The notes beneath the pieces were generated by a model that was not told the DNA's origin, ran no database searches, and saw only the letters and a program-made list of their open reading frames with translations. DNA of 33,730 bases from a virus, in the IMG/VR virus record IMGVR_UViG_3300028840_001564, positions 1 through 33,730 of that record. One strand, given 5' to 3'. Shown here in pieces: positions 1 to 33,730 of the stretch (positions within the stretch are counted from its first letter, which is position 1; every line of letters starts with the position of its first letter). A program made the translations under genes and the position numbers.

Positions 1-144
1 TTTCCGCTGCAGCAGGTTCAGGCTCGGGCTCTGGCCCGGCTTCGGGCTCTGGCTCGGCTTCTGGCTCGGGTTCCGGTACTTCTTCCGGCGCTTCCGCTGC
101 TGTTTCGATTTGTTCCGGTGCGTCTTCTGTTTCAGCAGCGTCAA
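1..144. repeat. Terminal direct repeat, left copy
   Basis: These 144 bases are identical to the last 144 bases of the window (33587-33730). The repeat lies inside the acidic, Glu-Pro-rich part of the scaffold-like gene, and joining the two copies restores that gene in frame. This is most simply the overlap of a circular or circularly permuted assembly. A true fixed terminal repeat is less likely because it would cut a virion gene. Confidence 0.95.
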
Positions 145-187
145 AAGCCGCTTCCAGGTCACTCCTAAGATCATTTTCTTGGTCCAT
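1..187 (-). CDS. Scaffold-like capsid assembly protein, N-terminal part
   Basis: This is the start of a gene that runs off the left edge and continues at the right edge (33586 down to 32757). Joined, the reading frame gives 338 residues. The ATG is at 187-185, just after the stop of the upstream gene at 189. The N-terminus is very acidic, with Glu-Pro/Glu-Ala runs from about residue 36 to 60, followed by a Lys-Trp-Ser-Glu-Leu-Pro motif often seen in podophage scaffold or coil-containing proteins. Its place between portal and major capsid genes supports a role as internal scaffold during procapsid assembly. The function rests on position, composition and recalled similarity. Confidence 0.75.
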   Translation of the reverse strand, partial: MDQENDLRSDLEAAFDAAETEDAPEQIETAAEAPEEVPEPEPEAEPEPEAGPEPEPEPAAAE

Positions 188-188
188 T

Positions 189-512
189 TTAACCTCTGTT
201 CATCTGGTCGAAGGCTTTCATCAGGTCAGCTCGGCGGCTTTCCTTCAGGTTTCGCTGCTGTTCACGCAGCCGTTGTTTACCCCGGTTGGCTACCCACTCT
301 TTCGGGTAGTCAGCGGAATTTGTGACCCCATGGCGGCGGTTGTGCGCCTCCAGTTGCGGCCGGGATGAGATGACAGACCCATCAATCGGTGACTTGAAGG
401 GCTTGATGTCCTCCATGACCATGTGGGTTTGCCTGGTCGGCCGGACATATTCCTCAGCCGGAATGAGTTTGTGCGTCTCAGGACACTGGATATAGCGTTT
501 ACGGCCCGCCAT
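189..512 (-). CDS. Conserved podophage head-region protein, unknown function
   Basis: This 107-residue basic protein begins Met-Ala-Gly-Arg-Lys-Arg-Tyr and has a central segment with Pro-Phe-Lys-Ser-Pro and Ser-Arg-Pro-Gln-Leu that I recall from proteins beside podophage portal genes. The start at 512 is chosen because an AGGA sits about 8 bases upstream; an ATG at 521 is possible. The gene overlaps the portal stop by 14 bases and is followed directly by the scaffold gene, so translation is probably coupled. The C-terminus is rich in Arg, Gln and Glu and likely helical. No catalytic motif is visible. A minor head or connector role is an inference from position. Confidence 0.75.
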   Translation of the reverse strand: MAGRKRYIQCPETHKLIPAEEYVRPTRQTHMVMEDIKPFKSPIDGSVISSRPQLEAHNRRHGVTNSADYPKEWVANRGKQRLREQQRNLKESRRADLMKAFDQMNRG

Positions 513-2661
513 CGGGTTCATCCTGTGTGGCAAAGTGAAGTTCGGTGTCAATCATCGCTTCTGCCGCCTTCTGTTCGATGGATTGAACAGTCTGGGCTTC
601 CATTTTTTCGACCTCGATCACAGTTTCGTTCCATTTCTTGCGAATTTCGGCCGCGGCACTGCGGTCAATCTGCTCAAGATCGCCTCGGGTCTCCAGATTC
701 TTGAGGAACGCGTCAATTTCGCCCTTGATCTGGTGTTCAGAGGCTTTGACCTGCGCCTGGGCGGCGATTTCGTTCATTTTGTTGCGGTGGCGGTTGTTTT
801 CGGTGGCGATATCGGCCTGCATGTCCACCTGTCGTGTCTGTGCATCGGCTTGTGCCTTGGCCTGAATCTTCTGCATGTCGCCTTGTTGCCGCGCCTGCTC
901 GCGCTGTGCCTCCGGGTTCGGCTGTTCAGGCTTCGGCTGCTGGGCCTGCGTCACCATCTTGTCAAGCGTGGCCTCGATTTCGTTGGAGCCCTTGTATCCG
1001 GCCATGGTCCACTGAAGCATTTCAAGCAGGAATGGCGTAGATCCGGGTTCGGCCTGGACCAGCGGCGCTGCGGACTGCAAAAACGTCGCCAGTGCGGTCA
1101 GGAAGCCGGTGCGCTCCTGCTGCAACTTGGCGTAATCAATCATTGCCATGGTCTCAGAGCGGACCTTGATGCGCATATGCGCCATATCGGGTTGCTTGAG
1201 CAGTTGTACCGCTTGTGGCGCCAGGTCACGGTTCACGCTGTACATGACGTTGGACTGCTTGACAATCGTCTCGGGGCTATAGTGCTTGCAGATGACCTCG
1301 GCCTTGATTTGCATCAGGTCTGTGACGAATGTCGCAAATTCCTCCTGAAGTGTCTGGATGTTGGCCGAGCCAAACTGTGCCTTGATCTGGGTCTGTCCGA
1401 CCCCTTCATACTGGTTCTGAAGCTGCCCCTGCATCACATCAGCCATGCCGGTGACGTTCTGGAGTAGCGAAATCGTGCTGTTGCGCTGTTGCACTAGCCT
1501 GTCAAGTACATTGGCGATTGTTTCGATGGGCATCCAGTCCACCTGGCCGCGCAAACCGCCTTTTTCGGCAAACATCGCCCAGTTATCCACCGGAATCAGG
1601 TCATTCTCAAAGCCTTCCTTGAGCATTCGCTGAACGCCCTCGGCGCTGGAGTCATACACGCCCACCACCTTGACCGCATCAGTGATCAGGGAAATCCGCG
1701 TCTGCAATACATCGACCTCGTTGTACAGGTCTTGCGCGAGGTGGAAGTCCGCGGTCGGCTTGTACAGCGTGGTGGTCGGATTGGCGATAAAGAACGGGGG
1801 TGCGGGATAGAAGCCATTCAGGCCAAGGGGGTCATCCTTCTTTTCGAGGACGCCGGCACCCTTGGAGTACCAGTACACGCAGCGGTCTTCCTTGTCCCAG
1901 ATTTCCCAGATTTGGGCTTTCTGGGTCCAGTCGTCCTCATCGCGCTTGCTGACCTCATCGGCTTCTTCACCCGCCTTCTGCTTCTTGTACTGAAGCTGGT
2001 TGGCCTTGTCCTCACCGAATCGTTCAGCGGCCTCGTCCTTGGTCATGTAGGCACGGAAGCCGAGCCATGGCATATCGGCCCAGCCGCGGCACCAACCCCA
2101 GAGAACGTCTTTCCAGAAATAATAATCAATCGGTGCGTCTTCACTGACGACGCGGGTTTCGGTGTAGCTTTCGGCAATCATCACGCCAGAAGGCGCGACC
2201 ACTTCAGCAACCGTGACCTCCTCGGTCTCGACCTCATAGCGGACCCTGGCAACGCCGAGTCCGGGTAACAGCCGGTCCTGGAGGACGTTCTTGAGGACGG
2301 TATCGGTTTCCTCGGCGTGATTTTGCAGGTCGAGGTTCAGCAGGCGCTCCATGATATCGCCGGCAACGCGAGCGACGTCATCGTTAAAGTCATCATTTTC
2401 CCTGGCGACATCAATCGATGGCAGGTTGTTGTACATGATGGACTGCTGGAGTTTGACGTTGCGATGGAAGAAATTCAGCCGGAATAGCTGGTTTCGGTCC
2501 TTGTCGCTGTACTGGGGCCGGTCATCAAGGTAGCGACCGACGATTTTCGAGCCTTGTTTGTGAAAGTCCCGCAGCATCTTGCTGGACTGTTCGATTTCAC
2601 GCGCCCAGTATTGCGCGTTCTTGCGCTCGGGTTCTTTCAGGACTTCTTCTGCAGCTTCCAT
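499..2661 (-). CDS. Portal protein
   Basis: This 720-residue protein is close to the P22 portal in length (725). The N-terminal part has Asp-Arg-Asn-Gln-Leu-Phe-Arg-Leu-Asn-Phe followed by a conserved stretch around Asn-Leu-Pro-Ser-Ile, as in podophage portals. A Trp-rich segment near residues 180-200 (Trp-Lys-Asp-Val-Leu-Trp-Gly-Trp) fits the clip/wing core. The last 170 residues are Gln/Ala-rich and predicted helical coiled coil, matching the C-terminal barrel of P22-type portals. It follows terL with one base between stop and start. It would form the dodecameric ring at one capsid vertex, the DNA channel and the docking site for terminase and tail adaptors. Confidence 0.92.
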   Translation of the reverse strand: MEAAEEVLKEPERKNAQYWAREIEQSSKMLRDFHKQGSKIVGRYLDDRPQYSDKDRNQLFRLNFFHRNVKLQQSIMYNNLPSIDVARENDDFNDDVARVAGDIMERLLNLDLQNHAEETDTVLKNVLQDRLLPGLGVARVRYEVETEEVTVAEVVAPSGVMIAESYTETRVVSEDAPIDYYFWKDVLWGWCRGWADMPWLGFRAYMTKDEAAERFGEDKANQLQYKKQKAGEEADEVSKRDEDDWTQKAQIWEIWDKEDRCVYWYSKGAGVLEKKDDPLGLNGFYPAPPFFIANPTTTLYKPTADFHLAQDLYNEVDVLQTRISLITDAVKVVGVYDSSAEGVQRMLKEGFENDLIPVDNWAMFAEKGGLRGQVDWMPIETIANVLDRLVQQRNSTISLLQNVTGMADVMQGQLQNQYEGVGQTQIKAQFGSANIQTLQEEFATFVTDLMQIKAEVICKHYSPETIVKQSNVMYSVNRDLAPQAVQLLKQPDMAHMRIKVRSETMAMIDYAKLQQERTGFLTALATFLQSAAPLVQAEPGSTPFLLEMLQWTMAGYKGSNEIEATLDKMVTQAQQPKPEQPNPEAQREQARQQGDMQKIQAKAQADAQTRQVDMQADIATENNRHRNKMNEIAAQAQVKASEHQIKGEIDAFLKNLETRGDLEQIDRSAAAEIRKKWNETVIEVEKMEAQTVQSIEQKAAEAMIDTELHFATQDEPDGGP

Positions 2662-2662
2662 A

Positions 2663-4210
2663 TCAGAGTCTCAGTACGCCGAAGCGATTTTTCTTGGGAT
2701 CTTCCCAAAGATCATCCAGTTTTTGTCGGGTAAATGTTTGACCTTCGCGCTGAATATACGCCCCTTCAATGGGTTTGGCTATTTTGCCTTCTTCGGGCTT
2801 CTTCGCAATCTGGGTCCATACATCTCGGCCAATGAGGGCAATCACATCAATAAAATCGTCATGTTCCGTCTTCGACTTCGGCGGGAAGTTCATGATTTCA
2901 TGCACCAGGGGGGCATTCCACGGCGCGCGGACAATAAACACCTTGCCCTGCATGAACAAATCCCGAATCGGCGCCGCCCTCACTTCCTTGTCCTGTCCTC
3001 GCAACGGCAATTCCTTGATGCGCACCGGATCACCACCCGTCCGGGCAAATTCCCGCTGGTAGTCATTGAATACTTTAGTGGCATTGTCATTATCGGCGAG
3101 AACATAGGGGGGTGCGTATTGTTCGTTCATGCCGGCGAGGCGTTTGGAGGTATCGCTGACCTTGACTTGCTCGCGGGTGAAGTCATACAGGTAGATATTG
3201 CGGTCGGGGTCAATTTTGGCGACGCCAATCACGGTATAGTCACCGCCGCCAGCGGTCAGGGCTAGGTCCATAGCCATCAGGGTCTTGCAGTTGTCCGGCA
3301 CGTCCTTGCGATCAACGTACTGGATGTATTCCTCATCCACCCACGTTCCCGAGGCATCCACCGGCACTTGTTGGTACAGGGCGGGCCAGCGAATCGGGTG
3401 AGACATATTGTCCTGAAGCTGTGCATCGCTGAACCATTCGGGCCAGAGAGGTTCATCAATCTCACGGCCCATAGGGTCATTCATGGGGTCATCGCACAGC
3501 ATGGGCAGCCGGAGAATCTTCACCCGCTTCGGTTCTTCCCCGGCCTCGATGCGCTCCAGAATCCGTCCAATAGGATCTTGCCGACTCCAGCGGGTCATAA
3601 TCATGATTTCCTTGCCGGTCGGCACCAGGCGCGTCCTCGCATCGGTCGAGTACCATTCCCACAGCTTATCCAACTGCCCCGGACTGCTCGCTTCCTCGAA
3701 ACTCGCAATCAGGTCATCACAAATCAACAGCTTACAGCGCACACCCGCAATCGCACTGCCGGCACCGCGGGCATACATCACACCACCCTCCTTGTTGGCA
3801 AACTCCCGAATATCTATCTGGGCAGGGTCCAACTCGGTCGAGGACAGTATCTTCCATTCCTCCATGTCACAGACACTTCGACGCCGCCTAGCAAAGTTCT
3901 TCGCTAGTGCATCCGTGTTCGAACAACACAAAATATTCCACTGCGGATACTTCGCCCACGCCCACGTCGCCGCCTGTACCGAACCATACGTCGATTTCGC
4001 ACTACCCGGAGGCGCCATAATCAGAAGCAAATCATACTTGTCCTCATCAATCAGTTCCTCCAGCGCACGACACATCACCTGATGATGCCGAGCAGGCTCA
4101 TACAAAAAGTCAGCATGAGAACCCGCCGCAATAAACCGCCGATAATGCACCAACTCAGCCTTCGCCTTCAGTATCTGCTCACGCCGCTGTATTAGCGCCT
4201 CAATACTCAT
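2663..4210 (-). CDS. terL: Terminase large subunit
   Basis: This is the 515-residue packaging motor ATPase and nuclease. Walker A is visible as APPGSAKST at residues 66-74, Walker B as LLICDDL at 161-167, and a coupling-type MTRWS at 205-209. The C-terminal nuclease domain has an acidic motif MAMDLAL with Asp315, a further Asp324, and a late Asp-Asp-Phe-Ile-Asp-Val segment near residue 463 typical of the RNase H-fold metal site. Length and order match intact TerL proteins. The ATG overlaps the stop of the upstream 69-residue gene as ATGA. It would cut concatemers and pump DNA through the portal. Whether packaging is headful (pac) or cos cannot be read from it. Confidence 0.97.
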   Translation of the reverse strand: MSIEALIQRREQILKAKAELVHYRRFIAAGSHADFLYEPARHHQVMCRALEELIDEDKYDLLLIMAPPGSAKSTYGSVQAATWAWAKYPQWNILCCSNTDALAKNFARRRRSVCDMEEWKILSSTELDPAQIDIREFANKEGGVMYARGAGSAIAGVRCKLLICDDLIASFEEASSPGQLDKLWEWYSTDARTRLVPTGKEIMIMTRWSRQDPIGRILERIEAGEEPKRVKILRLPMLCDDPMNDPMGREIDEPLWPEWFSDAQLQDNMSHPIRWPALYQQVPVDASGTWVDEEYIQYVDRKDVPDNCKTLMAMDLALTAGGGDYTVIGVAKIDPDRNIYLYDFTREQVKVSDTSKRLAGMNEQYAPPYVLADNDNATKVFNDYQREFARTGGDPVRIKELPLRGQDKEVRAAPIRDLFMQGKVFIVRAPWNAPLVHEIMNFPPKSKTEHDDFIDVIALIGRDVWTQIAKKPEEGKIAKPIEGAYIQREGQTFTRQKLDDLWEDPKKNRFGVLRL

Positions 4211-4416
4211 CGCTCTACCTCCAGCACCAACTCCCGAACCCTCCCCATAATCGCCGCCTGCAACAACGCATACTCCCCAATAAGCGCCTCCTTACCATTC
4301 AACTCACCCAAACCCTCCTTCATCACCAGGTGCATCATCACATAACGACGAACATCCGGACTCTCCAAAAAGTCCATCAGCAACTTCTCAGGGTCCCTAT
4401 CAACCATCCTGTGCAT
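4207..4416 (-). CDS. Small protein between TerS and TerL
   Basis: This 69-residue, mostly helical and slightly acidic protein has the pattern Met-Asp-Phe-Leu-Glu-Ser-Pro-Asp-Val-Arg near its start and a Leu/Val-rich C-terminal helix. It ends with a 4-base ATGA overlap with terL, indicating coupled translation. A second in-frame ATG three codons in is possible. The first ATG lies inside one of two near-identical TGCA dyads (4408-4423). It is not a recognised family; its place suggests a terminase accessory role, which is an inference. Confidence 0.7.
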   Translation of the reverse strand: MHRMVDRDPEKLLMDFLESPDVRRYVMMHLVMKEGLGELNGKEALIGEYALLQAAIMGRVRELVLEVER

Positions 4417-4488
4417 TTTTGCAATACATCACCGATATTCGGGATACCTTACCCGCTTTTTGAGCTATCACCTGTGCATTTCTGCACA
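4408..4488. repeat. Paired TGCA dyads between terminase genes
   Basis: Two 16-base direct copies, 4408-4423 and 4471-4486, differ at one base (CCTGTGCATTTTTGCA and CCTGTGCATTTCTGCA). The right copy is the centre of a perfect 6-bp dyad with a 4-base spacer at 4473-4488; the left copy has a TGCA dyad with a TTTT spacer. They could be regulator sites, RNA hairpins or duplicated gene-start sequence. Confidence 0.5.
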
Positions 4489-4670
4489 CAATCCACCTGA
4501 TACTGGTCCAATTCGGACAAAAACGACATGAATCGGAGGTAGCCGGGACCAAGCCCAACTTTTTTCTGGAAATATTTTGGGGGGTCTAGATACAAATAAA
4601 CTCTCCGTTTCAAAATCGAGGCCGGGGGCACCAAGCGAATCGCCCTCAGAGCCCACACAAAGCCGCTCAC
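4449..4670 (-). CDS. Possible small ORF after terS
   Basis: This frame encodes 73 residues and opens with a GTG that overlaps the terS stop as GTGA, the coupling geometry used elsewhere in this operon. The product is basic and hydrophobic with no recognised motif. A second frame in the same interval is also open, and neither has clear phage homology that I recognise. The interval may instead be mostly untranslated spacer. The call rests only on the overlap geometry. Confidence 0.3.
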   Translation of the reverse strand: MSGFVWALRAIRLVPPASILKRRVYLYLDPPKYFQKKVGLGPGYLRFMSFLSELDQYQVDCVQKCTGDSSKSG

Positions 4671-5044
4671 TGGCCGTTCTCTTCTTCATTGACCACCACA
4701 CCCTCGATCACATCATGTTGCAGGTAGCGGCTTATAGCGGCGTCTAGCTCGCTGGCCGTCATCTTGCTGAAGTCTTCGGTTTCCTGGATGGCGTCCGCTG
4801 GCAGTGGCTTACCGTGTCCTTGCTCAATGATGTAGCGCGCGCACTGCAGCCGGAATGGCATGGGCTGGTCGTCGTCGTTCATCGTGTTGTAGATCAGGTC
4901 CATTGCTTCGGGGCTCTTTGCCCTGCAAGCCTCCCTGAAAGCCTTGCCCTTTGCATACTTGGCCGCTGTTTGCCGCCTTGGGTCATGGCCTACCTGGAAC
5001 ATGCCAGAGTGTCGACTACCGGGCTTTGGTCCGGGTTTACTCAT
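4667..5044 (-). CDS. terS: Probable terminase small subunit
   Basis: This 125-residue protein begins with a basic Lys-Pro-Gly-Pro-Lys-Pro-Gly-Ser segment, typical of small terminase or DNA-binding proteins, followed by helices rich in Ala, Arg and Glu and an acidic tail (Val-Asn-Glu-Glu-Glu-Asn-Gly). It is the first gene of the late leftward operon, 58 bases from a strong promoter -10 element, and precedes terL by one or two small genes. It would recognise the packaging site and hand DNA to TerL. The ribosome site before the ATG is weak; a good AAGGAG lies about 27 bases upstream in the leader with no start codon at the usual distance. The call rests on position, size and N-terminal composition. 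Confidence 0.65.
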   Translation of the reverse strand: MSKPGPKPGSRHSGMFQVGHDPRRQTAAKYAKGKAFREACRAKSPEAMDLIYNTMNDDDQPMPFRLQCARYIIEQGHGKPLPADAIQETEDFSKMTASELDAAISRYLQHDVIEGVVVNEEENGQ

Positions 5045-5073
5045 GTCAGTGGTCGCTCGTGTTAGTGGTTACT

Positions 5074-5144
5074 CCTTGGTTGTTTGCTTAACTTGGAGCC
5101 CATTATAGTGAATTTAGTGTCAATGTCAACAAGTATTTCAATTT
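5074..5144 (-). repeat. Inverted promoter/leader repeat, left copy
   Basis: On the minus strand this roughly 71-base segment matches 6043-6113 on the plus strand with about ten mismatches. It contains a sigma70-like promoter, a doubled TTGACA/TTGACAC, and a fully conserved 22-base leader core (CTCCAAGTTAAGCAAACAAC and two more bases). The two copies face outward from the small cassette between them. Confidence 0.9.
5102..5129 (-). promoter_or_regulatory. Late-operon promoter ahead of terS
   Basis: Read leftward, TTGACA (5129-5124) and TATAAT (5107-5102) are separated by 16 bases, a near-consensus sigma70 promoter. Transcription would start around 5095 and enter terS, terL, portal and the rest of the virion operon. 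The overlapping second TTGACA suggests either a shifted -35 or an operator repeat. A consensus promoter for late genes implies use of unmodified host polymerase, so delayed expression would need a repressor or another control. Confidence 0.75.
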
Positions 5145-5295
5145 ACTTGTATGCAGAGAGAGCGGGAGCTAGACCCAAGCCATAATGTGACCATACTGGA
5201 ATGCCAAGCCATGAAGCGCTTCTAGTGGAATGCCCGAGTGATGTATTGCTGTTGTGATGTTGCTGTGAGGTATCTGTACCGTGGGAGTACATGGT

Positions 5296-5499
5296 TTACG
5301 TCCTATGGTGGATAGGGGTAATGGATGTTGTTGGCCGCGGTGTACGGTCATTAGCGGCGGGTGAATAGGGGAATGTCTTGGCGCGTGTCTTATGTTGCTG
5401 GCGTTCATCGATAATGTGGCTAGCGATCAGTACAGTAGCGGACAGTAGGCAGCCAGTCATGATGCCCATAGCGAAAGCGATATCAGCGGCGTAGGGCAT
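5296..5499 (-). CDS. Small putative membrane protein
   Basis: This 67-residue frame has one clear hydrophobic segment at about residues 7-27 (Ala-Phe-Ala-Met-Gly-Ile-Met followed by Leu-Leu-Ser-Ala-Thr-Val-Leu-Ile), then a polar, Thr/Pro/His-rich tail. It overlaps the end of the upstream 50-residue gene by 17 bases and would be the last gene of a three-gene leftward cassette. No strong ribosome site is visible, so translation would rely on coupling. Function unknown; a membrane role for the infected cell is a guess from the hydrophobic helix. Confidence 0.45.
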   Translation of the reverse strand: MPYAADIAFAMGIMTGCLLSATVLIASHIIDERQQHKTRAKTFPYSPAANDRTPRPTTSITPIHHRT

Positions 5500-5635
5500 A
5501 GGCGTTTTCTACATGGCGGCGTATAAGGGATTTCCAGGGTGCAGGACATTGCTGCAATGCGGCCTGGCGGTCAGCTTTGTTCCTCAGTGTGAGGATGTAA
5601 GCGGCATAGTGTCGTGGGCTATTACCGGTAGTCAT
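5483..5635 (-). CDS. Short conserved phage protein, 50 aa
   Basis: This 50-residue ORF starts at ATG 5635. Its product has the pattern Ala-Ala-Leu-Gln-Gln-Cys-Pro then Trp-Lys-Ser-Leu-Ile-Arg-Arg-His-Val-Glu-Asn-Ala, which I recall from many short proteins of gammaproteobacterial phages, usually two helices joined by a Pro-Xaa-Trp turn. It is the middle gene of the leftward cassette and overlaps the next frame by 17 bases. The role is unknown in all relatives I know of. Support comes from the recognisable motif, since the length alone would not be convincing. Confidence 0.65.
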   Translation of the reverse strand: MTTGNSPRHYAAYILTLRNKADRQAALQQCPAPWKSLIRRHVENAYALRR

Positions 5636-5678
5636 GTATTGACTTTAGCACATGATACACGGGAATACATATTCTGAA

Positions 5679-5948
5679 TCATACCGGGTTGCCCATAGCG
5701 ATGATATGCAGTGCCATAACGAACCTATCCCGCGGTGCTGGACCAGATGCCAGCGAGTAGTGGGTAAGCTGCATACTCTCAACGTGCAATGGATAAGGCG
5801 TTGCTGTTTCCTGCGCCAATAGCCAGGCGTTAACCTGTGCTTCCAACCCGGGCAGGTTGTCATCTTCGAGCAACTTCACCGCGTGATGAACGTCCTGATC
5901 ACCATCCTTCGGCCAGCTCACTGACTCCGGCCTTCCATACTTGCCCAT
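5679..5948 (-). CDS. Hypothetical protein, first gene of small cassette
   Basis: The product is 89 residues from the ATG at 5948, chosen because AGGG lies at a suitable distance upstream; a longer frame from 6005 would run over the promoter. It begins Met-Gly-Lys-Tyr-Gly-Arg-Pro-Glu-Ser with a following Trp-Pro-Lys-Asp-Gly, is acidic in the middle (Leu-Leu-Glu-Asp-Asp) and has no membrane segment. I do not recognise the family. It has its own promoter at 5973-6001 and is transcribed away from the plus-strand operon at 6124. Confidence 0.65.
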   Translation of the reverse strand: MGKYGRPESVSWPKDGDQDVHHAVKLLEDDNLPGLEAQVNAWLLAQETATPYPLHVESMQLTHYSLASGPAPRDRFVMALHIIAMGNPV

Positions 5949-5972
5949 AAATAACCCTCTTTTTATGCTCTC

Positions 5973-6001
5973 AGTGTACAGAAAACAATCAGATATGTCC
6001 A
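5973..6001 (-). promoter_or_regulatory. Candidate promoter for the small leftward cassette
   Basis: Read leftward, TGGACA (6001-5996) and TACACT (5978-5973) are spaced by 17 bases. This gives a plausible sigma70 promoter directly ahead of the 89-residue gene. Its spacing is ideal, but the -10 matches consensus at only four of six bases. Confidence 0.5.
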
Positions 6002-6042
6002 CCAAAGCCAGTAAATACGCGGGTTTCAGCCATATCTAAAAT

Positions 6043-6113
6043 ATATTGAAATATCTATTGACTTTGACACTAGATTCATTAGAATAGGCTCCAAGTTAAG
6101 CAAACAACCACGG
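6043..6113 (+). repeat. Inverted promoter/leader repeat, right copy
   Basis: This is the plus-strand partner of 5074-5144. It keeps the paired TTGAC elements, the -10 position and the identical leader core. A third, shorter relative of the leader (GTTAAGCAACTAACCAAGG) lies at 6492-6510 ahead of the next gene, matching 17 of 19 bases of the left copy. Confidence 0.9.
6058..6085 (+). promoter_or_regulatory. Promoter for the 6124-7899 operon
   Basis: TTGACT (6058-6063) and TAGAAT (6080-6085) are spaced by 16 bases, the same geometry as the left copy but with one -35 and one -10 base further from consensus. This predicts a weaker version of the terS promoter under the same control. Confidence 0.7.
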
Positions 6114-6123
6114 ATATAGAAAC

Positions 6124-6480
6124 ATGAAACAGTCAAACAGATTAGCGCGCCTTGTGGCGCACAACATTGAGCGCGCCGACAGCACACTGTCTTATGAGCG
6201 CCTTACCCTGGCGATGACGCGCCTAGCGCAAGCTGTCCACGCAGATCCTGAACCAGAGTGGGACTACGACGCCAACGGCGCTTATAGCGCGCTCGCTGAC
6301 ATTATTACGGCTGCATATTGGCACTACGCCGGTTTGCATAGCGGCCAGGGCAGCGACAGCTACGCGGCGTTGTGTGCCCTCTCTGCCGTGTTCTGCCCGG
6401 GGCCGTATGCCACAGGCCCGGATTCCGAAAGTGCGGAAGCCGATATTTACGCGATGCTCAACGAATGGGCGGCGGCCTAA
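6124..6480 (+). CDS. Hypothetical protein, 118 aa
   Basis: This is the first gene of the rightward operon, 38 bases after the promoter -10. The product is Ala-rich, helical and acidic toward its C-terminus (Asp-Ser-Glu-Ser-Ala-Glu-Ala-Asp). It contains a Trp-Asp-Tyr-Asp-Ala-Asn-Gly segment near residue 44. No signal peptide, membrane helix or known catalytic motif is visible. I do not recognise the family. As the first gene from a strong host-like promoter it may act early, which is an inference from position. Confidence 0.75.
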   Translation: MKQSNRLARLVAHNIERADSTLSYERLTLAMTRLAQAVHADPEPEWDYDANGAYSALADIITAAYWHYAGLHSGQGSDSYAALCALSAVFCPGPYATGPDSESAEADIYAMLNEWAAA

Positions 6481-6530
6481 CCTAACCCACCGTTAAGCAA
6501 CTAACCAAGGATAAAGTGAGGTAACACACC

Positions 6531-7376
6531 ATGACACATTACACGCGCACCAAGTACCAGCAAGCCCGCATTCGGGAGCTGGCCTACAAGATCACCCAAG
6601 CCGGGCTTAAAGCCTATATTGCCAAAAAAGGTACCTATGGCTATTACACAGACAGCGACGGCGCTACCGTGATCTGCTTTCAGCTGGATAACCTGGTGGG
6701 CGGCTTCACGTTTTCAGGCAACTACGTGACCAGCAAGCCGCGGGAAACGGGATCAGGCTGGCAGATGCACACTGACGGGCAGATCCCGCGCCCGGAGTCA
6801 TTGCGCAACATGCTCAAAGCCACGCCGCCACAATGGGCGGTAAACGGCGCGGAGTGGCGGCTGACGACACAAGCCGACCATGAAGCCCGCTATCAGAAAT
6901 CGAGCGAGTATGCCTTGTATGAGGCGCCGACCGTGGAGGGCGAGTTGCGCTACCTGGTCAAGCTGCCCTATAACGGCACTACAGAAACAGCCACCGCGCC
7001 GGACAAGGACGGCACCCACTGGTGTCTGTATACGCCATGGTTGAATGAAGAAGACCGGCTGGCAGAAGAGTCCGAAAAAGACCGAGAGGCCATGCGCTGG
7101 GTGACCCATGAGGAACTGGGCGCCCTCTTATCTGAGCACTACGCCAGCCAGGTGACGCCTGCCCGCACTATCACCGAAGCCGAGTATATAGAGGCGCTGG
7201 AAGTGTTGCCGCCGGAGAACTGGACTCGCGACGGCCATATTGAACACTTCCGCATGTGTGAATATTGGTCGGGCCCTATCACTGACCAATATGGCCGTAT
7301 TGGCGACGAGTACCGGACCAAGCGCATTGACGTAACGCGCCCGGAAACCTGGCTGCAAGTGGAAGATTTCGCGTAA
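6531..7376 (+). CDS. Hypothetical protein, 281 aa
   Basis: This is the largest gene of the operon. The product has a mixed alpha/beta composition with many Trp and Tyr and no membrane segment. The last 60 residues contain Val-Leu-Pro-Pro-Glu-Asn-Trp, then a Cys-Glu-Tyr-Trp-Ser-Gly-Pro-Ile-Thr-Asp-Gln-Tyr-Gly-Arg motif and Gly-Asp-Glu-Tyr. That module recurs in phage and plasmid proteins of unknown function. The start at 6531 follows GTGAGG about 12 bases upstream, after a third copy of the leader motif. Its stop overlaps the next ATG by one base (TAATG). No function is assigned. Confidence 0.8.
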   Translation: MTHYTRTKYQQARIRELAYKITQAGLKAYIAKKGTYGYYTDSDGATVICFQLDNLVGGFTFSGNYVTSKPRETGSGWQMHTDGQIPRPESLRNMLKATPPQWAVNGAEWRLTTQADHEARYQKSSEYALYEAPTVEGELRYLVKLPYNGTTETATAPDKDGTHWCLYTPWLNEEDRLAEESEKDREAMRWVTHEELGALLSEHYASQVTPARTITEAEYIEALEVLPPENWTRDGHIEHFRMCEYWSGPITDQYGRIGDEYRTKRIDVTRPETWLQVEDFA

Positions 7377-7561
7377 TGAAGCCCGCAATGGATTCGGAAA
7401 ACTATTTCACCGCCTACAGCCGCTCCCGTAACGGCTGGTGCGTTTACAAGCGCGAGGGTTTAGCCAAAGCGCGACACATTGCCGGACCCTACGCCACGCA
7501 AAGCGAGGCCGACGCGTGGATGGCGGCACCCAAAGTGACCAAACTCAAGAAGCGAGGCTAA
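7376..7561 (+). CDS. Short conserved-type protein, 61 aa
   Basis: This 61-residue basic protein starts at an ATG sharing one base with the previous stop. It has Tyr-Phe-Thr-Ala-Tyr, then Gly-Trp-Cys-Val-Tyr and Ala-Gly-Pro-Tyr-Ala-Thr-Gln-Ser-Glu-Ala-Asp-Ala-Trp, suggesting a small antiparallel beta unit with a helix. I recall this pattern from short phage proteins but no function is known. Coupled translation with its neighbours puts it in the same operon as the ribbon-helix-helix gene two bases downstream. Confidence 0.65.
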   Translation: MKPAMDSENYFTAYSRSRNGWCVYKREGLAKARHIAGPYATQSEADAWMAAPKVTKLKKRG

Positions 7562-7562
7562 A

Positions 7563-7730
7563 ATGCAACTCAAACCCAAAGCAACACGGAAAACCACATC
7601 GCTGTGCCTATCGCCCGAGGCTATGCGGATACTTCACCAGCTCAAGGAACAATATGGAATGTCCCAGGGGCTTATTGTTGAACAACTGTTACTGACTGGC
7701 GGCGCTAAGCTGCTCAAAACGGAGAAATGA
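7563..7730 (+). CDS. Ribbon-helix-helix (Arc/CopG-type) regulator, 55 aa
   Basis: The ORF encodes 55 residues with a short basic N-terminal strand (Arg-Lys-Thr-Thr-Ser-Leu-Cys-Leu-Ser), a helix (Pro-Glu-Ala-Met-Arg-Ile-Leu-His-Gln-Leu-Lys) and a second helix after Met-Ser-Gln-Gly-Leu-Ile-Val-Glu-Gln-Leu-Leu. This is the strand-helix-helix layout of dimeric Arc/CopG repressors, which bind short repeated DNA sites. It is the best transcription-factor candidate of this half of the genome. The doubled TTGAC repeats in promoters 5102-5129 and 6058-6085 are natural candidate targets. The fold is inferred from pattern; the target is a hypothesis. Confidence 0.65.
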   Translation: MQLKPKATRKTTSLCLSPEAMRILHQLKEQYGMSQGLIVEQLLLTGGAKLLKTEK

Positions 7731-7731
7731 C

Positions 7732-7899
7732 ATGAAATACTTTATTACTGCAATGCTGTTAACTATCGCGTTTGGCGTGAGCCTGGAAACGTTCGCCCAA
7801 GATCCTGAATACGTGGTATGCCGGAAGATTGGCGACGTATTCAGCCAACCGGTTGCCTTTCGGGGCGCGTGTCCGGTCGGCTGGTATCAGGTGGACTGA
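7732..7899 (+). CDS. Small secreted protein, 55 aa
   Basis: This 55-residue ORF begins with a signal peptide (Met-Lys-Tyr-Phe-Ile-Thr-Ala-Met-Leu-Leu and on to a likely cleavage after Phe-Ala at residue 22). The mature part is about 33 residues with two Cys (30 and 47) that could form one disulphide in the periplasm, and ends Gly-Trp-Tyr-Gln-Val-Asp. It closes the rightward operon and overlaps the end of the convergent gene by 13 bases. A role at the cell envelope, such as blocking a second infection, is possible but unproven. Confidence 0.65.
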   Translation: MKYFITAMLLTIAFGVSLETFAQDPEYVVCRKIGDVFSQPVAFRGACPVGWYQVD

Positions 7900-8162
7900 T
7901 CGCGAGGCTTTTCAACTAGCTGGACAATGAATAACCCATCATAGCGGTGCGACAGTTCTTTGCGCCGCTTTTCTGCGCTGAGGCGGGTATCCTTGATATC
8001 TATCAGTGTGGTTTCTGTGCGGATGCAGAAATACCCCGCCTCTGGCGCGACACGATACCTGTACTTCTCCCAGTTCCAGGCGGGCCGCGGCGAGGCTTCC
8101 CATTGCTCGCCATCCCGGCGCCCTTTCTGTTGTATAGGATTTCCGGCAATATGCGCCGTCAT
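7887..8162 (-). CDS. Conserved-type phage protein, 91 aa
   Basis: The product is 91 residues from the ATG at 8162, which fits relatives that begin Met-Thr-Ala-His; a longer frame to 8231 would overlap the upstream gene. It has Glu-Gln-Trp-Glu-Ala-Ser-Pro then Trp-Asn-Trp-Glu-Lys-Tyr-Arg-Tyr-Arg, the pattern of small phage proteins that read as a beta-rich domain ending in a Tyr-Arg strand. The C-terminal third is basic and helical. It is the last gene of the leftward early operon and converges on the secreted-protein gene with overlapping ends. Confidence 0.65.
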   Translation of the reverse strand: MTAHIAGNPIQQKGRRDGEQWEASPRPAWNWEKYRYRVAPEAGYFCIRTETTLIDIKDTRLSAEKRRKELSHRYDGLFIVQLVEKPRDQST

Positions 8163-8188
8163 CACATCTATGCGTTCCTGGTCCCTGC

Positions 8189-8353
8189 TCAATGTAGCAC
8201 CGGCTCGCTTTCGGCGACGTTGCAGGCGCACTGAATCACGACTTCTCCGCTTTTGGTTTCGACGTTGATCACAATACCCCTTACCTCGTGTTCCTCGAAA
8301 ACCTTATCGAGCGCGCTTGTCAATTCCGCGTAATCCATCTCACTCATATTCAT
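8189..8353 (-). CDS. Small hypothetical protein, 54 aa
   Basis: The ATG at 8353 gives 54 residues. A GTG at 8395 that overlaps the rusA stop as GTGA would give 68. The product is acidic, with an alpha segment (Asp-Tyr-Ala-Glu-Leu-Thr-Ser-Ala-Leu-Asp-Lys-Val-Phe) followed by two beta strands (Gly-Ile-Val-Ile-Asn-Val-Glu; Glu-Val-Val-Ile-Gln-Cys). AGAGGG lies a suitable distance before the ATG. The family is not recognised. Confidence 0.6.
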   Translation of the reverse strand: MNMSEMDYAELTSALDKVFEEHEVRGIVINVETKSGEVVIQCACNVAESEPVLH

Positions 8354-8391
8354 GGCCCCGCCCTCTGGTTTGGGCGTGTGAGGCCATTTTA

Positions 8392-8751
8392 TCACTCAAT
8401 TTCGGAAAGCAATACCACACATTTAGCCTCGCCTGGCGGCAGCATGTAGTGGTGCATCTCTTTTATCTGGCTGTCATCTAGGTACAGGTTGGCGTGCTGC
8501 AGGGCATCATAGAGCGCCTTGCCGGCGAAGTTGTCGAGGTCGCGCCTGCGCTTATCAGGCGGCGTCAGCTCAACGACAGCCTTTAGCGGTGTCTTGAATG
8601 GGGGAAACAAGCCCAATTGCTCTAGCGTGGCCGCATAGACGCTCTGGCGGTACTCCCGGCCGGTCTTGCTGATCAATATGCGACCGCGGAAAGTGCGGTA
8701 ATAGTGATTGACGGAAGGTGGAAAGGGTAGTTCAACGCGAAGATCGGTCAA
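8392..8751 (-). CDS. rusA: RusA-type Holliday junction resolvase
   Basis: This 119-residue protein is almost the same length as E. coli RusA (120). It has the N-terminal Pro-Phe-Pro-Pro-Ser-Val-Asn-His motif and the catalytic region Arg-Arg-Arg-Asp-Leu-Asp-Asn-Phe, giving Asp71 and Asp73, Lys78, then Asp92/Asp93 in Leu-Asp-Asp-Ser-Gln-Ile. These align with the catalytic Asp/Asp/Asp and Lys of RusA. It would cut four-way junctions formed in recombination or replication and so clear branches before packaging. It overlaps the upstream YbcO-like gene by 4 bases, the same pairing found in prophage DLP12. Confidence 0.95.
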   Translation of the reverse strand: MTDLRVELPFPPSVNHYYRTFRGRILISKTGREYRQSVYAATLEQLGLFPPFKTPLKAVVELTPPDKRRRDLDNFAGKALYDALQHANLYLDDSQIKEMHHYMLPPGEAKCVVLLSEIE

Positions 8752-9056
8752 GGCAACTCCAAATAGCCGTTATCTAGCCAGTATTGTTGTGTTCGGATTA
8801 CGCCATCAAAAAAATAAATCTTCAATTGCAGGTGATCTTCCAAAGAAGTCTCGTTGTAAAGGTTCACGCTCTCACGGCCATCGACAACATTATGGCAGGA
8901 ACTACAGCCAAAGGCCGCTAGCAGGTCCGGCTGTTTTTTGCCCATTCCGCCGCCAGGTAGATGACAAAGCACCGTGGTGGCGGGGTCGCCATTGCACACG
9001 CCAGGGATTCGTATCATGCAGGGCTGGCCCCTTGCGCTTTCGCGTAGCTTAGTCAT
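8748..9056 (-). CDS. YbcO-like (DUF1364) nuclease-type protein
   Basis: The start is the ATG at 9056, sharing one base with the previous stop (TGATG) and following GGGGAGG; a TTG three bases earlier is less likely. The 102 residues open with Lys-Leu-Arg-Glu-Ser-Ala-Arg-Gly-Gln-Pro-Cys, the signature of the DUF1364/YbcO family, and carry metal-binding-type Cys/His at positions 13, 21, 31-32, 51, 54 and 55. YbcO is described as a putative HNH-like nuclease and sits beside rusA in DLP12, as here. The protein probably assists branched-DNA processing. The family call is firm; activity is predicted. Confidence 0.85.
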   Translation of the reverse strand: MTKLRESARGQPCMIRIPGVCNGDPATTVLCHLPGGGMGKKQPDLLAAFGCSSCHNVVDGRESVNLYNETSLEDHLQLKIYFFDGVIRTQQYWLDNGYLELP

Positions 9057-9271
9057 CAATCACCCTCCCCGGTGCTGAGTGCTTTGCGCTGGGCCGCATC
9101 TGCACCACACAAAACGCACAACCCTTTCCGCTTAAAAGGGTGGCGGCATTCACGCATACCCTCTGTAATACACATGGCCTTTTGCTTTCTCTCAATTTCT
9201 TCCAGGGCTTCATTGCGCAAATCATCTTCAGCGGCTTCTATGCCCCAGTCTTCATCCATTCCCCACCCCAT
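9056..9271 (-). CDS. Small Cys-containing protein with ALSTGEGD tail
   Basis: This 71-residue protein has an acidic helical N-terminal half (Glu-Asp-Asp-Leu-Arg-Asn-Glu-Ala-Leu-Glu-Glu-Ile) and a likely zinc-binding C-terminal half with Cys-Arg-His, Cys-Val-Leu-Cys and a further Cys. It ends Lys-Ala-Leu-Ser-Thr-Gly-Glu-Gly-Asp, encoded by the seam repeat. The ATG at 9271 directly follows the upstream stop and is preceded by GGGAAGG. A small nucleic-acid or protein-binding adaptor is plausible from the Cys pattern; no family is recognised. Confidence 0.7.
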   Translation of the reverse strand: MGWGMDEDWGIEAAEDDLRNEALEEIERKQKAMCITEGMRECRHPFKRKGLCVLCGADAAQRKALSTGEGD

Positions 9272-9547
9272 CTAATCACCCTTCCCGGTGCTGAGTGCTG
9301 CCTCCAGCATTGCCATATATCTATCTTCTGTTGAGTAACCCTGCTCAAGCGCAACGATCATCGCCGCTGTCGGCTCAATGGGTACAAGAGCATAGCCTTC
9401 CGGCGTCACAGTACCGGGAGCGGCGCTAGACCTGGCCGCCTCCCACTCGTAAATCCGGTGCTTTAGTTCGAACACAGAGGCCCAATCCACCGAAAGACCT
9501 TGGCTCGCGATCCACGCTAGAATCAAATCCTCTACATCATCATTCAT
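9272..9547 (-). CDS. Hypothetical protein with ALSTGKGD tail
   Basis: This is a 91-residue acidic protein. Its second half, Pro-Thr-Ala-Ala-Met-Ile-Val-Ala-Leu-Glu-Gln-Gly then Tyr-Met-Ala-Met-Leu-Glu-Ala-Ala-Leu-Ser-Thr-Gly, follows a pattern common in phage accessory proteins: a Pro-Thr-Xaa-Ala-Met helix and a second amphipathic Ala-Met-Leu helix. The same layout occurs at the end of the gene at 10697-10951, suggesting a shared domain. Its start overlaps the upstream stop by 4 bases. No function is known. Confidence 0.7.
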   Translation of the reverse strand: MNDDVEDLILAWIASQGLSVDWASVFELKHRIYEWEAARSSAAPGTVTPEGYALVPIEPTAAMIVALEQGYSTEDRYMAMLEAALSTGKGD

Positions 9548-9936
9548 CCATCAACCTCCCCGGTGCTGAGTGCTGCGGAAACATCCATAACAACAGGTTC
9601 TCCACGTATAGCCTTGCGAATATCATCAAAATTGGCGAACTGCACCACAATGGCACGGGGTATTTCGGCTATATCGTCCTCGTCAATGCCAGCAAACACG
9701 GCATCTCCCATAACAAGCGGCGCGCACTTCACCAGCCCACCCGTCACCTCCTGCGAGGCGCGGAGCCTTTCCACTTCGGCTTCCAGTTCGGCTATGCGGT
9801 CTGCGGCTGCGTGGCAATACTGCCCAACTGGTACAATGTGGTACCCGCCATCTTCTGTCCTATAGCTAGTTGCACCCTCAATGTCTACCCCTCGCAGGAG
9901 GTCCACCAATGGTGTTTCACTTGCACTATCTTCCAT
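9544..9936 (-). CDS. Coiled-coil hypothetical protein with ALSTGEVDG tail
   Basis: The ATG at 9936 shares one base with the upstream stop (TGATG) and follows GGGGAGG at ideal spacing, so it is preferred over the GTG at 9939; the product is 130 residues. A short coiled coil (Ala-Asp-Arg-Ile-Ala-Glu-Leu-Glu-Ala-Glu-Val-Glu-Arg-Leu) lies near residues 45-58. A mixed domain follows, with Phe-Ala-Asn-Phe-Asp-Asp-Ile-Arg-Lys-Ala-Ile. Such modules occur in many variable early phage proteins of unknown role. The C-terminal tag comes from the seam repeat. Confidence 0.7.
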   Translation of the reverse strand: MEDSASETPLVDLLRGVDIEGATSYRTEDGGYHIVPVGQYCHAAADRIAELEAEVERLRASQEVTGGLVKCAPLVMGDAVFAGIDEDDIAEIPRAIVVQFANFDDIRKAIRGEPVVMDVSAALSTGEVDG

Positions 9937-10292
9937 CACTCACCCTCCCCGGTGCCGCTTTCACCAATGCTAATTTTTGATTCAGGGACTACATCCCTGA
10001 ACAATGCGGGGCCGTTTGCTTGAATACGCATCCTTTCTTCCCCATCCGTTCTAAAGACTATATCCCGACCCTTGGCGGGCATACTCCAAACAGCAATGTG
10101 AACGCTCTCGCCGTAGCGGTTCTTGACCGTTTTCATCTTTGTTTGAATGGGCCAGCCCCCAGCACGCAATTCTGAAATCCTGGCGGGCAGCTCAAGAATG
10201 CCAAGCTTGTCCCAACCCTGAAGCCGGGTGATGCTTTTACCTGACTTCAAATGCTTCAGCAGGCGCTCTTTCTGTGTCGGTACTTTCTTCAT
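9936..10292 (-). CDS. Helix-turn-helix domain protein
   Basis: The ATG at 10292 overlaps the previous stop as ATGA and gives 118 residues. The first 65 residues match the phage HTH_39-type winged-helix pattern: Thr-Gln-Lys-Glu-Arg-Leu-Leu-Lys-His-Leu-Lys-Ser-Gly, then Ser-Ile-Thr and Leu-Pro-Ala-Arg-Ile-Ser-Glu-Leu-Arg. In this family the Ala-Arg-Ile-Ser-Glu-Leu-Arg helix is the likely recognition helix. The remainder is a low-complexity extension ending Gly-Thr-Gly-Glu-Gly-Glu, a degenerate form of the seam tail. It may bind DNA and regulate early genes, but no target is visible. Confidence 0.7.
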   Translation of the reverse strand: MKKVPTQKERLLKHLKSGKSITRLQGWDKLGILELPARISELRAGGWPIQTKMKTVKNRYGESVHIAVWSMPAKGRDIVFRTDGEERMRIQANGPALFRDVVPESKISIGESGTGEGE

Positions 10293-10507
10293 CCTCGGCA
10301 GTCCTCGCATTTCTTCTGCAGTCCATGGGTAAACTGAAACACCTTGGTGCAACTGGCGCAGTTCTTGTGTGTGCCCCGGTTAACAGCGTTTTTGCCAGCC
10401 TGCTTGCAGCGATTACTGCAGAAACGGCCACGCGCTGTGCCCTGGTACTTGATGCCACACCACTTGCAGGTGTGGGTGTGGGTTTTCTTGTATGGCCCTC
10501 GGCTCAT
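10289..10507 (-). CDS. Small double zinc-ribbon-like protein
   Basis: This 72-residue, very basic protein has Cys-Lys-Trp-Cys near residue 14, Cys-Ser-Asn-Arg-Cys near 30, Cys-Ala-Ser-Cys near 50 and Cys-Glu-Asp-Cys near the end: four Cys pairs that could hold two zinc ions. The Arg-Phe-Cys-Ser-Asn-Arg-Cys-Lys pattern is typical of small bacterial and phage zinc ribbons. It overlaps genes on both sides by 4 bases. A nucleic-acid-binding role is likely from the fold and charge; the partner is unknown. Confidence 0.75.
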   Translation of the reverse strand: MSRGPYKKTHTHTCKWCGIKYQGTARGRFCSNRCKQAGKNAVNRGTHKNCASCTKVFQFTHGLQKKCEDCRG

Positions 10508-10707
10508 AGTTCCCTCAACATGATCTCAAGTTCAATTCTGGCAAGCCCGTTGCGCTTTGCTGCCAAGTCTCTCAGGTCTGCCCGAATGATCTGCAATTCC
10601 TCTTGCAACTCATCGCGCATATACAAAATGGCTTCATCAGTGGCGCGGTCAAATGCGCCTTTGTGGAAGTCTCGCAGGCGCACAGCCTTCAGGTTGCTAG
10701 TGGTCAT
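10504..10707 (-). CDS. Small coiled-coil protein, 67 aa
   Basis: The 67 residues are almost entirely helical and charged (Asp-Glu-Leu-Gln-Glu-Glu-Leu-Gln-Ile-Ile-Arg-Ala-Asp-Leu), consistent with a coiled coil. The N-terminus is basic (Leu-Lys-Ala-Val-Arg-Leu-Arg). It overlaps the upstream gene by 11 bases, with its ribosome site inside a seam copy, and the downstream gene by 4. No family is recognised; it probably oligomerises or acts as an adaptor. Confidence 0.65.
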   Translation of the reverse strand: MTTSNLKAVRLRDFHKGAFDRATDEAILYMRDELQEELQIIRADLRDLAAKRNGLARIELEIMLREL

Positions 10708-10951
10708 CCCTTGCCCTCCCGGTGTTGAGTGCTGCGCTGCACATGGCTTTGTATACAGCTTTCACGATGGCTTCAAAATCTTCTGAGCACCAATCATCTG
10801 CACTAACAGAATTGATGCCCGCGTTAAGCATTTCATTCGTGATCTGCACATCCGTCACATCCTGAGAGGCGCGAACATGTTTGAACGCACACCGCTCAGA
10901 CTCCCGACCTTCACAGATGCCAACCTTGCAATCGCAGTATATGTCGCTCAT
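10697..10951 (-). CDS. Hypothetical protein with seam-derived ALNTG tail
   Basis: This 84-residue protein has a Cys-rich N-terminus (Tyr-Cys-Asp-Cys-Lys-Val-Gly-Ile-Cys) and a C-terminal helical pair of the phage type Ile-Thr-Asn-Glu-Met-Leu-Asn-Ala-Gly, then Ile-Val-Lys-Ala-Val-Tyr-Lys-Ala-Met-Cys-Ser-Ala-Ala-Leu. The second half resembles that of the gene at 9272-9547 in layout. The seam copy here has drifted, so the tail ends Asn-Thr-Gly-Arg-Ala-Arg-Asp-Asp-His. Its start overlaps the previous stop by 4 bases. No function is known. Confidence 0.7.
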   Translation of the reverse strand: MSDIYCDCKVGICEGRESERCAFKHVRASQDVTDVQITNEMLNAGINSVSADDWCSEDFEAIVKAVYKAMCSAALNTGRARDDH

Positions 10952-11097
10952 CCATCACCCTCCCCGGTGCTGAGTGTGGCAGCTCGCTCGACGACCTGGC
11001 GCTCATCTAAATAAGTAGCCACATGCCAAAGCGGAACCCCAACGGATACGCATAGCAGCAGGACTATCAAGAAAAAGATTACAGGGTCGTCTTTCAT
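10948..11097 (-). CDS. Small single-pass membrane protein with seam tail
   Basis: This 49-residue ORF starts at ATG 11097 after a strong GGAGGGAGAGGG. It has one hydrophobic helix from about residue 6 to 24 (Val-Ile-Phe-Phe-Leu-Ile-Val-Leu-Leu-Leu), preceded by Lys-Asp-Asp, then a short polar segment ending Thr-Leu-Ser-Thr-Gly-Glu-Gly-Asp-Gly. The 4-base overlaps with both neighbours and the seam tail argue that it is translated. It would sit in the inner membrane; the function is unknown. Confidence 0.7.
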   Translation of the reverse strand: MKDDPVIFFLIVLLLCVSVGVPLWHVATYLDERQVVERAATLSTGEGDG

Positions 11098-11282
11098 CCC
11101 TCTCCCTCCAGCAGTACCAAGATGCCTGGATGCGCATAAGGCCGCAGCTTGGCTAGCAGCTCATCAATGCGATTACGCTCTACAGCATCATGCCCGTCCT
11201 CGGTGTAATAGCTGTGCTTCATGCGGATAAGAAACCGCATGGTTGCCGCCGCGTCCAAGTCATCAAATCCCTCAATATTCAT
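11094..11282 (-). CDS. Small hypothetical protein, 62 aa
   Basis: The start at 11282 is supported by AGGAGG seven bases upstream and an ATGA overlap with the previous stop; a longer frame to 11336 lacks such support. The 62-residue product is acidic and helical, with Asp-Asp-Leu-Asp-Ala-Ala-Ala-Thr-Met-Arg-Phe-Leu and a later Arg-Ile-Asp-Glu-Leu-Leu-Ala-Lys-Leu. It ends Leu-Glu-Gly-Glu-Gly, possibly a remnant of the seam tail because the same purine-rich DNA serves as the next gene's ribosome site. The family is not recognised. Confidence 0.7.
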   Translation of the reverse strand: MNIEGFDDLDAAATMRFLIRMKHSYYTEDGHDAVERNRIDELLAKLRPYAHPGILVLLEGEG

Positions 11283-11530
11283 TCGCAAGCCTCCTGTAAT
11301 GCTTCTGCCAGTCCGCTGTAGCCCTTCTGGTCCCATACCCGGTCAATCATCGGCACAGCCTCACAAGTCACCTTGTCGATGTGCCAGTGTGCGGGTATGT
11401 CTTCCTCAAGCTTGGGGCCGCCAGGTCCATCGGTGGATCCGTGTTCTGCGGGCATCCACGTTGCCTCAATCCTGACCTCGACCTCTCCAAGCAGGCCAAG
11501 GTTTATATATGTCTCTGTAATGGTTCTCAC
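11279..11530 (-). CDS. Hypothetical protein, 83 aa
   Basis: This 83-residue acidic protein has an N-terminal beta segment ([15 protein letters not shown]) and a later Ala-His-Trp-His-Ile-Asp-Lys-Val. It looks like a small beta sheet with a C-terminal helix. It overlaps the pentapeptide-repeat gene and the next gene by 4 bases each. I do not recognise the family. Confidence 0.7.
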
Positions 11531-12051
11531 TGCATACGCTCCAGCTTCTTTTCAAGCCATTCAATAGCGTACAGGTACATATCTCCCTGCTCCCTGTCGC
11601 CCCCATAATTTTCGCCCCAGTGCTTTTTAGCTTCACTTATTGTGAAGTACCTGCACCCGACTCGCACCCGCCAACCAGCTTCACACTCTATAGCGTGAGC
11701 AAAAGAGTAGCCGCGCATATCCTGAACAGGTAGGAGAATGATGCCGATAGCATCCCGAAGATCGGTATCCCGAAGATCGGCACACCGAAGATCGACACCC
11801 CGAAGATTGGCACCCTGAAGATTGGCATACCAAAGATTGGCATCCCGAAGATCGGTATCCCGAAGATCGGCACCCCGAAGATCGACACCCCGAAGATCGG
11901 CACCCCGAAGATTGGCATCCTGAAGATTGGCATACCAAAGATTGGCATCCCGAAGATCGGCACACCGAAAATTGGCACGAACGCCGCAACCCTCGTTGCT
12001 TACCCACTTTTCATGCTCTGCCAAGATTCTGTTAATTTTCTCTTGTTCCAT
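11527..12051 (-). CDS. Pentapeptide-repeat protein
   Basis: This 174-residue protein has about fifteen consecutive pentapeptides of the form Ala-(Asp/Asn)-Leu-Xaa-Xaa from about residue 26 to 101, flanked by a 25-residue helical start and a 70-residue non-repeat end with [12 protein letters not shown]. The repeats should form a right-handed four-sided helix; some such proteins (Qnr, MfpA) mimic DNA and bind gyrase. It is the first gene behind the strong promoter at 12079-12107, with GAGGA ahead of the ATG, so it is probably made early. A host-takeover or topoisomerase-binding role is possible but unproven. Confidence 0.9.
11750..11975. repeat. Tandem 15-base repeats inside pentapeptide gene
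   Basis: Imperfect units of the form CCCGAAGATCGGCAC repeat in tandem about fifteen times and encode the pentapeptides three codons out of phase. A longer block pattern including CATACCAAAGATTGG is itself duplicated about 120 bases apart, pointing to recent internal duplication. There are no spacers, so it is not a CRISPR array. Confidence 0.9.
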
Positions 12052-12078
12052 TTCAAAATCCTCGGTTGGTTTAGATGC

Positions 12079-12107
12079 AATATAGGGGATGGGTAATTGC
12101 GTGTCAA
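12079..12107 (-). promoter_or_regulatory. Strong promoter of the leftward early operon
   Basis: Read leftward, TTGACA (12107-12102) and TATATT (12084-12079) are separated by exactly 17 bases. Transcription would start near 12072 and reach the pentapeptide gene after about 20 bases. This is one of the closest matches to consensus in the window, consistent with immediate-early expression. Confidence 0.8.
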
Positions 12108-12124
12108 ACTATTTTTGAGATAAA

Positions 12125-12161
12125 AAAAGCCCCGGTGAATGACTAGGGGGCCGGGGCTTTT
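12125..12161. terminator. Bidirectional Rho-independent-type terminator
   Basis: A stem AAAGCCCCGG/CCGGGGCTTT with a 15-base loop is followed by TTTTCT on the plus strand and by seven T on the minus strand. It lies just upstream of the leftward promoter and so would insulate the two divergent operons, mainly by stopping leftward readthrough from the replication side. Confidence 0.75.
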
Positions 12162-12164
12162 CTA

Positions 12165-12300
12165 CCAGCGGGGAGCTGGATTTTGGGGGACGCTTGCAGT
12201 GTGAGGGAACAAGTGTCAGTGCATGAAGCTTAATCATGCCATTGCATTATAACGCTAGTCGGTACAGAATACGCAAGTGCGCTGTGATAAGCGCAACCAA
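12165..12300 (+). promoter_or_regulatory. Upstream control region of the replication operon
   Basis: This gene-free stretch holds a dyad GCATGA-N7-TCATGC at 12221-12239, a possible -10 (TATAAC, 12248-12253) with no good -35, and short hairpins at 12165-12179 and 12279-12294. A rightward promoter must lie near here to serve the replication operon, but none close to consensus is visible. An activator-dependent or operator-covered promoter is possible. Confidence 0.35.
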
Positions 12301-12305
12301 ATGCA

Positions 12306-12402
12306 GGGAGCATAGCTCCCTTAAAAGGCGGCCCCGAGCCGTTCCAGATCAACTAGATCGACCCTGCCCGGCAATTATCACCGGGGTCGTCTTTTAAGGG
12401 AG
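12306..12402 (+). promoter_or_regulatory. Structured leader that sequesters the initiator ribosome site
   Basis: Bases 12316-12336 can pair with 12382-12402 as a 21-bp RNA helix (19 Watson-Crick pairs, two G-U). The 3' arm contains AAGGGAG, the ribosome site for the GTG start at 12409. An inner stem (GCCG 12338-12341 with CGGC 12369-12372) and a GATC-AACTA-GATC hairpin cap it. A short competing hairpin, GGGAGC-ATA-GCTCCC at 12306-12320, uses the first bases of the 5' arm. This is the layout of a translational switch. The ligand or trigger is unknown. Confidence 0.65.
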
Positions 12403-12408
12403 TTATCT

Positions 12409-13128
12409 GTGCAGTGGTTCAGGCTACACAACAAGATTCTGAATGACCCCGTTGTGCAGGGTCTTACTCATCACCAGTTCCGCGTTTACATAAATCTTTT
12501 GTGCCATGCCAGCGCACGCAATGACCGCGGCTGTGTGGGTTCAATTGATGAAACAGCCTTCGTGTTACGTGAAACAATTGAGAATGTTTCATCGTGTTTC
12601 ATTGCGTTTCAAGAGCGCGGACTTCTTGTTACATCTGAAACGGACAGTGAAACGTTTCATATTCCGCAGTGGTCAAAAAAGCAATATGAATCAGACACTT
12701 CCACTGACAGAGTAAGAAGGCACAGGGAAAAGAAGAAACGTTCCAAAACCGTTACTGTAACGGCCCCAGATACAGATACAGATACAGAACAGATACAGAA
12801 AAAGAATAGGGGGCGTTTCACCCCCCCATCAATCGACCAAGTGAGAGCGTATTGCCAGGAGCGGGGTAATCAAGTTGACCCTGAGCGCTTTGTTGATCAC
12901 TACACATCCAACGGCTGGCAGGTTGGCAAAAACAAAATGAAGGACTGGAAGGCAGCAGTCAGAACATGGGAGAAATCGACCAATGAGAACACCAGAGGAA
13001 ACACTCAACGGCCTGTCAACGCGCGGCGACTTTCGGCGGCTGAGCGAGTCCGCGCAGCGGCAGAGCGACGAAAGGCTGGAAGCGATGAATCCGGACAGAT
13101 TGTTGCCACTGTGGACAGCGATGGCTGA
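12409..13128 (+). CDS. O-like replication initiator
   Basis: This 239-residue protein starts at GTG 12409 after AAGGGAG. The first 95 residues (Trp-Phe-Arg-Leu-His-Asn-Lys-Ile-Leu-Asn-Asp-Pro, Leu-Thr-His-His-Gln-Phe-Arg-Val-Tyr-Ile-Asn-Leu) match the winged-helix start of phage replisome organisers and lambda O-like proteins. A basic, low-complexity linker (about 105-130) contains Asp-Thr repeats. The tail with Ser-Ala-Ala-Glu-Arg-Val-Arg-Ala-Ala is typical of O proteins. It would bind origin repeats, probably the hexamer array inside its own gene, and recruit the P-like loader. The next gene begins inside its 3' end. Confidence 0.8.
   Translation: MQWFRLHNKILNDPVVQGLTHHQFRVYINLLCHASARNDRGCVGSIDETAFVLRETIENVSSCFIAFQERGLLVTSETDSETFHIPQWSKKQYESDTSTDRVRRHREKKKRSKTVTVTAPDTDTDTEQIQKKNRGRFTPPSIDQVRAYCQERGNQVDPERFVDHYTSNGWQVGKNKMKDWKAAVRTWEKSTNENTRGNTQRPVNARRLSAAERVRAAAERRKAGSDESGQIVATVDSDG
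12549..12820. other. Candidate replication origin: TGAAAC iteron array
   Basis: The hexamer TGAAAC or its complement occurs nine times: 12549, 12570 (plus), 12586, 12596, 12606 (minus, exactly 10 bp apart), 12636 (plus), 12648 and 12654 (a perfect 12-base palindrome) and 12815 (minus). They fall in several reading frames, so coding does not explain them. A tandem GATACA tract and purine-rich DNA follow at about 12766-12810. Lambdoid phages place their origin inside the O gene in the same way. Confidence 0.6.
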
Positions 13129-13456
13129 GAGCTACGGCAATGCATTTGTTAATCAATTTGGCGAGGAGCCTAACCCTACTTGGATTGCCGGGCTGTCAAC
13201 GCTGACGGACGAGCAGTTGCGCTACGGATTCACTAACGCCATGGCGGCGGGGTCAGATTTTGCCCCATCCCTGCCCGCGTTTATAGCTCTGTGCACCCCG
13301 GATGACTGGGAACACAACCGGCAGAGCAGGCCAGCGGCGGAAGTATTACTTGATAAACCTGTTGACCTGGGCGAAGGCAAACACTTACCCGCACCGCAAG
13401 ACGACAGAACGCCGGATGAGCATATCGCCGGACTGAAGGATTTATTCAAATGTTGA
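13085..13456 (+). CDS. P-like replication protein (helicase loader type)
   Basis: From ATG 13085 the product is 123 residues; an upstream ATG at 12983 with GGAG would add 34 residues but overlap the initiator gene by 146 bases. The core Leu-Trp-Thr-Ala-Met-Ala-Glu-Ser-Tyr-Gly followed by Thr-Trp-Ile-Ala-Gly-Leu-Ser-Thr-Leu-Thr and Phe-Ala-Pro-Ser-Leu-Pro-Ala-Phe matches the lambda P-like family, in which a helix-rich domain precedes a Pro-Xaa-Phe motif. P proteins bind host DnaB and deliver it to the O-bound origin. Its position directly after the O-like gene supports this. The exact start is uncertain. Confidence 0.75.
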   Translation: MNPDRLLPLWTAMAESYGNAFVNQFGEEPNPTWIAGLSTLTDEQLRYGFTNAMAAGSDFAPSLPAFIALCTPDDWEHNRQSRPAAEVLLDKPVDLGEGKHLPAPQDDRTPDEHIAGLKDLFKC

Positions 13457-13475
13457 CTGACACAAGTTGGGCGAG

Positions 13476-14348
13476 ATGACTAAGAGATTGCTGGTTAGTT
13501 TTTCTGGTGGCCGTACCAGCGGCTACATGACAAAGCGCGTGCTGGATACGTGGCAGGACCGCTATGATGAAATCGTGGTGCTGTTTGCCAATACAGGCCA
13601 GGAGCATGAAAAAACGCTGGAATTCGTTCACAACTGCGATAAGCATTTTGGATTCAATACGGTATGGCTGGAGGCTGTAGTAAATCCTGAAAAGGGGAAA
13701 GGCACACGACACAAAGTAGTGACGTATGAAACAGCCAGCAGGGACGGCGAGCCGTTTGAGGCTGTAATAAGCAAGTACGGAATCACAAATGCAGATATGC
13801 CGCACTGCACGCGAGAGCTGAAATTGTCACCGATTACTTCGTATTTGCGGGGCCTAGGATGGGGGCCGCACGACCGCTGTGTAGGTATTCGGGTCGATGA
13901 AATTGACAGAATGAGCGCAAACGCCGAGCAAGCTAGGGTTAAATATCCGCTAGTATCGTGGGGCGTCACCAAGCAGATGGTATTGGATTGGTGGGCTTCG
14001 CAGGATTTTGACTTAGGCTTGACCGACTATCACGGGAATTGCGTCTGGTGCTGGAAAAAATCTGACCGAAAGCTGTTTACTATGGCAACAGAAAACCCTG
14101 AGTTTTTCGACTTTCCTGCAAGGATGGAGAAAAAATACGGAAAAATTGGCGCAAGCTACGAATGTACCGGCAGGGAACAGGTGTTTTTCAGGAGGCACAG
14201 AAGCACTAAAGACATAATCGCCGCCAGCAAAGAGCATTTTATTCCGTGGGAGCCAACTACAGATCAAAGGCAAATAGGCATGTTCAGCCTTGACGAAATG
14301 GACTACAGCAATGGGTGCAGCGAATCTTGCGAGGTTGAATTTGTATGA
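13476..14348 (+). CDS. PAPS-reductase-like (PP-loop) protein
   Basis: The ATG at 13476 gives 290 residues; a TTG at 13467 is possible. The PP-loop SGGRTSG is at residues 10-16, as in PAPS reductases and DndC-like ATP pyrophosphatases. Cys-bearing motifs follow (His-Cys-Thr-Arg-Glu-Leu; Asn-Cys-Val-Trp-Cys-Trp-Lys-Lys), which in related phage proteins resemble an iron-sulphur or zinc site. It would bind ATP or adenylyl sulphate. It may be a sulphur-metabolism enzyme or part of a DNA-modification step; the sequence does not decide. It sits between replication genes with no other dnd or sulphur genes. Confidence 0.88.
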   Translation: MTKRLLVSFSGGRTSGYMTKRVLDTWQDRYDEIVVLFANTGQEHEKTLEFVHNCDKHFGFNTVWLEAVVNPEKGKGTRHKVVTYETASRDGEPFEAVISKYGITNADMPHCTRELKLSPITSYLRGLGWGPHDRCVGIRVDEIDRMSANAEQARVKYPLVSWGVTKQMVLDWWASQDFDLGLTDYHGNCVWCWKKSDRKLFTMATENPEFFDFPARMEKKYGKIGASYECTGREQVFFRRHRSTKDIIAASKEHFIPWEPTTDQRQIGMFSLDEMDYSNGCSESCEVEFV

Positions 14349-14497
14349 GTGAAGAAGATTTTTGGCAACTGGCGTACCTGGTCGCGATGATAGCGGACAT
14401 TCCAAGACCCCGCGAAGCTGCCGACAAAGCAATGCAAGATTACCTAGATTTTATGAATGACGATTTAGGTGTTGACACGGATTTAAATACTCACTAA
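14345..14497 (+). CDS. Short acidic protein, 50 aa
   Basis: This ORF begins with an ATG overlapping the previous stop as ATGA and encodes 50 residues. It is acidic and helical, with Trp-Gln-Leu-Ala-Tyr-Leu-Val-Ala-Met-Ile-Ala-Asp-Ile-Pro-Arg-Pro, then Asp-Tyr-Leu-Asp-Phe-Met-Asn-Asp-Asp. The overlap geometry is the main evidence that it is a real gene. The function is unknown. Confidence 0.6.
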   Translation: MSEEDFWQLAYLVAMIADIPRPREAADKAMQDYLDFMNDDLGVDTDLNTH

Positions 14498-14528
14498 TCT
14501 ACTTGTAAACCAACTAAGGAGAAGGGAA

Positions 14529-14849
14529 ATGTCAGAAGCACTCTTTGTAGGCCCATGGCGGTTTCAATATAACGCAAAGCCGATTCCTGATCGTGGTCAT
14601 GATTGGGACTATTGGCATGAGGAGTATGATGGCGCAGAAGATAGCGGCGATACACGCAAGGGCACTGCCCGCACATTTGCCGACGCTTTAGAAGAAGTGT
14701 GCGCTGAGCATGGCCCTATTACCATGTGGACTGCAGTCAGTGAACGCGTTGGGCTGCTTGAAACGTACCATGAAACCGAAAGCGAAGCTGTAAAAGGCTT
14801 GCCGCGATGGAAGTCAATGCGGGTTCAGATGACTTTTACCAAAGGATGA
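14529..14849 (+). CDS. Hypothetical protein, 106 aa
   Basis: This 106-residue protein has an excellent ribosome site (AAGGAGAAGGG) just upstream. It is rich in Trp, Tyr, Asp and Glu, with Gly-Pro-Trp-Arg-Phe-Gln-Tyr near the start and Trp-Asp-Tyr-Trp-His-Glu-Glu-Tyr near residue 26. The second half has Ala-Asp-Ala-Leu-Glu-Glu-Val and Trp-Thr-Ala-Val-Ser-Glu-Arg. It is likely a soluble alpha/beta protein expressed well. I do not recognise the family. The strong ribosome site after a 31-base gap suggests higher output than its neighbours. Confidence 0.75.
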   Translation: MSEALFVGPWRFQYNAKPIPDRGHDWDYWHEEYDGAEDSGDTRKGTARTFADALEEVCAEHGPITMWTAVSERVGLLETYHETESEAVKGLPRWKSMRVQMTFTKG

Positions 14850-14853
14850 GCAG

Positions 14854-15033
14854 ATGAGAAACACGTTTATCGATGACTGGATGCGCGGCACGAAAGATTG
14901 CCGTGAAGGGCGTCCGCACAAGACTGACCAGGGTCAGCACTACGATTCTGGCTATTCAGCCGAGTATCACCGGCAGCAGGCAGAAGCCTGGCAGTCAGAG
15001 CAAATCAACCAAGCGATGAGGATGGCACGATGA
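14854..15033 (+). CDS. Short hypothetical protein, 59 aa
   Basis: This 59-residue ORF starts four bases after the previous stop and overlaps the next ATG by 4 bases. It is polar and Gln/Arg-rich, with Asp-Trp-Met-Arg-Gly-Thr-Lys-Asp-Cys-Arg, Tyr-Asp-Ser-Gly-Tyr and Gln-Gln-Ala-Glu-Ala-Trp. The Gly-Tyr-Xaa-Xaa-Glu-Tyr pattern is common in short proteins of phage recombination regions. No function is known. Confidence 0.65.
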   Translation: MRNTFIDDWMRGTKDCREGRPHKTDQGQHYDSGYSAEYHRQQAEAWQSEQINQAMRMAR

Positions 15034-15608
15034 GTGACGGTGGTATTGTCAATATTCACGGCAAGCAGTACAAAACTGTTGCCCGCCGTATAGCGGACTT
15101 CCGTGAGATGCACCCCAACTACAGCATTGCTTCTGAAGTGCTGAGCGCCGCTGATCTGGTGCAGGTCAAGGCGACTATCAGCGATGAGGCTGGCCGCGTA
15201 CTGGCTACTGGACTGGCTGAGGAAGAACGCGGCTCCACCAACATCAACCGCACTTCTGCGCTTGAAAATGCCGAAACTTCAGCGGTAGGCCGCGCCCTCG
15301 CGTTTCTTGGCTTGGGTGGTACTGAGATTGCCAGCGCCGACGAGGTAGCCAATGCGATCAACCAGCAAAAGGAAATGGAGGCTGTAGCCCGCCTTCAGCA
15401 GCACAACACGGCATTGCGCGATAACCTGCCCTCTATCCTTGCAATCAAGAATGCACTGAGTGAGGACGCATACAGCACGGCTAAAGAGTGCTGGCAGGAG
15501 TTGTCCGAGGATGAGCAGCGGGCACTGTGGGTAGCGCCGACGAAAGGCGGCGTATTCACCACCCAGGAGCGGGAAAAGATGAAGTCAGGAGAGTGGGCCA
15601 ATGCCTAG
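15030..15608 (+). CDS. Candidate single-strand annealing (ERF/Sak-type) protein
   Basis: This 192-residue protein has the segment Thr-Ser-Ala-Leu-Glu-Asn-Ala-Glu-Thr-Ser-Ala-Val-Gly-Arg-Ala-Leu near residue 75, which resembles the conserved Glu-Thr-Ser-Ala-Ile-Gly-Arg-Ala-Leu block of ERF-type phage annealing proteins. A strand-rich N-terminal half and a charged helical C-terminal half fit that fold. Its place upstream of ssb supports a recombination role, since annealing proteins often pair with phage SSBs. The length is typical. The family call rests on the one motif and context; related phage proteins are often left unnamed. Confidence 0.55.
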   Translation: MSDGGIVNIHGKQYKTVARRIADFREMHPNYSIASEVLSAADLVQVKATISDEAGRVLATGLAEEERGSTNINRTSALENAETSAVGRALAFLGLGGTEIASADEVANAINQQKEMEAVARLQQHNTALRDNLPSILAIKNALSEDAYSTAKECWQELSEDEQRALWVAPTKGGVFTTQEREKMKSGEWANA

Positions 15609-15744
15609 TGCAGACAGGGTTTGGACCTGGTGCTTCTACTGCGCCAGAGACAAGCTGACCGCCAAGAAGCGGAAAGGCTATGCCCGAACAATCTGTGATG
15701 AGTGTGTTGAAGTGAGAAGGGGGAAGCGCAATGGGAGTGTATAG
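15601..15744 (+). CDS. Small zinc-ribbon-like protein, 47 aa
   Basis: The 47-residue product has two Cys pairs, Cys-Phe-Tyr-Cys near residue 11 and Cys-Asp-Glu-Cys near 32, separated by a very basic loop (Lys-Lys-Arg-Lys-Gly-Tyr-Ala-Arg). This is a minimal zinc ribbon. It overlaps the previous gene by 8 bases and the next by 14, so it is embedded in a coupled string. A nucleic-acid-binding adaptor role is likely from structure; the target is unknown. Confidence 0.65.
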   Translation: MPSADRVWTWCFYCARDKLTAKKRKGYARTICDECVEVRRGKRNGSV

Positions 15745-15970
15745 GTGTATGCACTGCGACGAGCTGAAGGAAAGCCGCGACGATGGTTACCATGATGTAC
15801 CAAATCAGGGTGAGCGCCCACCAAGCCTTTGCTGCGGAAAATGCTTTGATAGCCTGGAGTGCGATTACTGCGGGCAAGGCTTTGAAGATGAAAGCGGCAT
15901 GGTCAATCACAATGGTCGGCTGTTTCACAATATGAGCTGCCTTGTGAAGTGGCAGAAAGATTTGAGGTAA
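15731..15970 (+). CDS. LIM-like zinc-binding small protein, 79 aa
   Basis: The 79 residues carry Cys-Met-His-Cys near the start, Cys-Cys-Gly-Lys-Cys in the middle, Cys-Asp-Tyr-Cys-Gly near 45, and a final His-Asn-Met-Ser-Cys. The pattern Cys-Xaa-Tyr-Cys-Gly followed by a His-Asn-Gly-Arg-Leu-Phe-His turn resembles a LIM- or treble-clef-like site. Like its neighbour, it probably binds zinc and a nucleic acid or protein partner in the replication complex. Confidence 0.65.
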   Translation: MGVYRCMHCDELKESRDDGYHDVPNQGERPPSLCCGKCFDSLECDYCGQGFEDESGMVNHNGRLFHNMSCLVKWQKDLR

Positions 15971-15974
15971 GAAC

Positions 15975-16172
15975 ATGGCGAGTAAGAAAGAAAACTATTT
16001 GGTGCAGATCGAGACCAGCGTGGTTGTTTCTAAAACCATCAAGGCCGACTCTATCGAAGAAGCACTTAAAAAGGCGCAACTGATACCCGAGGAGGTGGAA
16101 GTTGTTCGGGGTGCTCGCGGTTTCACTATAGAGTGGAGTAACGGTTCAAAGGTTGTGGGGGTAATCGGGTAA
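15975..16172 (+). CDS. Small hypothetical protein upstream of ssb
   Basis: This 65-residue protein starts Met-Ala-Ser-Lys-Lys-Glu and has alternating hydrophobic strands ([11 protein letters not shown]) and a helix (Ser-Ile-Glu-Glu-Ala-Leu-Lys-Lys-Ala), a beta-alpha-beta-like layout. It shares one base with ssb (TAATG). The Ile-Glu-Glu-Ala-Leu-Lys-Lys-Ala motif is common in small beta-alpha-beta proteins. The function is unknown; tight coupling to ssb suggests matched expression. Confidence 0.7.
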
Positions 16173-16639
16173 TGGCGAGTAGAGGCATCAACAAGGTAAT
16201 TCTCATAGGCAACTTGGGCAATGACCCTGAGACTCGGGCAACGCAATCAGGGGCCGCTGTGACCAACATCACTGTGGCCACATCCGAAAGCTGGAAAGAC
16301 AAGCAGACTGGAAATCTTGAGGAGCGGGTGGAATGGAACCGTGTCGTATTCTTTGGACGTTTGGCAGAAATAGCCGGGGAGTATCTTCGGAAGGGCAGCA
16401 AGGTCTACATCGAAGGCAGTCTGCGAACCCGGAAGTGGCAGGACCAGCAGGGCCAGGACAGGTACGCCACGGAGATTGTAGCCAAGGAAATGCAGATGTT
16501 GGACAGCAAGCAGAGCGGCGAGTATCAGCAGCATCAACAAGCGACACCGCCAGCGGCTCCTGCTGGGGCTGGTTCTAACAACCATGGCGGCAAGGTTGCT
16601 GCTGACTTTGAAGACGACCTAGAGTCAATCCCATTTTGA
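16172..16639 (+). CDS. ssb: Single-stranded DNA-binding protein
   Basis: This 155-residue protein has an OB-fold start ([11 protein letters not shown]) and the [10 protein letters not shown] core as in bacterial SSB. The C-terminal third is Gln/Pro/Gly-rich, and the acidic tip ends Glu-Ser-Ile-Pro-Phe, close to the E. coli Asp-Ile-Pro-Phe that docks partner proteins. It would coat single strands at the fork and in recombination and bind host or phage enzymes through its tip. Its place after the annealing-protein candidate fits a recombination module. Confidence 0.97.
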
Positions 16640-16950
16640 TGGATAGTTTTATGGGGAGGAAGCAGATATACATTCCGCATATGCTAGTTGGCGTATCGCC
16701 GTTTGCGGATAGCAGGGTAGCGAACCTGTCTCGGTCTAACCGGCCCTTGAACAAAACCGCAGCAGGAAGTGACGCTCCTGCCCTCCCCACCTTTTTATGG
16801 ACAGGCGGCGTGGAAAGCAGACACGCAGGGGACGTAGCTGACCCCATGGATGACTCAGGAGTTATTAAGCTATCCCGAGTGCCGGACGAATGGCCCATAG
16901 CAGGAGTAGCGCCCTGCCCTGTCCACCCTATTCCGGTGCCAGCCGGATAG
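16639..16950 (+). CDS. Possible ORF after ssb (may be structured RNA)
   Basis: This frame begins with an ATG sharing one base with the ssb stop (TGATG) and runs 103 codons. The product is rich in Pro, Gly, Ser and Asp, lacks a recognisable domain and has little obvious secondary structure. The interval also contains several good hairpins, for example GCAGGA-N8-TCCTGC at 16762-16781. An untranslated, structured transcript is therefore an equal alternative. Coupling geometry is the main support for coding. Confidence 0.35.
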   Translation: MDSFMGRKQIYIPHMLVGVSPFADSRVANLSRSNRPLNKTAAGSDAPALPTFLWTGGVESRHAGDVADPMDDSGVIKLSRVPDEWPIAGVAPCPVHPIPVPAG

Positions 16951-17031
16951 TCAGGAACCTTAATCCACCAGTGTGGCGCACTGGCCTGACGAAACGCGCA
17001 AGTGCCCAAGCGGGCAGGGGTGGTTCCCTGC
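16950..17031 (+). ncRNA. Hairpin-rich candidate RNA element
   Basis: Outer stem GTCAGG (16950-16955) with CCTGAC (16985-16990) encloses a hairpin CCAGTG-TGGCG-CACTGG (16968-16984). A further hairpin GCAGGG-N6-CCCTGC lies at 17014-17031, and an alternative GCCC-AAGC-GGGC at 17004-17015 overlaps it. The terminator at 17044-17083 follows directly. Together they could form a small stable transcript end or an independent small RNA. Confidence 0.35.
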
Positions 17032-17043
17032 TGACCGTGTAAG

Positions 17044-17083
17044 CGCCCCCGGCATGGTTCCTAGCACCTGCCGGGGCTTTTTT
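17044..17083 (+). terminator. Rho-independent terminator after the ssb segment
   Basis: A GC-rich stem (GCCCCCGGCA with TGCCGGGGC, one bulged C) with an inner GGT/ACC pair and a 7-base loop is followed by six T. It sits 17 bases before the next gene, so that gene needs readthrough or a nearby start. Partial termination would lower its expression relative to ssb. Confidence 0.8.
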
Positions 17084-17099
17084 ACCAAGGGAGAGGTGT

Positions 17100-17426
17100 A
17101 TGGATAACCCAAGAACACTCAAGCAAAACGCCGCAATTCACGTCCTCTTTCGTGATCTGGCCAAGTGCCTGAACGATGGTGGCTTTGATATGAAAGCCAC
17201 ACTCAAGCCAGAGGTAGAGATACCCTGGACCGAGGAAATGGTTAAGGAGCATCTGTTCAAGCCGGTGATGAAAGTGATGCTTGGAAAGGATTCAACTGCC
17301 GACGCCACAACTACCGACTACAGTGCTGTTTACGATGTGGTGGCGCGGCATCTGGCGCAGAGTTTGGGGATTACACCCCCGCCATTTCCGTCACATTGGA
17401 CGCAGGGTCAGGAAGCGGATTTATGA
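17100..17426 (+). CDS. Conserved phage recombination-region protein
   Basis: The product is 108 residues, beginning with Arg-Thr-Leu-Lys-Gln-Asn-Ala-Ala-Ile-His and containing Ala-Thr-Leu-Lys-Pro-Glu-Val-Glu-Ile-Pro-Trp-Thr and a final Pro-Pro-Pro-Phe-Pro-Ser. I recall this pattern from a widespread phage protein that sits in ninB-like or recombination positions; no activity is established. GGAGAGG precedes the ATG. Its place behind ssb suggests a role in DNA recombination or repair. Confidence 0.7.
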   Translation: MDNPRTLKQNAAIHVLFRDLAKCLNDGGFDMKATLKPEVEIPWTEEMVKEHLFKPVMKVMLGKDSTADATTTDYSAVYDVVARHLAQSLGITPPPFPSHWTQGQEADL

Positions 17427-17494
17427 GCCTTTACGATATGGCCGTACTGATATTGATCATTATCCTGTGGTGGCGCTCACCTGATTGGATGTAG
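17423..17494 (+). CDS. Tiny hydrophobic ORF, 23 aa
   Basis: The ATG overlaps the previous stop as ATGA. The 23-residue product is almost all one hydrophobic helix (Ala-Val-Leu-Ile-Leu-Ile-Ile-Ile-Leu-Trp-Trp), with a short Arg-Ser-Pro-Asp-Trp-Met end. It may be a real single-pass peptide of the inner membrane or a chance reading. The exact stop/start overlap is the reason to list it. Confidence 0.4.
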   Translation: MSLYDMAVLILIIILWWRSPDWM

Positions 17495-17537
17495 GCACAC
17501 CCGCAGCCTTAATGCGGGCCAATAATGGAGAGTAAAT

Positions 17538-17804
17538 ATGAAGTCTATGATTACCCTGGCCTTTGCTTCTGGCCTTCTGCTGGCGTCATTCGGCGCTTTT
17601 TCTGTTGACCCTGTTGAGTTTGCGGGTTACGAATGGATGTGCGTAAAGGCCAATGAGTGCAACGAAAGCCGCGAGGTTGAGGTTTCTGGCTACCTTTGGG
17701 AGTGCCGAGATGACCGCTGCTGGACAACTGAGAAGCGCGAGGAAATCGAGGTTGCCACGTTCCTGTGGAGTGATTCCAAGTCGCCCTGGCCGTGGGTTAG
17801 CTAA
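17538..17804 (+). CDS. Secreted Cys-containing small protein, 88 aa
   Basis: This 88-residue protein has an N-terminal signal peptide with a probable cleavage near residue 20-22 (Leu-Leu-Ala-Ser-Phe-Gly-Ala-Phe-Ser). The mature part contains four Cys (Met-Cys-Val, Glu-Cys-Asn, Glu-Cys-Arg, Arg-Cys-Trp) and Trp-rich short repeats (Gly-Tyr-Glu-Trp, Gly-Tyr-Leu-Trp, Thr-Phe-Leu-Trp), suggesting a disulphide-held beta unit. It is the last gene of the rightward operon and converges on the late operon. It could act in the periplasm, for example in superinfection exclusion; this is an inference. Confidence 0.75.
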   Translation: MKSMITLAFASGLLLASFGAFSVDPVEFAGYEWMCVKANECNESREVEVSGYLWECRDDRCWTTEKREEIEVATFLWSDSKSPWPWVS

Positions 17805-17811
17805 CACTACC

Positions 17812-17827
17812 GGCCCCTTCGGGGGCC
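17812..17827. terminator. GGCCCC-TTCG-GGGGCC hairpin
   Basis: A perfect 6-bp GC hairpin with a UUCG-type tetraloop lies eight bases after the last rightward gene. No T run follows on the plus strand, only ACATTT, so it may act as an RNA end-protecting hairpin or a weak terminator. It separates two converging transcripts. Confidence 0.45.
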
Positions 17828-17867
17828 ACATTTGAGAGGGAGAATGGGCGCTCTCCACGCGGAAAAC

Positions 17868-17890
17868 TGTCGGTTCAAAAGGTACCGACA
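17868..17890 (-). terminator. Candidate leftward terminator of the late operon
   Basis: The inverted repeat TGTCGGT-N9-ACCGACA is followed, read leftward, by GTTTTCC. It lies ten bases beyond the stop of the last late gene at 17900. The T run is short, so termination may be partial; its position between convergent genes supports the call. Confidence 0.5.
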
Positions 17891-17899
17891 AACCAAAAA

Positions 17900-18304
17900 C
17901 TAGGCTCTGGACAACCTCATGTGTATAGCGCCGAACAACCGCAGCACTCCATAGTGCAACCTGGCTCTCAGCGTGAGGCATTTCCACTTTTTGAGATGCT
18001 GGTAATACGTGCGATCAATGACCGGCTTTGTCTCTTTCGGCAGGTAGCCATACTGCATCAGCCGGTAGAAACAATCATGCACAGCCGATGGCATCATGGC
18101 GTCAAAGGTATCCAAGCCATATGAGACACCATTCCAGATAAAGCCGGACTTGAGCAGCAGCAATCCGTTTTTGTCCAGCTCGCAAAACCCAACGCTTAAA
18201 TTATGCCCCTTCAGGCCCGTTGTTTCCGGATAGTCGGAACCAATGCGGTATCTACCGTCAGCCAGCTTTGTGATGGGCGGTGCCTTCAGGGGCGATAGCG
18301 TCAC
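17900..18304 (-). CDS. DUF1353-like protein
   Basis: The GTG at 18304 overlaps the upstream stop as GTGA and gives 134 residues; a longer frame to 18367 would overlap the membrane-protein gene by 67 bases. The core Ser-Gly-Phe-Ile-Trp-Asn-Gly-Val-Ser, then Ser-Ala-Val-His-Asp-Cys-Phe-Tyr-Arg and a downstream Ile-Asp-Arg-Thr-Tyr-Tyr match the phage DUF1353 pattern, whose His-Asp and later Asp look like a metal site. The family's activity is unproven. It ends the late operon beside the holin-like gene, so a lysis-related role is possible. Confidence 0.65.
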   Translation of the reverse strand: MTLSPLKAPPITKLADGRYRIGSDYPETTGLKGHNLSVGFCELDKNGLLLLKSGFIWNGVSYGLDTFDAMMPSAVHDCFYRLMQYGYLPKETKPVIDRTYYQHLKKWKCLTLRARLHYGVLRLFGAIHMRLSRA

Positions 18305-18735
18305 GGCTTCACTACATGCCAAAGCATGGCAGAAACAGTAGTCAGGTTGATGGCCATGCCGAACCATGCGTAAAGGCGGAATGGTGCGGACACTTCAAAG
18401 TAGTTGAGAGCGGTCAGGAGCGCCCCTGCAAGGAATGCGACCGAGGCAACCATCAGGGCAGGCTCACGCGGATAAGCCAGCATAGCGGCATACAGGCAGT
18501 TCAGGGTGAAGAAATAGCCGCTCCAAGTCAGTTTGGTTTCCAGTAGATTACCAACCGGAACAGCGGTAAAGAACGCCAGCCCAACAAGAAACACGATAAC
18601 AGGCCAGCCAACGGCTGGAACGAAGGCAGCAGCCATGAATGCGCCGCCAGTCATGTAATAGAATGCGTTCATTTTCTCCAGGGCTTTGTCTGAGGGGGTC
18701 CGGCCATAATCATACCTATGGGCAAGGCTGGACAT
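18301..18735 (-). CDS. Four-helix membrane protein, holin candidate
   Basis: This 144-residue protein has about four hydrophobic helices: near residues 27-48 (Gly-Gly-Ala-Phe-Met-Ala-Ala-Ala-Phe), 50-65, 70-95 and 98-140. The N-terminus is polar. It lies in the late operon among lipoprotein and spanin-like genes, where holins are usual, and would sit in the inner membrane and set the time of lysis. No sequence match to a named holin family is recognised. The start overlaps the previous stop by 20 bases with a weak ribosome site. Confidence 0.6.
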   Translation of the reverse strand: MSSLAHRYDYGRTPSDKALEKMNAFYYMTGGAFMAAAFVPAVGWPVIVFLVGLAFFTAVPVGNLLETKLTWSGYFFTLNCLYAAMLAYPREPALMVASVAFLAGALLTALNYFEVSAPFRLYAWFGMAINLTTVSAMLWHVVKP

Positions 18736-18952
18736 TGCCAGCCGAGTCTTCGTAAAAAGCTTTCTGTTTGTTGATGTTGACTACCACCGTAGTAGAGGCA
18801 AAGGGATTGCCGCCAACATCGAGATTGCCACGCAACTCAGCAAATCCGCACTCGTCTTTTCCAAGCTGGATTGCCTCCAATACCTCTGTAGTTGTAGTGG
18901 CGCTGCAGCCGATCATCAGGAAAGGCAGAATAATTGCAGTCAGATACTTCAA
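18716..18952 (-). CDS. Small lipoprotein, outer-spanin candidate
   Basis: This 78-residue protein has a signal peptide with lipobox Met-Ile-Gly-Cys, predicting lipidation of Cys16 and membrane anchoring. The mature part has an Asn-Pro-Phe-Ala-Ser-Thr-Thr-Val-Val-Val strand and a C-terminal Gln-Pro-Cys-Pro. It directly follows, with an ATGA overlap, the gene for a single-pass coiled-coil protein; this order is that of an inner-spanin/outer-spanin pair. It is less Pro-rich than typical outer spanins, so another envelope role remains possible. Confidence 0.65.
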   Translation of the reverse strand: MKYLTAIILPFLMIGCSATTTTEVLEAIQLGKDECGFAELRGNLDVGGNPFASTTVVVNINKQKAFYEDSAGNVQPCP

Positions 18953-19221
18953 TGCTTCCTCCGGTCAGGCTTCACTGACTCTGAAATGGCAATGGCGTCG
19001 AGCGTTGCCTTGATTGGCTCCAGCCGCTTGTCTAATTCTTCAGTAAACTGCCGGTAGGTTAAATAGTCATGTGTCTCCAAAACTGTGACGCGTGTCGCAA
19101 TTTCGTTTACTTTGGTGGTTTGTTCTTTGTTCGCTTGAATGCGACTGCGGGTCTCCCATGCTAACCACGCTGCCAAGGCACTGAGAGCGATGCCAATGGC
19201 GGCTATCTGAAAATCAGTCAT
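18949..19221 (-). CDS. Single-pass coiled-coil protein, inner-spanin candidate
   Basis: From the ATG at 19221 the product is 90 residues, with a transmembrane helix at about 5-25 (Ile-Gly-Ile-Ala-Leu-Ser-Ala-Leu-Ala-Ala-Trp-Leu-Ala-Trp) and then a charged coiled coil (Ala-Asn-Lys-Glu-Gln-Thr-Thr-Lys-Val-Asn-Glu-Ile). This N-in, coil-out layout fits an Rz-type spanin or a small holin accessory. It overlaps the lipoprotein gene by 4 bases. The spanin pairing is inferred from order and topology. Confidence 0.6.
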   Translation of the reverse strand: MTDFQIAAIGIALSALAAWLAWETRSRIQANKEQTTKVNEIATRVTVLETHDYLTYRQFTEELDKRLEPIKATLDAIAISESVKPDRRKH

Positions 19222-19248
19222 AGCCCTACACATCAGGGTGAAACTAGC

Positions 19249-19275
19249 GCCCCCATTTTACACGTTTATGGGGGC
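19249..19275 (-). terminator. GCCCCCAT/ATGGGGGC hairpin
   Basis: An 8-bp GC-rich inverted repeat with an 11-base AT-rich loop lies between the 46-residue basic gene and the membrane coiled-coil gene. Read leftward it is followed by GCTAGTTTC, with only a short T run. It may be a weak terminator or an mRNA-stabilising hairpin. Confidence 0.4.
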
Positions 19276-19282
19276 AAGCGGA

Positions 19283-19423
19283 TTATCGGCGGCGGCGTTC
19301 CTCTGCCTTGGCTACCGACCTGGGGAGTGCTTTGCCTTTTGTGCGCGCTGTAGCGCCACTTTGCTTTCTCGGGGAGGCCGAACCCTTCTTGCGTTTTTCA
19401 GCATATCCTTTTTTGCGTTCCAT
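19283..19423 (-). CDS. Very basic small protein, 46 aa
   Basis: The ATG at 19423 follows a strong TAGGAGGACGCA ribosome site. Of 46 residues about 19 are Arg or Lys, ending Glu-Glu-Arg-Arg-Arg-Arg; there are no hydrophobic stretches. The product is expected to be disordered and to bind nucleic acid. The gene overlaps the end of the 63-residue frame. It lies in the late operon, so it could be packaged with DNA or act on RNA. No family is recognised; the ribosome site is the main support. Confidence 0.6.
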   Translation of the reverse strand: MERKKGYAEKRKKGSASPRKQSGATARTKGKALPRSVAKAEERRRR

Positions 19424-19589
19424 TGCGTCCTCCTATCGGCGCTCCAGCGTAGATGTCATTTTCCAATTGCCACCCCTTTTTTTCTTGAGGATCTGCGCTT
19501 GCTTTGCTGGTCATCATCAGGAACACCATCAAGGCAACCCCCGCTATGACCGCCACTATGAAGTACAGCGGCCCCTTGTTGTGGTGCAT
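19398..19589 (-). CDS. Single-pass membrane protein overlapping the lipoprotein gene
   Basis: This 63-residue frame has one transmembrane helix at about 7-27 (Leu-Tyr-Phe-Ile-Val-Ala-Val-Ile-Ala-Gly-Val-Ala-Leu-Met-Val-Phe) and a polar tail. It overlaps the lipoprotein gene by 134 bases in a different frame of the same strand, with GAGAGG before its ATG. Such out-of-frame nesting is known for Rz/Rz1, though with the lipoprotein inside. Both frames look protein-like, but only comparison with relatives would prove it. Confidence 0.5.
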   Translation of the reverse strand: MHHNKGPLYFIVAVIAGVALMVFLMMTSKASADPQEKKGWQLENDIYAGAPIGGRNGTQKRIC

Positions 19590-19737
19590 TGCTTACCGAC
19601 CTCTCGTTGATATTTGTTTCTTTCTTCATGAAAGCGCAGAACCCTATGCAGACTTCCAGCTCTGAACCATCCTTGAAATAGGACTCCGTGCTACACGCTG
19701 TCAGCAACAGCGCCGCCGCTATCAGCAGTATCTTCAT
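19456..19737 (-). CDS. Small lipoprotein
   Basis: This 93-residue protein has a signal peptide with lipobox Leu-Thr-Ala-Cys (Cys15). The next 40 residues include Glu-Val-Cys-Ile-Gly-Phe-Cys-Ala-Phe and Val-Ser-Asn-Ala-Pro-Gln-Gln, a pattern I recall from short phage lipoproteins in lysis or moron positions. The last 35 residues are Gly/Ser/Arg-rich and coincide with the overlapping membrane-protein frame, so the tail may be under relaxed constraint. It would be anchored to the envelope. Its start lies within the upstream gene (47-base overlap). Confidence 0.65.
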   Translation of the reverse strand: MKILLIAAALLLTACSTESYFKDGSELEVCIGFCAFMKKETNINERSVSNAPQQGAAVLHSGGHSGGCLDGVPDDDQQSKRRSSRKKGVAIGK

Positions 19738-19873
19738 CCGTCTTTACTGCCTCGATTTGGCCCTGGGCCTGCTCATGCATCTTGGCGATCAGTCCAGCAG
19801 ATTCCTTGTAGGGGCGCTCTGCCAGTACGTTGATCAGGTAGGTTGCTTCGTCTTGCGAAAATTCAAACTTCAT
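19691..19873 (-). CDS. Short conserved phage protein, 60 aa
   Basis: The 60 residues begin Met-Lys-Phe-Glu-Phe-Ser-Gln-Asp-Glu-Ala-Thr-Tyr-Leu-Ile-Asn-Val-Leu-Ala-Glu and continue with Pro-Tyr-Lys-Glu-Ser-Ala-Gly-Leu-Ile-Ala-Lys. I recall the same pattern in many short phage proteins found after tail fibre genes. The C-terminal 20 residues are acidic and variable. The function is unknown. Confidence 0.75.
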   Translation of the reverse strand: MKFEFSQDEATYLINVLAERPYKESAGLIAKMHEQAQGQIEAVKTDEDTADSGGAVADSV

Positions 19874-19890
19874 ATTGGCCTCTCTCTGAG

Positions 19891-21336
19891 TTATACGGCA
19901 ATCAATGTGCCGTCTGCTAATACTTGTACATCGCGGGTGCCTGTGCCTGCGAGGTCTGCAACAATCACCTTGCCACTAGAGTCTATTTCAAGTCCGGTCG
20001 TGCCGAGTGTATTGCTAGGCGTAATCCAGTACGAACCAGAAGACCTAAGCACCCCAACAGACCAGTTATAAACCCCCTGTATGTTGTGCTGTATGTAGGA
20101 ATCTGACAACTCTCCAGTGTTTGCCCTCAGGACAACTGTGGGGGAGCCTGCCGCGCCATCTTTTGAGATATTGAGCAAGCCGCCTAGTGCAGCGGTTTCG
20201 TTTATCAGAACTGTGCCAGCGCTGTCGATGCGCATACGCTCCTCAATGTTGCCAATATCGGTACGCGTACCCAAGGCAAGATAGCCGCCCGTTGTCTGCC
20301 CGCTTTGTTTTCTGCCGGATATTTCAGCGAAGTCCAGGGAGTCAGTCTGACCAGCGAAGTAGCCACCAAAGGCGATAGAGCCACCAACATCAGCGGCAGC
20401 GGCGCTGTTTGACAATACCCGCAAGTTGCCGCCGTTACCCATAGCCGCATTAGCGCCGGATATGCTGGCTGCGATACCTGCGATAAAGCCGCCCCAGCCG
20501 TTAATGCCGCCCACATCAAAGGTGGTTTGCGGAGCAGACGTACCAATACCCACGTTGCCAGCAGAGTCGATGCGCATGGCCTCTGAAACAGTACCCGCCG
20601 CATTAGAGGTCCTAAATGCCATGCTAGCCGCATAGCTAGTACCCCCCGTTTCCAAAAATGTAGCAATTTGCCCTACCGGGTAAAAAGGGAAGGTGCCAGG
20701 GCCAGATTCGACATTAAACGTCATCGTAGCGCCGCTGCCAGCAGCTGGTGTTCCTGATGCGTTAATAGAGAATTGGGAAGCGTTACTAGTGTTGCTTAAA
20801 GCTGGCCCGTCAACGTTTAGCCTCGTTCCACCAAAGGTTGTTTTCGCTGTGCCGCCGACAATTACAACACCCGCATCATTCACCACCAGCGCACTGGTAG
20901 GCTCCCATACGGAAGTGTCTGCCTCCCAGCGGAGGGTTTGGCCGTCTTCCGTGCCGGGCTCCGTTATGACATCAGCCGAAGTCAGCACGCGATTGAACTG
21001 TGCGCCATCCCAGACTTGCAGCAACCGCGTACCGGCACCATTGTCAAACAAGCGGATCAAGTCAGTGCCGAGAATCGCATAGCGCACATCGCCGGCACCG
21101 GCTCGATAGGGACCGCTGTTGGCCTCACTGTTAAACGCTGTTGCCGGATTGATGTTCGTTCCATCAACCAGCTTCAGCGTAGCCTGCATCCCACCGAGGC
21201 CAGTACGCGACAGGCTGTCGGTTAGCGCCGTCGCCTGGTCATTGTTGGTGGTGTTCTCCTGATTCGACTCAATCAGGGTTCCCGCGGCAACGGGAGGCAG
21301 CGGGAGGGTGTATGATCCTGAACTATCGCGGGGCAT
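19891..21336 (-). CDS. Tail fibre or spike-like protein
   Basis: This 481-residue protein has a short polar head and a long beta-rich body low in Cys, with the repeated fibre motif Met-Arg-Ile-Asp-Ser-Ala-Gly-(Asn/Thr)-Val near residues 250 and 370, followed by Gly-Ile-Gly-Thr and related turns. Such repeats occur in the shafts of trimeric phage fibres. It ends Thr-Arg-Asp-Val-Gln-Val-Leu-Ala-Asp-Gly-Thr-Leu. No C-terminal S74-type peptidase motif is evident. It is the last large virion gene and shares one base with the upstream gene. It would bind the host surface; the receptor is unknown. Confidence 0.8.
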   Translation of the reverse strand: MPRDSSGSYTLPLPPVAAGTLIESNQENTTNNDQATALTDSLSRTGLGGMQATLKLVDGTNINPATAFNSEANSGPYRAGAGDVRYAILGTDLIRLFDNGAGTRLLQVWDGAQFNRVLTSADVITEPGTEDGQTLRWEADTSVWEPTSALVVNDAGVVIVGGTAKTTFGGTRLNVDGPALSNTSNASQFSINASGTPAAGSGATMTFNVESGPGTFPFYPVGQIATFLETGGTSYAASMAFRTSNAAGTVSEAMRIDSAGNVGIGTSAPQTTFDVGGINGWGGFIAGIAASISGANAAMGNGGNLRVLSNSAAAADVGGSIAFGGYFAGQTDSLDFAEISGRKQSGQTTGGYLALGTRTDIGNIEERMRIDSAGTVLINETAALGGLLNISKDGAAGSPTVVLRANTGELSDSYIQHNIQGVYNWSVGVLRSSGSYWITPSNTLGTTGLEIDSSGKVIVADLAGTGTRDVQVLADGTLIAV

Positions 21337-22805
21337 TAGCGTTCTTCCTCTTTCAAAATTTCTGACAGCATGTCCATATATGCTGTTGTTGTCGGCAGTG
21401 TTCTGGACGCTACGCCGCTATTCAGTGCCCGATTTGCAGCGCCAGCGCCTTGCCCAGCGCGATAGGAGCCCTGTGCAACCAGAGGTGCGGTTCGAGGATT
21501 GGTCAGGAACTCAGCGCCGAGCGCCAGTGGCACGCCGACTTGCGGACCCAACCACCACGAAAGACCAGCCCCAGAAGCCAGGTTCAGCGCATCGGGAATG
21601 CCCAGCACTCGCTGGTTTTCAATGCGCGATCGAGCGGCCTCTAGCGGGCCCTTTGCCTCAATAACGGCACCGAGGCGCTGGTTTTCCGCAGCCACATCGG
21701 GGGCAAGTTCTTCCACCGCTTCACGCGCAGCACGGCCCATCGTGCGGTTTGCTGCTGCCCGACTCTGTTTCTTCGGCCCTTTGACGTTATAACCGCCCTC
21801 GGCCTGCAGGCTTTTCTTCAATCGCTGCAATTGCGCCGCAGTCAGGCGGTCACTGCCACTCTCGGCCAGGATTTCATCCACCTGCGCCCGAACCTTGGCC
21901 TCTTGTCGATTGATGGCCGCAAGGTCACGCTCGGTCTCTACACCGCCGCGCTTTCGGTCCCGCAAATCGTCCATGTAGACATACAAGGCTTCCGGGTAGA
22001 TACCATCACCATCACCGGCCCGCTTGATCAGGTCATCTACCTTGCCGGAAAGGTCATCGATGATACCTTGTGCCTTCGCAACGCCCCGACCGCTAGGCCG
22101 CAAGCCCTCCCGCAGCGTGGTTTCAACAATACGCTCGCGTACAGGCGCCGGAATGGTCCCTGACGGCTTTACAGAGGACCGCTGGAGCGTCCGGCCCAAT
22201 CCCTTGCCGCCTGCCTCAGCGGCCCTTGTGGCGCCCCTGGCGATAGCCAGCGGCGGGCTAGCCGATGCCGCAGAGGGAATAGCGGGAGACACTACACCGG
22301 CAACGTCCAAAGCGACCGATGCGGGGTCTTCGCGTACCGTCTCCAGAAAATCTTCTCGGGTTCCATACCGGTCGCCGTAATAGTCCACAGCGGCATCCAA
22401 TGTGGCCTCATCAGCAGCACCGGTTTCAGTCTGCGGCAGGCCCAGTGCGCGCCGAAGCTTGGCACCAGCACCCCCAGCAAGCGCGGCCGTGCCCTCTATC
22501 GTGCCCGGAATGTCAGTAGCCACGTCATACAGGCTACCCAACTGACTTGCCACTGACCGCGGCAGGTTTCTAACCGTATCGCGCACAAAGCGGCCGGTTT
22601 CGCCAAGCGTCTCCATCAGCGGATCGGTCAGCTCGGCCTGAATAGCGGCTTCTTCCACTGAAAGGTCCGGCGCATCCGGTTCCGGCGCCCAATCACCCAA
22701 AGCGCCAGCCAAGGAGGTTCCCTGAAGGCGCTCCCATATTTGCTGCCGCGTCGTGCCCTCGGGAACGTCCCGAAGCACCGTACCGTCAGGCAGGGTCACG
22801 TCCAT
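21336..22805 (-). CDS. Internal virion or tail-associated protein, 489 aa
   Basis: The product starts Met-Asp-Val-Thr-Leu-Pro-Asp-Gly-Thr-Val-Leu-Arg-Asp-Val-Pro-Glu-Gly-Thr, a motif common at the start of podophage internal or ejection proteins. It then runs through Ala/Gly-rich helical segments, a coiled-coil-like middle (Asp-Leu-Ser-Gly-Lys-Val-Asp-Asp-Leu-Ile) and a hydrophobic Gly/Ala-rich stretch near residue 410-440 that could be membrane-active. I see no lytic transglycosylase signature. It would be ejected with DNA or line the tail channel. Neighbouring genes are of similar composition. Confidence 0.7.
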   Translation of the reverse strand: MDVTLPDGTVLRDVPEGTTRQQIWERLQGTSLAGALGDWAPEPDAPDLSVEEAAIQAELTDPLMETLGETGRFVRDTVRNLPRSVASQLGSLYDVATDIPGTIEGTAALAGGAGAKLRRALGLPQTETGAADEATLDAAVDYYGDRYGTREDFLETVREDPASVALDVAGVVSPAIPSAASASPPLAIARGATRAAEAGGKGLGRTLQRSSVKPSGTIPAPVRERIVETTLREGLRPSGRGVAKAQGIIDDLSGKVDDLIKRAGDGDGIYPEALYVYMDDLRDRKRGGVETERDLAAINRQEAKVRAQVDEILAESGSDRLTAAQLQRLKKSLQAEGGYNVKGPKKQSRAAANRTMGRAAREAVEELAPDVAAENQRLGAVIEAKGPLEAARSRIENQRVLGIPDALNLASGAGLSWWLGPQVGVPLALGAEFLTNPRTAPLVAQGSYRAGQGAGAANRALNSGVASRTLPTTTAYMDMLSEILKEEER

Positions 22806-23776
22806 TATTTCAGGTCATCCCATGAAAATGAGGTAGGTACGTCTTCCGATTCTTCTTCATCGGGGTCTTCTTCGCCGTAGTACCGCTTGCGATCCATCTC
22901 ATAGGCCGACTGTGCTCGCTCAATAGCCCCCTCATTCACGCGCTGAATGCGGCGAAGGCTCTTTGCCAAGTCTTCGGCGCTGTTAAGGTTGTCCAGGCTA
23001 CCCAATGTGGAACCCAGCAAGCTCAATTCAATGTTGGACACGTTACCCAGCGCGCCACCCGTAGGTGAATTTTCACGCATTTCGGTCAATGCGCCGAATG
23101 CAACATTGGCCCGCACAGTATCCAGCAGCTTGTCCAGGCGGCGCGCCTCGGTATCGGGAAGATTAGCCAGTAAGCCGCCATAGCCGGTAGTCCATTCATC
23201 CAGCAGCGGGATTGCGTCTTCAATGACTTCATTGAGCGTGTCTTGCTTGGCGCGACTAGACTCAATGCGTGTCAGAACCTTAGATTCGCCAGCCTTAAAC
23301 TTTTCAACATTCGAGGCAAAGTCTTTTGCTGTCTGCTCTGCCCCCGCAATATCCGCTGTCGTATCAACAACGGTATCAGCAGCAACAATGGGGTTGCCAC
23401 GCTCATCATAGCGAATACCGCCGACTTCAAAGTTGCCGCGGCGCTCCAGCACGGTCGGGTCAGCAAGACCGCCGCGATAGTATTCGGCCCAGCTTTCGTC
23501 GGTGTAGTCGCCAGGGTTGTACTTGCCGATATTCGGCGTTTCAGCCGCTTTGCGGGCATCTTCCAGCTTTTTCCGTGCGCGAATCAGCGCGCCGCCACGC
23601 TGGGCAGCACCCAGAATGGCTTCTCGCTCATTGGTTGCGGCTTGCGCTACCGGGCCAATGGTGGACATGGAAAACAGGTCAGCCGCCTGCTTGCGGCCGC
23701 GAAGCTGGTCAGCCAAAGCCTGTGCCTGGTCGGGACGCTCCAGCCCCAAGCCCATCAGTACATCGATATCAGCCAT
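22805..23776 (-). CDS. Internal virion protein, helical, 323 aa
   Basis: The ATG at 23776, with GAGGGG five bases upstream, is preferred over a GTG at 23782. The 323-residue product is Ala/Glu/Arg-rich and predicted largely helical, with long amphipathic segments (Leu-Leu-Asp-Thr-Val-Arg-Ala-Asn-Val-Ala-Phe) and an acidic C-terminus (Asp-Glu-Glu-Glu-Ser-Glu-Asp). It resembles ejection-type proteins of podophages in length, composition and place. No enzyme motif is visible. Confidence 0.7.
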   Translation of the reverse strand: MADIDVLMGLGLERPDQAQALADQLRGRKQAADLFSMSTIGPVAQAATNEREAILGAAQRGGALIRARKKLEDARKAAETPNIGKYNPGDYTDESWAEYYRGGLADPTVLERRGNFEVGGIRYDERGNPIVAADTVVDTTADIAGAEQTAKDFASNVEKFKAGESKVLTRIESSRAKQDTLNEVIEDAIPLLDEWTTGYGGLLANLPDTEARRLDKLLDTVRANVAFGALTEMRENSPTGGALGNVSNIELSLLGSTLGSLDNLNSAEDLAKSLRRIQRVNEGAIERAQSAYEMDRKRYYGEEDPDEEESEDVPTSFSWDDLK

Positions 23777-24260
23777 AACCACCCCTCAGCAGGCGCAACA
23801 TTTCTTCTTCATCCATGCCCAGATTACCAAAACCCGCGCTGGTCATCGCGTCACCGCGCAGTTTGTCGGCGACCGCATCACCGGTCATCGGGGCAGACTG
23901 GTTCACGCCGGCACGGAATAGCTCGCCCAAGCCGCTCTCTCGGCCCGCTGACAAGCCCTCAAGCCCTTCAGCCGCCGCATTCCGGCGCTTGTTGGCATCA
24001 TAGGCCCGCAAGCCCTGTGCCGCGTATTCCATGACATTCGGGGCAATAGCGACCGCAAACGGGTTGCCACTTGGTCCCGCGGTGCGCGCCTGCGGCATCT
24101 CCATAGCCGATTCCAGGTCACGCTGCGCATACAACTGCTGCGTTTCCAGCGCAGACTGCCGGTTCTGGTAGTCCCGCGTCAGGTCTAGAATGGCCTTTTC
24201 CTTCTCGGGGCCATCCGGCATAGCGCGAATTATGCGCAAACGTTCTTCAAAAGTACTCAT
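23769..24260 (-). CDS. Small internal virion protein, 163 aa
   Basis: This 163-residue protein begins with a charged helix (Phe-Glu-Glu-Arg-Leu-Arg-Ile-Ile-Arg) and is Ala/Gly/Met-rich in its second half. It is linked by short overlaps to neighbours on both sides. Its N-terminal Asp-Gly-Pro-Glu-Lys-Glu-Lys-Ala-Ile and the Gln-Leu-Tyr-Ala-Gln-Arg region suggest a short helical bundle. The role is inferred from operon position; no family is recognised. Confidence 0.65.
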   Translation of the reverse strand: MSTFEERLRIIRAMPDGPEKEKAILDLTRDYQNRQSALETQQLYAQRDLESAMEMPQARTAGPSGNPFAVAIAPNVMEYAAQGLRAYDANKRRNAAAEGLEGLSAGRESGLGELFRAGVNQSAPMTGDAVADKLRGDAMTSAGFGNLGMDEEEMLRLLRGGYG

Positions 24261-25159
24261 GGCTGCATCTGGTCTCCAGGGTTGTTGTATGAACCGCCGC
24301 CACCGCCAGCACCGGTCGGGTCAGTCAGCCGCTTGACTACCTCTTCCTGAACCTCTTTCCAGTAAGGGTTCTGCGCCTTGCCCATGTCCGCTGCGGGCAA
24401 CACAAAGTCACCAGGAGGGCCGGGAGGTAGTGCGCGCGCGCTGTAGGGGCGCATTCCCGGCGTACTCATCGGTGCGCCAGGCTGTTGCTGCGGCATGTAC
24501 CGGTTCCACTGGGCGCCACCACCAAAGCCCTGCTGCGGCTGTCCGCGGAGAGCGTCTGCCTGCGCCGATACCCAGTCAAAGTTGTCCAGCTCGTTCTGCG
24601 CCATGGTTCCACGTGGAACATTGACCGTCTGTAGCTCCCTGTTCCACTTTTCCCGCGCTTCGGGATTGGTCGCCAATATGTTATCAAGATCCGATGGGTC
24701 CATTTTCAGCAGCGCATCTGACAGCGGGTCATAGCCCGCATCAGGGGCCGAAGGACCAGCAACCGGTGGCGTCGGGCCTGGCACCGGAGTAATCGGCGAT
24801 TGTGGCGGCGGCGCAATTGGGGCAGGCTGCGGCGCATAGTCACCGGGGTTTCCACCACCCAGATAGCCACCTTCCGGCCGGTTTGAGCCCGCTGCGTTCA
24901 TAGCATCGCGCATTTCCTGTGGATAACTTTGCCAGATTTGCTGCGCTTGCTCGGCACTCAGGCCCTCTTTTTCGGCCGTTGTATACACCGGCTGTCCATA
25001 CTGGCGGCCAATCTCCAGTTTTGCCTGCTCAACCGGCGAAAGTTCGCTGTAGGCGACCATGTTGCCACCGCCGCCAGGCTTGCTAACCCACGTATACCAC
25101 TCACCGCCAATCATGCGGTCTTCGGGGGCGCTGTAGCCAAACAGGTCTTCCAATGCCAT
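24257..25159 (-). CDS. Pro/Gly-rich virion-region protein, 300 aa
   Basis: This 300-residue protein has a Trp- and Gly-containing start (Gly-Gly-Glu-Trp-Tyr-Thr-Trp-Val-Ser-Lys-Pro-Gly), a proline-rich middle (Pro-Gln-Pro-Ala-Pro-Ile-Ala-Pro-Pro-Pro), a helical segment at Ser-Asp-Ala-Leu-Leu-Lys-Met-Asp, and a Gly-rich end. Much of it appears disordered. It overlaps the next gene by 4 bases and shares one base with the previous. A flexible internal or tail-assembly role is an inference. Confidence 0.7.
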   Translation of the reverse strand: MALEDLFGYSAPEDRMIGGEWYTWVSKPGGGGNMVAYSELSPVEQAKLEIGRQYGQPVYTTAEKEGLSAEQAQQIWQSYPQEMRDAMNAAGSNRPEGGYLGGGNPGDYAPQPAPIAPPPQSPITPVPGPTPPVAGPSAPDAGYDPLSDALLKMDPSDLDNILATNPEAREKWNRELQTVNVPRGTMAQNELDNFDWVSAQADALRGQPQQGFGGGAQWNRYMPQQQPGAPMSTPGMRPYSARALPPGPPGDFVLPAADMGKAQNPYWKEVQEEVVKRLTDPTGAGGGGGSYNNPGDQMQP

Positions 25160-26343
25160 TAGAAGTATCCTCCCATCATGCCTGCCGTGCCGAGCCCTAC
25201 CGCGCCGCCCAGCAGATTACTGAATGCCTGGTTGGATACCGAGGCATCGGCCGCGGCCTGCTGACCTTGCGCAATAGCGCCCTGCAGAATCGGCGGGGTC
25301 TGCGCCGCCTGGGCGCCGATAAACGGATTGAATTGCGGCTGGCCGACTTGCTGACCACCAATCAGGGCATTGACCTCATTGAGACGCTGGCTACGCTGCA
25401 TCAGGGCTTCGTTCATGGCCTGTTGGCGCAACTGGTTCTGGTAGTCGGCAAACTGGTATGCCTGCGCCTGGTTGTACTGCCCCAAGCCCATCATCTCGTT
25501 GATGGCTTCTCGGCGAGCCTGATTCTGGAAATTGCCCGCGGCCAGCCGGTCCTGGAATGCCTGCTGCTGGGCACTACTCATCATGCCAAACTGCCGATCT
25601 GCCTCACCGGTCTGCTGGGCGCGCTGTGCCTGCTGCATATCAAACATGCGCTGCGCCTCCTGACCGCCAAACTGGATAGCCGAGGTAGAAGCGCCCTGAA
25701 ACGCGTCATTCCGGCGCTGGTTGAGCTGCGCCATCTGGGATTCCCAAGCCTGATCACCGGGGGCAAGGCCCTGATTCCGCATTCGGATGCGCAAAGCATC
25801 TTCCTCGCCGGCAAACTGCTGGTTCAGCCGGTCAGCCTGCCGCTGATAGATGCTTTCCTCGGCGCGCTGGTTGGTAAATTCGGGTCGATCAACCGCCGAT
25901 GCGCCGGAATAGTCGGCCGGGGTGTACTCGGTGGTGCCCAAATCGCTCACACGCGGCGCTGTACCGGCTGTTCCAATGGCATCCGGGGCCGTGACATTGG
26001 TCAGGGGCGCAAACTGGCTCCAGTCCATTCCAGGGCCCATGGTGGACGCCAAGTCGCCCATCATGCCAGCGCCCAGCGCCGAACGTCCGGACATGAGTGC
26101 AATCTGGCTGTTCAGAGCTTGCTGCAGGCCAGGGTCTAGCGTCTGGGTCTGCTCCCACTCGGTTACAGGCTTACCGGTCGCCGGATCTACCCCAGCCGAG
26201 GCCTGCCAGTCTATCCGGCCCCACGGATTGATCTGCGTGGGCCGGTTCGCGTAGGTTTGCGTCCGGGTGATATCCTTGGCCGCCTCCCCTTCTTGGGCCG
26301 CAGCCGCCTGATAATCAGGCGCGTCAGATTTCACTTTTCCCAC
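25159..26343 (-). CDS. Gln/Ala-rich internal virion protein, 394 aa
   Basis: The 394 residues are about one-fifth Gln and Ala, with long helical stretches (Gln-Arg-Met-Phe-Asp-Met-Gln-Gln-Ala-Gln-Arg-Ala-Gln) in the centre. The N-terminus (Lys-Val-Lys-Ser-Asp-Ala-Pro-Asp-Tyr-Gln-Ala-Ala-Ala) and the Asn-Arg-Pro-Thr-Gln-Ile-Asn-Pro-Trp-Gly motif are ones I recall from podophage internal proteins. The last 30 residues are Gly-rich and hydrophobic, possibly membrane-inserting. It is likely ejected into the cell with DNA. The assignment is by composition, motif and place. Confidence 0.7.
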   Translation of the reverse strand: MGKVKSDAPDYQAAAAQEGEAAKDITRTQTYANRPTQINPWGRIDWQASAGVDPATGKPVTEWEQTQTLDPGLQQALNSQIALMSGRSALGAGMMGDLASTMGPGMDWSQFAPLTNVTAPDAIGTAGTAPRVSDLGTTEYTPADYSGASAVDRPEFTNQRAEESIYQRQADRLNQQFAGEEDALRIRMRNQGLAPGDQAWESQMAQLNQRRNDAFQGASTSAIQFGGQEAQRMFDMQQAQRAQQTGEADRQFGMMSSAQQQAFQDRLAAGNFQNQARREAINEMMGLGQYNQAQAYQFADYQNQLRQQAMNEALMQRSQRLNEVNALIGGQQVGQPQFNPFIGAQAAQTPPILQGAIAQGQQAAADASVSNQAFSNLLGGAVGLGTAGMMGGYF

Positions 26344-26346
26344 GTC

Positions 26347-26787
26347 CTACTCTCCTACCGCCCGCAACAGGGGGTTGTTACCTTCCCAATAGGGACAGTT
26401 GTCTCTGTGAAGTTCCAAAATCACCGCATCGATGCCCTTTTCAAAGGCGTCACCAATGCGGCACAACTCAGTAAATCCAAAGTGCGCATTCAGTTTCAGC
26501 GCCTTGTCATTGTCGCTCGGCACGATGCCAATCATCTTCTCCCGGTCTCCTATGGAGAACACATAGCGGGCACACTCGTTGTGGAACTTGTGCCGCAGTG
26601 CGCGCCGGTCAGCCACAATGAAGTGACACATCACGCTGTTCAGGGTCCAATTCTCACACACCATAGCGGCGAGAATCTTGCCATTGTCCTCACACACCAC
26701 GCCGCTAGTGTTGTCGGACAGGGACATATTTAGGTATTCACAAACCCAATCCCAATCCGAATGGTAATTCATAGAACGAATAATCAT
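26347..26787 (-). CDS. GNAT-like acyltransferase-type protein
   Basis: The ATG at 26787 overlaps the previous stop as ATGA and gives 146 residues; a frame to 26820 is longer but less likely. The sequence has a Leu-Ala-Ala-Met-Val-Cys strand, an Arg-Arg-Ala-Leu-Arg-His-Lys segment and a C-terminal Asn-Ala-His-Phe-Gly-Phe-Thr-Glu, as in the last strands of GNAT acetyltransferases (Asn-Xaa-Xaa-Phe-Gly-Phe). The classic acetyl-CoA loop is weak, so activity is uncertain. A similar gene sits among podophage tail genes elsewhere, where its target is unknown. Confidence 0.65.
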   Translation of the reverse strand: MIIRSMNYHSDWDWVCEYLNMSLSDNTSGVVCEDNGKILAAMVCENWTLNSVMCHFIVADRRALRHKFHNECARYVFSIGDREKMIGIVPSDNDKALKLNAHFGFTELCRIGDAFEKGIDAVILELHRDNCPYWEGNNPLLRAVGE

Positions 26788-28415
26788 CGGAAATGCCCCG
26801 TATTCCAAGCAATATCCCATGACGCCAGGATAGATTCCTGCGTGGATTCGCCAATCATGGCAATCGCTACCGTCCTGCCATGGCCGCGAGCGCCCTGCAT
26901 ACTGAACTCAGGAGTCAATACGCCGGATTCCCAGAATGCCTGGTCCCAGTTTGAAACATCCCACAACGCGGCGTCTTCTACCGGGGTGGTCGGCAGTGCA
27001 GCGGGAAGCGTCACGTCATAGTCGTACTTTGCCGAGGCTGAATAGGTCGGCGGCAGGCGCGCCGCCCAGTTGGGGCGAATGTTTTGCACCCGCTTGTATC
27101 GCCCCGGTGTACCCATATCAGAGTAACCGGTCAAAATGCTGTACTTGATGGGAGTCCCATTAGCGCCGTTGTTCTCGGCCGCATCCACGTTGACGTCCAT
27201 ACGCCATACGTTGCCAGACTTGTCGCCCAGAACCACGCGGCCCAGCCAAGGATCTCCAGACAAAATCGGCACATCGCGCCAGAAACCCCAGCCGCGGGAA
27301 GTCAGGTTGTAGGCGTACTGCCGGTAAGTCGCATCCAGCCGTTGAGGCGTCACAATGAGCATTTCGCCTTCTTGCGTGACAAACTTCAAATCCCAGCCGT
27401 TTTCTTCACCGTAGTCCCGCAAGTCATTCCGCAAAAACCGCGCGATCTTGAAGCCAACCGTCTGCCCTGTTGGGTTTTCGATTTCATGGCCCGACAACAG
27501 GTTGCGCATTGACGTCAGGCCCAGCGTGGACAGCATGTACAGGTCGCCACCGTACTCAGAGCAGCACCGCACACCCTTGGGCATCGTGCCGATGAAGTAC
27601 GTGCCGATACTCGACCACGATGCCAGGCTCGGGTCTTCACCCTGATACGGGATGACGTCACCGGCCTTGCTCACCGCTACCAGCTTGTCGTCCACGCCAT
27701 CGCCGCCGTCCACGGTCCAATTATATAAACCGACCAGTTCGCCACCGTGTTTGAACTTGGCACCGAAGAAAAATTCTTCTGCCTCACCCTTGGCTGACAG
27801 AATCGGAAGATACCACGCGTAAGTGCTGTTTCGGGGCACCAGCCAAAGCCGCAGTTTGTGAGAGACAATGTAGACAATCTCGGTGGCGTCAAAGGCGTTG
27901 ATTGAGCCCGCCGTCGCGGTGATATCGGTAGTTTGTGCCCAGGTGTCAGTTACGCGGTCATACTCAAACAGGCCGTTGGCCGCATCGGCATAAAACAACA
28001 AATCATTGCCGGCGCCGTCTACGTAGTGGGAGTAGACGCCAAAACCCGCATCACCGGTAGTTTCGGTGAACAACAGCTTGTTGACCGGCGTACCACCATC
28101 GGTAGTAACGTCATAAATACCATCTGGCGTGATAGCAAAAATCCGGTCATCGGTGCGATCTGCCGCTTCGCCGGCATAGGGAATGATGGTGCGCACTTCA
28201 GCGGCCAGCCCCGTTTGCCACAGCCGGTAGCCAGGGCGAATCTTCATCCCATACTCGGACGGCACAAGGTTGTTTGCCGTGATGCAGGTATCAATGCTGT
28301 TGGTGGCGATGTTGGCGCGCGCATCAATGCCCGCTCGCGGAGCAGGGAACACCGAATATTGGTTAGTGTCCCTTGTGGCCCGCCGACTTGCTCCCACCGC
28401 AGAATGAATCGCCAT
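26784..28415 (-). CDS. Tail stabilisation protein (P22 gp10-like)
   Basis: The 543 residues are beta-rich with regular Tyr/Trp/Gly/Asp strands such as Asp-Gly-Ile-Tyr-Asp-Val and Asn-Gly-Leu-Phe-Glu-Tyr, resembling a propeller-like tail protein. Position after a gp4-like adaptor and length near P22 gp10 (472) suggest a DNA-stabilising tail piece that closes the portal channel. A segment beginning Gly-Tyr-Arg-Leu-Trp-Gln-Thr-Gly is typical of these proteins. The match is by layout and composition, so naming it P22 gp10-like is tentative. Confidence 0.7.
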   Translation of the reverse strand: MAIHSAVGASRRATRDTNQYSVFPAPRAGIDARANIATNSIDTCITANNLVPSEYGMKIRPGYRLWQTGLAAEVRTIIPYAGEAADRTDDRIFAITPDGIYDVTTDGGTPVNKLLFTETTGDAGFGVYSHYVDGAGNDLLFYADAANGLFEYDRVTDTWAQTTDITATAGSINAFDATEIVYIVSHKLRLWLVPRNSTYAWYLPILSAKGEAEEFFFGAKFKHGGELVGLYNWTVDGGDGVDDKLVAVSKAGDVIPYQGEDPSLASWSSIGTYFIGTMPKGVRCCSEYGGDLYMLSTLGLTSMRNLLSGHEIENPTGQTVGFKIARFLRNDLRDYGEENGWDLKFVTQEGEMLIVTPQRLDATYRQYAYNLTSRGWGFWRDVPILSGDPWLGRVVLGDKSGNVWRMDVNVDAAENNGANGTPIKYSILTGYSDMGTPGRYKRVQNIRPNWAARLPPTYSASAKYDYDVTLPAALPTTPVEDAALWDVSNWDQAFWESGVLTPEFSMQGARGHGRTVAIAMIGESTQESILASWDIAWNTGHFR

Positions 28416-29158
28416 TACAAGCCCCCATAGTTCGTATCAGGGGTATTGCGGAACCCGTCGAGGTACGGGAAATACCGGCGATTCTTGCCTGCAGAGAGGA
28501 TTTCAGCCCCCTTGTCGTGCTCGGTCAGCAGGGCATAAATCTGGTTGTAGTCGTCCTGCGCCTTGGTGCTGTCATAGTTCTTCGCATCGAGCCACTTCAC
28601 CTTCAGCGCCCTGGAAATCAGCGTACTGTTGAACAGCGGGATATCGGCACCAGTCTTGACGCTAGGCGCTGGCACGCCACCATTTGTTGAGTCGATACAC
28701 CAGTTGCGGCAGATGTACTCATAGCGAATGTCCAAACCGGTCGGCGGCGGCTGCGGAAAGATGGTAAACAAGCCCTGCTGGATGCGGAAACTGGCGTAAA
28801 TCGTGCTGCTTACCAAGTCCCGGCCCAGAAGGTATTGCCAGTCCTGGCCGCTCAGAGGGCCAAACAGCGGCACATTCTCCGACCGCTCCCAGCCAGTCTG
28901 GTTCATCATGTACAGGAAGTCATCCGGCAGGGGGTAGTCACCGGTATCCGTGTCTTGAGTCTGGATTTGATGCTCGCGCACCAAGAATTCCCACGGATAT
29001 GCTTGCGACAGTTCTTCACCGACGATGTTCAGCAGGTAGCGCATCCGCTCAAAGTCAGGGTCCTGACTGGACCATGGATCTTGGGCAACAGGCAGGCCAA
29101 CCTCGGCCGCTACACGGTTCAGCGTATCGTTGGCAGTAGCGGTGAGGTTAGATGACAT
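28415..29158 (-). CDS. Head-tail adaptor (gp4/tail tubular A-like)
   Basis: This 247-residue protein has an N-terminal helical part (Thr-Leu-Asn-Arg-Val-Ala-Ala-Glu-Val-Gly-Leu), then Tyr-Pro-Trp-Glu-Phe-Leu and Asp-Tyr-Pro-Leu-Pro-Asp-Asp-Phe, the classic signature of podophage tail tubular A or gp4-like adaptors. The Tyr-Asp-Ser-Thr-Lys-Ala segment near residue 190 precedes a helical tail. It would form a ring under the portal that receives the tail tip. AGGAG lies six bases ahead of the ATG. It shares one base with the gp10-like gene. Confidence 0.85.
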   Translation of the reverse strand: MSSNLTATANDTLNRVAAEVGLPVAQDPWSSQDPDFERMRYLLNIVGEELSQAYPWEFLVREHQIQTQDTDTGDYPLPDDFLYMMNQTGWERSENVPLFGPLSGQDWQYLLGRDLVSSTIYASFRIQQGLFTIFPQPPPTGLDIRYEYICRNWCIDSTNGGVPAPSVKTGADIPLFNSTLISRALKVKWLDAKNYDSTKAQDDYNQIYALLTEHDKGAEILSAGKNRRYFPYLDGFRNTPDTNYGGL

Positions 29159-29160
29159 GA

Positions 29161-29772
29161 TTACTCCTGTTCGGCCTCAGCTTTCGGCTTGCGGCCGGGG
29201 CGCTTTTTCTGGTTGGCAGACAGCTCGGCAATCTGCGCCTGCATTTCTTCGATCAAAGCCGACTGCGCGGACAGTTGCTCATCGCGCTTTTCCAGCTCAT
29301 TCCGAAGTTCGGTGGATGCAGCCTGGTTTTTCGCAGTCTCAATGTACTGCATGGCCTTGCGCTTCAGGGCGTTGATGCCCATGAACTGCTGTGCGTTCTG
29401 GTCACTCATCCCGGCAAGCTGTTCCACCGTCTTGACGTTGAAGAATGCCAGTTCTTCGGCTTGGGCGCGGGTCACTCCCGGCCATTCCGTCAGCAGAGTA
29501 CCTTCCAGCTTTTCATCAACCTCGGTGCGCGCCTTGAACGCTTCGTAGTGCCGCGGAAACCGACGCCTGTCAGCCTCGCGCGCGGGTCGGGCTACATAGT
29601 CTTTCTGCCCAGGGGTGCGGATATCAATGTACTCAACATCCTTGAAGATGGGGCGACCCTCCTGTGCGGACTTCGCCTTGTCTTCCACCGCCTTGATGAA
29701 GAATTTCACTAGCAACTGCTCATCGCCGTTGCCCTGCTGGAAATCGTTGTGGTTGTACTCTGCTGTTTGCAT
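29161..29772 (-). CDS. Coiled-coil virion-region protein, 203 aa
   Basis: The N-terminal 110 residues contain a Tyr-Asn-His-Asn-Asp-Phe start and a Val-Glu-Tyr-Ile-Asp-Ile strand, similar to proteins I recall between capsid and adaptor genes in podophages. Residues about 140-180 form a coiled coil (Leu-Arg-Asn-Glu-Leu-Glu-Lys-Arg-Asp-Glu-Gln-Leu), followed by a basic tail (Lys-Lys-Arg-Pro-Gly-Arg-Lys-Pro-Lys). The basic tail may touch DNA. Its function is likely structural or in assembly; the exact role is unknown. Confidence 0.7.
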   Translation of the reverse strand: MQTAEYNHNDFQQGNGDEQLLVKFFIKAVEDKAKSAQEGRPIFKDVEYIDIRTPGQKDYVARPAREADRRRFPRHYEAFKARTEVDEKLEGTLLTEWPGVTRAQAEELAFFNVKTVEQLAGMSDQNAQQFMGINALKRKAMQYIETAKNQAASTELRNELEKRDEQLSAQSALIEEMQAQIAELSANQKKRPGRKPKAEAEQE

Positions 29773-29782
29773 ATTTGCCTCT

Positions 29783-30490
29783 CTATGTGGCTATGTTGCC
29801 GTTTTGCGTGTACCTCACGCCATGTGTATAAATTTCTTGCGCTACTTTCAGCGTGAAATTGACCGCCTGCCCGTCGCTGCCCACAAAAAATATCTGCGCC
29901 ATGGCGAAGCTGTTCACATCATACGCCGTTCCTGTCCAGACAAGCGTTTCCGCTATTTCACCGCCGCCAGCAGCAGGCTCTCCGACAAACTCAATTGCTG
30001 TCACGCCGGGAATTTGCGCTTGCCCCAGAAACTCCAGCCGATTGATAAATGAGCCGCTGTTGCCTTGAAAGCGCGTAATGTTCAGACCTTCAAAAATGTT
30101 GGGGTTTAGCGTTCCGAAAGCGTCACCACCTTCATTTCGGTACCCGTACACCGAACCTGTGTTGTTGCCCACCGTCATATCAAAAGAGACAGGGGAAGCC
30201 ACTACTGGTGCCGCCTCAATTGCCAATCGGCCATTGGCAGAAAAAGGCGCAGCGCCACCACCAACCCGATCTGGGGCGACCGTAAGAATCTCTGCTGCTA
30301 GCCTGTTTGCCGCGGTATACGGCAAGCCCTGGTGGTAGTGATCAATCGCGCTCACCGTATCAACTGCCAATTCTGAGCCTGCCGCATAGGGCAGACCGTT
30401 GGCGTAGTGGTCAGGCGCGCCGGTACCATCCAGCACCAGAATCTCACCTTCAGCACCGCGCGGGGGGACTAGTTGCAGAAGTGCGCTCAT
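29783..30490 (-). CDS. Repeat-containing virion-region protein, 235 aa
   Basis: The first 90 residues contain about three diverged repeats of some 28 residues with Asp-His-Tyr-(Ala/His)-(Asn/Gln)-Gly-Leu-Pro-Tyr, the third weaker as Gly-Gly-Ala-Ala-Pro-Phe. The rest is a beta-rich domain with Phe-Asp-Met-Thr-Val-Gly-Asn-Asn-Thr-Gly, suitable for a decoration or tail-surface role. It ends close to the 203-residue gene. No catalytic motif is visible. Assignment beyond virion-associated is not possible from sequence. Confidence 0.65.
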   Translation of the reverse strand: MSALLQLVPPRGAEGEILVLDGTGAPDHYANGLPYAAGSELAVDTVSAIDHYHQGLPYTAANRLAAEILTVAPDRVGGGAAPFSANGRLAIEAAPVVASPVSFDMTVGNNTGSVYGYRNEGGDAFGTLNPNIFEGLNITRFQGNSGSFINRLEFLGQAQIPGVTAIEFVGEPAAGGGEIAETLVWTGTAYDVNSFAMAQIFFVGSDGQAVNFTLKVAQEIYTHGVRYTQNGNIAT

Positions 30491-30493
30491 ATC

Positions 30494-31072
30494 TCACCCC
30501 AATCTGGTAATGACCAGCGTTGCCGAGTTTATAGAAAGTGACTGCCCAGCAAGGTTTGATGACAAGCTAATGCCGACCACCTGCCCCGCATTGATGTTTT
30601 CACACGCCGTAAACCCAACACTGTAATCGTCTACCTGATTGGCACCTGTCACCCGCGCCACGATGTTTGGCGGCTCAAAGCCGTCCACATTGACGCGGAA
30701 ATCATAAGCAATGTTGTTGGCGAGATTGGTAACGCTCGCATTGAACGTAAGCTGGTATACGCCATCAAGGGTGATCTGAATAAGTCCAGACGCCGAATTC
30801 GGAATAACTGCCTTCGGCGGGACAGTTGTTGGCATCTGGGTATTCCAGTTGTCGATGACGATGCCCGTTGTTTCCGCAGGGCGCGAACCCATTGCGACAC
30901 CGGCTAGACCACCATAGGCCGATACAAGAGTGACGTTGGGGCCTGGGACGAACTTCTCACCGTCCCAAACCGCAACCTCATCAGGAGAGAACGCACCAGT
31001 ATCCATGTTTCCACGAAATTCCCCTGCGCCACCTATGGGAAAGTCGTTTTGGCGATTGATGCCAATAGGCAT
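30494..31072 (-). CDS. Beta-rich decoration-type protein, 192 aa
   Basis: This protein begins Pro-Ile-Gly-Ile-Asn-Arg-Gln-Asn-Asp-Phe and has a C-terminal jelly-roll-like region with alternating strands (Gly-Val-Tyr-Gln-Leu-Thr-Phe-Asn-Ala-Ser-Val; Leu-Ser-Ile-Asn-Ser-Ala-Thr-Leu-Val-Ile). Such C1q/TNF-like or Ig-like domains occur on capsid surfaces and tail tips. It follows the capsid genes directly, making a head decoration or connector role reasonable. This is an inference from fold pattern and order. Confidence 0.65.
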   Translation of the reverse strand: MPIGINRQNDFPIGGAGEFRGNMDTGAFSPDEVAVWDGEKFVPGPNVTLVSAYGGLAGVAMGSRPAETTGIVIDNWNTQMPTTVPPKAVIPNSASGLIQITLDGVYQLTFNASVTNLANNIAYDFRVNVDGFEPPNIVARVTGANQVDDYSVGFTACENINAGQVVGISLSSNLAGQSLSINSATLVITRLG

Positions 31073-31104
31073 AATGCCTCTCCCGTTATGTTACAGATCC
31101 GCTG

Positions 31105-31509
31105 TTACGGAGTCGGAATGTTGACCCAACCCTCGGCAAGCGTACCCAACTGACAAGTGCCGTTAGGCGACAGACTACCGTCACCGCTAGCATCCACAGT
31201 GGCGTCACGCAGAGGCACAGTGCCTTTGCCCTCACTGCCACCGCTAGAAGGCCAATCAACGGACGAACGGTTCACAAAGCCCGTATTACCGATGAGGGCA
31301 GATACCTGCGGGGTTCGGGCAGCACCGTCCTGATCGAGCAGGGTGAACTGAGCAGGCGTACCAACAACCGCACCCTCGTTCATGTTGATGCCGATACCGG
31401 GCGCGTTGGATGCCGCGTAGTTGCAGCCGTCAGTCCAACTCGCATTAGGCACTTCGCCTGCGCGGGATGTGCTGTCAGTCGCGTCCTCGCAATATGTCGG
31501 TGTTCCCAT
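31105..31509 (-). CDS. Small protein after capsid, decoration candidate
   Basis: This 134-residue protein is Gly/Ser/Asp/Asn-rich with three Cys (Thr-Tyr-Cys-Glu, Gly-Cys-Asn-Tyr, Gly-Thr-Cys-Gln). It is beta-strand prone with no long helix and no signal peptide. AAAGGAGAAACACG ahead of ATG 31509 is a good ribosome site, which fits a protein needed in many copies. Its place directly after the major capsid gene is that of capsid decoration or head-completion proteins. The function is inferred. Confidence 0.65.
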   Translation of the reverse strand: MGTPTYCEDATDSTSRAGEVPNASWTDGCNYAASNAPGIGINMNEGAVVGTPAQFTLLDQDGAARTPQVSALIGNTGFVNRSSVDWPSSGGSEGKGTVPLRDATVDASGDGSLSPNGTCQLGTLAEGWVNIPTP

Positions 31510-31592
31510 CGTGTTTCTCCTTTACTGTGCAGGTACTCCCCTTCGGTTTCCCTGCATCACTTACATTACGCCACTATGACGCACAAGGCCGC

Positions 31593-32594
31593 TTAGCCGT
31601 TTGCGTCGTAGCGGCCCTGGAACTGCCTGCCAGACGTGGTCAGATTACCGGCCCAGCCCATGATCTGCACTTCCGCGTCCTGATTCGTCGCATAGCGGCG
31701 ATTCGGGGACAGCGGGACCATGTTGCGGTCACTGTGAGGACGGTAGAACAGGTAATCCGTGTTCAGGAAGTACGCCGTACCGGCCGGGGCACCTGTAGCA
31801 CCCGTTACATCGCCGGTGTAGATACCACCATCGAGAACCACGTCAGCATCCATGAACTTGATGGTCATGAAGCCCGCATCACCTTCGTTGGTGTTGCTGA
31901 AGCGCTGCTGGTTCTGCAGGGAGGCGATATATGCGTTCCATACCGTGCTGTCGCAAGGAATCAGGTCAACGCGATCAGAACCGCGTACCAGTTGCGACCA
32001 CAGCAGGTTCCAGAAACCCTGGATTTGCGTCGGGTCAAGGCCCGCAGCGGCGGTCTGGTCACTGACAGCGTTCTGCCAGAAGGTGAACGTAGCGCCGTCA
32101 ATGCCACCGTAAGGCGCCGCGGTCGGGTCCAGCGGTACAGCCGCGTCCAGGCCATCGATTTCCTTACCACCAGCACCCGTACCATCGGAGTAAATGCCCG
32201 AGGAAATCAGGTTCATCATGGTGGACTCAGCGACGTCCAGGCGCGCTTCCATCAGGTCGATCATTGCCTCGCGGCCACTGTTCTGGAGTTGTTCCAGGCC
32301 AGAGATGATCACCGGCACTGCGGCCTGCTTGATGTTGTACTCTGCCGCGCTAATGTTGTCAGACACACCGACCGGCAGAATGTCGTAACCGGAATACCAG
32401 CCGGCATTCGCGTTTTCGTTGAACGACAGTTCCTGGAGAATCTTTACACCACCGGAGAACGTGCGCACCTTGCCACGCGCCTTGAGGCGGGCCAGGAGAG
32501 CGTTGTTCGACATGGTGTTGTCCGCAACGTTACGGCTGCGGTTTTCAATCGTGGTAGCGAGAATATCGCTATAGTTTGCGTTTGCAAAAGCCAT
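31593..32594 (-). CDS. Major capsid protein
   Basis: This 333-residue protein starts Met-Ala-Phe-Ala-Asn-Ala-Asn-Tyr-Ser-Asp-Ile and has an N-terminal helical arm (Thr-Met-Ser-Asn-Asn-Ala-Leu-Leu-Ala-Arg-Leu), then Leu-Glu-Gln-Leu-Gln-Asn-Ser-Gly-Arg-Glu-Ala and a C-terminal domain with Phe-Met-Asp-Ala-Asp-Val and a Phe-Leu-Asn-Thr-Asp-Tyr strand, a layout I recall from HK97-fold capsids of podophages. It follows the scaffold-like gene, with GGAGG ahead of the ATG. It forms the shell. A private promoter and hairpins seem to raise its expression. Confidence 0.92.
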   Translation of the reverse strand: MAFANANYSDILATTIENRSRNVADNTMSNNALLARLKARGKVRTFSGGVKILQELSFNENANAGWYSGYDILPVGVSDNISAAEYNIKQAAVPVIISGLEQLQNSGREAMIDLMEARLDVAESTMMNLISSGIYSDGTGAGGKEIDGLDAAVPLDPTAAPYGGIDGATFTFWQNAVSDQTAAAGLDPTQIQGFWNLLWSQLVRGSDRVDLIPCDSTVWNAYIASLQNQQRFSNTNEGDAGFMTIKFMDADVVLDGGIYTGDVTGATGAPAGTAYFLNTDYLFYRPHSDRNMVPLSPNRRYATNQDAEVQIMGWAGNLTTSGRQFQGRYDANG

Positions 32595-32642
32595 CGTGGG
32601 CCTCCGTAGTAGTCATCAAAAAAATTGGGTCGCAATCTCTCT

Positions 32643-32669
32643 GATTCCTGCTACCGAGGCTGGGGAATC
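32643..32669 (-). promoter_or_regulatory. Capsid-leader hairpin 1
   Basis: The stem GATTCC/GGAATC (6 bp) encloses a 15-base loop, TGCTACCGAGGCTGG on the plus strand. The loop differs at one base from that of hairpin 2 although the stems are unrelated. It lies about 50 bases upstream of the capsid ATG in the sense of transcription. Confidence 0.7.
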
Positions 32670-32680
32670 GCGGTTTACTT

Positions 32681-32723
32681 CACCCGCTGGCCGCTGCTAC
32701 CAAGGCTGGGCGGCAAGCGGGTG
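32681..32723 (-). promoter_or_regulatory. Capsid-leader hairpin 2
   Basis: CACCCGCT pairs with AGCGGGTG (8 bp), then one G/A mismatch, then GCCGC with GCGGC (5 bp). The 15-base loop is TGCTACCAAGGCTGG on the plus strand. If the promoter at 32731-32759 is used, transcription would begin almost exactly at this hairpin, placing it at the RNA 5' end. Confidence 0.75.
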
Positions 32724-32730
32724 CATTTCG

Positions 32731-32759
32731 AGTCTAATTGCTTAAACCCGCGTTGTCTA
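32731..32759 (-). promoter_or_regulatory. Candidate private promoter of the capsid gene
   Basis: Read leftward, TAGACA (32759-32754) and TAGACT (32736-32731) are 17 bases apart. The -35 includes the stop codon of the scaffold gene. The -10 is weak, with four of six consensus bases. Predicted starts near 32724 coincide with hairpin 2. Confidence 0.45.
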
Positions 32760-33730
32760 CCGGACGTGCTGGTTGTCAAACGCGTGTTGTAGCGTATCTC
32801 TCAGGCTCATCGGGCCTTGTGTTTCTGTGCCGGACTGCCGACCCGCAATCGAGGATGCCGCCGCCTTTTTGGCTGCTACCGCCTCCTGAGACTGCGCCGC
32901 GGTGGTTTGGGCGCGCTCATTGGCGAGGATGCTGGCAATTTCAGGGTTCAGGGCACATGCCGTGTCATACGCTTCCTGCAGGCTCATCTGCCGACCCTGC
33001 GCCTTGGCGTACTGGATAATATCGGCCATTTGCATCCGCACATCGTTGAAAAATCTATTGGCTGGGTCAGCAGAAAACTGCTCAATGCTCTGACCGGCTT
33101 CCTCATAGGCTTGCGCGCGCTGGTTCACCTGGGACTGCTGTACCTGCTGCATCAGTTGGTTGACCGGGGCCAAACGCTGCTCAAGAAGCTTCTCCATATG
33201 GCTCATCTGCGGGTCAGCGGTAGGCTCGCCAGCGAGGGCGGCGTCCAGCATCTCGATATCGACGCTATAGTGCTGCGCTAGTTGGGCAATACGCTCGGCT
33301 TTGGCCTGCGGGGTGCCGGATTGAAGCTGTGCGGTGATGCCGATGAGGTTTTCCAGTGCCCACATGGGGTCTTGTGCGGCCTGTGGGCCTTCCGCGGCAA
33401 AAATTGGCGCATATTTGTTGACCATTTCGCCATAGCGGTCGGCTGTACGGCGTTGTTCGGCCGTATCTTGCATCAGTTTGGCGACTTCGACCTCTCGGGA
33501 GTGGATAGCCTCCTGGACATCCGCCGGCAGCTCGCTCCACTTCTCTTTCGTGGTGACAGACCAGCCTACGGGCGGTTTGGTGCTGGTTTCCGCTGCAGCA
33601 GGTTCAGGCTCGGGCTCTGGCCCGGCTTCGGGCTCTGGCTCGGCTTCTGGCTCGGGTTCCGGTACTTCTTCCGGCGCTTCCGCTGCTGTTTCGATTTGTT
33701 CCGGTGCGTCTTCTGTTTCAGCAGCGTCAA
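32757..33730 (-). CDS. Scaffold-like capsid assembly protein, C-terminal part
   Basis: This frame is open to the window's right edge and continues into 187-1, joining to 338 residues in total. After the join come Lys-Pro-Pro-Val-Gly-Trp-Ser and Lys-Glu-Lys-Trp-Ser-Glu-Leu-Pro, then long Gln/Ala/Glu-rich helices such as Leu-Met-Gln-Gln-Val-Gln-Gln-Ser-Gln, and an Ala-rich C-terminal helix ending Thr-Leu-Gln-His-Ala-Phe-Asp-Asn-Gln-His. The mostly helical, acidic-to-neutral composition and its place directly before the major capsid gene fit an internal scaffold. An internal Met near 33473 could start a shorter form, but the full frame is preferred. Confidence 0.8.
   Translation of the reverse strand, partial: DAAETEDAPEQIETAAEAPEEVPEPEPEAEPEPEAGPEPEPEPAAAETSTKPPVGWSVTTKEKWSELPADVQEAIHSREVEVAKLMQDTAEQRRTADRYGEMVNKYAPIFAAEGPQAAQDPMWALENLIGITAQLQSGTPQAKAERIAQLAQHYSVDIEMLDAALAGEPTADPQMSHMEKLLEQRLAPVNQLMQQVQQSQVNQRAQAYEEAGQSIEQFSADPANRFFNDVRMQMADIIQYAKAQGRQMSLQEAYDTACALNPEIASILANERAQTTAAQSQEAVAAKKAAASSIAGRQSGTETQGPMSLRDTLQHAFDNQHVR
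33587..33730. repeat. Terminal direct repeat, right copy
   Basis: This is identical to bases 1-144. Unique sequence ends at 33586. The repeat holds short internal GGCTCGGGCTCTGGC-like units that encode the Glu-Pro-rich part of the scaffold protein, so it is itself low in complexity. Confidence 0.95.

Follow-up and report, generated by a model that had tools for sequence, protein, structure and literature searches.

The region upstream of the replication initiator gene of an uncultured bacteriophage raises the question of whether the ribosome-binding site (RBS) of this gene is controlled by an RNA structure in its leader and, if so, what kind of control this may be. The window analyzed comprises the whole IMG/VR virus record IMGVR_UViG_3300028840_001564 (positions 1–33,730; 33,730 nt). 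It represents a tailed phage that carries genes for portal, terminase, and capsid on its minus strand. A short replication operon on the plus strand (12409 to about 17800) encodes the initiator, a P-like helicase loader, a PAPS-reductase-like protein, further genes, and SSB. The structure in question is a helix within the control region 12052–12408, which separates the divergent operons. The features considered are as follows:

12079–12107, minus strand: promoter of the divergent operon, strong and of the sigma-70 type (TTGACA-17-TATATT)
12125–12161: hairpin resembling a bidirectional terminator (AAAAGCCCCGG...CCGGGGCTTTT), located between the divergent operons
12236 (ATG) to 12395–12397 (TAA), plus strand: candidate leader ORF of 53 codons, spanning both arms of the helix and stopping on the initiator Shine-Dalgarno (SD) sequence
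12242–12270, plus strand: weak site TTGCAT-17-CAGAAT, the most promoter-like one for the initiator operon (top 0.1% of positions by consensus score only)
12295–12309 with 12406–12419, plus strand: weak, bulged outer pairing reaching past the GTG into codons 1–4
12305–12321, plus strand: rival hairpin AGGGAGC-AUA-GCUCCCU, 7 bp, −11.3 kcal/mol, expected to form first during transcription
12312–12336, plus strand: 5' arm of the 25-bp leader helix, AUAGCUCCCUUAAAAGGCGGCCCCG
12337–12381, plus strand: 45-nt loop with predicted inner stems 12338–12341/12369–12372 and 12347–12350/12356–12359
12382–12406, plus strand: 3' arm of the helix, CGGGGUCGUCUUUUAAGGGAGUUAU, including the SD
12396–12402, plus strand: SD of the initiator gene, AAGGGAG (duplex with the anti-SD, −7.9 kcal/mol)
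12409–13128, plus strand: replication initiator, GTG start (MQWFRLHNKIL...), with a DnaD-like / phage_rep_org_N N-terminal domain
12549–12820, plus strand: nine TGAAAC/GTTTCA repeats within the initiator gene

The leader helix and its surroundings

An earlier note on this DNA had taken the gene for a replication initiator, which is supported by matches to the PHROG families of DnaD-like helicase loaders and replication initiation proteins (E 1e-8 to 1e-9); a Pfam match (PF09681, E 3e-4) was slightly under the curated cut-off. The GTG start agrees with all aligned relatives, which begin with M-x-x-WFR.

The 21-bp stem that the note had described between 12316–12336 and 12382–12402 is present, with 19 Watson-Crick and two G-U pairs (G12328-U12390 and G12331-U12387), and it continues unbroken to 25 bp (12312–12336/12382–12406) with one more G-U pair, three in all. 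Free-energy folding of 12160–12420 (261 nt), which had been proposed as a check, gave an MFE of −102.9 (z = −4.4; none of 200 shuffles was as good). In the folding, the AAGGGAG at 12396–12402 was unpaired at less than 1%, in agreement with its supposed burial, and the expected inner stems of the loop (GCCG/CGGC and GAUC/GAUC) were predicted as well.

No other gap-free helix in the window, on either strand and with a span of up to 160 nt, is as long: the runner-up has 17 bp (7 of them G-U), and the longest helix in each of 20 Markov-randomized windows was 14–17 bp. Among 1,882 other SD-bearing gene starts from all loci collected, helices covering the SD reach a maximum of 19 bp. The opening cost of the start region, 25.0 kcal/mol, is the highest among the 43 genes of the window and exceeds the control maximum of 22.8 kcal/mol in related loci. 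The leader structure is thus real and unusually strong. The outer pairing alone, taken as an inverted repeat, was at chance level (shuffles 0.56). All three non-Watson-Crick pairs are G-U on the plus strand, and the plus strand folds better than the minus strand by 2.2 kcal/mol, which hints weakly that this RNA has been under selection.

Several other peculiarities were observed around the helix. The hairpin at 12125–12161 has no gene end adjoining it. At 12242–12276, opposed promoter-like sites overlap (TTGCAT-17-CAGAAT on the plus strand and TTGCGT-19-TATAAT on the minus strand), the latter of which would yield an RNA of about 115 nt with the hairpin 12161–12125 as its 3' end. The pentapeptide-repeat gene on the minus strand (11527–12051) contains highly repetitive DNA at 11680–12000, built of gatcggcaccccgaa units, and the small minus-strand genes at 9272–10951 resemble one another in their ends (AALSTG...) and RBS blocks (GCACCGGGGAGG), which points to duplicated cassettes.

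The competing hairpin and the balance of folds

The earlier note had further proposed that a 7-bp hairpin competes with the helix, so that two mutually exclusive states form a translational switch. The hairpin does exist and uses positions 12315–12321 of the helix, but it leaves a core of 15 bp (12322–12336/12382–12396) unbroken. The idea of a balanced two-state switch is not supported, the buried state being ahead by 8–21 kcal/mol. Its advantage is 7.9 kcal/mol when the bare 25-bp helix is compared with the hairpin and 21 kcal/mol with the outer pairs included; forcing the hairpin costs the best fold 12.6 kcal/mol relative to the best buried fold. To pass from the hairpin to the helix by the direct path, the RNA would have to overcome a predicted barrier of about 3.8 kcal/mol. 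When the RNA was lengthened stepwise, the hairpin persisted to about 12399, and the SD helix replaced it from 12402. In these folding models, the hairpin state is transient and not one half of a balanced pair.

Because the energy bias is strong and the barrier low, the RNA, if left to itself, should close within moments of transcription, and opening would therefore need an agent. Since the stabilities are so unequal, a ligand-type riboswitch is not supported, and a riboswitch in balance was rejected on energetic grounds. The absence of a known riboswitch class, as noted earlier, holds for Rfam, where no match attained the gathering score and those below it were at chance level. It appears quite unlikely that the leader is a lineage-specific two-state device whose hairpin postpones SD burial and thereby confines translation of the initiator to new RNA. 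If true, the onset of replication would depend on ongoing transcription of the operon, and the long helix would silence old RNA.

Relatives of the initiator and the origin of the leader

A profile of the N-terminal domain of the initiator retrieved 80 loci. The closest relative (L307) is 73% identical in the N-terminus, and its DNA similarity starts at the start codon, with 72.6% identity onward. Upstream, L307 differs: a short gap follows an HTH-like gene, and the leader is unrelated, with an open RBS (opening cost 3.7 kcal/mol, the second lowest of 84). According to the earlier note, relatives that keep the initiator while losing the pairing through uncompensated mutations would contradict its reading. 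L307 does keep the initiator, but its leader is unrelated and open rather than having lost the pairing point by point, and strict refutation does not follow here.

The 83 initiator starts are slightly more closed than the controls (mean opening cost 11.2 vs. 9.7 kcal/mol, p = 0.014, near-duplicate loci included). This shift is too slight for general RBS burial by DnaD-like initiators, an idea that we rejected. An overlap of the initiator gene with the preceding one is seen in Pseudomonas phage D14H and Acinetobacter phage Silvergun. Since the nearest relative has an unrelated, open leader and the initiators are barely more closed than controls, the sequences compared indicate that the helix is not a property of the initiator family, which does not need it.

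The leader was not found by other routes either. Relatives collected by the capsid protein (55 loci, 60–80% identity) have head and tail genes in common, and their 44 records contain neither an initiator relative nor the leader; these capsid-close phages carry other early modules. Among relatives collected by the terminase, the P-like protein, and the gene at 15030, the leader is common to none. Exact and gapped helix patterns gave zero matches in all viral contigs, and a DNA search with the leader returned nothing meaningful from phages, plasmids, and E. coli genomes. As no homologous leader occurs in the collections searched, there is no covariation to read. A mobile element (MITE) was rejected as the source: the structure is present in a single copy, no target-site duplication was seen, and no other copy was found.

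The phage is strongly mosaic: its capsid has relatives with up to 80% and its portal with about 45–50% identity, but the phages that carry them contain no relative of the terminase, of the initiator module, or of most early genes. As a separate observation, a relative of the phage (L132:8388–8515) has a 19-bp helix with a loop of 64 nt over the SD of its major capsid gene; no such helix was seen in the other relatives.

Because the similarity to L307 begins at the start codon, the leader lies on a mosaic junction. This fits the view that the helix is a by-product without regulatory role, that is, an inverted repeat derived from the same RBS block at opposed starts or control regions, or from an inverted duplication where modules join. 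Read on the minus strand, the 5' arm indeed gives AAGGGAG-CT-ATG with a frame of 27 codons. Moreover, a perfect 14-bp inverted repeat made of AGGAGGTAATAATG blocks in opposite orientation is present in L312 and L314–L316, about 100 nt upstream of a gene starting near 833 (1414 in L315), and is read as two divergent starts. However, on the minus strand, 2 nt between AAGGGAG and the ATG are too few for such an SD, no minus promoter of usual strength was found in the loop, and the 25 positions without a non-pairing mismatch, beside outer sequence at chance level, argue against free decay. We regard this origin without function as unlikely.

A different element was found inside the initiator gene. 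Eight of its TGAAAC/GTTTCA sites fall within 130 nt, compared with at most three in 100 shuffles, and most of the sites are retained in L307. This cluster probably represents the iterons of the origin inside the coding sequence of the initiator. In phage lambda, the origin is located inside the initiator gene O, and the repeat cluster described here resembles this origin-in-gene layout. The leader contains no TGAAAC iteron and, given the intragenic position of the cluster, was rejected as the origin.

Possible ways of opening the helix

The candidate leader ORF offers one conceivable opener. In plasmid R1, reading of tap opens the helix for repA, and ribosomes on the leader ORF could melt the helix by similar translational coupling. 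Both the frame and the position of its stop would suit such a role, and the likeness to R1 tap-repA and IncB repY-repZ extends to an initiator RBS within a stem and a reading frame ending at the SD. Unlike those systems, the frame here looks non-coding: its codon usage is below that of 99.4% of true gene stretches and typical of off-frame stretches. It has no SD of its own (−0.2 vs. −7.9 kcal/mol for the initiator), its peptide has no relative in phages, a stop-free stretch of 53 codons has a chance of about 8%, and the ATG is excluded if the RNA starts near 12277, as predicted from the promoter-like site. The ORF was thus rejected as a real gene, leaving no translated leader ORF that ends at the SD as in tap-repA, and a promoter for an antisense RNA over the loop, compared with the R1 and IncB leaders, was not found. 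We give coupling a low probability.

In phage T4, genes e, soc, 49, and I-TevI, and in Aeh1 mobE, the RBS is sequestered by helices (PMC3014915, PMC2988022). The likeness is that in each case the SD of a phage mRNA lies inside a strong helix, and with its SD and start paired in a stable helix the leader resembles, in this respect, the RBS-sequestering leader helices of the T4 e / I-TevI type. By analogy with the same anatomy in T4 e, soc, 49, and I-TevI (PMC3014915, PMC2988022), long transcripts containing both arms would be silent, and a promoter between the arms would provide a short translatable mRNA at the proper time. However, the late promoter that the T4 and Aeh1 systems have within the 5' side of the helix was not found here: the 5' arm and the 45-nt loop (12312–12395) contain no promoter-like sequence in a scan for promoters other than phage-specific or activator-dependent ones, and the best plus-strand promoter lies upstream of both arms. 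In addition, the gene is an early-type replication gene, whereas those of the T4 and Aeh1 systems are late. A silencer of this type is rather improbable in our view.

Transcriptional control was also considered. The A-run, GC stem, and U-run (AAAAGGCGGCCCCG...CGGGGUCGUCUUUU) could act as a large-loop terminator, with the fold balance setting read-through into the operon. The layout is like that of the nearby hairpin 12125–12161, and a shorter alternative stem forms within 12358–12390 when the 5' arm is absent. Against this, the U-run is short (UCUUUU followed by AAGGG) and itself paired in the long helix, the loop measures 45 nt, and a plus-strand terminator scan, which covers short loops only, raised no flag. 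There is little chance that the leader is an attenuator.

The agent might instead be a protein, either the initiator itself or another phage protein, that binds the leader and keeps it open or closed. The buried state requires an opener, and T4 replication proteins are known to control their own translation at leader structures (PMC3014915). The autogenous operators of T4 gp43 and gp32 are similar in that replication proteins are under translational control at a leader structure, but in them the SD is not hidden by a long helix, and no protein site was identified here. The leader also carries no TGAAAC iteron and no other site visible in the sequence, and the family matches of the initiator show no RNA-binding domain. 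Such a feedback operator seems improbable.

The reading that we tentatively prefer, at a confidence still short of probable, is a lineage-specific cis-acting lock that hides the SD and is opened during transcription, by RNase III cleavage, or by a protein. A strong SD (−7.9 kcal/mol) that is less than 1% accessible speaks for it; the weak promoter, the lack of a homologous leader, and the open RBS of the closest initiator relative speak against it. Because the most promoter-like site precedes the 5' arm and the RNA start is predicted near 12277, the transcript would hold both arms, and we infer that the leader is transcribed in this form. The mRNA of the initiator operon would then fold into the 25-bp helix over the SD, and ribosomes would be unable to start the initiator on finished, naked RNA. 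On nascent RNA, brief translation may take place before the 3' arm displaces the hairpin at 12305–12321, and further initiator would be made once the helix is cut or opened.

As between RNase III and a phage protein, RNase III would be the likeliest opener, because an uninterrupted RNA duplex of 25 bp is a good substrate and relief of an occluded RBS by this enzyme is documented. RNase III requires a duplex of a certain length, and the RBS is occluded here in one of 25 uninterrupted bp, which is sufficiently long for a leader of the RNase III type. If the enzyme cut about 12 bp into the stem, counted from the loop, a new 5' end would result right before AAGGGAG. Overall, the lock would keep the dose of the initiator low and capped. 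An occluded RBS is relieved by RNase III in lambda cIII and E. coli adhE (PMC5371410 and references therein). These cases are similar in having the RBS in an RNA structure near the start, and host RNase III could act in the same manner here; they differ from the present leader in gene and sequence, and the helix described here is longer and nearly perfect, with the action of RNase III on it being putative.

Most likely, this is a kind of control already known in other phages, here placed on a new gene and in one lineage. If the lock works, a DnaD-like phage initiator would come under an additional, translational control of its dosage. The lock would also show that exchange of replication modules can bring in or remove such control, given the unrelated, open leader in the nearest relative of the gene.
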